From NCBI GenBank assembly GCA_030035585.1, contig CM057472.1:88843601-88907600 (forward strand): a stretch of 64,000 bases of DNA. Reading direction: 5' to 3'. The position numbers were made by a program, and so were the translations under genes. Positions 1 through 64,000 of the stretch are shown one piece after another. Below the pieces are notes generated by a model, which did not search any database, was not told where the DNA came from, and saw nothing but the letters and a program-made list of their open reading frames with translations. How positions within the stretch are numbered: position 1 is the stretch's first letter; every line of letters begins with the position of its first letter. Source of the stretch: Dugong dugon (taxonomy: Eukaryota > Chordata > Mammalia > Sirenia > Dugongidae).

Positions 1-382
1 AAGTGTATTTTAATAAATTTAAAATTGCTGGAGATAAGATCTGCAAAATCAGAAAATCTAGTGCTATTAAAGGTCTTAAAAATAGCCCTGAAATCAACAG
101 CAAAGAAATCACATAAATTCTCAACTCTGAAGAATGAAATAAAGTATTTTATATGTTTCTTTGAAATGTAAATACATCACATGATATCTTCGTTGTGGTC
201 TGTTACTTTACAATACAGAAATCAAATAATATAGGTCATACAATAGCATAAGAAAAATCACTTCTCCCTTTGACCTACTTCCAAAAGCATTTTCCTTTGG
301 CTTTGAAGATGAATAAATATGCTTGTTAAAGTAATAGATTAAGCAATACACTCTTACTAGGGGGTTCTATTAATTATAATCT
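1..382. other. AT-rich non-coding DNA, nothing recognised
   Basis: No open frame of note and no repeat family that I can name. The stretch ends at the target-site duplication of the first SINE. Confidence 0.5.
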
Positions 383-393
383 GGTCCTTGTTT

Positions 394-565
394 GGAGCCC
401 TGGTGGCACGGTGGTTAAGATCTGTGGCTGCTAACCAAAAGTCCGAAGTTCAAATCCACCCTCTACTCCTTGGAAACCCTATGGGGCATTTCTACTCTGT
501 CCTAAAGGGTCACTATTAGTCATAATCTGCTCAACAGTAATGGGTTTGGTTGTTGTTGTTTTTTT
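394..565 (+). mobile_element. AfroSINE-type SINE, full length
   Basis: The head starts GAGCCCTGGTGGCACGGTGG and carries RNA polymerase III box A- and box B-like blocks (GTGGTTAAGA; AAGTTCAAATCC). The body has the conserved CTCCTTGGAAACCCTATGGGG block, and the tail ends in GGGTTTGGTTG followed by T-rich DNA. A perfect 11-bp duplication, GGTCCTTGTTT, sits at 383-393 and 566-576, which proves a retroposition event and fixes the ends. The head resembles tRNA-Asn across the anticodon arm (GGCTGCTAACC). Confidence 0.93.
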
Positions 566-1175
566 GGTCCTTGTTTAAGTAATTTTTAAACTCTGGAAAG
601 AAAATGTTTTATTGTGTAAGTGTACTGATTTCTCTCTTATTCACTAAATGAATGTATATTCGCTGCTCAGGAGATCTAGTTATGTTCCACCTTTGATTAT
701 TATTCCTGTTAATATGAATAGTAAGATATTCCACAGCTAAACAAGTACCATGAATTGAGAAACCTGAAAGTAACTTCCCTTGTAACTTCTTTAGTTATTC
801 CATAAACGTTTAAATATTGGAACCATTTTCTTCAATGAAGACATTTCTATGAAACAGCTAATATTATCCATAATGTTTACCAAGTACCACCATTTTGGTT
901 ATGTAAGCAAGATTAATAGAAGATAAAATTTCACCCAGCAACAGCTAAATGGAAAATCTTAGTCACAGTCCTTAATTCTAGTAAGACAGAAATATTGGCA
1001 AAGAGGTTATGATTATTACCTTTTCAAATTGGTTGGACATTCCCAGCTTCAGAAGCACTAGAAATTTGAAGCCGGCCAAGGATGAGTGAGTAATTTCATG
1101 TTCTTTGCCTAAGAAATGATTCGGTAGTCTTCCAAGTCCTTAGCACTTGAACTATACCTTAAATTGATATACTAA

Positions 1176-1222
1176 TTGAATAGGGTCACTCTGAGTTGGA
1201 ATTGACTCTATGGCAACAGGTA
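1176..1222 (+). mobile_element. AfroSINE 3'-tail fragment
   Basis: Only the last ~45 bp are present (AGGGTCACTCTGAGTTGGAA, then GACTCTATGGCAACAGG). They match the tail of the full copies in this window. The copy is heavily 5'-truncated. Confidence 0.75.
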
Positions 1223-1229
1223 GGTAGAA

Positions 1230-2900
1230 TTGAATAATAAAATTTTTAATATAAGCATACATTTGCAAATGTAGCATGTCCCTACTGCTATTGGATTTGG
1301 AAAGGTTCTAATTTACCAGTATCTAAAAAGTTATGTGTAAAGGAACTGACAACTTATGTATCCCCTTGGTAATTTAAGAATGATGAATTTTTAAAAAATT
1401 GAGTTTCATACATGAGGTAGTCAATACGAACTGCTGCTATGAAAATCAAAATCTTGTGCAAAATTATCAAATTACTCATAATTAATATAAAAATTAGAAT
1501 GCTTGAAGCCTTCATTGACCATTACAAACTACTTTCTTATGAAGAGAGTAAATAAATATTTCTCTATGTGGATTTTTCTTTTAGTGTGTTGGTTTCAACA
1601 CTAGAACTACAAAATATTCAGCTAAGATGAATATGCTTCATTAAAATCAAGAAAAAAAATCCTTCTAGTTTTAATAGGCAGAGATGCTTTCTACTGGGAT
1701 ATTTCGATCTATTGAGCCCTCACCACTGTTACTTATCTTTGTGGTCTTTTATAACCCCTTGAAGAAATGGTTGATGAATGAGAAACCCTAAAGTTTAGGG
1801 AAGTTATATTAGTTGGTTGCGGTCATACTGAAAATAATGGCAGAGTCTGGATTCAAGTTCAAATGGTCTAACTCAAAAATGTCAAGTTTTTTTTTTTAAT
1901 TATACCACTATACTATACTTTTCTCTATAGCCAGTAACAATCTCTGTTACCACCACTACTACCATCATTACAATCTTCCCTCCTTATCTCTTGAGCAATA
2001 GTCTAAGGTCTCAAACCAATGTAGTATGTACCTTTTAGGGCAATTTAATATAGAACTGGTAGTCCTAGGGATCTAGAGCCTAAGTTGAGGTGACTTCAGA
2101 GCTGGGTATAAAAAAAAAAAAATAGACAATGAGGAAGTCTGCTGCATTTAGTAGACACCTCTGAGAACAATGAATAAGTCAGGGTACTAAAGACAAGGAA
2201 ACACAGAGTATGGACCGCATGTTTTTAAATGTGCCAGCTTTGTGCTACCTTAATGTCAGGAACATGCCTTAGCTAAATGTGTAATTCCCTTGTACAGATT
2301 TTATTTAATATTTTGTAGGCAAGATAGAGGAAGAGATTTACATTGCATATCCCATCAAAAACGTTAATGGCTACCATTAGATATTTGTATTCTTTTCTAA
2401 ATCACTACCAGGGTTTTTTTTCCTCTTTTCTTTAACCACATGATGCCCAACCTTGTTCATTCTTCCCTCTTTCCTCTCCAATTCCCCCAAGACATTTAAA
2501 TACCTCTTCCCTTTAGACTGTTGAAAAATTTAGCTCTGCCTCAAGGAGTACTCTCAAATTATACCCTGAATCCCATTACACTAATAAAACAAAGGTTTTA
2601 ATTAAGAGCACCCATCCTTGGTAGGACGCCATGAAAAATTATAGTATTTTTAAAGTAATCTTGACTACCCAGAATCATTGTCTGTAATTTGTATAAACTG
2701 CCACCATTTACGGCATATATGATGCCTGTCTTCATGGTAACTCTGGCTGCTTTCACCTGTCTAACTCTTGTCCTCACAATATTTGCTTCTCATGTCTAAC
2801 TTTGACCATACTCTGAAATGGATTCTGTTCCCAAATATATTTTTCATTGACAATAAATATACAGCTCTATTTATCTAGCATTTCCTATGTGCTTATGTCC
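1230..2900. other. Non-coding DNA, nothing recognised
   Basis: AT-rich, with short poly-A and poly-T runs (for example 2109-2122). I see no repeat family I can name and no open frame worth calling. Old, diverged repeats may be present but are below what can be recognised by eye. Confidence 0.4.
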
Positions 2901-3336
2901 CTGGGTGATGCAAATGGTTTGCACTTGACTACTAACCTAAAGGTTGGTGGTTTCAACCAGGGATGGATTAGCCAATAAGCAAGGTACACACGGGCTTCCT
3001 TGTGCTTGCTTACTAAGCTGTAGTGCACAATTTTACCTGTTTTTCACCACATCAAAATCAAGGATGTGGTGAAATCCATGTGAAATTGAGCACTACAGAT
3101 TAGTAATTAAACACAATTAATCCCATGTTTATCTTGTTGACTATAAGCCCATGAGTGCCTTGCTTACTGGTTAATCTGCCCCTTGTTCCAACCCACCCTG
3201 CAGTGCTGGGGAAAAAAGTCCTGGCGATCTGCTTCTGTAAAGATTACAACCAAGAAAACCCTACAGAGTAGTTCTACTCTGTAATACATGGGGTTGCCAT
3301 GAGTTGGAATCAACCCAGTGGCAACGGGTTTGGTGT
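2900..3336 (+). mobile_element. AfroSINE-type SINE (CCCTGGGTG subfamily) split by an insert
   Basis: The head (GTCCCTGGGTGATGCAAATG, then AAAGGTTGGTGGTTTCAACC) lies at 2900-2958. The rest resumes at about 3186 and runs to the tail GGGGTTGCCATGAGTTGGAA and GGCAACGGGTTTGG. The head is even closer to tRNA-Asn (GGTTGGTGGTTC B-box arm) than the GAGCCCTGG subfamily. The gap between the two parts is filled by the palindromic element at 2959-3185. Confidence 0.85.
2959..3185. mobile_element. Near-palindromic insert, hAT-like non-autonomous element
   Basis: The two halves of this ~227-bp insert are inverted copies of each other. GGATTAGCCAATAAGCAAGG at 2965-2984 mirrors the end at 3157-3176 (CCTTGCTTACTGGTTAATCT). 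The centre has perfect 12-bp arms, TTTCACCACATC at 3042-3053 and GATGTGGTGAAA at 3063-3074. It is flanked by TTTCAACC (2951-2958) and TTCCAACC (3186-3193), an 8-bp duplication with one mismatch, as hAT transposases make. I do not recognise the family. Confidence 0.7.
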
Positions 3337-3565
3337 GGTTTAGTTTATGTTCTTAAGAATGTTTTGAATACTTTACCAAAAATCTCATTTAAACCTTTCA
3401 ACAAATCAGTGAAATGGATATTACTCTCTTCATATCTGCCACTTGGTCTTTCCCTGTACCAAGACTTCGCTGCTTTCATCTTGGTGCTCACACCTTTTGG
3501 TGGGAAAGAGACAGTGTACTCACTAAGCAGACAAGTTCATGGAGCTAAACAGTAGAGGAGAGCTA

Positions 3566-3765
3566 TCCACTGCTATCGAGTTGATTCTGACTCATAATGA
3601 CCCTAGAGGACAGAGTAGAACTGCCCTGTATGGTTTCCAAGGCTGTAAACCTTCATGGATTCAGGCTGTCACATCTTTCTCCCATAGAGCAGCTGGTGGG
3701 TTTGAACCACTGACCTTTTGGTTAGCAGCCAAATGCTTTAACCACTGCACCAGCAGGGCTCCTTC
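3566..3765 (-). mobile_element. AfroSINE-type SINE
   Basis: Reads on the minus strand: the tail is at the left (ATCGAGTTGATTCTGACTCA) and the head at the right (GCACCAGCAGGGCTCC). A target duplication AGAGGAGAGCTA / AGAGGAGAGATA flanks it at 3554-3565 and 3766-3777. The extra middle block (TTCATGGATTCAGGCTGTCA) marks the longer subfamily. Confidence 0.92.
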
Positions 3766-3874
3766 AGAGGAGAGATAGATAACAATTATTCAGTCCTGAC
3801 CTTGGTCTTACATCTAAATGGTTTAATGAGGCAAAATAAATAAAAGTATGTCATATTAAAATTTGATTCACTGA

Positions 3875-4050
3875 GGTTTGTATGGTGCTTTATAACTTCT
3901 GCAATGGTGTCACCTGTATAATGTCCCCTCATCTTCATAGCAAGCCTGAGAACAAACTATTGTTATGACCCCATTTTTACAAAGAAAAGAACACTCATAG
4001 ATGTGGAAAAACCTGCCCCCAAACCTGCTAGCAGATAGCACATGCAAGAG
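3875..4050 (-). mobile_element. MIR-like relic
   Basis: A weak match to the MIR core in reverse: a block of the form 'cttcatagcaagcctgag', then 'ttatgaccccatttttacaaa'. Strongly diverged. Confidence 0.45.
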
Positions 4051-4689
4051 CTAAGTTTTTGTTGTCTCCTTTTAGATTTAAAGTACTTTTAATAATACCA
4101 TGTACTTTATAGTTGTACGTGCATATGGTAGCATCTGTATATACATGTGTGTAATTGTATGTGTATCAAAAAAATGAAGGCAACCGGTTTATAAGCCTAG
4201 GTTATTTAACACAGAGGTTAACAACAGCCTCTTCCCCTAAAAAAAGTAAAAAATTCAAGTACAGTGAATTGCTCAGAAATGTATAACCATAATATGAGGA
4301 ATCTATTTAATTTCATCACGTAAAGCTCATTTTTTCATCTATAATCTAGAAGTAGTTGTTATGGGATTCTGTGTCACTTCAAAAAATAAAATTTTATTTT
4401 GATTTATATATAGGGTAGGTTTTGGTATGTGGGTCCGCATTCTTTTCTGAAGGCTTCTAACATTATTAATCCAGGCCTGTTAACTTAGAATATTCCTTTA
4501 AGTGATTTGGCAATAAAAGAAGAAAAATATGGTGGTAGTTGGAAGAGGAAAATTAAAGTAAAGAGCAATCAGAATAGGTGGTAAAAACGAAAAAAAGACA
4601 ACATATATTATATGCATATTACCAAATGATTATGAACTATAAAGCATGGATCATGTTTGAAATACAAAAGACCTTTTGAGAAGACAATG

Positions 4690-4885
4690 ACAATAGTAAT
4701 TTAAAAAGTTCACATTTTTAACACATATAGTATGCCAAGAACTTTATATGCATTGTCTCATTTAGCCTTCGCATTGGCCCCATGAGGTATTGCAATGATC
4801 ATCCACATTTTGCAGATAAGAAACTAAGATTTTGAGAAGCTAAGCCCAACATCATCCCACTTGCAAGTGATTTAGCCTAGGTTTT
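4690..4885 (-). mobile_element. MIR
   Basis: Reverse MIR core: ATAGTATGCCAAGAACTTTA, CTCATTTAGCCTTCGCATTG, then CACATTTTGCAGATAAGAAA. Confidence 0.8.
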
Positions 4886-4899
4886 CAAAGTGTGGCCAC

Positions 4900-6110
4900 C
4901 AGCAGAAGCATTCTTTCAGGCCTGAGGGTGGGAAGAAATGTAAAAACATGGAGCTGCCAACCCACATGAGTTCATAAATCAAAGAAATTAGGATCATTTC
5001 AAATTGAAAAGTTGAAAAAATTAAGTAATTTGTTGCAACTCAAACATTAAAAATGGAAGAAGTTCTATGGCCACAGGGAGTTAGCAAAAAGAAAAAGAAA
5101 TCAGTGACACTACAAAGCAGATAAAACGTATAATTTTAAAAATATTTTCATTCTCGTTCTCCCTGTGGAGCAGGGAGGAAAGGGAAGAAGGGAAGGGAAG
5201 CGAGAACATGACAGAAGAGAAACCAAAGAGACTCATCCTAAGGGTGACTCAAGGAATTCTCACTGTGAGCAATGGGAAGAGGACTAGATAAAGTTCAGAT
5301 GACATGAAAATCTAAAATATTTATTTGCATTAATTACTTGCGGTAAGGTTTGGATAAATTATTCCCTAGCTAGAAAGAACAGAGGGATGTTAAGTAATTT
5401 GATCACAATCATTACAAACGATGCTTAGATCAAGTTCTCTGTTTCTCAGAGCCTCACCTTAACTCTTGCTATTCACGTCCGCGTTTTTGATTTCAGAGGA
5501 TTGAAGCCAAGAACTGTGCAATCATGAATAAATGGTAAACATACTGTGTGGGTTTGTTTTCCCTTACTCAGGGTTTTCTGTGGGGTGTACGTGGTAGGAG
5601 TTACACCATGCATGGCCAATTGTGTTCAGTTCATAAGTTGATTATAGACATCCCTCCCAGAAAAGCTCCCATCCCTGATAGACTCAACTTTATTACCCAA
5701 CTCTCAGACGCAATGAAAGATTCACGAGGACAGTGATAGTACAGAGGTGTGAAATCTAAAATAATTTCAGGGAAAGATAAAATTAGATCATTGCTCAATC
5801 ACAGTGTGTTGTATACAAGCACAGTGTGGCAAGCTGTGTGCATTATCAAAAATATATCTTTATGAACTATGGCACCTCGTACGAAAGTTACCATTTCTAG
5901 AGATAGGCAGAGAATAATAGCTCACCTAGGCAGTATACTAATGAGAAGCAGAAAATAGTGATGTCTCTCACTAGCTAGTGCACTTTTTCTCACAAAGCTC
6001 ATATCTAAACCTCTTACATTTTACTCAGTGAAAAGTTTACTGGAACCTCATTCAGAACCTTCCTACTCTTACTTTACAAAAAATTCTTAAAGTTGTGATC
6101 TAGCATAGAA
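4900..6110. other. Non-coding DNA, nothing recognised
   Basis: Contains a short purine-rich run at about 5166-5205. The 62-codon frame at 5548-5736 has no support beyond its length. Confidence 0.4.
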
Positions 6111-6114
6111 TTAA

Positions 6115-6254
6115 AGAGCTTGGGCTTGTAGTCTCGTCATTTGGATCAGAATCACAGGCTTCCTCATAGTTTAGCTGTGTGATCATGGCAAGTGGTTTAA
6201 TTTCAAAGCCTCTATTTCCTCACCTCTGAAATGCTGAAATAGGTACAATGTTTC
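6115..6254 (+). mobile_element. MIR, interrupted by the solo LTR
   Basis: Forward MIR blocks: TTTAGCTGTGTGATCATGGC, then CTCTATTTCCTCACCTCTGA. The relic stops at the target site of the LTR that follows. Confidence 0.75.
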
Positions 6255-6259
6255 ATAGG

Positions 6260-6734
6260 TGCTTAGGCTGGGTTCTCTAGAGAAGCAAAACCAGTAAAGC
6301 ATATAAATATATACATAGAGAGAGATTTATATCAAGGAAACAGCTCACATGATTGTAGAGGCTGGAAAGTCCCAAGTCCATGGATCAGGATAGAGGCTTC
6401 TTCTGATTCACGTAGCCGCAGGGGCTGGTGAACCCAAGATCAGCAGGTAGGAGAGCAGGACTCTTGCTCATAGGCTGTAAAGACTGATGAATCCCAAGAT
6501 TGGCAGGTAAGCTGCTAGCTCAAGTCCCAAGAACCGGAGGTCAGACAAACAAGAGGCAGCTGCAGGATCCAGAGAGGGCAAAAGCCAGAATGTCCGCTTA
6601 TATTTGGATGCAGGCTACAAGGAAACTCCCCTTCAACTGATTGGCTACTCACAGCAGATTCCATCATGGAGGTGATCACATAAACACTAAGAATCATGGC
6701 CCAGCCAAACTGACACACAATCTTAACCATCACA
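6260..6734 (-). mobile_element. Solo LTR, ERV-L/MLT2-like
   Basis: In the minus direction the element opens TGTGATGGTTAAGATTG and closes with a GAGAACCCAGCCTAAG-like end. That layout (GATGGTTAA...CAACTTGGCT-type start, GAGAACCC...-type end) is known from MLT2/ERV-L LTRs. A perfect 5-bp duplication ATAGG sits at 6255-6259 and 6735-6739. It belongs to the same family as 29382-30055, sharing the block around AGCTCAAGTCCCAAGAACC. The 91-codon minus frame inside is incidental. Confidence 0.85.
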
Positions 6735-7999
6735 ATAGGGTAAATGTGAGGGTAATAAGTGCAACCATGTAAAGCACAAACACAATGCAAGTGCCCTAGT
6801 TTTTAAAGACAGGTATTTTTCATACAACATGGTACCTCATTCAGTTGTGTGTGTGTGTGTGTTTTAGGTGAAAGTTTACATAGCATGTCATGACGTTGGT
6901 TATGTTTTTCACAATGAATCAACATTCTCATTATTTCCATTATTTTTGTTGTGTTTCCATTAATCTATCTTCCCTGCCTCTGCTTAGCTTCTCATCTTTG
7001 TTTTGGGGTAAATGTTGACTATTTGATCTCATATGGTTGATTAATTTAAGGGAGTGCAGTATTCATGGGTGATATTGTTTATATTATAATCCAATCGCTT
7101 ATTTTAATGAAAGGTGATCAGTAGGAATGGCTTTAGTTCCAAGTTCAAAGGATATCTTACCGTGATAGTCTCAGGGGTTCCCCTAGTCTCTATTGGTCCA
7201 ATAAATCTGGACTTTTTTAGGAATTTGAGTTTTGTCCTACATTTTTCTCCTGTTCTAACCAGGACCCTCTATTGTATTCCTGTTTAGAACAGTCAGTAGT
7301 GGTAGCTGGGTGCCATTTAGTTCTTCTGCTCTCCGGCTAGAAGAGGCTGGTGTTCTTGTGAGCCATTAGCCCTGTGGATTAGTTTTTTCCTTGGGTCTTT
7401 CATTTCCTTCACTTTCCTTTACTCGAGACAGAAAGAGACGAGACCCATAGTTGTATCTTAGATGGCCACTTGCAAGCTTTTAAGATCCCAGGAGTTACTC
7501 ACCAGTCTAAGATGTAGAACATTATCTTTATGAGCTATGTTCTGACAATTGACCTAGATGTCCCCTGAGACTATGATCCTGAGTCTTCAAACCCAGTAAC
7601 TCAGTCCCCTGGGGTGTTTGGATATGTCTAGGAAGTTTTCTTAACTGTGTCCCATATGTTCTCTATTATATATATATGAATATATATGGAGTATACATAA
7701 ACATATATATACATATACCTGCAGATACACCTGTACATGCATGCTCATATACTCACATGTGTGTTCCTATACCTGTTTATGTATACATGTCTACCTATGT
7801 AACCATACATATATTTTATTGGTTGTTACTATTGTTGCAAAATTGTCTGTTATAGTTTTTACTGAAATTGTCCCTTATTCTTCCATACTTCTTGATGTTT
7901 TCATTTACTTTGGTTAAGTTGTGCAGATTTCACCCATATTAACTATTGTCTTTCCCATCACCAAAAATAACAAGTGCTTACTATCTAGGAAGTGGTTCT

Positions 8000-10900
8000 G
8001 CTCCTTTCCCCATGCCTGGTAACCATCAAAAAACATTGCTTTCTGTGTATATACCTGTTCTTGATTTTTTATAAAAGTGATGCTATACAATATTTGTCCT
8101 TCTGTGATTGATTTATTTCACTTAGCATAAGGTCCTCCAGTTTCATCCATGTTATGTCTCACGGACTCATTGTTCTTTATAGGTGCATAGTATTCCACTG
8201 TATGTACGTGCCTCACTTGGTTTATCCATTCCTCCATTGATGGGCATTTAGATTGTTTCCATCATTTTGCTATTGTGAATAATGCTGCACTGCAATGAAC
8301 ATAGGTATGCATCTGTCAATTCGTGTCACTGCTCTTATGTCTCTAGGGTATATAACTTGGAGTGGGATTGCTGGATCATAAGGTATTTCTGTTTCTAGCT
8401 TTTTGAGGAAGCACCATATTGTTTTCCATAGTGGTTGTACCATTTTACAATCCCACAAACAATGTCGAAGGGTTTAAGTCCCCCCACAATCTCACCAGAA
8501 TTTGTTGTTTTGTTTTTTGTTTTACCATTGTCACTTTTGCAGGGGTGAGATGATATTTTGTTGTAGTTTTGATTTGCATCTCTCTAATGACTAATGATTG
8601 TGAGCATCTTTTCATGTATTTGTTGGCCACCTGAATGTCCTTTTTGGTGAATGGTCTGTTCATGTCCTTTGTGAATTTTTTTATTGGATTTTTTGTTTTT
8701 ATGTTGTTGAATTGTTGAAGTATTCCGCATAGTTTAGAGATTAGACCCTTATCAGATATGTCTTTACCAAAGATTTTTTTTCCTAGTCTGTAGGTTCTCT
8801 TTTTGCTCTCTCAGTAAAGTCTTTTGATGAGTGTATTTAACTTTTAGAAGGCCTCAGTTGTCTGATTCATCTTCTGTTATTTTTGCATTTTTTATTTTGT
8901 TTGATATTCTATTCATGCCAAAGATTAGGTCCCCTAGTTTTGACCCTATACTTTCTTCCAGGAACTTTATGGTTTTAGCTTTAACATTTAAGTCATTGAG
9001 CCATTTTGAGTTATTTTTTGTGAATGACATGAGGTATGGATCCTGGTTTATTTTTCTGTATATAGATATCCACTTTTGCCAGCACCATTTGTTGAAGAGA
9101 CTGTTTCTTCCCCATTGAATGGAATTTGACCCTTTGTCAAAGATCATCTACCTGTAGATGGATGGATTTAATTCTGGGTTCTCAATTCTATTCCACTGGT
9201 CTATGTATCTGTCATTGTACCAGCACCAGGCTGTTTTGATTACTGTGGCGGTATAGTAAGTTTTGAGATTGGGAAGTAAGAGGCCTCCTACTTTGTGCTT
9301 TCATATTGCTTTAGCTATTCAGGGCCTTCTTACTTACCATATAAAGTTGGAGATTAGTTTTTCCATTTCATTAAAGAACGTTGTTAGGATTTGGATTTGG
9401 ATTTCATTGTATCCATAGATCACTTTTGGTAGTACTGACATTTTCACAATGTTAAGCCTTCCAATCCATGAGCATGGTATGTTTTTCCATATGTAGATCT
9501 CTCTTAGTTTCTTGCAGTAGCATTTTATAATTTTCCTTGTATAAGTCTTTTATGTCTCCAGTTAGGTTTATTCCTAGGTATTTTATCCTTTTGGAGGCTA
9601 CTATAAGTGGTATTGATTTCTTGATTTCCTTTTCAGAGTCCTCATTGTTAGTCTAGAGGACTCAAACTGATTTTTGTGTGTTGATCTTGTATCCTGCCAC
9701 TTTGCTAAATCCTTCTACTAGTTTCAGAAACTTTCTTGTGGAATCTGTAGGATTTTGTATGTGTAGAATCATGTCATCTGCAAATAAGGAGAGTTTGACT
9801 TCTTCTTTTCAAATTTGGATACCCTTTATTTCCCTTTCTTGCCTTATTGCTCTAGGTAGAACTTCTGGTACAATACTGAATAGGAGTGGTGATAAAGGGC
9901 ATCCTTGTCTTGTTCCCATTCTCAAGGGGAATATTCTCAACGTTTCTCCATTGACAGAAATGTTGGCTTTTGGTTTTGTGTATATGGCTTTAATTATGTT
10001 GAGGAATTTCCCTTCTATTCCTATTTTGTTGAGAGCTTTTGTCAGGAAAGGGTGTTAGATTTTATCAAATGTCTTTTCTGCATTAACTGAGATGATCTTG
10101 TGATTCTTTTCCTTTGTTTTATTTATGTGTTATGTTGATTGATTTTCTAATGTTGAATTTTGGCTTATATATTTATATGAAATATTGGTCTGTAAGTTTC
10201 CTTTTTTGGTGTCTTTGCCTGACTTTGGAATCAGGGTTATGCCAGCTTCATAGAATGAATTAGGGAGTATTTCTTCCTTTTCTATGCTCTGAAATAGTTT
10301 GAGTAGTACCGGTGTGAGCTCTTCTCTGAATGTTTAGTAGAATTCTCCAGTGAAGCTGTCTATGCTGGGTTTTTGTTGACGTTGTTGTTGCTTTGTTTTG
10401 TTTTGTTTGGGGGGGATGTTTATGACTTCTTGAATTTTTCTTTTGTTTTGGGTCTGTTCAAATTTCCTGCCTCTATTTGTGTTAGTTTCGGAGGCTTGTG
10501 TGTTTCTAGAAATTTGTCCATTTCTTCTAGATTTTCAAAGTTGTTGGTATACAGTTTTCATTAATTTTCTGCTATGATCCTTTCTATCTCAGTTGGTTCT
10601 GTTGTATTATCATCCATCTCATTTCTTATTTTGGTTATTTGTTTCTTATTTTTTTCTTTTGTCAGTTTGGTCAGTGGCTTGTCAATTTTACTGGTCCTCT
10701 CAAAGAACCAGCTTCTAGTCTTGTTGATTCTTTCTAGTGTTTTTCTGTTTTCTATTTCATTTATCTCTGCTCTGATCTTTATTATTTCTTTCTTCTGGTA
10801 ACTGTGGGCTTCTTTCGCTGCTCCTTTTCTATTTGTTCAAGCTGTAGGGATAGTCTATTGATTTGGACCCTTTCTTCATTTTTGATGTGTGCATTTATTA

Positions 10901-11166
10901 CTGTAAATTCTCCTCTGAGCATTGCTTTTGCTGCGTCCCAAAGGTTTTAGTATGTTGTGCTTTCATTCTCATTTGAGTCTAAGAAAATTTTTTATTTCAT
11001 TTTTAATTTCTTCTATTACCCGATAGTTTTTAAGTAAGGTGTTATTCAGTTTCCATTTAATTTTTTCCCTTATTCTTTGCTATTGATTTCTAGTTTTATA
11101 GCATTATGATCAAAACAGGTACTTTGTATTATTTCAATGCTTTTGAATTTACTGAGTTTTGCTTTA
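8000..11166 (-). pseudogene. L1 ORF2 reverse transcriptase and C-terminal region, broken
   Basis: Remains of the reverse transcriptase and the C-terminal cysteine-rich part of ORF2, read leftwards. The catalytic FADD box is preserved at 9773-9784 (reverse complement of GTCATCTGCAAA). Short minus-strand frames at 8854-9147 (with YRKINQDPYL-type and IFGMNRISNKI-type blocks) and 8270-8663 carry C-terminal L1 sequence. Many stops and shifts separate them. The plus-strand frames over the same region, such as 9678-10058, are antisense shadows. Confidence 0.85.
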
Positions 11167-11750
11167 TCACCTACTGGAGAATGATACATGTGCATTGGAG
11201 AAAAATGTGTACTGTGCTGCTGTTGAGTAGTATGTTCTGTATATGTCTATGAGGTCTAGTTGGTTGATTGTATTATTTAGTGCTTCTTTATCTTTGTTGA
11301 GTTTCTTTCTAGTAGTTCTGTCCAGCATCAAATGTGGTGTGTTAAAGTCTCCTACTATTACTGTAGAACTGTCTATTTCTCTTTTATATTCTGTTAGAGT
11401 TTGTTTTATGTATTTTGGAGCTCCATCATTGGGTGCATAAATATTTATTATAGTTATGTCCTCTTGGTGGATTGATCCTTTAATCATTATATAATGCCCT
11501 TCCTTGTTTCTAAAAGCAAATTTTGACTTAATGCCTATTTTATCAGATATTCTTACTGCCCGCTCCTGCTCTCTTTTGGCTGCTATTTGCATGATATATT
11601 TTTTTCCATTCTTTGCTTTTTACCTTTTTATGTCTTTGTGCCTAAGTTGTGTCTCCTGTAGGCAACATATTGTTGGGTCATGTTTTTTTAATCCATTCTG
11701 CCACTCTCTGTCCCTTGACTGGTACACTTAAACCATTTACATTTAGTGTG
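11167..11750 (-). pseudogene. L1 ORF2 endonuclease domain, broken
   Basis: This is the longest surviving piece of ORF2 in this L1, an open stretch of 141 codons at 11167-11592. It belongs to the apurinic/apyrimidinic-type endonuclease that nicks target DNA for retrotransposition. Family landmarks are visible: ITIINIYAPN near residues 47-56 of the open stretch, VGDFNTP around residues 80-86 (the catalytic Asp-Phe-Asn block), and a DLIDIYRTYY block further on. Upstream, 11600-11750 in reverse still resembles the N-terminal part of the domain but is interrupted. The reverse transcriptase FADD box survives at 9773-9784 in reverse, far downstream in other broken frames. Confidence 0.88.
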
Positions 11751-11849
11751 ATTATCAATAGGTATAAATTTACTGCCACCATTTTACTATATTTTTTATA
11801 GTGGTGTTAATGGTTTGTTTGTTCCGCTTAATTTTCTGTGCTGACTTCT

Positions 11850-13000
11850 TTTTGTTTGTGGATTTTCTTTTTGTTTCCTTCATTGTTGTTGAGTTTGTTT
11901 TCTGAGTCTTTTTGGTTTTCTTCTTTTTTTTTTGTGAGTATGTTTACTTACTTTCTTTGTATTTACTCTGGAATTTACCTTTTTCTTCCCAAGTTTAAAA
12001 GAGTTTGTTTTATCTTGATAGTGCCTTGACTTCCTCTCCATATGGAAATTCTATAACTACAACACTTACTCCCTCTTTTTGTTTTGAAGTTATCATCATC
12101 TCCAGATTGATATCACCGGTTCCCTGTTTTCAGTTTTGCTGTTCTATTTTAATTTGAGAATTGTCTTGATTGGAATCTGGGTGATGCTGTCATGTATCTT
12201 GATCTCAGGTTGTTGTCTGGTGTCCGTTGTTTTCTGTCCAAAGGACTCCCTTTAATATTTCTTGTAAGATTGGTCTAGTTTTTACAAATTCCTTTATTTT
12301 TTGTTAATCTGGGAATGTCCTAGCTTCACCATTGTATTTGAAAGACAAATTTGCTGGATACATGATTCTTGGTTGGCAATTCTTTCCTTCCACAGTTTTA
12401 TATATATTATCCCACTGCCTTCTTGCCTGTATGGTTTCTGCCAAGAAATCAGCACTTAGTCTTATTGGTCCCCCTTTTTAGGTGATATTTCATTTATCAT
12501 GAGCTACTTTCAGAATTATTTCTTTGACTTTGGTTTGGAAAGTTTGATTACAATATGTCTTGGTGATTTTCTTCTGGGGTCTATCCTGTATGGGGTTCAT
12601 TGAGCTTCTTGGACAGAAATCTTCTTGTCTTTCGTGATTATCAGGGAAGTTATCTATCAATAAATCTTCAAAAATTCTGTGCTTTTCTTCCTATTCCTCC
12701 TCTTCTGGAATTCTAATTATGCATACATTCTTCCTCTTGATAGTTTCATATAACTCTTAGGCTTTCTTAATTTTTATTCATTTTTTTTTCTGCTTGTTCT
12801 CAAATAGATTAAGTGTCAAGGGATTTGTCCTCTATTTCACTGATTCTCTCTTCTATTGCTTCAATTCTTCTATGTCCTTCTATTGAGTTATCCATTATGG
12901 ATATTTTATTGTTAATCTTCTAGAGTCCTTCTTGTTGTTTTGTATTTTGGTTTCTAATTATCTATTTATTTTGTCATTTTATTCTTGTATTGTTTTCCTG
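11850..13000 (-). pseudogene. L1 ORF1 region, degenerate
   Basis: Lies between the endonuclease start and the GC-rich 5'UTR, where ORF1 (the RNA-binding chaperone protein) belongs. In reverse, the part at about 12250-12450 contains a block common to L1/HAL1 ORF1 regions (around CCAAGAATCATGTATCCAGC). No continuous minus-strand frame survives. Confidence 0.65.
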
Positions 13001-13259
13001 TATATTCTTCTAGGGCTTTATGTGTTTTCCTTGATCTCTTTGAGGATCCTTTATATAAGTCTTTTGAATTCCTTATCAGGTAGTTCTATTACCGTTTCTT
13101 CTTTAGGAAGGATTTCTGCCCCTTTACTTTGGTCATTTATTTGAGCCATCTTGTCCTGTTTCTTCGTATGATTTGTTATTGTTTGTTGTCTCTTAGGCAT
13201 TGAGGTGTTATTTTACTGATTGATTGATTGTGTCTTTGTTTGTTTCATCCTGATTTTTT

Positions 13260-14665
13260 GTTTTGTTTTGTTTTAATGTATCAGGGCGGGCGGGTGGGTC
13301 AGACAAACTGCTGATCGCTCGTCTGGCAGCACAGGAGCACTCACCACTTGTCTTCATGTGAGTAGGGCAGTGGCAGGCAGGGCGAGCCCACGTTGGTTTC
13401 TAGTGGGTGTGTGAGACAGCTGAGGATAGGTGCTAGTCTCTACCTATTTTCAGTCCAGCAGCATGGGGGCACTCACAGCCACTTGCTTGGTGGGTGGGGC
13501 AGTGGCTGTGGGATATGGTGCACCAGACGGTTCTCATACCACTCCGTGGGCCAGCAAGGGGGGGTGGAAGACACGCTGCCGAGTGCATCTCATTGCTCTA
13601 GCACCACTTGGTAGGTTGGCTGGGGTGGTGGATGGGCTGCCAGTCATGCCAGAGCACTCTTGTGTTGCTCAGTCAGTTGGCTGGGGAGTGGTGGTGGTGG
13701 TAGACAAGCTGCCTGGCATGCCTGAGAGCTCTTGCACCACTTAGGGGGTAGGTGAGGGAGGGTGGCAGTTAGGCAGCTGGGCATGCCAGAGTGTTCATGT
13801 GCTGTTCAGTGGGGTGGTGGTGGGCAGGGGGTGGTGCCCTGGCATGCCAGACTGCTCTTGTCCTGCTCAGCATTTTTGTGGGAGAGGTGGTGGATGGGTG
13901 TCGGGGGGGGGGTAAGGGGGGGTTCATACTGTGGTTCCCGGTGGTCAGGGATTCAGGGATGGGTGGTTCATGCTGCTTATCACCAGAAGGGTGGGGGGAG
14001 GGGGATCGTGCTCCTCTGGTCACCAAGCAAGTGTACCTGGGCATTTCCCATTGGCTGCAGCCAGAAATCGGGAGCTAGCCCCAGCCAAGTGCAGGGAGGG
14101 AGGGTCTGCCCGAAGTCCAGTTAGGTGCAGGGGCCTCCTGTTGACACTTTACAGATCTATTAGTCTATGTGTGCCACCCACCCAAATGGATGAGGTCTTC
14201 TGCTGGTGAGTAGCCCTGTCTCTGAGTCCTAGCTCTTTCCTTGCTCTGTGGACACTGCAATACCTGGAGTTTTCACCCTCCTTCCTGTGTTTTCTCTCCT
14301 TAGCTCTGGTTTATGTCTTGCTCACCTTGCTTCACTCCAGGTATGTCTACACACATTCTTTGTCTGCTGTTAGGAATTCTGTGAAGTTACTTTCCTGTGT
14401 TCCTCACCCGGGATCACGGCTGGCTTTGTCTCAAGACGGCTATGCTGTGTCGGGCTGGCTAGCAGGACACCTCCTCTCTGTGTCTCTCCTCGTTTGCTGT
14501 TTTTGCTCAGTTTTTTCTCCCAGTTGGTGCTTAGTGTAATTCTTTATCCTTTCATTTGATGCTTAGGGTTCCAGTATTGTCATTTGTATCTATTTCACTT
14601 GGTTTCTTGGGTTTTTGCTGTAGAGGGACAGTGTGGTAGTCTGACTAAGCTGCCATCTTGGCTCC
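13260..14665 (-). promoter_or_regulatory. L1 5'UTR/promoter region with tandem units
   Basis: GC-rich, unlike the rest of the window. At 13300-13900 related units of about 60-75 bp follow one another; several begin CATGCC (13645, 13717, 13782 and 13843, spacings 72, 65 and 61 bp) and share a CTCTTG-type stretch and a GGTGGTGG stretch. Long G runs lie on the plus strand at about 13900-13925. L1 5'UTRs hold the internal promoter, and tandem 5'UTR units are known from rodent L1s. Whether these act as promoter units is inference. Several open frames here are products of base composition. Confidence 0.7.
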
Positions 14666-14689
14666 ATTTGGTAATCTTTTAACTGACAA

Positions 14690-15385
14690 TTAAATTTTTT
14701 AAAGAATATTTTTTTCAGTAAATTTACATGCATATATAGTCAAGAATACTCAGCCATTCAAAAAAGCTAATTGCAATGTCAGTGAGTGAATGCAGGACCC
14801 CTGTTTTCCCATTCAAGTCTACCAAGTGAAGGTTTTCAGGTGAAAAGAGTGAGTTACCTATACAATGTGAAACATTGTTCCCCCCTGCCCTTTGTTTACT
14901 AAATTCATTATCTTTTTATATTGATTTATAACTGTTCTTTATATATTAAAAATACTTGCCTTTGCTTCCAAATTGTAAATAAATTTCCTCAGTTTATTCT
15001 TTGTTTGGTGGATAGATTTTGCCATACAGATATCTTAATTTAAGGTTTTGTAAAATCAAATGCAACAAACTTTTACTTTATGATACCTGAGTTGTTTTCA
15101 TGTTAAGAAAGATTTTTTCCAGTCTAAGATCAATAACATATCCTCCCATACTTGCTTTTATCCCTTACATGACTTTTTTTTTACTTGTCATTAATCCAAT
15201 TATAATCTATGTTTGTGCATGAAGTGAAGTAAGCAAGTTTCCAATAAAACATGTTTCTTGAAAATATAATTCTTAGCCTTTTAGTCCACAGATTCTTACA
15301 TTATTCCAAGGTAAAATAAATGTAATAGATTTTTTCACATTATTATAAATGATCAAACATTCTTATTTGTTAAAGCTAGGTATTT
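14690..15385. other. AT-rich non-coding DNA, possible old L1 3' end
   Basis: No coding signal. The run of T-rich sequence at 14890-15260 resembles the antisense of an old L1 3' region, but I cannot confirm that. Confidence 0.35.
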
Positions 15386-15389
15386 TGAT

Positions 15390-15605
15390 GAGAAGGAAAA
15401 GGGATCTAACACTTACAGAATGCCTACAATGTGCCATGCACTGTCCTAGGTATATGACATATGGTATTTCATTTAATCTTCATGAAGCCAAGATTCAGAA
15501 AGGTTAATAACTTGACCCCAAACTCACACAGCTGCTAAAGTAGAGTGATGATTCAACACTAGGTTGTTCTGTCTTCAAAACTCATGTTCTACTACAGAGA
15601 CACAG
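15390..15605 (-). mobile_element. MIR
   Basis: Reverse MIR: AATGTGCCATGCACTGTCCT, CATTTAATCTTCATGAAGCC, and TAACTTGACCCCAAACTCAC. Confidence 0.85.
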
Positions 15606-16054
15606 AATATTTACCACATTTATAAGGAATGCATGATTATAGTATTTAGTGGTTAATGTAACTTTTTCTAAGTGCTAAGTAGTCCGTGCAATGCCTTAGA
15701 TAACATTTATTTTTATCAATATATTATATTTAACTACAGAAACAAAATGATGATATGGATGGCCCTCTATTCCTCGGTAGGATGAGGGTTAGGAAATATC
15801 TTCCTCTCTGTTCTAATTCTGTTTGCTTATTTCTAGACTAGAACTTAGTAAAGGGATGATTGTGATAGTCCACAAAAGAATTTTGTATTTCTAGGTACAC
15901 CTCCCAACATCCATAAAATTATCCTGAATTTCACTGCTTTGTGAAATAAAATGGCATTATCAGAGAATAAAGCCAATTCTGTTCATTGCTTTCAAGGTTA
16001 GCCCAATAGAAATACTTATGTTAATGCCGATGCCTACTAATTTCCCCATTATTG

Positions 16055-16270
16055 CCATATCATTATAAAAACCTTAGCGCACTTTATTGTGTGACAAGCA
16101 TCACCACATACATTATCCCATTTGATTCCCGCAATCACCATGTAACAGGAAACAGAGCAGGCACTATTTCCCCTGTTTTACCAGGGGTCACAGATGTTAA
16201 GTGATTTACCTAAGATCCTGAGACACGGAAATGGATGAGCAGGATCTAGAACTCAGCTCTTTGCATTCCT
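16055..16270 (-). mobile_element. MIR
   Basis: Reverse MIR core: CATTATCCCATTTGATTCCC, then GTTTTACCAGGGGTCACAGA and a TTAAGTGATTTACCTAAGATC block. Confidence 0.8.
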
Positions 16271-16847
16271 AATTCCTGATTTGGTTTTTCCCACCATTCC
16301 ATGTTCCTTTAAATGAGTAAATGAATGAATGAAAATCCCAGCTTTGATTGAAAATGCACTGAAAGTTAATAATAGAGTTTTAAAATGATGTAGTCTATTA
16401 ACCTCGGATTTTAAACCTACTCTGTTACAGAAAGAGACATAATCTATGCCCCTAAAGATATTTGAGAAGTTAATAAGTATCTGTCTTCGAGGACTGAAAA
16501 AAGGACTGGTTTACCAGAAATTCTGCCAAAGTCCATTCGAAGGCAATAATGAAAATTCATAAAGGTCTGACAGCACTTTTACGTCTTTTTGGGAAAAGTT
16601 CAATTCACCAAATTGAGTACACATACTATGTGCAAGACATTCTGAAGGGTACTAAGGAAATACAGTGGTTGGGGGATGCCTATAAAAGTAATATTCATTC
16701 ACTGCGAATGTCACTGAGGATATGGAATTGAGGGTGTTCTATGGGCATATCTCTATTTCTGAATTTTTTTATATCATTTGCTTGCATTTGTTTAAGAATA
16801 AAAAAAATATATGGGAAATTATATATATATACATATATATATATAGT

Positions 16848-17268
16848 TGTTAAGGATTAAATTGTGTCTCCCCAAAATATGTGTTGTAAATCCTAACCCC
16901 TATACCTGTGGTAATAATCCCATTTAGGAATGTGTTTTCTTTGTTATGTTAATGAGACAGTATTAGTGTATGGTGTGTCTTAAATCAATCTGTTTAGAGA
17001 TATAAAAGAAACTAAACAAGCATCAAGCAGAGATGGGGGAAGATAGATGTCATGCCACATGAAGATTACCAAGGAGTCAAGGAACACTGAGCCTACACAT
17101 GCTAAAAAGAGACAAGGACCTTCCCCCAGAGAGAGAAAGCCTTCCCCTAGAGCCAATACCCTGAATTCGAACTTTCAGCCTCCTAAACTATGAGAAAATG
17201 AATGCCTGTTTGTTAAAGACTTCCACTTGTAGTATTTCTGTTATAGCAGCACTAGATAACTAAGACTA
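16848..17268 (+). mobile_element. Solo LTR, MaLR/MLT1-like
   Basis: Starts TGTTAAGGATTAAATTGTGT and has the typical MaLR end with CTATGAGAAAATGAATG (polyadenylation zone), TATTTCTGTTATAGCAGCAC and ACTAAGAC. A perfect 5-bp duplication ATAGT lies at 16843-16847 and 17269-17273. It is a relative of the LTR at 43674-44189. Confidence 0.85.
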
Positions 17269-17334
17269 ATAGTATTGTCTTATTTTCCCCCAGAATCGGT
17301 CTCCCATGTTAAATCCCTTTGAAACTTCTATTTT

Positions 17335-17585
17335 GCCCTGCTAAAAGAGAAGGGAAGCCCACATTGACTGAGCAGTTACTATGTACCAGACATTTTCTTA
17401 GATGCTTAGAAATATTATTTACTTCTCACAACAGCCTCACAAACGAAGTATTATTATCCTCATTTTATAGATTTGGAAACTGACCCAGTGAGTTTATATG
17501 ACTTGCCTCTGGTCACTCAGTAAGGTTTCAGGACCCACATACAATATTCCTGTCTCTTTGCCATGATACATTCTGTTTAATACTG
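17335..17585 (-). mobile_element. MIR
   Basis: Reverse MIR: GAGCAGTTACTATGTACCAG, CTTCTCACAACAGCCTCACA, then CATTTTATAGATTTGGAAAC. Confidence 0.88.
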
Positions 17586-17589
17586 CAGA

Positions 17590-18660
17590 CAATACTGTGG
17601 AGAATATCAATTTGAATTATGATTAAAATAATATCAAATCCCTAGCAGCTTCATATTTGTTTTTATTCATGGCTTCCTGGTATACCAAGTATTAATTCCT
17701 GTTGGATTGCCCTTAGTCCATAAGCCATTGCTTTAAATCCACTGTAGTCAATCAGTTGGTTTGCTTATTGACCAAGTTTTCCTATTGGATAAAATGGAAA
17801 AAAAAAATCCTCAACTACTTGTTTTAAATTAATGTAGTTCAAATAAGACCCTGTCTTAATTGCCTTGAGTGTTCCATAGTGATCTATACTGACGACATAC
17901 CTAGTACCACCCAGAATTTTAGTTTATACATTCCAAGTTAGAAGGAAAATATAGAGGAAGCAGAAATGAATCAAGATGAAACTAGAGAAGACATATTCAA
18001 TAAAAGAAAAATTGTAGAATTATAAACTAGCAAAAGGAAAAGTTTTTTTTTTTTAAAGTTGGCATTTAGTCAGGAAGTCTCAGATTGAATTAATATTGAT
18101 CATCATGCTGCTAAATATTCCAATATTTGAGAAAAGACTAATATTTACAAAAAATATGGATAAAGTGATTTTATTTTTATTAAAAATAATGGCTTTTAGC
18201 CATCAAAGAAAGCTGTTGTTCTTGGAAAGCTTTAGTGTCTGGAATTGGGGACAAGAGTGACTACTGGAGTGTCAATGAAAGTCTGTTTCTTGATCTCAGT
18301 ACTGGTTACATGGTCATTCATTTTGTGTGTATTCTGTTTGTATATTAAACTTCATTACAAGTTTCTAAGAAATGGCTTCTAACAAAGAAGACTAACACCC
18401 AGAATGATTTTTAAATGAAGGCTTTTGCATCTCTTTCTCTATGGAATTTTTTAAAACAAGAGTCATGAGAAGAGCTTGGGTGTAGGAACTATCTATTCTT
18501 TTGTAAAAGAAAAAGATGAGGAAAATATCTTTAAATCATTTCATAAGGAAAAAATAAGATGAGTTCCTCTTAGACTAGTATTCCATAAATATTTGAATTG
18601 GGATAAGATAGTATAATCTAAAGTCCCCATATACAACAGTTCCCCTAGTTAAATCCCTTG
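17590..18660. other. Non-coding DNA, nothing recognised
   Basis: AT-rich sequence without a repeat I can name and without coding signal. Confidence 0.4.
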
Positions 18661-18670
18661 TCTCCTAATA

Positions 18671-18672
<2 letters not shown>

Positions 18673-18724
<52 letters not shown>

Positions 18725-18750
18725 ATGCATGCGCACGCATGCGCGCGCAC
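18673..18750. repeat. (AC)n microsatellite with GCGC/GCAT tail
   Basis: About 25 AC units, then an alternating purine-pyrimidine stretch (CATGCATGCGCACGCATGCG, then CGCGCACAC). Two open frames of His-Thr or Val-Cys repeats arise from it and are not genes. Confidence 0.95.
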
Positions 18751-19004
18751 ACTCTCAAGTCACGTAGACCATCCCTGAAAATAAATCTTTGCCCTTTGAA
18801 GAGTACTGTTAAACAGGACTTATTCACTTATATTTCCAAAGGTTGATTATGGGATAATATTCATTAGCATGTCAGCTTACAAACCAAACATGGGTTGTAA
18901 GGTTATTGCTGATTTATGAAATCCTTATTTTATTTAAGTTTAATATTTTAACCCCAATTCTATTTCAAATCTATTAAAAATAGCAAATTTAACTTCAATA
19001 ATAC

Positions 19005-19192
19005 TTAATGGTTCTCAAACTTGAATTCATAAGGATCATTTGGATAATTGTTGAAAACAGACTTTAAAATTTTATGTCAGAGATCACGGTTTGGTAGATC
19101 TGTAGGGAGAGACCAAGGAATCTGTTTTTCACAAGCATGCCAGGTGATTCTGGAGCAGATAATAAACAGACCACACCTTGAGAAACATTGCC
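19005..19192 (+). mobile_element. MER5-like hAT (Charlie) relic
   Basis: Starts AATGGTTCTCAAACTTGAAT and ends with an ACACCTTGAGAAACATTG block, the paired TIR-type ends of MER5 elements; GCCAGGTGATTCTGGAGCAG lies in the interior. Confidence 0.85.
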
Positions 19193-19199
19193 ACTATTA

Positions 19200-20455
19200 A
19201 AACCTCAAATATTAAGAAGTTCCAAAATAAACCCTGCATAGGATTAAGAGAGATCACAATCCAAGCAATGCGCATGGACCTGAATAACCAGGTGATTTTC
19301 ACTGAGTTAATGCCGCGAAAAGAGTAAATTAAGAGGAAAAAAAATAACAATATAGGTGACTTCACCATGTTACCTTAATAAATGATTTTTTTTTACAAGA
19401 TGTACCTCTTGCTGAAGTTCATACATTTGTAAACTTTGTTCCAGTGCTTTCACAAACTTTGATCTGTGAGGTAGAATGATTTATGTGAGGAGAGAAGGTA
19501 CAATTCAGTAAACTTTTATGACAGCCTGGCCCATGGTTGGTTAAGACCTAACAAAGACTTTGACTAACTAGCAGGCAAACCCTCAATTCTGAGACAAGCT
19601 CCACCCACGGATGTCGTGATTCAACCTGTGACAACATGTGCACACACATTACACCTGGAAAACCATGTGCTGTCAGTCACAAGGTGACTTACTAATTTTT
19701 TCTGAAACCCAGAACCTCATCATTCCAGAAGCAGCAGCTACCTTGTTTACCCTCTTTCTTAGGCAATCTTTCTCTCCATTATCATTTTGATCGTTAACAT
19801 GTGGAGGAGCCAAAGAAAATTCAAATACAACCCAGAAACAACAGAAATGTGTCATCCTGGAACAGAAATGTGGCCTGTCCAATGTAGGCACCAACTTCTC
19901 ATGATGAGTAATGCCAGATGTTTCAGAGAAAGACATAAGCCCCTATTACACATCTACTACTTTATGCAGTTGTGCAATGATACATCACAAGGGAGTTTAC
20001 TCTGACCCAGGGTTAACCATCAGTTGCAGTCCTAATAGTTCAAGACACAAGCCATGAACTCATTACCCTTGCATTTTTTTGCCACGCTTACTTTATAGAA
20101 AGAGTGTGAGAGAATAGTTCCCCATCCCTAATCTCAGATCATGTACCAATGTGCTCTTTCATTAACTGCAGACCCAAGTAACTATACTCATGGACAACTT
20201 TTTCTGGTTTCCATTCAAGAGATGACTGGGCATTTGATGTAAAGGCTATGTTTGTTGGTTGCAATTGGTAAATGAGAACTCGCTCACATTTTTAAATAGT
20301 TTGGAAATGAAAATCACTGTCTTTGTGATACTGAAAGTCAATATTAGAAAAGCCTCTGAACATATCTCAACTAAAACTACAAATAACCAATAATAATTAC
20401 AGTTATAAATCCCAACTACTTCTCTTGAATTAGATACTGTTAAAAATTTGATGAT
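19200..20455. other. Non-coding DNA, nothing recognised
   Basis: Short frames on both strands at 19673-20005 overlap each other and have no family resemblance that I can see. Confidence 0.4.
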
Positions 20456-20471
20456 CAAGATATATAACTAT

Positions 20472-20730
20472 TAAAAACAAACAAACAAACAAACAAAAAA
20501 ACCACTGCCATCAAGTCGATTGCAACTCACAGTGACCCTACAGGACAGAGTGGAACTGCCCCATAAGATTTCTAAGGCTGTAAATCTTTATGGAAGCAGA
20601 CTGCCATATCTTTCTCCCACAGAGCAGCTGGTGGGTTTGAAGTGCTGACCTTTTGGTTAACCTTTTGGTTATACAGGAGCCCTGGTGGCACAGACGTTAA
20701 GGACCACTGTGCCTTCAGGGCTCCTGTATA
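20472..20730 (-). mobile_element. AfroSINE-type SINE with an inverted head duplication
   Basis: The minus-strand tail begins after an (AAAC)n run at about 20475. The head end at the right carries an extra inverted piece: TATACAGGAGCCCT at 20670-20683 faces AGGGCTCCTGTATA at 20717-20730, and GGCACAG faces CTGTGCC inside it. Target duplication TATATAACTAT / TATATAGCTAT at 20461-20471 and 20727-20737. Confidence 0.85.
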
Positions 20731-20754
20731 TAGCTATAGTATGTTTAATCATTT

Positions 20755-21640
20755 GTTCCACTGGTATTTATAGAGTGTCTTCTCTGTGCAATGCACTGTG
20801 GTAAGTGCTGGGGAAACAGTCATTGGTGCTATCCTGATAGGGACCAGGGGGATATGGACATTATGCAGGGAAATTAATAGATAATATAATGACAAATTAA
20901 GAAAAATCTGGTGAAGGACACTAACGTGATTGTGATATACAGTAGGAGGAATTCAGTGCAGATAGAATGGTCACAGACATTTTCTTCAACAAGTAACATT
21001 TAAACTGAGACCTAAAGAATAAGAAAATTAAGATTATACCAAGAACAGGAGGAGATTGTTCCAAGTAGAGGAAATGAGGGCAAGTTTTGAGGATAGAAAC
21101 AAACTTGGTATGTCCTAGGAACTGAAAGAAAGTCAATGTGCTTAGAAGTAGGCAAGGATTAGATCTTGGAGTTCTTTGTAGGTTACTGTAAGGACTTTAT
21201 TATGAGATAGGAAGTCATTAAAGGGCTTAAGGTGGAGAAAGTTAAATTTTAAGCATTTACTTATTTAAAATATCACACTGAAAGCAATGGGGAAATGTAA
21301 TGGAGGAGGCAAAGAGGATATGAGAAGATCTGTTAGAACAGCGCTTCTCTAACAGGAACTCCTGTGGGGGTGGGGATCTTGTAAAAATGCAGAGTCTGAT
21401 TACTTCGATCCAAGGTAGGTCCCAAGATTGTGCATATACAACAAGCCCCCAAGTGATGTAGATGCTAATGGTTTATGAATCACACTCTAGCAAAACATGA
21501 AGAAACTTTTACAGTAGTCCAGCCTGTTGTCTCTCTCGAGATGTGGTCTTGAGTTAGGATGGTGAATGTGGTAATGAAAGAAATTTGACAGATTTGAGAT
21601 ATATTTCAGAGTCAGAACCAACAGATTTTATATAGCATGC
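20755..21640 (-). mobile_element. L2-like LINE relic, split by a MER5-like element
   Basis: In reverse this reads as L2 3' sequence. CAATGCACTGTGGTAAGTGC and the later 'ggactttattatgagataggaagtcatt' and 'cagtagtccagcctgttgtc' type blocks are all antisense L2 landmarks. The relic at 21339-21490 interrupts it. Confidence 0.7.
21339..21490 (-). mobile_element. MER5-like hAT (Charlie) relic inside L2
   Basis: CAGCGCTTCTCTAACAGGAA at one end and AATCACACTCTAG at the other, with CTTGTAAAAATGCAGAGTCT and AAGTGATGTAGATGCTAATG inside, as in MER5A-type elements. Confidence 0.75.
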
Positions 21641-21949
21641 CTCTTAAATCAACATTACAGCAATGTGTCTATTTAGAAGGCCTCTGAAACCAAAGTTTCT
21701 AAAAGTTAAGGAAGATCCTAGAAGTTCTTGTCTCAACACTGGATATGGATGAAAATAAGAGGCAGAGGTAGATACTTTCCATGAGTAGGTCAGAACTTAT
21801 CATAGCTTGGGGGTTGAGGAGAAGGTTGAAGGTTGTATGGGTGGGATGAGGGTATTACCTGAAGCTCAGACAGTTTGCCTAACAATCAGGGAATAACCAC
21901 CAGCATGTCAATGAGAGCAGAAGACCACCAACATGCAGGAAAGGACCTT

Positions 21950-22060
21950 GAACTTCAAAGTATGAAGTCTTCAAGTCATAGTTCTGCCACATTTCAACTG
22001 TGAGTCTCTGAAAAATTGTTCCTTACTTGGTTTCTTCCTCCTGTGTGTGTCTGTTTTTCA
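21950..22060 (+). mobile_element. MIR-like relic
   Basis: Weak forward MIR order: AGTCATAGTTCTGCCACATT, CTGTGAGTCTCTG, TTCCTTACTTGGTTTC. Confidence 0.45.
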
Positions 22061-22230
22061 CTTTTTAAAGACACCACTTAGAAGGAATTAGGTTTAAGAT
22101 CCATCCTACTCTGGTTCAACCTCCTTAACATAACAAAAGAAAACCTCTATTTCCAAACGGTCATATTTACAAGTACAGGGTTAGGACTTCAACATAACTT
22201 TTAGGGGGACACAATTCAACCCATAACACT
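22060..22230. mobile_element. Unclassified mammalian repeat
   Basis: Contains blocks I know as common in mammalian repeats (AAACCTCTATTTCCAAACGG; GGGGGACACAATTCAACCCA), but I cannot name the family with certainty. Confidence 0.45.
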
Positions 22231-22239
22231 TAAAGACAA

Positions 22240-23080
22240 TAAATAAATATCACTTTTAAATTTATCAATAGTCTACACTTCTGAAAATGCTATAAAGGTA
22301 ATTTCTAATTAAACATAGCTAAATAAATAGGTTAATACAAGATTTAAAGAACTTATCCAGTCCCCTTGCCACCCCAAAAGGATCCATAAAAGCACCAAAC
22401 TTGCAATGTTACCTAAACTCTTAGGAAAAGGAGTTTGGCAATACCAAGCTAGACTCTTTCAGTGTCTCACTGCAATGACCATGGAGAAGATTTTTTCTTG
22501 ATGACTTGTTGTTAAGTCTTCTGCTGTTTGCTTGTTATGTTACTTGTACTAATAAAGAGACATGCTGGCTTTATCTTTCCTATTTCAATTTAAAGCCATT
22601 CCTTTTTTCCACTCTCTCAGAGGGAGTGGAAAACAGATGGTCCCAATACTCTATAACTCAGATCTAGTGTGAATTTATGCCACCTTCAATTAAGCCTCGT
22701 TTGTAATTAACTGCAAAATATTTGCATATAAGCAAAGTTCCAGAAGTCCCAAAAATCTGTTTGAACTCTCTGTGGGTAAAACATGACTTCTATAACATGT
22801 TCTGCATCACTAATTCATAGTGATTATCATTTTCACAGTGATACAAAGACAAACTTCAGCCTTTAAAAATTAAAAGTTCTAAACAGTGGGCTACTTTATT
22901 GTATAATCTTAAAAGTCATGGTCTTTATAGCTTTCCCAGGATAGAGAAGGATTTATAGAGTACATCTCATCCAATCCCATGAATTAGCTTAGCTGTTGAT
23001 CCCTGTGTCTGAAATGAACCCCCAGAGACCTTCTCCTAAAACATATTGTATCTACCCAAGTCAAGGCAGATGTAGTTTCT
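22240..23080. other. Non-coding DNA with a short perfect hairpin
   Basis: No repeat or gene recognised. TTTTCCACTC at 22605-22614 pairs with GAGTGGAAAA at 22624-22633 across a 9-base loop. Confidence 0.4.
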
Positions 23081-23082
23081 CT

Positions 23083-23090
23083 TCCTCTCC

Positions 23091-23163
<73 letters not shown>

Positions 23164-23196
23164 TGTCTGTCTGTCTGTCTGTCTCTGTCTCTCTCT
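23083..23196. repeat. Compound microsatellite (CT)n(GT)n(CTGT)n(CT)n
   Basis: CT repeats to about 23128, GT to about 23161, then CTGT units and CT again. The Ser-Leu / Val-Cys and Arg-Glu / His-Thr frames over it are not genes. Confidence 0.96.
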
Positions 23197-23729
23197 CCCC
23201 TAGAATAATTCTGAAATCCCAAAAGAAGATCACCAAAGTTTCCCTTGGTACTTTACTCTGGTAGAAAAGAAGCAATAGTTTTGGTCATTATCACTGCACA
23301 CACTACTTAGGCAACATTTAGGGCCATGTCCAAAATGTTACATGCAACTTTAGCCCTCTGTAAGAACTTCACACAGAATGTTTCTGAGTAACTCTATTGC
23401 TAAATTGCACAAATTTCTCCAAACACAGGGGAAACTTTTAGTCATTTCCTACCCCTCCATATGATCACTATTGTTTTTCACATGCAGCAAGGCTACATCT
23501 TCCAGGGAACTGAATATTTCAACCACATAAATTATCCAAACCCTACAAATCAGTCTTTCCCTCCACTTCATCTCATGATAAGTAATATCAGGTGTTTGGG
23601 TTTCAGTGATGAAAGATTTTCAAAGGACAAAATAGGTGAGATTTCTCACCTGTACTTCTGCAATGGCTTGGATCAATCTTTCCTTCTTCCAGTCCAACCC
23701 ATTTAAATCCATCCTATGCACTGACCTCA

Positions 23730-23960
23730 GAGAGAGATAAGAGAGGTTCTGAGGTACAAATTTGATCATGGCATTTGGGCAATGGGAGAGCTTGAAGAAT
23801 TTAACACCCCCAAATTGTTGATATTGTATCTAACTCCCTCACTAAAGTAAAACCTTTAAGGCAGGGAACGAATCATATTCATCCCATCACTCCTACAATT
23901 TAACACAAGGCATGGCATTCGATAGGTACTTCATCAAAGACTGCACAATGAGTAACTGAA
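23730..23960 (+). mobile_element. L2-like LINE 3' relic
   Basis: Forward L2 3'-end order: CTTTAAGGCAGGGAACGAAT, ACACAAGGCATGGCATTCGA, then TAGGTACTTCATCAAAGAC. Confidence 0.6.
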
Positions 23961-24340
23961 TTTTTCAGAATCTCAGAATCTCAAAAATGTGATCAAGGAA
24001 GAAAGTGAGGAAAACAGTAAATGAGAAAGATGCCAAACTATAGACCTCCTGCTACATCCCCTTCTCACTCCCCACAGCAGTTGGAGTAATATCTGAAACA
24101 AATATTTTATATCACAACCTACTACTGCACCCAGAACTTCTAAGATCACCGTCACTCTCCAAGTGATATGCAGAGAAATCATATTTCATACCAACATATT
24201 ATTACTGAAACGATGCAAAGCTGAACTCTCAGTTTTAAATAGAAAGGAATGAAATGTTTTCTTAACAGTTTCACTAAATCGGATTTGAGTATATATCATT
24301 CAGTAATGATATCTCAACATCCACATTTGCTCCCTACACC

Positions 24341-24342
24341 CA

Positions 24343-24400
<58 letters not shown>

Positions 24401-24410
24401 ACACACTGCA
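24341..24410. repeat. (AC)n microsatellite
   Basis: An AC run of about 27 units, then degenerate ACAC blocks. Confidence 0.95.
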
Positions 24411-25044
24411 CAAACACACACCAAGGTTTTTGATATGGCAACTCTTACTTGGAGGTATGGAGGTAAAGCTTACTCACCCTTAACTGTCATTCCACTCAGC
24501 TCCCCCTAACTGCGTTATAATCACAGTCATTACTGCCGTAATGATAGTAATAATACTTTATGCTTCTACAGCACTTCTCAGATGATCTCAAAGCATGACT
24601 GCATCCTGACTGTAAAGTTAAGAACACTTGTCTCCTCTGGAGATGGTGTTTATAATGACATGCCTGACACCCACAAATCAAAATTATGAGGAGGCTTGCA
24701 CAGATTTGTTTCTTTTATTTAGTTAGAAAAGGGTAATTTTATTGACACAGGTCAAGACCTGCCTCCATAGGGGCCCATCAAAGAAGAAACTCCTATTTCT
24801 TATCCAACATTCACTGACTTCATCAAATATTTTTTTTTATACTGACAAATGAGAAAGGAAAATTCTAATGATTCCATGGCTTAAGGCTGCAAAATGATTT
24901 TCAAGTCATGATAACAAATTGATTGACTCCTCCTTCTACTCTTGGTCCCTGTAGGCTAGAGATCATGCGATGGAATAATTGGTCTTCTTGCTTCTACTTT
25001 GTAACCGCCCCGTCCCTGAAGTTTAACCTCTATATGGCCACAGA

Positions 25045-25635
25045 AAGATGGGTTTAAAATACAAATTGAATCATACTGTTCTCCTGCTCAAGACTCTTCA
25101 ATATGTCTCATCACACTTAGAATGATATCTAAGTTGTAACCATGATCTGCATGGGGCTCTCAGATTCTCCTGCTGTCCTTCTCTCCAGTCTGGTCTTTCT
25201 TCCCCATGATCCCTCCATTCCTTTCTGCTTCTCTAGGACCCTTAGCTTGATCCTATCTCAAGTCTTCTTCCCTTGCTGCTCTGTCTTCTTCAACACCCCC
25301 CTCTCTATATTATCCCCTCCCCATATACTCCCTTGCTCCATTCAGCTCTCTCCTCAAATGCCTGCTCAGAGATGCCTTCCTTGACCATTCCCTCTAAAAT
25401 GGCCTCCTCATCTGTAACAGATCATCTCCTTCTCCTTAGCCTGCTTTGTCTTCTTCACAGTACCTTTCCATGATAATATCTGGTCAATTGATCACTGTTG
25501 GTCTTTTTCACCAGAACGTAAGCTCCTTGTGAGCAGGGATTTTGTTGTGTTCATGACTGTAACCCAAGCACCTAGAAAAGTACTTGGTACGTAGTGTCCT
25601 GTCATTAAATATTTGTTGACAAATAAATAAATAAT
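25045..25635 (+). mobile_element. L2-like LINE 3' end
   Basis: Good L2 3' order: AATACAAATTGAATCATACT, CTCCTGCTCAAGACTCTTCA, CTCAAATGCCTGCTCAGAGA, ACGTAAGCTCCTTGTGAGCA, and TTAAATATTTGTTGAC with short AAATAAATAAAT repeats at the end. Two Ser/Leu-rich frames at 25142-25473 are translations of this 3' region. Confidence 0.85.
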
Positions 25636-25639
25636 GGAG

Positions 25640-27135
25640 GTTTTATCTACTCCCCTTTCACCTAATAATGCCAGAGAACCTCACATTTACTTCCAGTACC
25701 CTAGGAATTCTTTAAGGTCTTGAAGTTAAACAGATGGGAAAGAATAGGGAATGAGTTTTTATCTATTAAATCCGGACACACTGATGTGGGTTGTGAGTAG
25801 TATCTAGGTGTCTGCAGCCATCCCCTGCATATTCCCAGGTATCTCTGTCCTGTACACATTAGGTATTATAATGTTAGGATGTCCAGTCACCAAGGAGCAT
25901 CCTTCACTGAGCTGTGTTGTCTCATGGACATAGGTCCAGAAACTGTGCCACTTTGTCTCTGTATCTGTTCCTTCTGTTTCTCCTGACTAGGCTTAAACTT
26001 GATGCATTTACATATCCCAAGAAAGTTTCCCCATGGGAGCAGTAACAGGAATCAACTTGTTTTCATGGGGCTACATGTATATCTTGTTAGCTTCCAGGGG
26101 TCAAATTTTTGTGTCTTGCTTCCTTGCGGGTGACTTTAAACTATCAAAACAAGTTTGGGCAACCGAAGAGCTACTCAGTTGAATTCACCAATAGTGTGGA
26201 TGTCTACCTACAAACATACACAATTATTCTCTATGCAAAATGTTAATGGGAAAAATGTAAGGTCACAAAAGCTCAAGCCTACCAAAATGAACACACAAAT
26301 CGTGAGATGCCAAACTGGTGCTTTTGAAATTCTGATGGGTTCAAACAAGTCTTGGATTAAAGCAAAAGTCTCATTCATAATTGCCCCTAATTCTGTATGA
26401 AGCTGTCTCCCCAACAAAGATCACTCCCTCCTTCTTACCCCAATGCCTAATAAGAATATTGGTTCCCGTTGCCAGCAGGCACCACACTGCCCAGTCTATG
26501 GCATGTGAGAAAACAGGCTGATGGCACAGTCTTTCTTCCTCTTTTCTGTTTAGCAATCATTTAACAGTTGGCTTGGTCTCATCGGCTGACAATAATACTA
26601 ATTCAAAAAATGTGGCTTCCAATCACACAGAACAAGACTTGTTCTTTCAGCTGCACTTCATGCCATCATCTGTCTTTCTAGAAAACGAGACACAACACTG
26701 TATACCTTACAAAAATGTTTACGAAAGTCATGATTTTGGCTTTCTTTTAAAATTGTATTGAGCTGAGCTGAAGAGAGTATCAAAATTTGCTTCTCTATTT
26801 CAGAACCTAAAAATGACTATAGAGCTATGAAGCCACACAGCCGTCTGTCCATCCATCCATCTGTCCACTTAAACATGCATTGAACATCTACTCTGGGAGA
26901 AACTCTGCTGGAACTGGAAGTGTAAGTATTATTACACATGGTTCTGGCCCTGAAGCAACTATCTACCTCAACCCAGAGTTTTCTTCTTCAATAACAACAA
27001 TAGCTTTTAGGTCCAAAAATATTCAGGCTATGTAACTTTACTTCTTTTAATCTCTTTTTTGTGACTCTCTTCCAAACCTTTAATTAAATCCACACTGCAT
27101 ATCAGTGATGTCAGGGATCTTCTATTTCCTTTGAT
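25640..27135. other. Non-coding DNA, nothing recognised
   Basis: Contains a small TCCA-type run at about 26851-26866. Short frames at 26155-26761 on both strands lack any supporting feature. Confidence 0.4.
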
Positions 27136-27139
27136 TATT

Positions 27140-27330
27140 CATAGCCTGTGATTGACAAAGTACTTTCACATATAGCGTTTCATTTAGTCCTCACAACAAT
27201 ATGCAAAATAGATGTCATAAACCTCATTTTATAGAAGAAGCAGAACCTCAGGGATGTTAAGTGACTTGCCCAAGGTCACACAGATCAGAAATGGAATTAT
27301 CTGTCTCCAAATCACTTCACTACAATGACA
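27140..27330 (-). mobile_element. MIR
   Basis: Reverse MIR: CATTTAGTCCTCACAACAAT, CTCATTTTATAGAAGAAGC, and GTGACTTGCCCAAGGTCACA. Confidence 0.92.
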
Positions 27331-27514
27331 TCTGACATCTACTCTGGCATCTCCTTCAAGTCTTTTTTGATCACTCACTTCGCAAATATTTATTGATCAT
27401 CAACTTTGTAAAATATTTTGCTAGGCAAGAGCAGTCAGTCCTTACACTAACTTTGTCAATTTCTTTAGCTCTGAAATTGATCAAGAGAAGTTGTTCATCT
27501 CTGTGTTCCCCAAA

Positions 27515-27724
27515 GAGTCCCTGGGTGGTGCAAATGGTTAACACATTTAGCTGCTAACCAAAGACAGGAGGTCCGAGTCAACCCAGAGGCACTTTGGGAG
27601 AAAGACCTGGTGATCTACTTCCAGAAAAAAAAAAAAAAATCAGCCATTGAAAAACCTGTGGAGCCCCTGACACAGATGGGATCACCTTGAGTCAAAGTCA
27701 ACGTGATGGCAACTGGTACTAGTT
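27515..27724 (+). mobile_element. AfroSINE-type SINE (CCCTGGGTG subfamily)
   Basis: Head GAGTCCCTGGGTGGTGCAAA, with an internal A run, and tail GTCAACGTGATGGCAACTGG. The duplication CTGTGTTCCCCAAA / CTGCATTCCCTAAA lies at 27501-27514 and 27725-27738. Confidence 0.9.
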
Positions 27725-27739
27725 CTGCATTCCCTAAAT

Positions 27740-28685
27740 CTAGATCTAGTCTCCTCTACCATTTTCCAGCCAAGTACTATAAAATATCACAGAGAGTCTG
27801 CCTTCTCTCATATATGCCCTTTTCCCCTGAAAGATATGCCAAAGGTCAAAATTTTTCTTCATAAATTATACCAATTTTTTAATTCTCTTCTTACTTTGCA
27901 TAGTAGTTTTCAGTCAAGCCTATTGCCCCCATGCCCCACCTAGAAAGAACATAAGTGAATCAGAGGAGAAAGGAGTAGTCAAAGGAAAATTTCTTTGGCA
28001 GTATTTGAGAAGTACAGGTCATGAGCAGCTAAATGCACTAGGGCTGGTGGCAAGTGCAGATGGAGTCCTTGAATATAGATGACTTCGCAAAAGCCCAGGT
28101 TACACAGCTCTTCAATATCCCTGGCAGAGAGTTCTGTCATTTCTGCCACTTTTTAACTAAAGCCACTGCTCTCATTAGCTTCCCCTTACACTTGATATTT
28201 GTTGAGCTCATTTAAACCTTAGTTCAATAAGATGGCCCTTAAGATAGAAGAGATGAGAAATTAAAAGCAGATGCTTCAATGTACTGGGGTCATGTCTGGG
28301 TCTGGAAATGTAAACAGGGACAGCAGGTTTTTATATTCTCTTGAGCAAGTACCAGGACATTCTTTAAAATGAAGCAGTCAGAAAATATAAACATTTTCAT
28401 TAGTCAAAGGATACCAAACCAAGATTTGTCAACTCGGTGACTGTGAGGACTTTTCCAAGTGGAAATATTTACAAGAAGGCTGAGGCAATCATTGTTACCA
28501 AGAACTTTTGTGAGACATGCACCGTTTTCTCTCATTTTCCAGACAGACATATTGTGGCATGGAAAGGTAAAGAAAACAAGAAAAGAATTAAAGGGGACAG
28601 GAGCTGAGAGGGCAAGGGTAGGAAAGATGAAAAGAAAGGATGAGAGAGTAGATCATGTAAAGAAAAGAACAAGTTTTGAATTCAC
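27740..28685. other. Non-coding DNA, nothing recognised
   Basis: The 76-codon frame at 28459-28689 is Lys/Arg-rich and matches nothing I recognise. There is no start context or neighbouring exon signal to support it. Confidence 0.4.
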
Positions 28686-28689
28686 ATGA

Positions 28690-29005
28690 GCACAGATTTA
28701 AATTCTAGCACTTGTCATATGTCCTTGAGCTATTGTTTTCACTACTTGGGCCCATATTGTCTCAGCTATATAAGTGGGTGTGATTATATTGACTTTGTAG
28801 GATAACTGTGAAGAATAAATGAGATATTGAATGAAAATGGCTAACACAGTGTATGACAAAGAGTGTTGTTTTTGTTAGGTGCTGTCCAGTTGGTTCTGAC
28901 TCATAGCGACCCTATGTACAACAGAACGAAACATTGCTTAATCCTGCATCCTCACAATCATTGTTATGCAAAGAGTAGACCCTCAATAAACAAAGGTAGA
29001 GATGG
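28690..29005 (+). mobile_element. MIR, split by an RTE tail insertion
   Basis: Forward MIR 3' part: GTAGGATAACTGTGAAGAAT, AACACAGTGTATGACAAAGA, and, after the insert, GAGTAGACCCTCAATAAAC. Confidence 0.75.
28865..28964 (-). mobile_element. RTE LINE 3'-end fragment
   Basis: Carries GTTCTGACTCATAGCGACCC, then TACAACAGAACGAAACATTG, as in the longer RTE copy at 42846. The duplication TATGACAAAGAGT (28852-28864) / TATGCAAAGAGT (28965-28976) shows a target-primed insertion into the MIR. Confidence 0.7.
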
Positions 29006-29242
29006 TTGTTGTTATTTATTATAGGGTGAAATATTGAAGAAAGAGAGAAAAGGAAAGATGTTCTCACTGGATAGCATCTCATTTTCAAATCAGAATGTTT
29101 TAAATCTGTATTTGAAAAATCTACCTGGATATTCCAGAGTCTTCTAAATTTTCTATCATCTGTACTAGCCTGATAATTTTCTATGGTATGTTTAAAAAGT
29201 TAAAGCACAAATTAAAAACTGATTTTTTTTCTTTTAGTACAC

Positions 29243-29376
29243 TATGGCTCTCAATCCTAGATAATTATCAGAATCACCTGTGTACCTTTAAAAACATAAA
29301 ATACCCAAGCCTCACATTCACAAATTTGTTTTCAGTAGCTGCTGAGTAGGGCTCAGACACCTGTATTTTTCTAAAG
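29243..29376 (+). mobile_element. MER5-like hAT relic, left part
   Basis: TATGGCTCTCAATCCTAGAT and ATTATCAGAATCACCTGTGT are MER5-type. The element is cut by the solo LTR at 29382 and continues at 30061-30100 with TATACAAACAAGGTTGAAAA. Confidence 0.75.
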
Positions 29377-29381
29377 CTCCA

Positions 29382-30055
29382 TGTGATGGTTAAGATTGTA
29401 TGTCAACTTGGCTAGGCCATTATTCTCAGTGTTTTAGCAGTTGTATAATGTTGTGATCACTTCCCTGTTGAAATTTGATATGTGATCACCCCTGTGATGG
29501 AATCTGCTGAGTGGTACTGGTGGAGGCGGGGCCTGTGGTAGCTCACCACCCCTTCAGTTTCCTCTCTCTGCCTTCCGCCGGTTACTTTCTGCCTACTCAC
29601 CTTGCCAAGGTTTTTGGCTTGTTCCAGACTCAGCAACTGCATCTTGTTGTCTCACCTCTGGTTCTTGGGACTTGAGCTAGCAGCTTACCTGTTGATCTTG
29701 GAATTTGTTGTTCTTCTCAGCCTGCGAGCAAGAGCCCAGTTCCCTGACCTGCTGATCTTGGGTTCACCAGCCCTTGCAGCTACATGAATCAGGAGAAACC
29801 TTGCGGTCTTGTCTGCTGCTCTTGGAATTCGTTGACATTCACAGCCTGTGAGCGGAAGCCCCTCTCCAACATGCTGACCTTGGATTCACCAGCTTCTGTG
29901 ACTCTGTGAATTGGCAGAGGCCTCTTCCCTGATCCACGAACTTGGACGTTTTAGCCTCTACAATTGCGTGAGCTGTTTCCTTGATATAACTCTCTCTATA
30001 CATACATTTATATGCTTTACTGGTTTTGCTTCTCAAGAGAACCCAGCCTAAGACA
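29382..30055 (+). mobile_element. Solo LTR, ERV-L/MLT2-like, long form
   Basis: Starts TGTGATGGTTAAGATTGTAT followed by CAACTTGGCTAGGCC, and ends AGAGAACCCAGCCTAAGACA. The 674-bp element has a perfect 5-bp duplication CTCCA at 29377-29381 and 30056-30060. The interior contains near-repeats built around 'tgatcttgg...ttcaccagc...' (about 29690-29770 and 29870-29900). The long antisense frame at 29839-30138 is incidental. Confidence 0.88.
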
Positions 30056-30104
30056 CTCCACATGTATTCTGATATACAAACAAGGTTGAAAATTGCTACA
30101 ATAG

Positions 30105-31647
30105 ATACTACATAAGGTTGGGCATTCTGGCAATGCAAGGCTTTATACCCAATTCCATCCCACCACTAAGAAAATTAACACATATTTATCCACTAGGATG
30201 AATATAACAATTTTCTAAATCAGATTTGAAAGCAGTAGTTACACGTTCTTTTATTTTCTGAATGCATTTACTCAAACTTTCTTTGTGTTTATATCCATCT
30301 ATAAAACCAAGATGTGCCCCATAAGAAAGACTATGGAAATACAATAAACCCTTCATCTAGAATTTGTTCCAGATTTTAACCAACCTTTCATGGGTCTATA
30401 TAAAAGACATTTATAATTTAATGACTTCTATTTCCATGTGTGGAGAAGCACATCCCTGAGAATAAGGTAGTGACTGTGGCATGTGATGCTCTCATAAGTA
30501 AAGGGAGTTATGTGGTTCAATTTGCTTGGTTATCTCCACTGAGCAATCATTGACTGGTGTATGGAGAATGAGTCACCAAGAAATTAAAACTATCATATAA
30601 CAAGTTCTTTACAAATCATAGCTAACTAGCTAAATAATGTACTGAGTACCAATAGAAGACCCTTCATTGCCCACGGATACTCCTGGAGTGCACTTTTCAT
30701 TTGAGATTATAGCTTTGTTTATTTAAAATACCTTTCACTTCTACCATTCCAAAAGGAAAACAGTTATAAAAAGAACAAAATTTGTGCTCTTATGTCAGAG
30801 TTCACCATTTTGAAAAGCTCTGTTTGCAAAACTCAAAAGAGCTTATAATGTATTTGTTTTAGATATGCAGCAGAAAAATTGCCCTAACTAAAGCTTAAAA
30901 TGAAATGCCAAAAACTTGGGAAAATGTAGTTAGTGGGCCAAGAAAACAAAAAAAAGAGTGGATGGTGATGAGAGTATCCCTCGTCTTTCATCAGGTTTCA
31001 CTTAGCTAAGGTCAGACAGGCACTTGCAGATAAACAAATAAACACACTTACATGTAAACACGGTGCATTCCTAACAGGACTTCTCGGCATAGGGAAGAGA
31101 GCCTGTCTCAGTGCCTCGCTACCTTGCGGAAGCACCAGCTGCTCCTAATCACTTGGGGAGCACGTTGTAAAGAACACTGATGACTTATAATTAAAGTGAA
31201 GAAATTCCATTCAGATGTAATCACAAAGGGAAATGACAGAGACACAAAAGAAACGAAGAAATTGAAAACAAAAATATTTAAACACACTAACCCCTTGGAG
31301 GCCTGAAGTAACCCCAGATTGTGAGAATAACAGATTGGCCTTAAAAGAATTATCCTTTTGATAGGAAAGCCACATTAATGGAGAAGAATTTGAGGAAAAG
31401 AAAAGCCATGTTGTTAAGAAAGAAAAGCCAGTCATTAAGAGCTTAAAAACATAGATGAGTTTGTAAAAAAAAAAAGGGAGGGGGAGAGGTATACTCAATC
31501 CTCTGATTACTTAACTTCTTTAGGATAGTGGGTCTTTCAAAGGGGTTCTCAACATGGAATATACTAGATATTTATACCAAATAAGTTTAAGGTGAAATCA
31601 CTTTGAAACACCCTGAATATTTTCTGTTTCTTATAAATATTAGGAAA
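30105..31647. other. Non-coding DNA, nothing recognised
   Basis: No repeat family or coding signal recognised. An A-rich then G-rich run lies at 31457-31485. Confidence 0.4.
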
Positions 31648-31651
31648 TAAT

Positions 31652-32038
31652 TGATAATATAAATCATTGATGCAAAATGGAGTCACTCATGCTTGGCCCA
31701 CATCAGTAAGCCAGCAGAAAACAAGTAAAGTCTGTCGCGTTCCTGTTTAGGAGGACTCCACCAATTTCCTGTATTTTCAGGGCCTCATCAATTTCCTGTT
31801 TTAAACAAAAAGCAGTTAGATTATTACAGAAGTTGTTTAAAACCAAGCCAACCAATCCTCAGCTGTCATCCAAGTAGCTAAAATTTCCTATATGCTTGTT
31901 ACTATAAAACACTGACCCTTTTCTTTGTTGCCAGGAAGCTCCTGTCTGACTTCCAGGCTGGATGCTTCCTGATCCACAAATCTCTAAATAAAGCTTTTGA
32001 GTTCTGCAAATTAACTTTGTGAAGATTTTGTTTTAACA
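31652..32038 (+). repeat. 5' LTR of the provirus
   Basis: The 387-bp LTR opens TGATAATATAAATCATTGAT and ends AACA. A TATA-box-like TATAAAA lies at 31903-31909 and the polyadenylation signal AATAAA at 31987-31992, in U3-R order. It aligns without a gap to the 3' LTR over the first ~29 bases and the shared ATGGAGTCACTCATGC block. By eye the two LTRs differ at roughly one site in eight to ten, which points to an old insertion. Confidence 0.93.
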
Positions 32039-32042
32039 GTTT

Positions 32043-32065
32043 TGGCAAAGAGGAAGAGATCCGAA
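32043..32065 (+). promoter_or_regulatory. Primer-binding site, best fit tRNA-Ser
   Basis: Begins TGGCAAAGAGGAAGAGATCC four bases after the 5' LTR. Compared from memory with the complement of the 3' end of tRNA-Ser(GCT), 18 of 23 positions agree; other common retroviral primers (Pro, Lys, Arg, Leu, His) fit less well. Serine priming is known for ERV-S elements, which fits the class III look of pol. Confidence 0.6.
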
Positions 32066-32206
32066 GTAGACCATTAGCACTTTACAGAGATCGTGAGAAA
32101 TGCAGGCATGGTGCCACCAAACCCTTTGTGTTCTCTGCCTTTTTTACAGCTTCCAGAGAGGCTGGTGAGTCTCTCTTGGATCTGAGCTCTGTGACTTTGT
32201 TGTGTC

Positions 32207-32370
32207 TCCAGGACTAGTGGGTCAGTTATATGAAATTGGCATTTGACTCTACTTTGTGGGCTCCAAGTCCCTACTCCTAAGTATGTTTCCAGACCAGGGC
32301 TAGTAGGCCAGTTATGTGAACTGGCCTTTGATTCAACTTTGTGGAGCACCAGTCCTTAGCCCTAGATAAG
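32207..32370 (+). repeat. Leader tandem duplication, ~81 bp
   Basis: TCCAGGACTAGTGGGTCAGT at 32207 recurs as TCCAGACCAGGGCTAGTAGG at 32288. Both units continue through a TTTGA-TC-ACTTTGTGG block. It lies between the primer site and gag, where retroviral packaging sequences sit; any role is inference. Confidence 0.75.
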
Positions 32371-32436
32371 TCCACAATCTCTTCTTGATAGTGTTCGTTT
32401 TGTTGCACACATTTGAAATGAGGTGGATTAGTCTAT

Positions 32437-33080
32437 ATGTTGAAGATGAGCTCTTTATGTTCTAAGAGATCAGGCACTCCAACTTCTGGAACTCCCACCT
32501 TAAAAATTTTGGACAAGGAAGTTGTACCATCTTACAAAAAAAATTGCAAAATCTCATTAAAGATTTTGGATTACAATGGCCATTGTGGGAAACTTTTCAA
32601 TGAGATAAACTGGTCTATTTGAGAGGAAAACTCAAGGAAAAAGTCCTCTAATGAAATAAAGGGAATGGAATGCTTATTTTAATTGGTATGCCAAGTCATC
32701 TAGGAGGTCTCAGGAATCTAAAATGGCTTAATTGTAAGATTTATTACAAAAGGCTAATGAAAAGTTAAAAACTCGAGAAACTTCAAAGATAGATGATCAT
32801 CTAGGACAAAGACTGATGTGACTTCCTCTGCTCTCCCAGTCCAACTCTATCCTTCTTCACCTGAATATTCACTGTCTGCTAACCCTCTATCTTAACTCCC
32901 TTTCTTCACTAAGGACTGACTTAGCTAGAGAAATAGAGCAAAAGGATAATAAACAGAAACCAGGACAGCATTAAGCCCCTCCTCTAGAAGAGAACAAAGG
33001 GCTGGAGTAGCAGCCAGGATAGAAACTCCTGTGTGCCTTCCATGAAGCCCTGACCAAGGTTCCCCTAAAGGTAAGGCCAT
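32437..33080 (+). pseudogene. gag remnant (matrix-like piece, rest lost)
   Basis: Gag would form the virus core. Shortly after the first Met at 32437 a frame has a GTPT.KILDKEV stretch and, one frame over, a short block with WP..WETF, typical of the matrix region of gamma- and ERV-L-type gag. A Pro/Ser-rich stretch follows at about 32818-32890. No capsid major homology region and no zinc knuckle can be found in the ~650 bp before protease, so most of capsid and nucleocapsid appears deleted. Confidence 0.55.
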
Positions 33081-33177
33081 TTTGGAGGACTGGAGGCCAA
33101 ACAAAAGATCCTGGTTTGGGTTGACACTGGAGCTGAACGTACTTTGATTCATGGTAACTCACATAAACTTGCAGGTC

Positions 33178-33234
33178 TTATAAGATTGCTATAAGTTTGC
33201 ATTGACTTGACAGCAATGTTTTTTTTTTTTTTTA
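33178..33234 (+). mobile_element. AfroSINE 3'-tail fragment with T run
   Basis: TATAAGATTGCTATAAGTTT then GACTTGACAGCAATG and a run of T. It matches the SINE tail only and lies immediately upstream of a second, full SINE. Confidence 0.75.
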
Positions 33235-33245
33235 ATGGCCTATAT

Positions 33246-33458
33246 AAGAGCCCCAGTGGCGCAGTGGTTAAATGCTCAGCTGCTAACCAAAAGCTCTATG
33301 ATGTGGACCCACCAGCTGCTCCACGGGAGAAAGATGTAGCAGTCTGCTTCCATAAGGATTTACAGCCTTTGAAATCCTATGGGGAAGTTCTACTCTGTCC
33401 TACAGGGTTGCTATGAGTTGGAATCAACTAGACCACAGTGGGTTTGGTTTGGTTATTT
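33246..33458 (+). mobile_element. AfroSINE-type SINE in the protease
   Basis: Head GAGCCCCAGTGGCGCAGTGG, with the long-form middle block (TTCCATAAGGATTTACAGCC) and tail GGGTTTGGTTTGG. Perfect 11-bp duplication ATGGCCTATAT at 33235-33245 and 33459-33469. Confidence 0.93.
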
Positions 33459-33689
33459 ATGGCCTATATTGACACCGGTAAATGGGAAAAAAATCATAAT
33501 GCAAATTAGGGAGGCTCTTCCTTCTACCTTTTAGGTTTATAATTTTCCTGTTCCAGAAAACATACTGGGCATTGACACTTTGCCTCAAGCCTCCCTAAAA
33601 ACAATGGAAGAATTCTGCTTGGCTTGTGGGCTAAGAATGTAAACCCCAGTTCTTCAAGATTGGGCTAAATTAGAGCCATTTTCACTACC

Positions 33690-34435
33690 TCAATCCCAGA
33701 GAAAAGTGAACAAAAGCAGTACCAGTTGCCAGGATGTCACAAGAAAATCACACAGACTGTAATAAATTTTTTTTTAAAAAAGGGCACGGATCATTCAGCA
33801 GGCTCAGAACCCTTACAATAGCCCAATGCAGCCCATTCATAACATGGACAAAACATGGGAAATGACAGTGGATCACCAAAAACTAAATAATGTAACTAGA
33901 ATACTTTCACCTTGCAAGAGGCCCAAGAACTAGAGGCTATAAAAGAGAGGAAGCCTTTTGAATTATTGTTACAAATGATGGCATGGGATGGGCTCTATGA
34001 CAAAAAAAAAAAAAAAAATAGAGAGACAGCCCATAGGATTCTGGTCACCGTTATTTAAAGATGCAGAGATGTGCTACAGTCTAATAGAGAAACCATTCTT
34101 GGCCTTGCACAATGCACTGTTACAAACAGAGGGCCTCGCTAGAGGAGCATAAGTAAAGGTAAGAACAGCATGCTCTATAAAGGGTTGGATAAAGGGCCCC
34201 TTTGCCAAGCAGTGGACAGCTGTTGCAATGAGTAGTACCTTAGTGAAGTGGCATGTCTATCAGCAACAATGTGGTAAATTGTTCCCTAGCCCCCTCTCCA
34301 AAGAGTTACAGAAATATTTAGGACCTATCAAATTTACACAAGAAATACCACTGGCCACCAACAGATACTTCTGGTATGCCCTAGGCATGTCAAGGAGGGG
34401 CAGGCACACCCCTGAAGGACACCTGCTACATGGAT
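33690..34435 (+). pseudogene. pol: reverse transcriptase (core deleted) and connection domain
   Basis: The N-terminal fingers of reverse transcriptase are recognisable by a PYNSP block at about 33810 and the W..TVDHQ.LNN..T stretch at about 33855-33895. The palm with the catalytic Y-x-D-D box should follow but is missing: the sequence goes within ~80 bp to a late region (QELEAIKR-like, then PIGFWSPLFK at about 34030). The connection domain follows as an open stretch at 34228-34443 with TLVKW and SPLSKELQKYLGP. The reading frame shifts several times and an A run lies at about 34003-34018. Confidence 0.82.
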
Positions 34436-35490
34436 GGTTCTAGTATAGGCCAGCCCCCCTGAATGTTCAGCCACTGCTACCTACAATGGCGTCCCTAGGG
34501 GTGTGTGGGGGATTCAGACTACACCAGGTGACACTGTCAGAGGGGGTGACACCAAAATGACTATAAAATTTTTGTGCTGTGTTTCAGCAGAAATTTATTA
34601 TTATTTATAAAAATATCCCTGTTGTTATAACAACAACAACAACGAAATTTTTTTTCTTAAGCCCAGCTTATATGTATCAATATACCTACAAAGCTAAAAT
34701 TCGATGCAAATTTACCTTTTTAACCTTCTACTGTGCTCCAGTCAGAGCTTTCAGTATTACCCAATCACAATGATGCTTCAAATCACATGGTTTCATCCAC
34801 ACACGTGCTACAAGCACCTGTTATTGTTTTCATCCTTGCTGATGTTTTTATAGTCGCTGATTTTGTCAAATTTTCTGGTGTTGTAACTACAATATGTGGT
34901 AATTAGTATTTATGAGCCTATATCAATAACTTTTTTGAGAATGAAGTAGTAAATAAAAGAAAGAGTGACATACAGGAATTATGATTTATAAGTAACATTA
35001 GTACAAGAAACATTACTAAGGATTCTGTATGGTCTGGTACGGGAGGAGGTCCATGGGGTGGGGGGTGGTTATATCATGAGTTAATGCACTGGGTGACACC
35101 ATCCCTAAAGACACCATTGACTGTCTACCCCAGTAGTGATAAAAACCATCTGGATAAAAACAGGTATTGGGTGCAGTAGCCAGTTGGCAGAACTGAGGGC
35201 AGTTAGGCTAATAACCACCCAAGAACCCCATCTGCTATTTGTACTGACTCTTGGGCAGTAATAAAAGGCCTCACCCTGTGGAAATCTCAATGGGAAAAAG
35301 ATAGTTGGGAAATTAACAAGAAACCTTTGTGGGGGCAGAAATTATGAGAAGATATCTAGGACAAATTGCAAAAGCCCAGTTCCAAAGTGACTGTGTATCA
35401 CATCCCAGCACACATAGCAAATTCTCTGCTGGATAATATAGAAGATGCCCTGGCAGCTGTGAGGGCAGTTGACACCATCAATAACTTAGA
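34425..35490 (+). pseudogene. pol: RNase H domain, split by an insert
   Basis: RNase H would degrade the RNA strand during reverse transcription. Landmarks in order: a YMDGSS box at 34427-34444 with the first catalytic Asp at 34433-34435; after the insert an AELRAV box near 35187; a TDSWAV box near 35243-35260; and a HIPAH...DALAAVRAV stretch at 35400-35470. That last stretch, with a His but an ERV-L-style spacing, supports a class III relationship. The element 34498-35099 splits the domain. Confidence 0.83.
34498..35099. mobile_element. Unclassified 602-bp insert in RNase H
   Basis: The RNase H reading resumes exactly after it, and CGTCCCTA / CATCCCTA (34490-34497 and 35100-35107) flank it as an 8-bp duplication with one mismatch. 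It opens GGGGTGTGTGGGGG and ends GCACTGGGTGACAC. GGTGACAC occurs near both ends in the same orientation, but no convincing terminal inverted repeat can be seen. There is no poly-A tail. The interior is AT-rich with (AAC)n at about 34630-34642. Confidence 0.6.
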
Positions 35491-35579
35491 CATAGCCATG
35501 TGGATACATAAAAAAGAGGGCATTGAAGTATTCAAACCACATAAAAACTATCCCAAGGAGCAGGACTCACCACTACTAG

Positions 35580-35647
35580 AAAAGAAGTAAAATGGGCTTT
35601 TGAAGAGTGTACAGTATGTTGCCCCAAGTGCCCATCTTCATTAAGGA
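35580..35647 (+). pseudogene. pol: integrase N-terminal zinc-finger remnant
   Basis: A frame with WAFEECTVCCPKCPSS at about 35592-35637 gives the Cys pair of the integrase HHCC zinc finger. It is cut at the SINE/L1 insertion and the pol reading resumes at about 39264. Confidence 0.7.
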
Positions 35648-35746
35648 TGTTGTTGCTGTTGTGTGCCATCAAGTCGATTCTGACTCATAGTGACCCTATA
35701 GAACAGAGTAGAATTGCTCCATCGGGTTTCCACAACTATAATCTTT

Positions 35747-38700
35747 TTTAAAATATAATTTGATTTATTTTGTTGCTGTTGTTGAGAATATACACAGTAA
35801 AACATACACCAATTCAACAGTTTCTACATGCACCATTTAGTGACATTGATTACATTCTTTGAGTTCTGTAACCATTCTCAGCCTCCTTTTCTGAGTTATT
35901 CCCCTCCATTAACATAAATTCACTGCCCCCTAATGTTCCTATCTAATCTTTCAAGTTGCTGTTGTCAATTTGATCCCATATAGTTCTTAAGAGTATAATG
36001 CTCAAGGCAGACCTTTTTTTTCACTAGTTAAGCTAAAACTATTGTTTGGTTTTAAGAAGACTTCATGGAATATTTTTGGTTTAAGATTTAAAGATTATCT
36101 CAGGGCAGTAGTTTTAGGGGTTCATCCACCCTCCATGGCTCCAGAAAGTCTAGAGTCCACAAGAATTTGAAATTCTGTTATGCATTTTTTCCCCTTTGAT
36201 CAGGATTCTTCTCTTGAATCTTTGATCAAAATATTCAGCAATGGTAGCCAGACAACATCCAGTTCTTCTTGTCTCGTGACAAAGGAGGCAGTTGTTCATG
36301 GAGGCAATTAGTCACACGTTCCGTATCTCCTCCTATTCCTAACTCTCCTTCTTCCTCTGTTGTTCCAGGTGAATAGAGACCAATTGTGCCTTGGATGGCC
36401 ACTTGCAAGCTTGTAAGACCCCAGACAGTATGCACTGACTAGGAGGTAGAACAGAGATACTAAATATATTATTACGTCAATTAACTGTGATATCCCATGA
36501 AACCATGACCCTAAACCTTCAAACCAAGGAACCAAATCCCATGAGGTTTTTGGTTGTATATAAACAGCCTCAGAAGCTACTTTTTGTTTTTGTTGTTGTT
36601 GTAAATATATCTATCACACAACTTTTGCCAATTTAACTTTTTATAGGTATACAACTTATTGACAGCAATTACAATAATTGGTTGTGAACCCTACCCTTAA
36701 TCAACACAATATCTCCATCACTGTTAACTCCCCCCTTTCCACCTGCCTCCTACCCTTGGTAACCACTAATAAACTTTGTTCTCTATATATTTGCCTTTTA
36801 TTGTCTTTTTATGTAAATGAGGTCATACAATATTTGTCCTTTTGTGATTGACTTATTTCACTCATCATAATATCTTCCAGCTCCATTCATATTGCAGCAT
36901 GTATCAAGACTTCACTTCTCCTGTTGGCTGAGTAGTATTCCACTGTATGTATGTACCACATTTTATGTATTCCTTCATCTGTTGTTGGTGGGCGTTTAGG
37001 TTGTTTCCACCTTTTGGCTATTGTGAATAGTGCTGCAATGAACATTGGTGTACAAGCTCCTGTTTGAATCTCTGCTCTCAAGTCTTTTAGGCATATACCT
37101 AGAGTGAAATTGTCGGGTGATATGGTAGTTCTATTTTCAGTTTTTTGAGGAAGCGCCATACTGTTTTCCACAATGGCTGTACCATTTTCCATTCCTATCA
37201 GCAATGGATAAGTATTCCAATTTCCCCCCATCCTCACCAACATTTGTTTGTTTTCTTTTAATCTTAGCCATCTTAGTGGGAGTGAAATGGTATCTTATTG
37301 GGTTTTGATCTGCATCTCTCTGACAGCTACACTGAGCATTTTTTCATCTGTTTGGTGGCCATTTGAACGTCCTTTTTGGTGAAATGTCTATTCAAGTCCT
37401 TTACTCATTTTATGATGGGGTTATTTGTCTTTTTGTTGTTAAGTTGTCAAAGTTTTATATGTATTTTATTTTTTTGATTCTTGCCAGACATATGGTTTTC
37501 TCCCAGTCAGTAGCTTGTGTATTTTCACTTTTTTGGTAAAGTCATTTGATGAACAAAAGTTTTTAATTTTTATGAGATCTCATTTGTCTTTTGCTGTTTG
37601 TACTTTTGTTATTATATTAGATAATCCATTGCTAAAAGCTACACCTGACAGCATTGCCCCTGCATTTTCTTCTAAGAATTTTATGGTTTTAGCTTGCACC
37701 TTTAGGTGCTTGATCCATTTTGAATTTGTTTTCGTGTATGGTGTGACGCATGGATCCTGTTTCATTTTTCTGCATGTGGAAATCCAATTTTCCCAGCACC
37801 AGTTATTTAAGACTCTTCTTTCCCCATGAAATGGCTTAACACCCTTGTCAAAAATCAGTTGACCATAGATGTGTGGGTTTATTTCTGGACTCTCAATTTT
37901 ATTCCATTGGTCTATGTGTCTATTGTTATACCAGTACCAGGCTGTCCTGATTACTGTAGCTGTATGATATGTTTTAAAATAAAAAATTGTGAGTCCTCCT
38001 ATTTTGTCCTTCTCTTTCAACATTGCTTTAGTTATTTGGGGCCCCTTGCCATTCCATATAAAGTTGAGGATTGGTTTTTCTATTTCTGTAAAGAAGGCTA
38101 TTGGGATTTTGATTGGGATTGCATTGAATCTATAAATTGCTTTGGGTAGTATTGGCATCTTAACAATATTAAGTATTTCAATCCATTAACATGGAACATC
38201 TTTCCATTTATTTAAGTCTTCTTCAATCTCTTTCAGCAGTGTTTTACAATTTTTATTGCATAAGTTCTTCATGTCACTGGTTAAATTTATTCCTAGGTAT
38301 TTTGTTCTCTTAGATGCTATTGTTAAAGAAATTGTTTCCCTAATTTCCATTTCAGATATCTCATTGCTGCTGTATAGAAACCCAGGTGATTTTTGTTTGC
38401 CGACCTTGCAACCTGCAACTTTGCTAAATTCCTCTATTAGATCTAGAAGTTTTCTTGAAATCTTTTTCTGATTTTCTATATATAGGATCATACCATTTAT
38501 GAAGAGAGATAATTTTACTTCTTCTTTTCCAATCTGTATATCTTTTATTTCTCTTTCTTATCTTATTGCTCTGGCTAGGACTTCTAATACAACATTGAAT
38601 AGATGTGCTGAGAGTGGGCACGCTTATCTTGTTTCTGATTTCAAGGGGAAAGTTCTCAGTCTTTCTCCTTTAAGTATAATTTTGTCTGTTGGCTTTTCAT

Positions 38701-39134
38701 ATATGCCCTGAATCATATTGAGGGATTTCCTTTCTAATCCAGTCTTCTTTAGGGTTTTGAAGAAAGGGTGTTGGATTTTACCAAATGCTTTTTCTGCATC
38801 CATAGAGAAGTTCATGTGGTTCTTTTCCTTTGTTCTATTGATGTGGTGTATTATGTTGATTGATTTTCTAAAGTTGAACCATCCCTGCATTCCTGGAATA
38901 AATCTCACTTGGTCATGGTGTATGAATCTTTTAATATGCTGATGGTTTCTGTTCTCTAATATTTTGTTGAGGATTTTTATTTTGTTGAGGATTTTTGCAT
39001 CTGTATTCATAAGAGATATTAGCCTCTAGTTTTCCTGTGGTTTTTTTTTCTGGTTTTGGTATCAGGGTTATGTTTGCTTCATAGAATGAATTAAGGAGTA
39101 TTCCTGCCTTCTCTATCTTTTGTAAGAGTCAAGG
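35747..39134 (-). mobile_element. 5'-truncated L1
   Basis: A perfect 11-bp duplication CTATAATCTTT, at 35736-35746 and 39135-39145, is made of SINE sequence. The T-rich left edge is the poly-A tail in reverse, and the copy stops inside ORF2 at the right. It carries ORF2 fragments and the same 3'UTR family as the L1 at 6845-14665. Confidence 0.95.
37580..39010 (-). pseudogene. L1 ORF2 reverse transcriptase / C-terminal fragments
   Basis: Minus-strand stretches of 128 codons (38624-39010), 101 (38186-38491), 192 (37580-38158) and 118 (36887-37243) follow each other as one broken ORF2. The first has the [16 protein letters not shown] block of L1 reverse transcriptase. The catalytic FADD box expected near 38490-38510 reads as a changed sequence (roughly FINGM), so the copy is catalytically dead. 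The 192-codon piece has the [10 protein letters not shown]...LKEKD.IGGL block typical of the L1 C-terminal part. Confidence 0.92.
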
Positions 39135-39251
39135 CTATAATCTTTATGAAAGTAGACCGCCACACCTTTCTCCTGTGGAATGGCTGGTGGGTTCAAACAG
39201 CTGACCTTTTGGTTAGCAGTTGAGTGCTTAACCGTTGCACCACTAGAGACC

Positions 39252-39600
39252 CTTACTTAAGGAGAAGACAGGACATATTAAAAGTGGTGAGGATCCTTTA
39301 CAGATTTGGCAAATTGATCACATTCACCCTCTCCCTAAAAGTAAGGGTTATCAGTTTACTCTCACATGTGGGGATACCTACAGTGGAATACTTCAAGCTT
39401 TCCCTACTATAAGAGCTAATTAGAATGCCACCATTTGGGGTTTAGAAAAACTAATATTCAAGTATGGAACTCCTAAAGAAATTAACAATGATCAGGGGTC
39501 TCACTTTACAGGGACCCTTGTGAAGCAATGGGCCAAAAAAACAAGGTATGGAACACCCAGCCAGGGAAGGCCCCATAAGCTGCAGAAGTAATAACAAAAG
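39252..39600 (+). pseudogene. pol: integrase catalytic core remnant, ERV-L-like
   Basis: Integrase would join viral DNA to the host chromosome. The first catalytic Asp is in a WQIDHI box (GAT at 39315-39317), followed by a SKGYQFTLTC then DTYSG...LQAFP block. The second Asp lies in NNDQGSHF (GAT at 39490-39492). The DTYSG...LQA wording is characteristic of ERV-L-type integrases. A stop (TAG) lies at about 39420 and the frame decays after 39560; the catalytic Glu region is not clear. Confidence 0.85.
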
Positions 39601-40118
39601 GAAGAAATAATACCAGTTATATTTTAATAGAAAATAATGAAGGTCATACTTATGTACCCGATAAGTTTCTTTATTTCTGCTACAAGATATTCACCCCTAG
39701 TATTGGAAAGATTAACATTATGGCTAAAATTCAGATTTTACAGAAATTCTTTTAATCTGCCCTAAATGACACTGAGCACTGACTGGCTGCCTTAAATGAA
39801 GAAACTGAGCTACAAGAAAGGTAGTGTTGCAAAACTAGACAGATTTTGACACGATTACTGTGGTGCAAGGAGGCACCTGTGCTATACTAAAAGTTGAATG
39901 TTGTCTATATATTCCTGATAATGAAACTACTGAATCACTTCCTCATATATTTATAGATACAATTAGATCTTGGAGATGATATTTGGTGGACTGAGATCAA
40001 GGGGTGGTTCTCTGGATGGGGAACCTGGTGGAAGAAACTACTATTGGGATTATTATGTATAATAATTGGAGGATATTTCATTGCTCTTGTCTATATTGTT
40101 GGTGTGGGTTTTGCTTGA
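39600..40118 (+). pseudogene. First envelope remnant (transmembrane subunit)
   Basis: The transmembrane subunit of a retroviral envelope protein drives membrane fusion; only a dead relic is present. An LQN-Q-L heptad-like stretch lies near 39813-39850. A CX6CC motif follows, with its three Cys codons at 39878-39880, 39899-39901 and 39902-39904. One frame over, a W-rich stretch (near 39984-40045) leads into a hydrophobic membrane anchor of about 25 residues that ends at a TGA at 40116-40118. The frame is broken between the motif and the anchor, and a surface subunit is not recognisable. HERV-L and MuERV-L lack an envelope gene, so its presence after an ERV-L-like integrase is notable. Confidence 0.78.
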
Positions 40119-40385
40119 AATGTTTTACAACATTGGGACATAAGGCTCTAGTGATATGACTCCCTTCACATGCAGGCTTTGAGGCAATCACAGAAGAGGG
40201 AGGCACATGAGATTGTAAGAGGTGGGCATGAAGGATTCATTGAGAGGGCCCTGAACAAGATAGATCCTGCCCATAAAGGACTCTGGGAAAGAACCAGAAT
40301 ACCTGCCTGAACAGTGACCTGGGCAAGAAAAAAAAAACACACCAAACACCTTACTTCATGATAACGTTAATTAGAATTCATTAGC
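40119..40385 (+). other. Junction segment between first envelope and pol C-terminal piece
   Basis: One frame stays open for about 45 codons (40155-40300, rich in charged residues), then an A run at about 40327-40337. I see no LTR, SINE or duplication here that would explain how the two retroviral blocks were joined. Confidence 0.4.
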
Positions 40386-40389
40386 TAGT

Positions 40390-40570
40390 ACAAAAACAGC
40401 CCTAGAGCCACAGCTGAAGGGACCTTATCATATTCTTTTACCACTGACACTGCTGCCAAACTACAGGGTATTAAACTGTGGATGCTTATTTCCTAGCTTT
40501 AATTGGCTCCACCTAACTCTTGGTCCTATCTGCCCACTGGAGACCTGAAAATCAAGCTAATCAGAAAGAG
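40390..40570 (+). pseudogene. pol: integrase C-terminal GPY motif piece
   Basis: LEP-LKGPY with Gly-Pro-Tyr at 40420-40428, followed one frame over by a LTTDTAAKLQGI-type stretch and a tryptophan. This is the C-terminal GPY/F module found at the end of integrase in gammaretroviruses and relatives. It lies downstream of an envelope remnant, which is the wrong order for a simple provirus. Confidence 0.75.
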
Positions 40571-40589
40571 AACTCTATGACATCATGAG

Positions 40590-41290
40590 GTGATCGGCTT
40601 CCTCCTATGATTGCAGATCAAGAACCTACAGGATTTTCCTCCCTCACCCCTATCCTTGTCATTCTCAGTGTTGTTTTCTGCCTTCCTCTCTTGATATACC
40701 ACTATCTATAACGAAGGGTTTTTTTTTCCCCCCCACTTTATTTTCCCTCTCCTCACTATATTTTCCCTCTCCTTGGCCTGGGGATGATAACTCTGTAATT
40801 TTCCCAAGTCATAGCCAAAAGGAGAAAACTTACCAACTGCTGGATTTGTCATTTTATTCATGACTGTTAAGACCCATTGACCCTTCCCATAACTAATTTT
40901 TCACCTCAGAAAATATTGAAAAAACCACTGTTAAGGCAATAACAACCCAAGAAAAGTCTAGATTGCTTGGTTAAAGTTGTTCTAGACGACAGGATATCCC
41001 TTGACTGTCATCTTTCTGAGCAAGGAGGAGACTGTGCAGTGGTTAATATCACTTGTTATATTTAAATTAACACTTCTGGAGACTGCATAAAATAATAAAA
41101 CAAGTCACTTGGTTTAAAGAGGCAAAATTATCCTTGAAGATCATTTTTGATCTATTTGATTTCAGCTGGTTTGAGTCATGGAGACCTTGGCTCCAAAGTA
41201 CTCTCCAGACTGTGGGTATTCTTCTAACAGTTATAATTGTAGTCTCCCTGGTGTACTAAATTCTCTGAAAAGTCTTAAATGTGTGTTCAC
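40590..41290 (+). pseudogene. Second envelope remnant (gammaretrovirus-like)
   Basis: A hydrophobic leader-like stretch lies at about 40640-40700. The surface-subunit CXXC motif reads CWIC at 40838-40849. A transmembrane-subunit stretch VVLDDRISLD with E-QGG-C follows at about 40975-41035. The CX6C motif has its Cys codons at 41033-41035 and 41054-41056; the expected last Cys is a Tyr codon (41057-41059). A W-containing pre-membrane stretch and a hydrophobic anchor lie at about 41169-41260. CXXC plus CX6CC is the signature of gamma-type envelopes with disulfide-linked subunits. The surface subunit is far too short and the frame has stops and shifts. Confidence 0.78.
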
Positions 41291-41474
41291 GCCACTAATG
41301 CATCAACAGATGATTTCACTAAGGCTAAAACAAAAGAAGCATGAAAAGAACTGTGAGAACAACATTGTACCTGCAAATACTATGCAAATCACATCAGAGC
41401 GACCATGCAGTGACTGAGAGTGGTGCTCTGCCTTAAATTTTGATCACATCTCTCAAAGACTTGAGAGTATGATC

Positions 41475-41487
41475 AAAAAAGGGAGAA
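41475..41487 (+). promoter_or_regulatory. Polypurine tract
   Basis: AAAAAAGGGAGAA directly before the 3' LTR (one T lies between). It would prime plus-strand DNA synthesis. Confidence 0.88.
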
Positions 41488-41488
41488 T

Positions 41489-41863
41489 TGATCATCTAAG
41501 TAATTAACCCAAGATGGAGTCACTCATGCTGGGCCCACATCAACATGCCATCTGAAACCAAGTAAAGATTCCTGTTTGTCAGGACCCATTGATTTCTTGT
41601 TTATCAGGACTTCACCAATTTCCTGTCTTAAATGAAAAGCAGTTAGACCATTACAGAAGTTGTTTAAACCCAAGCCAACCAATCCTCCGCTGTCATCCAA
41701 GTAGGACTAAACTTTCCTATGCTTGTTACTATAAAACCCGAACCCTTTTCTTTGTTCCGTGGAAGTTCTAGTCTCAATTTCAGGCCAGTTGCTTCCTGAT
41801 TCATGAATCTCTAAATAAATCTTTTCAGTTCTGCAAATTAACTTCGTGAAAATTTTTTGAACA
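41489..41863 (+). repeat. 3' LTR of the provirus
   Basis: The 375-bp copy starts TGATCATCTAAGTAATTAAC and ends GAACA. It has ACTATAAAACC (TATA-like) near 41730 and the polyadenylation signal in CTCTAAATAAATC at about 41810-41821. Followed by TAAT at 41864-41867, which matches the 5' flank. Confidence 0.93.
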
Positions 41864-41869
41864 TAATGC

Positions 41870-41965
41870 AAGTTGCTATTTCATCATTTCTTTTTGTTCC
41901 TTGGGTTTCTCTCTCTCTTTTTCCTTCCTCTTCTTTCTTTCTCTGTCTCTGTCTCTCAGTTTTTT
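41870..41965. repeat. Pyrimidine-rich tract
   Basis: CT- and T-rich low-complexity DNA directly after the provirus, including CTGTCTCTGTCTCTCAG. Confidence 0.7.
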
Positions 41966-42036
41966 TGAATAAAGAATAAAGAGAAAGGTTCATTGTCTTT
42001 GCACTGAGTTTTCAAGGCACTTAAATAGAAACATGG

Positions 42037-42508
42037 TGTCATGGTTAGTTTCATGTGTCAACTTGGCTAGGCTGTAGTAGCCAGTCATTCAATCAAACCC
42101 TAATGTAGGTGCTGCTATAAAGATATTTTGTAGATGTGGTTAGCATCTACAATCAGTTGCCTTTAAGTAAAGGAGATTACCCTCAATAATGTGGGTAGAC
42201 CTCATTCAATCAGTTGAAAGGCCCTAAGACCAAAACTGAAGTTTCCTTGAAGAAGAAGAAATCATGCCCCAAGACTGCAGCATCTGCTCCTGACCAAGAA
42301 TTTCCAGCCATACCAGCCTGCCTTATAGATTTCAGACTTGCCAACCCCCACAATTGTATAAGCCAATTCCAATATTATATATTAACATTTTATTAATATT
42401 ATTTATTAATTATATATATGACTAACTACATTATATATTATAAAATATATATTATCATATATACAGTATTATATATATGTATCTCTCTGGAGAACCCTGA
42501 CTGATACA
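42037..42508 (+). mobile_element. Solo LTR, MLT2-like (ERV-L)
   Basis: Starts TGTCATGGTTAGTTTCATGT then CAACTTGGCTAGG, contains ATTACCCTCAATAATGTGGG and CATTCAATCAGTTGAAAGGC, and ends TCTGGAGAACCCTGACTGAT followed by ACA, as in MLT2 LTRs. Perfect 5-bp duplication CATGG at 42032-42036 and 42509-42513. The polyadenylation zone has expanded into AT repeats (42375-42480). Confidence 0.93.
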
Positions 42509-42845
42509 CATGGCCTCCTAAAGGAGATTAATCTTTCATTGAAATAGTCCTTTGTAGATATATATATATATTTTTTTTACCAGAAAGGAAATTAAAGAAA
42601 ACAGTCTAATCCCCATGGGCATTATGATTCAGTCAAAGTGCCACCCTAAATATTCACATAGGCTACGAGTTGAATTTTAGTTGAATTGGTAGTGTGGGGA
42701 TATGGCAAATAAGTGTCCTGAAGAAAAGGGAGAAAAAAATGATGCATTAAATATTTGCATTTACATGTTGCCAAGTTACCAAAACATTGACCTACTGAAG
42801 GGGCAGAGACATCTGGGACCCTTCAGCTTCTGTTTTTATACTTTG

Positions 42846-43345
42846 TTGTTGTTAGTTGCTGTAGACTCAGCTCCAACTCATGGTGACCTTATATATAACA
42901 GAATGAAAAGTTGCCCAGTCCTGTGCCATCTTCATGAGCATTGGTATGTTTGAGTCCATTGTTTCAGCTATTTTAATCAATCCATCTATTTAAGAGTCTC
43001 CTTCATTTTCACTGACCCTCTATTTTACCAAACACGATGTCACTGTCTAGCAGTTGGTCTTTTCTGATGGCGTGTCCAAGTAAATGAACCCCACTTCTAA
43101 GGAGCATTCTGGTTGTATTTCTTCTAAGACTGATTTGTTTGTTCTTCTGACAGTCCATGGTATATTCAGTATTCTTCACCAATAGCACAATTTGAACGCA
43201 TCAATTCTTTTTCTGTCTTCCTTTACCATTGTCCAACTTTTGCACGTAAATAAGACAATCGAAAAGACCATGGCTTGGGTCAGGAGTGCTTCAGCCATCA
43301 AAGTGACATCTTTGCTTTCTAAAACTTTAAAGATGTTATATATTT
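42846..43345 (-). mobile_element. RTE-type LINE fragment
   Basis: In reverse it resembles the ORF2 3' part and 3' end of BovB/RTE-like LINEs. Landmarks on the plus strand are AAGGAGCATTCTGGTTGTAT, TTCTTCTAAGACTGATTTGT, CTGACAGTCCATGGTATATT and TTTACCATTGTCCAACTTTT. The left end (GTAGACTCAGCTCCAACTCA) matches the AfroSINE tail. Confidence 0.85.
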
Positions 43346-43614
43346 CCAGGACTAAATTGACTGGTATCCCTGGGAGTTAACTTCACATCATAAAAAGCTA
43401 GTTCCTCTGTTTAAATATTTGGAAACCTAGAAGAATATACTCAAGGTATACATGTTAATAAAAGGCTACAAAGACTTCTGTTACCATATTCTATCAGCTG
43501 TCTTGCTAATAGCATGTTCATAAACCTCACTCTTCAGAAGCAGCATGAAATAGTGAAAAACACATGGACTTTAGAGCCAGAGAGTCCTCATATCAGACCC
43601 TGCCAGCTATTGTT

Positions 43615-44345
43615 CTCAGCACCTGGCACAATTAAGTCATGTAGTCTATATAACAGTTTTATGAATTAGGTATTGTCAGGGATTGAATTGTGTCCCCCAA
43701 AAATATCTGTCAACCTGGCTAGTCCATGATTCCCAGTATTGTGTGATTGCCCAGCGTTTTGTCATCTGATGTGGTTTTCCTATGTGTTGTAAATCCTACC
43801 TGTATGATGTTAATGAAGTGAGATTAGTGGCAGTTATGTTAATGAGGTGGGACTCAGTCTACAAGATTAGGTTCTGTCTTAAACCAATCTCTCTTGAGAT
43901 ATAAAAGAGAGAAGCAAACAGAGACATGGGGACCTCATACCTCTGAAAAAGAAGAGTAGGAGTGCATGCCCTTTGAACCCGGGGGTCTCTGCACTGAAAA
44001 GCTCCTAGACCAGGGGAAAATTGATGACAAGGACCTTCCTAGAACTAACAGAGAGAGAAAGCCTTCCCCTAGAGCTAGCACCCTGAATTTGAGCTTCTAA
44101 CCTCCTAAACTGTGAGAGAATAAATTTCTCTGTTTTAAAGTCATCCACTTGTGGTATTTCTGTTATAACAGCACTAGGTAACTAAAACAGTTATTATTAT
44201 TAGTGATGTTGAGTCAGAAATACAGAGCATTTAAGTAATTTACCAAAGGTCACATGGCTAGTTAACAAAGAAATCAATATTTCAACCCAGGGCACTGGCT
44301 CTAAAGCTATACTCTTAACGTCTGTGCTATGCAATTTCTCAGCAT
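43615..44345 (-). mobile_element. MIR split by a solo LTR
   Basis: Reverse MIR parts at 43615-43668 (ACAGTTTTATGAATTAGG) and 44195-44345 (AATTTACCAAAGGTCACATG; TTCAACCCAGGGCACTGGC) flank the LTR. Confidence 0.75.
43674..44189 (+). mobile_element. Solo LTR, MaLR/MLT1-like
   Basis: Starts TGTCAGGGATTGAATTGTGT and ends TAACAGCACTAGGTAACTAA then AACA. The 5-bp flanks are GGTAT (43669-43673) and GTTAT (44190-44194), one mismatch. It is about 95 bp longer than the relative at 16848-17268; an extra block follows the start. Confidence 0.85.
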
Positions 44346-44354
44346 TGTTTAATT

Positions 44355-44440
44355 TTTCTCTCTAAGCTTCAGTTTCCTAATCTGTGAAAAAAGAGTAACA
44401 CCTATGTTAGAGGACTGTGGTGAAGATTAAATGATACATC
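44355..44440 (+). mobile_element. MIR fragment
   Basis: Forward MIR: CTTCAGTTTCCTAATCTGTG, then GTGGTGAAGATTAAATGATA. Confidence 0.75.
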
Positions 44441-44464
44441 AATGGTCTTAACTTTTAAATAGTA

Positions 44465-45570
44465 CTATTCTTAATTTGACTTCTACTTTCAGTCATGATG
44501 AAATAATGTAGACCAGATTATCTTCCCACCTTAAATAACTAGAAAACTGGGGGGAAAATATGTTAAACAACAATATTCAAACATTTGACACTGGCAGCAC
44601 AAGTCAATGATCTCTGAGAGAAGTGAAACAAAGTAAGCCCTATGATTTCCTCAGCTTACATCCTAGAGAATTTCCAGAATGCAGTGCAGAAAGGAGGAAC
44701 CCAAATACAGCCTGAGATCTTTCTGATTTGAGGACATACTTTGAAATTTTGGGGAGGCTGAAGCAGCTAGAATTTTTGGGGCAGAGTACAGGAAAGGAAA
44801 GAATTTCACAGAGAAGAAAAGCTCCAGAGATCTGAACAGGGCGTATGCTCAGGTTTTTGGCTGAGTATTGATCTGCACTTGGTAAGAAGACACTACCCAA
44901 GGCTGGGAAAAAGAGTAGACTGGGGAAATTCCTGAAGCTTACATAGGACTGAGGATAGTTCTGTTTCAACCAGGTTGAATGGAGAGATCTTCTAATATAT
45001 AGGGAATTGGATAGAATTCTCAGTATGATATTGACTTAGAAGTAGGGATAAATTAGTTTCAGACTAAAGGCTTCCTTTGGATCTACCCTAACAAAACTTA
45101 AAAGCAAGCCTCAAAAGGATCATACTAATTCCAAGCAGTTTAACTACAATGCAGAACAAAACCAAACATTATTTAAGGATAAAACAAAATTTAGCACCAA
45201 AACAACATAAAATTCACAATGTTGGCATCCAATCAAAAACTACCAGGAATGCAAATACATGGGAAACTAACTCATTGCTAGGAGAAAAATCAATCAATAG
45301 AAATAGACCCAGAAATGAAGAGATGACAGAATTAGTAGACAGGGACATTGAAACAGTTACTATAAATATGTTACGTATGTTCAAGAATGTTATAAAAATA
45401 TAAACATAGTCAGGAGAAAAGTTAATAATGTAAAAAAGATCCAAATCAAACAATATCTGACATAAAAGATATATTAGATGGGATTGATAACAGAAAATAA
45501 GATCAGTGAATTTGAAGACATAGTAGTATAAGATATTCAAAATAAAATGCAGAGTGAAAAAAAGACGGGA
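44465..45570 (+). mobile_element. HAL1/L1-like relic
   Basis: Forward order fits the 5'UTR and ORF1 start of old L1/HAL1 elements. GAAATGAAGAGATGACAGAATT, then a TTGAAACAGTTACTATAAA block and 'gaaaataagatcagtgaatttgaagac', are typical. The 84-codon frame at 45149-45403 is a piece of it. Confidence 0.65.
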
Positions 45571-45642
45571 AAATATGATAAGTAGTTAGGTTGTGAGTAG
45601 TCCTTGATTCACACTTTCAGGGACACTGGTAGAGTAGAAGAG

Positions 45643-45858
45643 AATGGGACCGTAATTTTATGGTCAGACTGCCTAGGTTTGAATGTCAATGCCACCAATA
45701 CTGTAATTAGCTTGACACAGTAACTTAATTTGGTTTAATGATGTGTAAATGGGAATAATAGTATGCATTACTTGTGAATATTAATTGAGTTACTTCATTT
45801 AAAATGCGTAGCAGAATGCCTCAAACATTGTTGCCCATTAATGTTAACCACTGTTATT
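45643..45858 (+). mobile_element. MIR
   Basis: Forward MIR: GACTGCCTAGGTTTGAATGT, GTGTAAATGGGAATAATAGT, then CATTAATGTTAACCACTGTT. Confidence 0.85.
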
Positions 45859-45914
45859 ACTCATATATTTCTGAAGAAATTGGATTTCTATATGGATAGT
45901 ATTAGTGCAGTACT

Positions 45915-46129
45915 CAGTGTCATGCCAACCCATATTGGAGCTTGAGGCAAAAGGAAAATTCAGTAATACTGACCCTGTCTTTATTTAACCTTGTGATATT
46001 TTGTTCATCATGGATTTTTTTTTTTTTGCATTAATTTAGATTCTTAAAAACAATGCATTGAAATATTTAGTTTGGTGTTTTTGTGCCCGAGTTGAGTGCC
46101 TCACTCACTTCACCCTAGTCCTGGCCCTG
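45915..46129. mobile_element. hAT-like miniature element
   Basis: The ends are inverted and similar: CAGTGTCATGCC at the left, and CAGGGCCAGGAC at the right read in reverse (8 of 12 agree). The flanks GCAGTACT (45907-45914) and GTATTACT (46130-46137) fit an 8-bp duplication with two mismatches. The interior is AT-rich with a T run at 46015-46028. Confidence 0.6.
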
Positions 46130-46407
46130 GTATTACTTATGTAATTTTAAAAAGGCACCTTCCTATGATTACATAGCCCAGTGAACAAATATTGAGGAGA
46201 TATGGTCATGAGCCCATCCTCTGAAGGCATGTGAGATATAAGTATCCTGAGAGTGAGGTGCTTTTTAACTAGACATGCTATTTCCTGTTCAATTCTTCAA
46301 ATAGTTTTCCTAAAAGCCTTTCCAGAAAGAATTCAATTTTTTTTTTTACTTTTTATAAAAATATTTCACTTGCAAAATGACTTCAACCAAGAATAGTAAT
46401 CTGATAA

Positions 46408-46655
46408 GTAACACTGATTTAGTATTCAGTTTGTGCCAGGTATTGTTCTCAATATCCCATATATGTCAAATTAATTATATCAACAATTCTATGAGATAGG
46501 TTCCATTTTGCCCCCATTTTATAGATGAGGAAAATGAGGTCTTTAGAGGTTATGTGACTTTCCCAAGATCACACAACTGGAAAGTGGCAGACTCAGGGTT
46601 TAAAACTTGGCCATTTGATCTGGGGCCTCCCTCTTAACCACTACACCACATGACC
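46408..46655 (-). mobile_element. MIR
   Basis: Long reverse MIR: GTTTGTGCCAGGTATTGTTC, CCCATTTTATAGATGAGGAA, CTTTCCCAAGATCACACAAC, then CCTCTTAACCACTACACCA at the head. Confidence 0.93.
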
Positions 46656-46659
46656 TTTC

Positions 46660-47865
46660 ACCCTCAAGGTAAGGAAACCACATGACTTCAGTAGGCAACA
46701 AAATATCTGGGCCTCTTAGCTTCTGTTTTTTATGTCCCCGGGGTGAAATCACTGCCTCTGTATTGACTAGTATCATTGGCCGGTAACCACATCAACAGCT
46801 GGTTCCACTGCCTAAATATTCAGGAATATAAAAAAAACACTTGATGATTTATAGGTCAAGGGAAACGTGTAGAAAACAAGGGCCATTGAATCGCTTAGGC
46901 ATTTGCCTCCTTTTCACATTACGATATCTTTGCTGTCATGAAGGCCCCTGACAACATGTCAATTTGGAAAATGGTATCTCTGTTGAAAGCTTGATAAGTA
47001 CGTCTTATTTTTAATGCTAACTAATTCCTGCTTGCAGATAATCCTCTTTGAGTGATGTTTACAAAAGACACAGAGAAATGACAGGATAAAAATAGTTACT
47101 AGGAAATTCTCCACAGGATATAAACAGTTTTAACTTTTGGCAAAAGGACTTTATTATTTAAATACTCAGACAAATATAGGTCATACTCTGCTATGATTAT
47201 TAATGTTCCTCTGCAAATAACTGACATGCAGAGTATGTAACTATGCCAGCAGAGTCCCTTCTTGTATCATAATTAAATTCTAGCAATCTTACTTAAAGTC
47301 CTGTGTATTTGGTTTATCTTGGAATCATTGTTAATATACATCAATAATATCACAGTCAGAGATATTTTCTTTCCTTCTTAATTTTAAATAAATGCAGTCA
47401 GAGTGATTTATTTCCAATGATCAAGAATGTCTGCCTCAAGAATATCAAGATTCCAAACCCACTGCCCAAATGTCCATAAACTCCAAATAACATCAACTCA
47501 AATGCCATAGCCCTAGTAGAGAACAACGTGGTAGATTCTGCAACTGAAGTAAGGAGCACACTAGTTTACATTAGCACAGTTATTTCTCTGTCAAATCCTC
47601 ATGGCAAGAACAGAATCTCCATTCAACTTTTTAAGCATCATCTATATAAATAAAGCCTTCATCCCTTTTCCTCTCTGAGCAGTAAATTCTTTGCAACCTC
47701 TGGCATTTGCAGTATGAATATTTGTCTGATTTAGTTGTAGGACAAAGGCACTCTGTCATGAAAAAAGAAACATTTCTGTACCCACTTATTCCCCAAAACA
47801 TTCCTTAAACCTAGATATCCTATGAAGTCTTTTGTACGCACAATGGTAGACCCACAGATATGTCC
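46660..47865. other. Non-repetitive non-coding DNA
   Basis: A long stretch with no repeat recognised. AT-rich with balanced composition and many homeobox- or forkhead-like words (GTTTACAAA at 47059; AATTAAAT at 47271). It could hold conserved non-coding sequence, but nothing here proves it. Confidence 0.4.
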
Positions 47866-47872
47866 ATATCTT

Positions 47873-48226
47873 TATAATTGTTGTTGTTGTTAGCTGCCAC
47901 CTAGTCAGCCTCCAATTCATGGCGAGTCTGTGCACAATGGAACAAAACACTGCCCAGTCCTGAGCCATCCTGATGATTGGTTGTAGAACAAATCAGTGTG
48001 ATCCATAAGTTTTTTTATGGCCTGATTTTCAGAAGTAGATCACCAGGCCTTTCTTCTTAGTCCATCTTAGTCTGGAAACTTTGCTGGATCCTGTTCTGCA
48101 TCAGAGAAATACACAAGCCTCCAATGGCAGATGGATAGTGGCATGCATGAGGTGCATTAGTCAGGAATTGAACCCAAGACTTCTACGTGGAAGACAAGAA
48201 TGCTACCACTGAACCACCGCTGCCCC
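47873..48226 (-). mobile_element. Longer SINE with tRNA-Gly-like head
   Basis: Read leftwards from 48226 the head is GGGGCAGCGGTGGTTCAGTG, then GTAGCATTCTTGTCTTCCAC and GGGTTCAATTCCTGACTAAT before GCACC. It follows tRNA-Gly (GGTGGTTCAGTGGTAGAATTC..., end AATGCACC) almost along its whole length, with anticodon-loop CTTCCAC. A unique middle follows, then the usual AGAAGTAGATCACCAGGCC block, and an RTE-like tail (AACAAAACACTGCCCAGTCC; CCAATTCATGGCGAGTC). Confidence 0.82.
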
Positions 48227-48300
48227 TTCTGGCATATGGGCCCTAATTTTCAGCTGTGATAAAAAGTTTCCCTCATTATAATATTTCTTTTTCCATTCTG

Positions 48301-48470
48301 GAGCTGTGATGGTGCAGTGGTTAAGCGTTCAGCTGCTAACCAAAGGTAAGCATTTCAAATCCACCAGCTACTCCTTGGAAACCCTATGGGGCAGTTCTAC
48401 TCAGTCCAATTGTGTCACTGAGTCAGAATCGACTTGGCAGCAATGGGTTTGGGTTTTTTTTTTTTTTTAG
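48301..48470 (+). mobile_element. AfroSINE-type SINE
   Basis: Head GAGCTGTGATGGTGCAGTGG, body CTCCTTGGAAACCCTATGGG, tail GCAGCAATGGGTTTGGG with a T run. Flanks TTCCATTCTG / GTCCATTCTA. Confidence 0.92.
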
Positions 48471-48850
48471 GGTCCATTCTAGTGGAATGGGAAATGAGTT
48501 AAGTTGAGCAAACAGACACAGGCCATGCCATCATATGAGAAGAACACTATCGTTCTCATAAAACCTCAATTTAAATAATCAGTTTTTCTTTTTCTATTTA
48601 TCTCTCCATACATCTGTCTAAGTCATTCTGTATTTCCAGCATCATTTACTTTAATTTCTTTCCTCCCTCCTGAAAATTGTTTTCCCAATAAAAATATGGA
48701 AAGTGACAAGATAACATCTCTCTTATTCTCATGATGAAGAAAAGCCACATAATCTAAACAATCAACTTTTCTTGAGCCCATTAGAGAGTTAAGGTCCAAG
48801 GCAACCAAGGGAACAGAACTCCAAAGAGTGACAAGCCTCCTGAAGAGAGA

Positions 48851-49050
48851 GCCCACCCTCTGCCATCGAATCAATTCCGACTCATAGCGACCCTATGGGA
48901 CACAGTAAAACTGTCTCATAGGGTTTCCAAGGCTGTAATCTTTATGGAAGCACACTGCCATCTTTCTCCCATGGAGTAGCTGGTGGGTTTGAACCACCGA
49001 CCATTTGGTTAGCAGCTGAGCACTTTAACCACTGCGCAATCAGGGCTCCT
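48851..49050 (-). mobile_element. AfroSINE-type SINE, long form
   Basis: Tail CCATCGAATCAATTCCGACT at the left, head GCGCAATCAGGGCTCCT at the right, with the middle block GTAATCTTTATGGAAGCA. Duplication CTGAAGAGAGA / CTGAAGAAAGA at 48840-48850 and 49051-49061. Confidence 0.94.
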
Positions 49051-49059
49051 CTGAAGAAA

Positions 49060-50200
49060 GATAGGGCAGGTGAACTGTATAATCTTTGGCAGAGTATGGG
49101 AGGCAACCATCACCATGAAATCTTGTAAGAAGAAAACAGCTAAACTTCAATTTAGAGTAACTGGAAAACCCAGACACAAGGCGAGCCTGCATTCACACTC
49201 AACTTCCTTTCCATGGGCCTCTACTAGGTGCTCATGGGAAAGACTGGAGAAAGATCAGGATAGCAGAGTGAGTCTCCCTTGATGGCACAGTTATGCAAGT
49301 GGTGATCAGATACTGCTGAAGGACTGACACAAAACACACCCTAGACTTTTCTCTCATAGGAAGCAAAAGCCTTAAGGCTCCATTGGAGGGGAAGTAAACT
49401 GTCTCAGTCCCGGAACCCAGGCAACATTCCACTGTTTCTGGGAGGGGTTGAAGCAAAACTCATCTGCCTTTGGGAGAGGTGTAGAAATCCTTTCACCTCC
49501 CAGGTCTCAGGCAAGAATCTACTGTTTCTGGGAGAATGGGAGAAATAAAAACTCTCTACTCCTTGGAGAGGGCAGGAAATTCTTTTGGGTTTAAGAGCTT
49601 ACAGTAATACAAAGCAGAGGTCAGTTACCACTGCAGAAGTGTAAGGAGACTCTTCTTAAATGCTGGTGATGTAGTGGTTCAGTGCTATGGCTGCTAACCA
49701 AAAGGTTGGCAGTTCAAATCTACCAGGCACTCCTTGGAAACTCTATGGGGCAGTTCTACTCTGTCCTATATGGTCGCTGTGAGTGGGAATCGACTCGACA
49801 GTAATGGGTCGGTCGTCGGTCAGTCTGTCCAAGAGGCACCACAGATACAAAGCAGAGTTGGCTGCCACTGGAGGGAAAAGCAGAAATTCTGAGTGGGCCT
49901 CACTCCCAAGGCTCAGGTACACGGGGTATGCCTAAGACTGAGACCAGACCAGAAGAACTGAGAACCAGCCCTGCCTCTCCTTGAAACTAGCACTGGGGTA
50001 AAAGTAGCAACATTCTAATGTCCAAGGAGGGAGAAGAGTGAAGAGAAAACCCTCTTTAATGCAGGCTTCCAGGGACTGGAGGAGATACCCTAGACTTAAC
50101 ACTAAGTGCAGTGTTAAAGCAGCCCACCAATGGAAGAAGTAAAGCCCATGGTGCACTGACAGTAATGTTAGAAACAATGAAACTTAAACCTAGTTCAACT
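49060..50200 (+). mobile_element. HAL1/L1-like 5' region, degenerate, with a SINE
   Basis: GC-moderate DNA with recurring 'cactgtttctgggag' blocks (about 49431 and 49511) and 'accactg(c/g)ag' blocks (about 49627 and 49866), leading into the L1-like part that follows. I infer a 5'UTR of the same old element. Confidence 0.45.
49662..49828 (+). mobile_element. AfroSINE-type SINE
   Basis: GCTGGTGATGTAGTGGTTCA head, AAAGGTTGGCAGTTCAAATC B-box arm, CTCTATGGGGCAGTTCTACT body and GGAATCGACTCGACAGTAAT tail. Confidence 0.92.
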
Positions 50201-50969
50201 ACTGATTACATTGACTCAGCTCCCACACACTTTGCCTGTTTCTGAAGGTAAATGCTATTTACTTCAGTCGCTGATATTTTTCTATCATGATGTCCAACAT
50301 TCAATCTCAAATTATGAGATGCAAATAAAAAAGGCAAGAAAAAAGATTTTATCAAGAGACAAAGCAAACAACAGAACCAGGTTCAGAGATGACCCAAATG
50401 TTTGAACTATCAGAAAAGGACTTTAAAATAATTATTATTAATATATTAAAGGATCAAGTAGAAAGGGTAGACTGCATGGATGAATAGATAGTGAATTTCA
50501 ACAGAAAGATGGAAATTATTTTTAAAAAGAATCTAATATAATGCTATACAAAATCAAATTTAAAAAAGTAAACATAAAACTAGAGATGAAAAATTCCTTT
50601 GATAGGCTTATCAGCAGACTGGACACAGTAAAATAGAATCAATGAGCCTGAAGACAGGTTGATAAAAATTATCCAAACTGAAACACAAGACAGAAAAAGA
50701 GCGTGTGTGGGGGAGGGTGGGTGGGTAGGGGGACAAAGTATTCAAAAACTGGTAGACAATATCAAACATGCTAACATAAGTATTGTTAAAGTCCCACACA
50801 GAGAAGAGAGAGTGAACAAAACATTTAAAAAAATCTTTGAAGATATAATGGCTAAATATTTTCCAAAATGAATGAAAGACAGCAAACTACAGATCTTAGA
50901 AGCTCAAAGAATTCTACATAGAATAAAAATGAAAAGACATAGCTAGACTCATCATAAGGGTACTAACCA

Positions 50970-51149
50970 AAAAAAAAACAAAACAAAACAAAACAAAAAA
51001 AACCCATTGCCATTGAGTCGATTCCAACTCATAGTGACCCTATAGGACAGAGTAGAACTGCCCCATAGGGTTTCCAAGGAGTGGCTGGTGGATTCGAACT
51101 GGTGACCTTTTGGTTAGCAGCTGAGCTCTTAACCACTATGCCATCAGGG
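50970..51149 (-). mobile_element. AfroSINE-type SINE (left arm of inverted pair)
   Basis: An A/CAAAA-rich left edge, tail CCATTGAGTCGATTCCAACT, head TATGCCATCAGGG. Confidence 0.92.
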
Positions 51150-51348
51150 TGCTGGGGGTGGTGTAAATGATTAAGTGCTTGACTACTAGCAGAAAGGTTG
51201 GTGGTTCAAACCCACCTAGGGGTGCTTGGAAGATAGTCCTGGCAATCTGCTTCTAGAAGGTCACAGCCTTGAAAACCCCATGGAGCAGCTCTACTCTGCA
51301 CACATGGGGTCGCCAGGAGTCGGAATCGACTCAATGGTAACTAACAAC
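51150..51348 (+). mobile_element. AfroSINE-type SINE (right arm of inverted pair)
   Basis: Head TGCTGGGGGTGGTGTAAATG, AAAGGTTGGTGGTTCAAACC B-box arm, tail GGAGTCGGAATCGACTCAAT with AACAACAAC. It sits directly against the minus-strand SINE. Confidence 0.9.
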
Positions 51349-52060
51349 AACAGACATTTCATAGTCAAACTGATGAAAACTAAAGATAAAGAGAAAATCT
51401 TGAAGGTAGGCAGAGACAAAAGGAACATACATACAGAGGAAGAAAGATAACAATTGCAGCACATGTCTTGTCAGAAATTACAAAAAGTTCAAAGATATAG
51501 TGATATGTTTAAAGGACTAAAAGAAACAAAAGCAATAACAACAAAACTGTTGACCCAGAAGTCTAAGCTCAGGAAAAAAAAAAAAAAATCTATTTCAATA
51601 ATGAGGAGAAACTAAATGCTTTTTCAGACAAACCAAAGCTGAAATAATTAATTGTCAGCAGATGTATACTCAAAAAATGTTGAAGAAATTTTTTTCTGTC
51701 AGAGGGAGTACCATCCCAATTAAAAATATGTATCTACACACAAAATGAAGAAAGCTGAAATGGTTAAAAACTGATGTTATAAGTGAAAGATACCCTTTTC
51801 TTATTTTTATTGCTTTAAAAAATAACTATCTAAAGCAAAACAATGCCTTGCAGGATTTATAGCAGACAGAAGTAAAATATATGAAAGCAATATCACAAAG
51901 TATGGGAGAGATGATATGGAAGTATACTGTTGAAGCCTCTTAAGCTATACATGAAATGGTGTAATATCACTTCAAGATACTACCTCTTACAACAAATATC
52001 ATCATCATCAAACAGGGTTTCCAATAGAGTATGCGCAACTATTCTTTCAGATGCACTATC

Positions 52061-52083
52061 AAAAAAAAAAAAAAAAAAAAAAA
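52061..52083. repeat. Poly-A run
   Basis: An uninterrupted A tract of about 23 bases. Confidence 0.9.
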
Positions 52084-52389
52084 CTTCTGTAGCCTAAAAC
52101 ATTTGGGAAATATAGCCTACTGTATCTATCTCTTGAGTTTTACAATGCATACTGGTATAATAAAGGCTATTTGAATTACTGCAGTTAAAAAGAAAAACAA
52201 AAAACTTTAAGTTTGCCTAAACTAGCATGTCTCAAATCTGTTTGAAAGTTGTTTTCTTTTTAATATAATACTTACCAATATTCTAAGAATAAGTGTTTGA
52301 TGGCATGTCCCTTGGCAAATTCTTACCTAAATCATAACATGAATTCATTTTTACCCTCTTTAAAAATTTAATAGTTCATAATTGGCTAT

Positions 52390-53345
52390 AAAATGGCACC
52401 CAAGCTCTGTGGCCTAGATGCAAGGCCTTTCATGGTCTGGCTTCAGCCTTCCTTTGAGCCTTGTCTCCCTTACACTCCCAGTCCATCCAACCCTCCATGA
52501 CTCAGCCATTTTGGACTTCTGTTCATGACACAAAAATACCTTGTTCTGTCGTACTGCTCTGCTTGCTCTTTTTCCTGTATTCACTTGTTTAATTCCACTG
52601 ATTATTCCCAAGCCAACTAAAATACAGCATCATTTATGATGAGAAGCCATTCATTTATTCAGAAAACAGTAATTAAATATCTATGATGTACCAAGCACTG
52701 TGGTCTATTCCAAGAAGGCAATAATCTCTCCCTCCACAATAATCCCATAACAAGCTTTATCTATAATACATTTTACATATATTGAAGCAGTTACGTAAAG
52801 CTGATCCTCAGGGGCCCTACTGCCTCTCTGGAACACTTGTATCTCATATGTCTATATAAATACTTCCTTAGCTTCTTTAGGTCATGACTCAAATGTGACC
52901 TCATTGAGGCCTTCTCTGACCATTATTTAAAACTGTTGTTACCCTCCACCCTTTTTATCTTATTTTTCTCCATATTTACCATATGACATAGTGTGTTTCA
53001 CATATTTATTTGGTGTAAACACCATTGTTGTTGTTGCTAGTTTCCATCAAGTTGATTCTGACTCATGGTGACCCCATATGTGCAGAGTAGATCTGCTTCA
53101 TAGGATTTTCAGGCTGTGACCTTTCAGAAGCAGATCACCAGGCCTGTCTTCTGAGGTGCCTCTGGGTGGGTTCAAACTGCTTAACCATTAACACCACCCA
53201 GGGACCTGGAAACACCATAAACACAGGGATTTTCATCTATCTTGTTCACTGCTATATGCTGATATGCCTAGTGCCCAGAACAAGGCCTGCCACTTAATAG
53301 CCACTCATTAAATTCTCACTGAATGAATGAATGAATAATTTATGA
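52390..53345 (+). mobile_element. L2-like LINE 3' region, split by a SINE
   Basis: Forward L2 landmarks: AAGGCCTTTCATGGTCTGGC, CATGACTCAAATGTGACCTC, ACAGGGATTTTCATCTATCT, GTGCCCAGAACAAGGCCTGC, and AATGAATGAATGAATAA at the end. The SINE at 53026-53209 interrupts it. Confidence 0.82.
53026..53209 (-). mobile_element. AfroSINE-type SINE (CCCTGGGTG subfamily) in L2
   Basis: Tail CCATCAAGTTGATTCTGACT, middle AGAAGCAGATCACCAGGCCT, head ACACCACCCAGGGACC. Perfect duplication AAACACCAT at 53017-53025 and 53210-53218. Confidence 0.93.
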
Positions 53346-53379
53346 TTAGTTGTTTATAGATCCTCTTTCTTATTCGACT

Positions 53380-53745
53380 GTAAGGTCCTTGAAGAAGCTA
53401 TATATATTGATCTTTCTATTTGTTCAGTGCCTAACACTGGGCCTTAAATATTCGTAGGCATCTCATTAATTCATTTATTCATATTCATTCATTCCACATC
53501 TATTTGTTGGTTACCTAACTCGTACCAGGCATTCAGCCATGCCACTCTCATACCTTGTACTTTCCTACTTCTCTGACTTTGCTTGTTTCCCCCACTCACT
53601 TATTTAATTCCATCTATCATTCAAAATCCAACTCAAATATAACATCTTCTATGAATAAGAAGCCATTCATCTATTCAGCAAACAGTAATTAAATGTCTAC
53701 CACGTACCAAGCACTGGGTTATGTTTATTGAATAAACATACGTGC
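53380..53745 (+). mobile_element. L2-like relic, second copy of a duplicated segment
   Basis: Forward L2 end (TAAGGTCCTTGAAGAAGCTA; GTGCCTAACACTGGGCC), then a segment at about 53569-53718 that parallels 52555-52703. Confidence 0.6.
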
Positions 53746-53759
53746 TCCCAAGAAGAGTT

Positions 53760-55440
53760 ACATAAAGAGAAGGTTGGTATGATTAAGAGAAACATATTCA
53801 TTAAAGTTAAACTTGTTAGCAACTCTATATGTTAGTAGCATCACAAACACCAAAAATGACAGAGATCAATCGATTGGAGTCACGTTAGTCATCTCTGAAA
53901 TACAGTCACCAGTCAGCTGAAGGACCACAGCACTGAAGCATTTCATACAGGAAAGTAGCACATTCATACAAAATGAAAAGGTCAAGTAAATGCAGGGAGT
54001 GAGAAGTCTGCAAGTTCAAATATGAGTACAGCAGGTTAGGGGTACTGAAGAAGGAAGATGGCAAAGGATTTTCAAAGGAACATCATTTTCACACCTCATT
54101 CACATTTTCATCATCCATCAAAGGTGATTAGTCCAGGTTAAGTGTCAGCACTAGCAAGGTAAAAAGCTTTCTGTAGGAGGTGAAAAGTAGTCTTCTTGGC
54201 TCCTGACTGGCTCTGAAATGATTTATGAAGATCACAGAGATTGACAGATTGAAAAGGTCGCTTGGCCAGTCAGCCCACCATACCTTACCTCTCTGCCATG
54301 TCATCATGAACTTCATTTACAGACCCTGTCTAAGCTCACATCCACATGCCTGGGGTGCTCCAGGAGCTGAAAGGTCATTTGGACCCGAGTGCCTCTCAGT
54401 CATGTGTGGGTGCTCCTGGTCTCCCCTCACCTGCACATCTCTGTATTTAAAGCCTCAAGCAGGTACGTTTCCATCTCTTGTTCAGCCTGTCAGCCTGGGT
54501 CTGAACCGTAAATCATATTCTTCCATTTTAGAGTCAGAAAAATCTCCTCTTCTTTAATGATAAATAAAATCAGTGGACCAGATTCTGCCCTTCGTTACTA
54601 ATGTACAAATCCTGCTGAAGTCAGCAGAATTTAAGGGCATGCAACTTTGGGCAGAATATGTTCCAACTTTTTTTCTCCTTGCTGGATTTTTATTACCTGA
54701 CATCTTTCTGATTCCTCTGGATTGCACAATAAGGGGAGGGTGGCCTAGTTTGGATAAAATAAAAAATGACCCAAACCACTGACCTAAATCCTGCCTTTGA
54801 AATTTCAAATTACATTTACTAGGAAGGAAAATAGTTTTTTGAGTGTGGGTGGTTTCCTTTTTCAAAAGCCATTTTCAGATGTTGACCTCCTGAATGTTAT
54901 CATACCAGTTTGGATTGGAAAACAGAAGGGTAGGTAAACATTTTTTTAAGCTTGTTGGGGGGGAGGTCATCCTTTCTGAATTCATTATCTGCATAGAAGC
55001 AGGAAATACCAGGAACTTTTTTTCCCCCCCAAAAAAGATTTCCTGGTTACATTACCAGAGTCAACTCCCAAAGAAAATTGTCTACTTTTGTGAAATATTG
55101 GGGCTTTTTGTCTTCCCTTCCTTCAAAAGTGAACTCCAGTGGTCAAGAAACAGAGGTAGGACAGTTTTGCTTGGGAGAATGGGGGTGAGGAAGGCTACTC
55201 TTTTGCACAAACAGAGGGGCCGTATGTACAGATGCTGCATGAACCATAACCCGTGTGGTTTGATTTAAGGAATGCTCAGAGACAATCCCACCATAAACCT
55301 CAGAGCTCTTCTGTTGTACTTGAGATGCCTGCTTAGTTCAGTCTCTTCAGAGAAGATGCCACCTCTAGAAGGACTCTGTAAAATTACCTGGGAGATGGGA
55401 CTCTTACACATTGTATCCACACACCCAAATATATGAATTA
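53760..55440. other. Non-repetitive non-coding DNA
   Basis: The longest repeat-poor stretch of the right half. Open frames of 110 codons (54225-54557), 103 (54554-54865, minus) and 124 (54894-55268) have no recognisable domain and no obvious splice or promoter context. A GACCAGATTCTGCCCTTCGT block at 54577 resembles a very old amniote repeat type. Confidence 0.4.
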
Positions 55441-55462
55441 CTTATCAACTCCTTATCTGAAA

Positions 55463-55624
55463 CCAAATAAAACTTGTTGCCGTCAAGTTGATTCTGACTC
55501 ATAGCAACCCCTATAGGACAGAGCAGAACTGCCCCAGAGAGTTTCCAAGGAGCAGCTGGTGGATTCGAACTGCTGACCTTTTGGTTAGCAGCTGAGCTCT
55601 TAAACCCTGAGCCACCTGGGCTCC
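55463..55624 (-). mobile_element. AfroSINE-type SINE
   Basis: Tail GCCGTCAAGTTGATTCTGAC, head GAGCCACCTGGGCTCC. Duplication TATCTGAAA at 55454-55462 and 55625-55633. The 107-codon minus frame at 55404-55727 is read through it. Confidence 0.93.
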
Positions 55625-55914
55625 TATCTGAAATTAGAGCCTTGAAAAATGGAAAAGGAAAGAGGCAAATTTTGATAAGAGAGAAGAAAAAGGAGGAAGG
55701 GAAGATTTGGGGCAGAGCTTTAGACAAATAAAAGCAGTTAATTACTGTAGTTTGCTATGCCCTTACCAGTCTGTATTATTACATTAACAATTATCCCACT
55801 ATTTCATTCTTTGTATACATAGTTAATCCTTGACCTAAATTGATCTCCTTAAAATTGGAGGTCTTTGCCTCATCTATTTTTGTTTTATCAGCACCTGATA
55901 AACTACCTGATAGT

Positions 55915-56125
55915 GCTTTAAGGTAGTTCTGGGCTTGAGTTCAAATTCCGCCGTTTGCAAGCTATGTGACGTTGGGTAAGATACTGCACCTCATTGAACC
56001 TAATCTACAAAATGGGCATAATAGCTCCTTCTTCAAAATATTCTTCTGAGTGATAAATGAGATATGTTTTCAGTGCTTTTCACAGTGCTTGGCAGAATAA
56101 GTACTTCATAAATACTATTATCCCT
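55915..56125 (+). mobile_element. MIR
   Basis: Forward MIR: GGCTTGAGTTCAAATTCCGC, AAGCTATGTGACGTTGGGTA, ATCTACAAAATGGGCATAAT, then CACAGTGCTTGGCAGAATAA. Confidence 0.92.
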
Positions 56126-56644
56126 ATGATGTATTCCAAAAAGTTTACTGAATGAATGAATAAATAAACTAATTAATCAATTAACTAAGAATTAACAAAG
56201 GCGCAACAGAAGTGCATGAGCATTTGGCTATATGAAGATATTTAAAGGGTGGGGAAATGCCTAAGGAAATAATTAACCTCAATCTTTCTTTGTTCTCAGC
56301 TCAGTTTCGAATATTCACCACATTTGGTGGGGCATTTGAAGAAAATAAAAGTCTCAAAACAGCAGTAAAATACCAATAACTCACAATGTGTGATCACTAC
56401 TCTAGAATAATGATGTCTCACAACGTCTACAGAGCTTCCATAGTGATCACACCATGCACTGGTCACCTGTCAGCACTATGCTGCTGTTAAGTGAAACTAT
56501 ATATGTGCTCTCTTAAATTCTTATAGAGCAAAGTCGTCCTATGTGTCAGTAAACATGTACTCTTTCTTTGGTGCTGACATGATGTTACTTTAGGCTTCCA
56601 ATCGCTCATTTTCATCATGCCTTACTCCATGCTACGTAGTGAAA

Positions 56645-56866
56645 GCAAACATTTATTGAAAGCTTACTACGTACTCCCCACATTTCTAAGTATTTTCCAC
56701 GGATCAATTAATTTGATTTTCACCTATATGGAAGTTAGTATTATTACGTTCATTATCAAGTAACTTGGCCAAGGTCAGAGAGGTAGCAAGGACTAAAACT
56801 GGTATCTGAACCCAGATGCATGAACTCCAGAGCCCTTGCTTTTAACCACAATGCCAGGTTCCCCAC
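56645..56866 (-). mobile_element. MIR
   Basis: Reverse MIR: ACATTTATTGAAAGCTTACT, AACTTGGCCAAGGTCAGAGA, GAACCCAGATGCATGAACTC, then CTTTTAACCACAATGCC. Confidence 0.92.
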
Positions 56867-56869
56867 GAG

Positions 56870-58310
56870 ATACTCCAGCTTCCCCTGCCTATTACAGGCA
56901 TCACCATAACAGTGTCTGCATATGACATTGTAGCTAAATCCACTTTACACATTGATGTTGGAAATTTGGCTGCACACTGGAAGGACCTGCAGAAACAGTG
57001 TGAGATCCGCTGGCAGAGGTGCAATGCCCTGTAAGCAAATTCTGCTTAATTCACGAATGTGCCAGGGGACCCCATGACAAGCTGAGGCTATGGGGCAAAA
57101 GTTGATTGTGTTCTAACGCATGCAGTCCCCAAAGGAAATGTGACTTGTCATAAGGTCTCAGCCATAATCCCTATTTCTACTTGGATGCCATTGAGGGTCT
57201 CTTTAACTCACTTTTCCAAATTTTCTGCCAAAGCATCAGGCCTACAGATAGCAGCCGGATGATTGTGGGGTATAGCCAGAGCTCCCTAGAGCATCCTTGC
57301 TGAACTTACAAATCTTTGACAATTCCTCTCTAATGATAACCTTTGATTAAAAATAAATCTGAGCAAAACATTCACTGAAAGAATGGCCAGCAATTTTGAA
57401 GATCAGTAAATATTATGGGGACTATAGAATCTTCCTTTCGGTGTATATTCTAGTCCAGGCCTATGCACCTGCATATCTGTAGGCCATTTCAGTGCTGGCA
57501 TACATCAAGTTATTGCCCTCAGGAATTTCACTTGCATGACAATTGCATTCCTGTACATGAGCTCATTAACATAGCTCCCCTGCTTGATTCATTGTCCTTA
57601 GACTAATTATTTCTAAATGTTAAGATTCAGCAGCACTATCCACTACCCATTTTCTGGCCTTGTACAATAGCAGGATTCAGTAGCTCTTGTTACTGTGCTG
57701 AGATTTTAAAAACAGTTGCAATTGTATACTGTATGGCATCCAAATAAAATGTTAGTTCTGTCCTAGAATAGGTAGATTGGATTACATATTTATTAAAATG
57801 TGAAAAACAGGCCAAGGACTTTGAAGAACTCAACTTTGTTAGCCCCAGAATCTTTACTGGTGCACGGTACTACCCTCTTCAGCTGGCAGAGTCGTAATCA
57901 GTAATGGAGAACCTATAAACTCCTTTGAGATCCTCAGGTGAAAAGATCTTGAATAGTCCTTAGAATACTTGTAATTTTGCACGGTGCCTTTCATCTCCAG
58001 TGCTACCCCTGATGACTCTTGACCCTCTCCTCTATCTCTAACTCAGAAGAGATGGTAGCCCTTGAAAATGATGAGCATCCCCACGTAACAGATGGGAAAA
58101 TGGGCATCTGACTGGTTCTTCTCTAGTCGTTAAGATCACTGTTACATAAAAACATTCAGCACAGACAAAACTCATGTAAATGTAACGATTGAAGGGCACC
58201 CATTCAAAAAAATCCTCATCCTCAGATCCCACTAAGGTTATCAAACATACTGGAAAATATGTTTCCAGTAAAACAAATGCTATAGAAGTCTGCATTTGTC
58301 ATTATGCTTC
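56870..58310. other. Non-repetitive non-coding DNA
   Basis: No repeat family recognised over 1.4 kb. Includes a block at about 57480-57700 with several AT-core words (TAATTA, ATTAAC, TTCATT) in balanced sequence, which may be conserved non-coding DNA. Confidence 0.4.
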
Positions 58311-58314
58311 AACT

Positions 58315-58520
58315 AGCCCCTGGGTGGTGCATATGGTTAACACGCTCAGCTGCTAACTGAAAGGTTGGTGGTTGAGTACACCAGAGGTGCCTCAAAAGAA
58401 AGGGCTGGCAATCTACATACAAAAGATGACAGCCCTTGAAAACCTTAAGGAGTGCACAGTTCTTCTCTGACACACATGGGGTCTCCATAAATTGGAATCA
58501 ACTACATGGCAACTGTATTT
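58315..58520 (+). mobile_element. AfroSINE-type SINE (CCCTGGGTG subfamily)
   Basis: Head CCCCTGGGTGGTGCATATGG, AAAGGTTGGTGGTTGAGTAC arm, middle AAAGGGCTGGCAATCTAC, tail CACACATGGGGTCTCCATAA. Confidence 0.93.
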
Positions 58521-58789
58521 TGTTGTTTTATTTTCTTCGGGTTTTTTATCATCATGTTGAACCCAAGGAGTGGTGACTGGACAAGAGGAATATGCACAGA
58601 CTGATGTCTCTTCTTGACACAAACCAGCTATAAAATTGCACCAGGTAAATAAAGCCAAAGTTGCTACAGGGGAGGATAACGTTAATCCAAGCTATTATCA
58701 TTTCTTACCCAGATGATAGTAATACATTCTCTGCTTTCATTATTGTCTACCCCTAATTCTCTTCACATTGACCAGTTTTGGTTTGATAA

Positions 58790-59225
58790 ATACTACATCA
58801 GATCACACTCCTGCCCTACTGAAAGACTTTCAATGGATTCTCATGGTACCAAAAAAAAAAAAAAATTCAAACTTCTTAGCTTGACATACAAAGGTACTTT
58901 ATATTATCTGACGCTTGCCTACCTTTCCAGCTTCATCTTCAGCCTCTCTCCCCTTCATTCATATTTTCCAACCACACACCCCTCCTTTAACTTCCTGAAT
59001 CAGGCACTTTTTTTTTTTTTTTCAATTCAGAGTGCATAATTCCTGGGGCACATCCCCCACCCTACTAGTCTACCTTCCCTCTAACTGTTCCTAAGGATGG
59101 CGCCTTATTTTTCAGGTGTCAGTCTCTTCTCCTGCCAAGACAAAAGGCCTCCCTTTATTAACCTAGGCAGATCTAACTCACTATTCCCTATCACAACACC
59201 CTGTTCAGTTTAATTTTTTATTCAT
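58790..59225 (+). mobile_element. L2-like LINE relic
   Basis: Forward L2: ACATCAGATCACACTCCTGC, CTACTGAAAGACTTTCAATG, TGCCTACCTTTCCAGCTTCA. Two A or T runs (58852-58865 and 59008-59021) lie inside. Confidence 0.78.
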
Positions 59226-59795
59226 TTAACACATTTAGTTTGTTTACTTAGACTGTGACAGGAACTGTTTTATGCATTGGGAATACAAAATGAAGAAAAC
59301 AGAGAATAAGCGTGTGCCTCCATGAAGATGCCATTTTGGTCAGAGAAGCAGAAAATAAGCAAAATAAATGGGTAAATGAGTAAGCATTTAGATACTTAAT
59401 TTTAATTTAGATAGAGTAGTTAGAGAAAGTTTCCCTGAGAAGGTGACATATGGAACAGAGGGCATGGAGGTAAGGGGCAAGCCATGTGACCATCCAGGGA
59501 AAGAGCGTTCTGGGCAGAGGGGGCATCAAGTACAAAGGCCCTGGGCAGGAGAGCATCTGGAATATTTGAGGAAGTCAAGGAGCTAGAATGGCTGAAGTGG
59601 ACTGAGTCTGGGACAGTAGTAAAAGATAAGGCTGGAGAAGTTAAGCGTGGGGGCAGATGTGGTAAGGCCTTGGACATCATAGTAGGTTCTTGGCTTTTAT
59701 TTTGAGTAAAATTGGAAGCCATTGGAAGCTCCTGAGCGGAAGGTGATATGCTCTGTTTTGCTTCTTGAAAGGACCATTCCATTGCTTTTTGTGGA
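59225..59795 (-). mobile_element. L2-like LINE relic, opposite orientation
   Basis: Antisense L2 landmarks: CCTGAGAAGGTGACATATGG, AAGAGCGTTCTGGGCAGAGG, AGTACAAAGGCCCTGGGCAG, and GGAAGCCATTGGAAGCTCCT. The minus-strand frames of 150 and 155 codons at 59420-60144 are translations of this region and the LTR beside it. Confidence 0.75.
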
Positions 59796-59811
59796 AATAA
59801 TTTAAAGAAGA

Positions 59812-60295
59812 GCACGGTATGCTGATTAGTGGTCCCCAAAGATATCCAGGTCCTAATCCACAGAACCTGCATGCTACCTTAGGTGCCAAACAAGGCTTTG
59901 CATATATGATTAAGCTAAAGATCTCAAAATGGGGAGAGTATCCTGAATTATCTAGGTAGATCCTAAATGCAATCGTAAGTGTCCTTATAAGAGGGAGGCA
60001 GAGATAGATTTGACTACAGAAGAGGAAAAGATAATGTGATGATATAAGCAGAGATTGGAATAATGCACTTTGAAGATGGAAGCTGTGATCACAAGCCAAG
60101 GAATACAGGCAATCGCTAGATGTGAAAAAATGTAGGGAAACCAATGCTTATCTGGAGCCTCCAAAAGGAACCAGCTTACTGGCTACATTGACCTTAGCCC
60201 AGTGAAACTGATTTCGCACTTTTGACCTCCGGAACCGCAAGAGAATAAATCTGTGGTTATCTGTTACAACTGCAACAGAAAAATAATACAGGAAA
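59812..60295 (+). mobile_element. MLT1-like LTR (MaLR)
   Basis: GTGGTCCCCAAAGATATCCA, CATATATGATTAAGCTAAAG, GTAAGTGTCCTTATAAGAGG and GACCTCCGGAACCGCAAGAG, then AATAAATCTGTGG: the full order of an MLT1 LTR. No exact flanking duplication seen. Confidence 0.9.
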
Positions 60296-60365
60296 CAAAA
60301 ATGGAGGACCTTGTTTCCTTTACAACATTTAAGAGAATTTGTAATTATATCTGTGAGTGCTTGTT

Positions 60366-60510
60366 TATTTCAGATATTCTCCCCATTCAACTGTAAGTCC
60401 ATGAGGGTAGGTTCTGGGTCTCTCTTATTCACTACTCAACCCCCAGTTCCTAGCACAGTGCCTGGCAGATCACAGATGTACAAGAAATACGTATTGAATG
60501 ACTAAATCGA
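60366..60510 (+). mobile_element. L2 3'-end fragment
   Basis: TTCAACTGTAAGTCCATGAG, CCTAGCACAGTGCCTGGCAG, then ACGTATTGAATGAC. Confidence 0.82.
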
Positions 60511-60669
60511 TGAACTTAGAATTTTCCTGAGAAAGGCTCATGTATTTAAGACATTTGTTTTTGATTAAAAGCATTTTGATTTTGTTTAGTTTTTTGTTTC
60601 TGTAGTCTTCTATGGATTGATACTATCGTACCGTATATTAATCAACTTTCCTCTTTCACCTTCTTTTAT

Positions 60670-60770
60670 TGCTCAACAATTTATTGAGTACATGCTAATA
60701 AACTAGACACGGTGCTAAGGCTTGGATGCAAGGGTGAATCCTGGTTGCTTACTTCAAGTTGCTCACAGAT
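60670..60770 (-). mobile_element. L2 3'-end fragment
   Basis: Antisense L2 end: TTTATTGAGTACATGCTAAT, ACACGGTGCTAAGGCTTGG. Confidence 0.65.
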
Positions 60771-61320
60771 TTTTACATTTATATTATTTAAAATCATACC
60801 ACTTAATGAGAGTTCAGTATGCAAAAAAACAGGATATATTTTTACCAAAGTCATACATCTCTGATTTCTGAAACATTTTTACCAGACCCCTTAACAATCG
60901 TCTATTAGATCTCAGATGGTACCTATTCAAAATGTAACTGTTTTATACGATGGGCTACAGTTTTAAAATCTAGATCAATTTGAAAGACTCTCAATAAAGG
61001 AATAAAAATCTCTTCTCATATAGCCTCCCTTTCTGCCCTAAATTACTGCTTATCTTGGTAAATGTTGGGGTTATATATTGCAAAAATAAGTTGTACAAGT
61101 TTCATCATACAACTTTCATAAGAAAATCACCATGCTGTAGCCAAGAAAGCACTTTAGAGGGAGTCAAAAACTCTGTTCTAGTTCTGTGCGTTATTGTCTG
61201 ATTCAGCTAATCTTATTGAAGATGTCAGTGAGTTTCACTCATGTATAAAACTCAACGGTTAGCTTTCATGATCACTACTGTCTCACTTTGTCTCAGAAGG
61301 AAAGAAAAGAGCGCTATTGT

Positions 61321-61930
61321 TGTGGTAGGCAGAACTGTAAGATGGCCTCATGACCTCCACTCCCTGGTGTTACTCCAGAGATTATGTTACACTGCATGAC
61401 GATGAGATTTTGCAGATGTAATTAAGGTTACCCGTCAGTTGACTTTTTCATAGGGCGATTATCCAGAGTGGTCTATTCAAATCATAGGAGCCTTTAAAAA
61501 CAGTGAGTTTTCTCCAGCTGGTGGCGGAAGAGGAAATCAAAGTGTGACTCAAAGAGAGATTCAAAATATGAGAGAGATTCAACATAAAGGAGGTTCCCCA
61601 TTGCTAAGATGGTGGGAATTATGAGAGCAAGGACCTGAGAGTGACCTTTAGGAGGTGAGAGTGGTTCCTGGCCAGCAGTCAGCAAGAAAACAGTGACCAC
61701 AGTCTGACAGTCTACAAAGCACTAAATTTTGCCAACAACCTGAATGAGCTTGGAAGCAGATTCCTCCCCAGCACTTCCAGCTAAGCTCCCAGCCTTTTGA
61801 GAGCCTAACCAGAGAACTCAATCAAGCCAACCTAGATTTTATTATCTCAGAATTGTTAGATATTAAACAGATGTTGTTTTAAGCTGCTAAGGTTGTGGTG
61901 AGTTCTTATTCAGCAATAGACAACAAATAC
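61321..61930 (+). mobile_element. MLT1-like LTR (MaLR), long
   Basis: GTAGGCAGAACTGTAAGATG, ACCTCCACTCCCTGGTGTTA, TGCAGATGTAATTAAGGTTA, CAGAACTCAATCAAGCC-type 3' part and GCTAAGGTTGTGGTGAGTTC. Typical older MLT1 order. Confidence 0.87.
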
Positions 61931-61934
61931 ATTA

Positions 61935-63600
61935 TTATATTATGTTAAGAAAAGGAAAAAAGAAATCAGGAGGAAAAAGAAAAATGAATAGAATCAGGGA
62001 AGAGACCCAGACAAAGATTAAGTAGAACAGAGAAAGATCAAATGAGAGAGGGGAGGAAAGGCATAAAGATGGAAGAAGATAACATATATGACATTTTCCT
62101 GAACATAAGTATTTTATATGGTCAGAGCTAAAAGGTGTTTATTATTTGCCTCTCTGACTATCCCTCTGTTTGCATGGAGTGGTGATAGGGAATTTGATTA
62201 TTAGGCACACGATACTTTGTACAATTAAACTGAAATCACTCTCCATACTGCATAGGAAAATGTAATAAAAGAGATGAAAAGGGCTTTTTGCACACTTGAG
62301 GAAAAAGGGGAGAGAGAGAAAGAAAAAAGGGAAGACAGAAGGAGAGAGGAGGGCAGAAGGGGAAGGAAAGGAAAGGAGGGGAGAAGGGAAGGAAACTAAG
62401 GAAAATCTTTTTTAGGGGAAATAAAAGCCTGTATTGAAAATCAGACAGATGTTGGGTGGTATCAGACTTCTCTTGAAGTTCTCCAGAAGGAATGGAGAAT
62501 AGGCCATTTCTGTTCTGCTCCTTCAGCCTTTTAGCTTGACTAGTTCCCTGAGTGCTTAAACAGCCTTTAGCGCCATCTGAGGAAGCAAAATTTCCACAGT
62601 CATGACATTAAAAAAAGAAAATGCAAAATGTCTTTACCTCATGTAGGTATTTCTGAATCCAACAATTCTGAAAACGTAAAATCACAACTGTTTGAAAGGG
62701 ATGGGTAGGCCAATAGCAATGTTAGACATTTCCAGTAAAATTCAGTAATTGAAACTAAGCTTTGTTAGGAAAACATCGTTTCTGGACTTTCACACAGCAA
62801 GGCAGAGAAATTATTCTAAGATGGTCGAATCCCAAGGAGATTTGTTTTTTTTTTTTTTTGTTCCCTATCCCCTTAATGGCTCTGTGGCTCCTTTATGGTA
62901 TGTGGGAACATTTCATCCCATGTTCAGTGCCTGGTGGCACAGGCCAACATCAGTGCACTGGAACAAAAACACAAAGACCAACTTGGTGCAGAACTTACAG
63001 TAACAAGCATTAGTGAAAGAGCAAAAGTGGCTAGACAATTAAACAACAAGCACACACACGCAAATAATGAACAACCTCTGAAAGCAGATTTCTATGGCTA
63101 CTTTCATGTAAGAATTATTTTATATAATTTGATTACTAAACAATAAAAAAAATAAGAGTTTAATAACCAGGGCAAAATTCAGCTATACAAACTGGCATCC
63201 AAATAATAAATAAGAAGAAAGCAGAAATTGACTTAGTAACCTCTGTTCTGGGTTTAAGGCCTACCAACTGTTTTCTTTGTCTATGACTGGCAATATTATT
63301 TGCAAAGCATTCCCAACAAGTTAGTTAAATATGATCTCTTCTGCAGCAAGAGCCAAAAGGCCTCTAAGTATACTTACAGCATCTCCGCTTGCTGCCCTCA
63401 GAAATTCTACTTGATTATTGCCATTATTTCCTACATAAATGACTATTATGTAATTGTCTATTCTCTGTCTTGTGGCCTTGGGAGGACTATTAATATGTTT
63501 GATGACCAGCCAAACCCCAAGACTGTAAAGTGACCCAAAGAGTTGTTTATGCCAATCTCAGGGAGGAAAAGTACTACATAATTACAAAATTACATATTTA
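61935..63600. other. Non-coding DNA with a purine tract
   Basis: A purine-rich run lies at 62291-62402. A run of T at 62845-62859 produces three overlapping frames at 62749-63146 that have no family resemblance. Confidence 0.4.
62291..62402. repeat. Homopurine (GA-rich) tract
   Basis: Over about 100 bases almost only A and G occur, broken by a few C and T (for example GACAG and GGCAG). Confidence 0.9.
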
Positions 63601-63603
63601 GAC

Positions 63604-63905
63604 CAGGGGTTGGCAAACTTTTTCTGTAAAGGGCCACATAGTAAATATTTTAAGCTTTGTTGGCCATATGGTCTTTGTTGCAGCTATTCAACTCTATGCT
63701 TGCAGCGTGAAAGCAGCCATAGGCAATACATAAACGAATAAGTATGGCTGTATCACAATAAAACTTCATTTACGGACACAAAAAACTTGAATTTCTTATA
63801 ATTTTATTGTGTCACAAAATATTATTCTTATTTATATTTCTTTCAAACACTTAAAAATGTAAAACCCATTCTTAGCCCACAAGCCGTACAAAAACAATTG
63901 GTGGG
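63604..63905 (+). mobile_element. hAT (Charlie-type) non-autonomous element, 3' end lost
   Basis: Begins CAGGGGTTGGCAAACTTTTT, continues CTGTAAAGGGCCACATAGTA and GCAGCGTGAAAGCAGCCATA, and has ACAATAAAACTTCATTTACG. This is the well-known mammalian hAT type that should end in an inverted ...GACCCCTG, which I do not find. Confidence 0.87.
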
Positions 63906-64000
63906 TACAATCGCCAGCAATGCCATAGTTGTCCTCCCATGATTTACACTATTTTATGTATGTTTTCAGACTATTATCACATAATTATATTTTTAGATTT

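Follow-up and report, generated by a model that had tools for sequence, protein, structure and literature searches.

A dugong provirus with two envelope remnants and a foreign LTR fragment, probably descended from template switching between class I and class III retroviruses

How can one provirus hold two envelope remnants with a piece of integrase lying between them? The question is raised by a locus of Dugong dugon, contained in a stretch of 64,000 nucleotides analysed as a whole (hereafter the window), for which the initial annotation had proposed a mosaic of an ERV-L/ERV-S-like and a gamma-type virus, amplified or fixed with one LTR pair. The pair itself is present: the LTRs at 31652-32038 and 41489-41863 start with TG, end with CA and carry TAAT on both flanks. 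From this pair and its target-site duplication, it follows that the provirus integrated once at this site, with both env remnants, a divided integrase and a stray fragment of U3 inside one LTR pair. Three blocks are enclosed, the outer two class I-like (family B) and the middle one, 32915-40398, belonging to family A, as listed below in window coordinates.

31648..31651: left copy of the target-site duplication TAAT, matching 41864-41867
31652..32038, plus strand: 5' LTR of class I family B, TG...CA
32043..32060, plus strand: decayed primer site, fitting tRNA-Ser(GCT) best of the seven tRNA ends compared
32109..32915, plus strand: class I (B) gag-side remnant, from its position and 75-81% identity to L037
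32913..32917, plus strand: 5' joint, B to A, placed by alignment
32915..35633, plus strand: family A remnants of the gag end, pro and RT/RNase H
33248-33470: SINE-like unit interrupting the family A remnants
34480-35145: insert interrupting the family A remnants
35640..39250: later insertions interrupting the A pol (SINE-like units, minus-strand L1-like DNA, an AfroSINE-like unit)
39255..39552, plus strand: family A integrase core, class III
39553..40240, plus strand: 3' end of the family A coding region, holding TM remnant 1 of class I type (CX6CC; anchor ends at 40115)
40241..40398, plus strand: first 158 nt of the family A LTR, the remainder being missing
40392..40398, plus strand: 3' joint, AAAAACA, 7-nt microhomology between A LTR and class I integrase
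40399..40603, plus strand: class I (B) integrase C-terminus with GPY, 76% identity to L037 over 40392-40603
40604..41474, plus strand: class I (B) env remnant 2, with CWIC at 40838-40849 and TM at 40943-41256
41475..41485, plus strand: polypurine tract, by sequence
41489..41863, plus strand: 3' LTR, family B
41864..41867: right copy of the target-site duplication TAAT

Regarding the interruptions of the middle block, the SINE-like, L1-like and AfroSINE-like units within 35640..39250 are missing from L027 and L029, two A copies in which 39255 directly follows 35633 or 35628. The insert at 34480-35145, about 665 nt long, is missing at this place in L025, L027 and L030. At 39541-39552, where the A integrase core ends, about 490-585 nt present in the A copies have been lost from the window. 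The B gag-side remnant gave no Pfam match in the two pieces scanned, and ARAGORN found no tRNA within the window.

All the motifs on which the mosaic had been proposed were found again, namely the integrase core aspartates, CX6CC and its anchor, GPY, CWIC, CX6C and the second anchor. The aspartate codon at 39490 stands, and the first one is at 39316 instead of 39315. The cysteine codons of TM1 lie at 39878, 39899 and 39902, with the membrane-anchor piece ending at 40115; GPY is at 40420-40428, CX6C at 41033-41056 and the second anchor within 41071-41256, downstream of the CWIC. Taken piece by piece, the protein matches are weak: in Pfam, the second integrase piece resembles rve (E 0.0027), and TM pieces 1 and 2 resemble TLV_coat (E 0.017 and 0.087), all below the curated cut-offs, and the other seven of the ten window pieces matched no retroviral family. 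Among solved structures, TM piece 1 (39839-39976) is nearest to Syncytin-1 (E 0.004), TM piece 2 to MLV P15 (E 0.023) and the integrase piece to PFV integrase (E 0.09). The GPY piece, which matched nothing in Pfam or PDB, is assigned to integrase because it aligns with L037, in which the integrase frame is longer. Such scores would suit chance motifs or an assembly error, but this reading is refuted by the recurrence of both TM regions and of the 3' joint as DNA homology in independent loci, and its probability is negligible. As the TM1 and TM2 regions recur at about 69-84% DNA identity in other loci of the same genome, the doubt left by the single-piece scores is removed, and the order of integrase core, TM1, integrase C-terminus, SU/TM2 and LTR is real on the basis of this homology.

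The middle block was traced by a search of the dugong genome itself (3.16 Gb) with the query 40119-41488, in which 40 of 173 candidates were scored. The matches form two main sets, one ending near 40402 and the other starting near 40908, and a few more span both sets or start at 40392-40402. From the same genome, 17 stretches of 9.9 kb were fetched, seven of which belong to family A (L024-L030). In four of these seven (L024, L028, L029 and L030), the 40241-40398 piece is found at both ends, with A-type internal sequence between them in the order of the window; in L025, L026 and L027, only its 3' copy lies within the fetched stretch. By alignment, the full A LTR is about 420-440 nt long, begins with this piece and runs on to an AATAAA-like signal; in L024 and L029, its end is followed by what looks like a primer site for tRNA-Ser. 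Since the same piece stands at both ends of A copies and continues there to a full LTR, 40241-40398 is identified by homology as a foreign LTR relic, the first 158 nt of the LTR of family A. A separate match at G000:C26:141363577-141363834 consists of two adjoining partial A LTR matches.

The pol of family A is assigned by protein similarity to the foamy/ERV-L-like kind, class III. The integrase frame of the A copy L029 is closest to foamy virus integrase (3dlr, labelled integrase only, E 7.4e-12; PFV integrase entry, E 1.8e-11), with other retroviral integrases at 4e-6 or weaker and a few designed-protein matches in between, and it also matches Pfam rve (E 3.5e-8). A protein database search with an A integrase frame gave two unnamed matches. 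Meanwhile, the TM of the A block is of class I type, from the Syncytin-1 and TLV_coat matches of the window piece given above, the latter below the curated cut-off; the TM frame of L029 had no TLV_coat match. The primer site of family A best fits tRNA-Ser(CGA), among the seven tRNA ends compared, in two of the three copies looked at (L024 and L029), the slice of L028 having missed the site. Between the A integrase core and the TM motif (window 39553-39840; L024, L025 and L029), there is roughly 0.8-0.9 kb, which also holds the integrase end. This is too little for a surface subunit (SU) of the usual size, and family A may have spread with an SU-poor env.

As for the outer blocks, L037 matches the window at 32109-32915 and again from 40392 (40392-40603), with nothing between at the nucleotide level and two short integrase-region matches inside the A block at the protein level. 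With L037 homologous to both flanks of the A block, the outer blocks are assigned to a single class I-like family, B. No Pfam rve match was obtained for the L037 integrase frame, and its best PDB matches are HTLV-2-type integrases (E 2.7e-5), followed by PFV integrase (E 0.003), so the class I label of B rests on the GPY region and TM2; in the protein database search, a B integrase frame found nothing (0 of 24 candidates). The tRNA-Ser(GCT) fit of the B primer site is clearer in the relative L038, and both parents, A and B, may have used serine tRNAs. In addition, a 4-bp target duplication is typical of gammaretroviruses, and that of the window (TAAT) is 4 bp, as for class I or gamma-like elements. 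A class III middle block between class I-like flanks thus bears out the proposed mosaic of an ERV-L/ERV-S-like and a gamma-type virus.

The 3' joint, where the A LTR is cut at AAAAACA inside the class I integrase, is found at the identical base in L021, L022, L023 and L044 as well as in the window, that is, at five loci. L044 was added by a second search with the joint of L021, which also recovered the window (40 of 135 candidates scored); most of the other matches listed do not extend beyond the A LTR piece. L045, considered as a further copy of the joint (query 14-194), was rejected, being an ordinary A LTR. The four other loci lie on four contigs (C1, C2, C6 and C26) and make up a family C of at least four copies, with class I RT and integrase, the TM and LTR start of A inside the integrase, and then a second env. 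An RT match was obtained in both C copies tested (L022, E 1.3e-5; L023, E 2.7e-7), and the integrase core of L023 resembles that of L037. L021-L023 enter A from inside the integrase at about 39686, as L044 does by continuous similarity to L021, and L021-L023 leave A at the same joint as the window. Downstream, a second TM follows in L021, and L044 is similar to L021 there. Family C therefore has the same two-env arrangement as the window, with a shorter A piece, on a class I backbone that differs from B.

The complete B-A-B combination was seen at one locus, and its 3' joint at five. The sequence running from the A LTR through the B integrase to 40603 was found only in the window among five scored candidates, and the 5' joint at 32913-32917 only in the window among two, in a search of low sensitivity that missed the known relative L037. 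The idea of a mosaic amplified or fixed with one LTR pair holds for the pair and its duplication, but what recurs in four other loci is the joint, in the other backbone C, and the exact combination occurs once. An LTR relic between the two env remnants had been named as the sign of a separate later insertion. Such a relic does exist, at 40241-40398, but its cut lies within integrase, at a microhomology and on the same base in five loci, and the relic is therefore the mark of a recombination joint, not of a separate later insertion.

We infer that the provirus descends from a recombinant retroviral RNA, made by template switching between a class I virus and the class III family A, and give this reading a probability of roughly 0.8. 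Class I RNA and the ERV-S-like RNA of family A would have been co-packaged, and minus-strand synthesis would have started at the 3' end of the class I RNA, copying the LTR, env and integrase C-terminus. At AAAAACA, the polymerase would have jumped onto the LTR start, on the U3 side, near the 3' end of the A RNA, then copied the TM, pol and part of gag of A before jumping back to class I at about 32915; in C, the return to class I would have occurred at the integrase instead of gag. The recombinant product would then have integrated here once, giving the LTR pair and the TAAT duplication. As the integrase reading is split in both the window and C, the enzymes were probably supplied in trans. 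Template switching is favoured by the sharpness of both joints, 32913-32917 and 40392-40398.

Two accounts at the DNA level compete with this one. An A provirus could have inserted into a B provirus, with later deletions removing the A 5' LTR and gag start, most of the A 3' LTR and the B pol; the A LTR piece at the 3' edge of the A block, the shared orientation of A and B and the age of a much rearranged locus (L1-like and SINE-like inserts, the deletion at 39541-39552) would all suit such nesting. It is nevertheless very improbable, as four other loci, of a different class I family, share the exact base at which the A LTR is cut, the cut sits at a microhomology inside integrase, and scans of the A block show neither an A 5' LTR nor a complete A LTR end. 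Ectopic exchange or gene conversion among integrated A, B and C proviruses could draw on relatives of all parent families in the same genome, but the joints are non-homologous, with a few nucleotides of microhomology at most, the mosaic is enclosed by an LTR pair with a clean TAAT duplication, and the four joint-bearing C copies come from four different contigs, making this account improbable as well.

Within the template-switching reading, it may be asked whether the window and C inherited one 3' joint or acquired it twice. A common joint is the somewhat favoured answer, resting mainly on the identical base. Since the class I backbone of C differs from B, a single origin requires a second exchange; the alternative is two switches at a common hot spot. 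The latter, independent switches at the AAAAACA hot spot, one into B (the window) and one into C, have the microhomology as a natural hot spot and the differing backbones on their side, as well as most of the trees, which lack a firm union of the window and C A-blocks. Thus, 11-row trees unite the window with C in the LTR part at a support of 0.05 and place the window with the A copy L028 in the env part at 0.88, and the diagnostic sites of the window are divided, six shared with C and nine with A. A 12-row tree of the whole block unites the window and C at 62/27, and the best 12-row trees of its two parts do not; forcing them together costs 0.56 log units in the LTR part and 1.71 in the env part (p-AU 0.41 and 0.29), so that their union is neither demonstrated nor rejected by these tests. 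Two separate switches are nonetheless rather unlikely, because the same base is used in all five loci, a tree of 19 A-LTR pieces (the window, three C and 15 A, with ten identical rows dropped and L044 left out) joins the window with C at a support of 0.78, and the account with the fewest joints is one joint followed by a later homologous exchange. The fullest version of the common-joint reading can be offered tentatively, at somewhat less than even chances: a single ancient jump, landing in the U3 of an ERV-S-like RNA of class III, would have produced a two-envelope recombinant; its joint would have moved through two class I backbones and multiplied despite splitting the integrase, and these mosaics would have formed a lineage, in an ancestor of the host, that was mobilised in trans and recombined repeatedly.

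The nearest described kinds are the human Harlequin and HERVS, and the present case joins the themes of both across classes, with two envs left. Harlequin is a mosaic ERV of humans (Kapitonov and Jurka 1998, after PMC4724089) with the structure LTR2-HERVE-MER57I-LTR8-MER4I-HERVI-HERVE-LTR2; according to the part of PMC4724089 consulted, it is multi-copy, with a foreign LTR8 inside, and is attributed to co-packaging and polymerase jumps. It shares with the dugong provirus the presence of several ERV families within one LTR pair and of a truncated foreign LTR, here 40241-40398. However, the HERV parts of Harlequin are class I, as far as that part of PMC4724089 describes them, whereas here a class III pol/TM/LTR block lies within class I and two envs are left; moreover, the hosts differ, and the likeness is one of description, not of sequence.

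HERVS, or ERV-S, combines a class III pol with a class I env in the consulted portions of PMC4724089 and PMC8278194. Family A resembles it in its foamy-like integrase and class I-type TM, and the primer site fits tRNA-Ser best, among the seven tRNA ends compared, in two of three copies; A differs in being represented by several copies in the dugong genome, with little room for SU between integrase and TM, and the comparison is with the description of HERVS, not with the HERVS/LTR18 sequence. XtERV-S of Xenopus is likewise outlined, in the sections seen of PMC8278194 and PMC10536682, as having a class III gag-pol and a class I-like TM, as in family A, and a serine primer site, which family A may share, but it has one intact env in a simple gene order, and in those sections it is no two-virus mosaic with an internal LTR piece. 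The ERV-L of elephants and sirenians (Greenwood 2004, PMC524511) are class III elements of this host group, presented in the excerpt consulted as tRNA-Leu primed and without env, with one recombinant between two ERV-L clones; that excerpt describes no class I mosaic. Among the listed titles and abstract beginnings of open-access papers, no description of the present mosaic was found.

Outside primates, the locus offers a datable trace of recombination between class I and class III retroviruses, with a joint that kept multiplying afterwards. The cut end of the foreign LTR, lying at a microhomology, indicates where the polymerase jumped, and the shared joint could serve as a marker in other afrotherians, manatee and hyrax among them, for ordering and dating the events.

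Regarding the dates, the LTR pair of the window has a K80 divergence of 0.206 (375 sites), or 0.193 without CpG (366 sites), and slightly different edges give 0.225 and 0.214. Mammalian substitution rates are 1.5-2.2e-9 per site per year, at which this divergence corresponds, as a rough figure only, to an age of roughly 43-75 million years. The own LTR pair of L021 diverges by 0.14, compared with 0.19-0.21 for the window, so that C was still multiplying after the insertion of the window provirus, if the rates are equal; the A copies L024 and L029 stand at 0.18-0.20 and 0.25-0.26. The LTR family of the window has 13 other loci (16 of 16 candidates scored), none of which forms a second LTR pair. 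The four of these 13 that were fetched resemble solo LTRs, their flanks being free of the window's internal sequence for about 1.5 kb in each direction. None of the four revealed a plain provirus, which in this LTR family had been named as evidence against the mosaic. At G000:C13:6035918-6036917, pieces of this LTR family occur several times within 1 kb, which suggests a tandemly repeated LTR segment.
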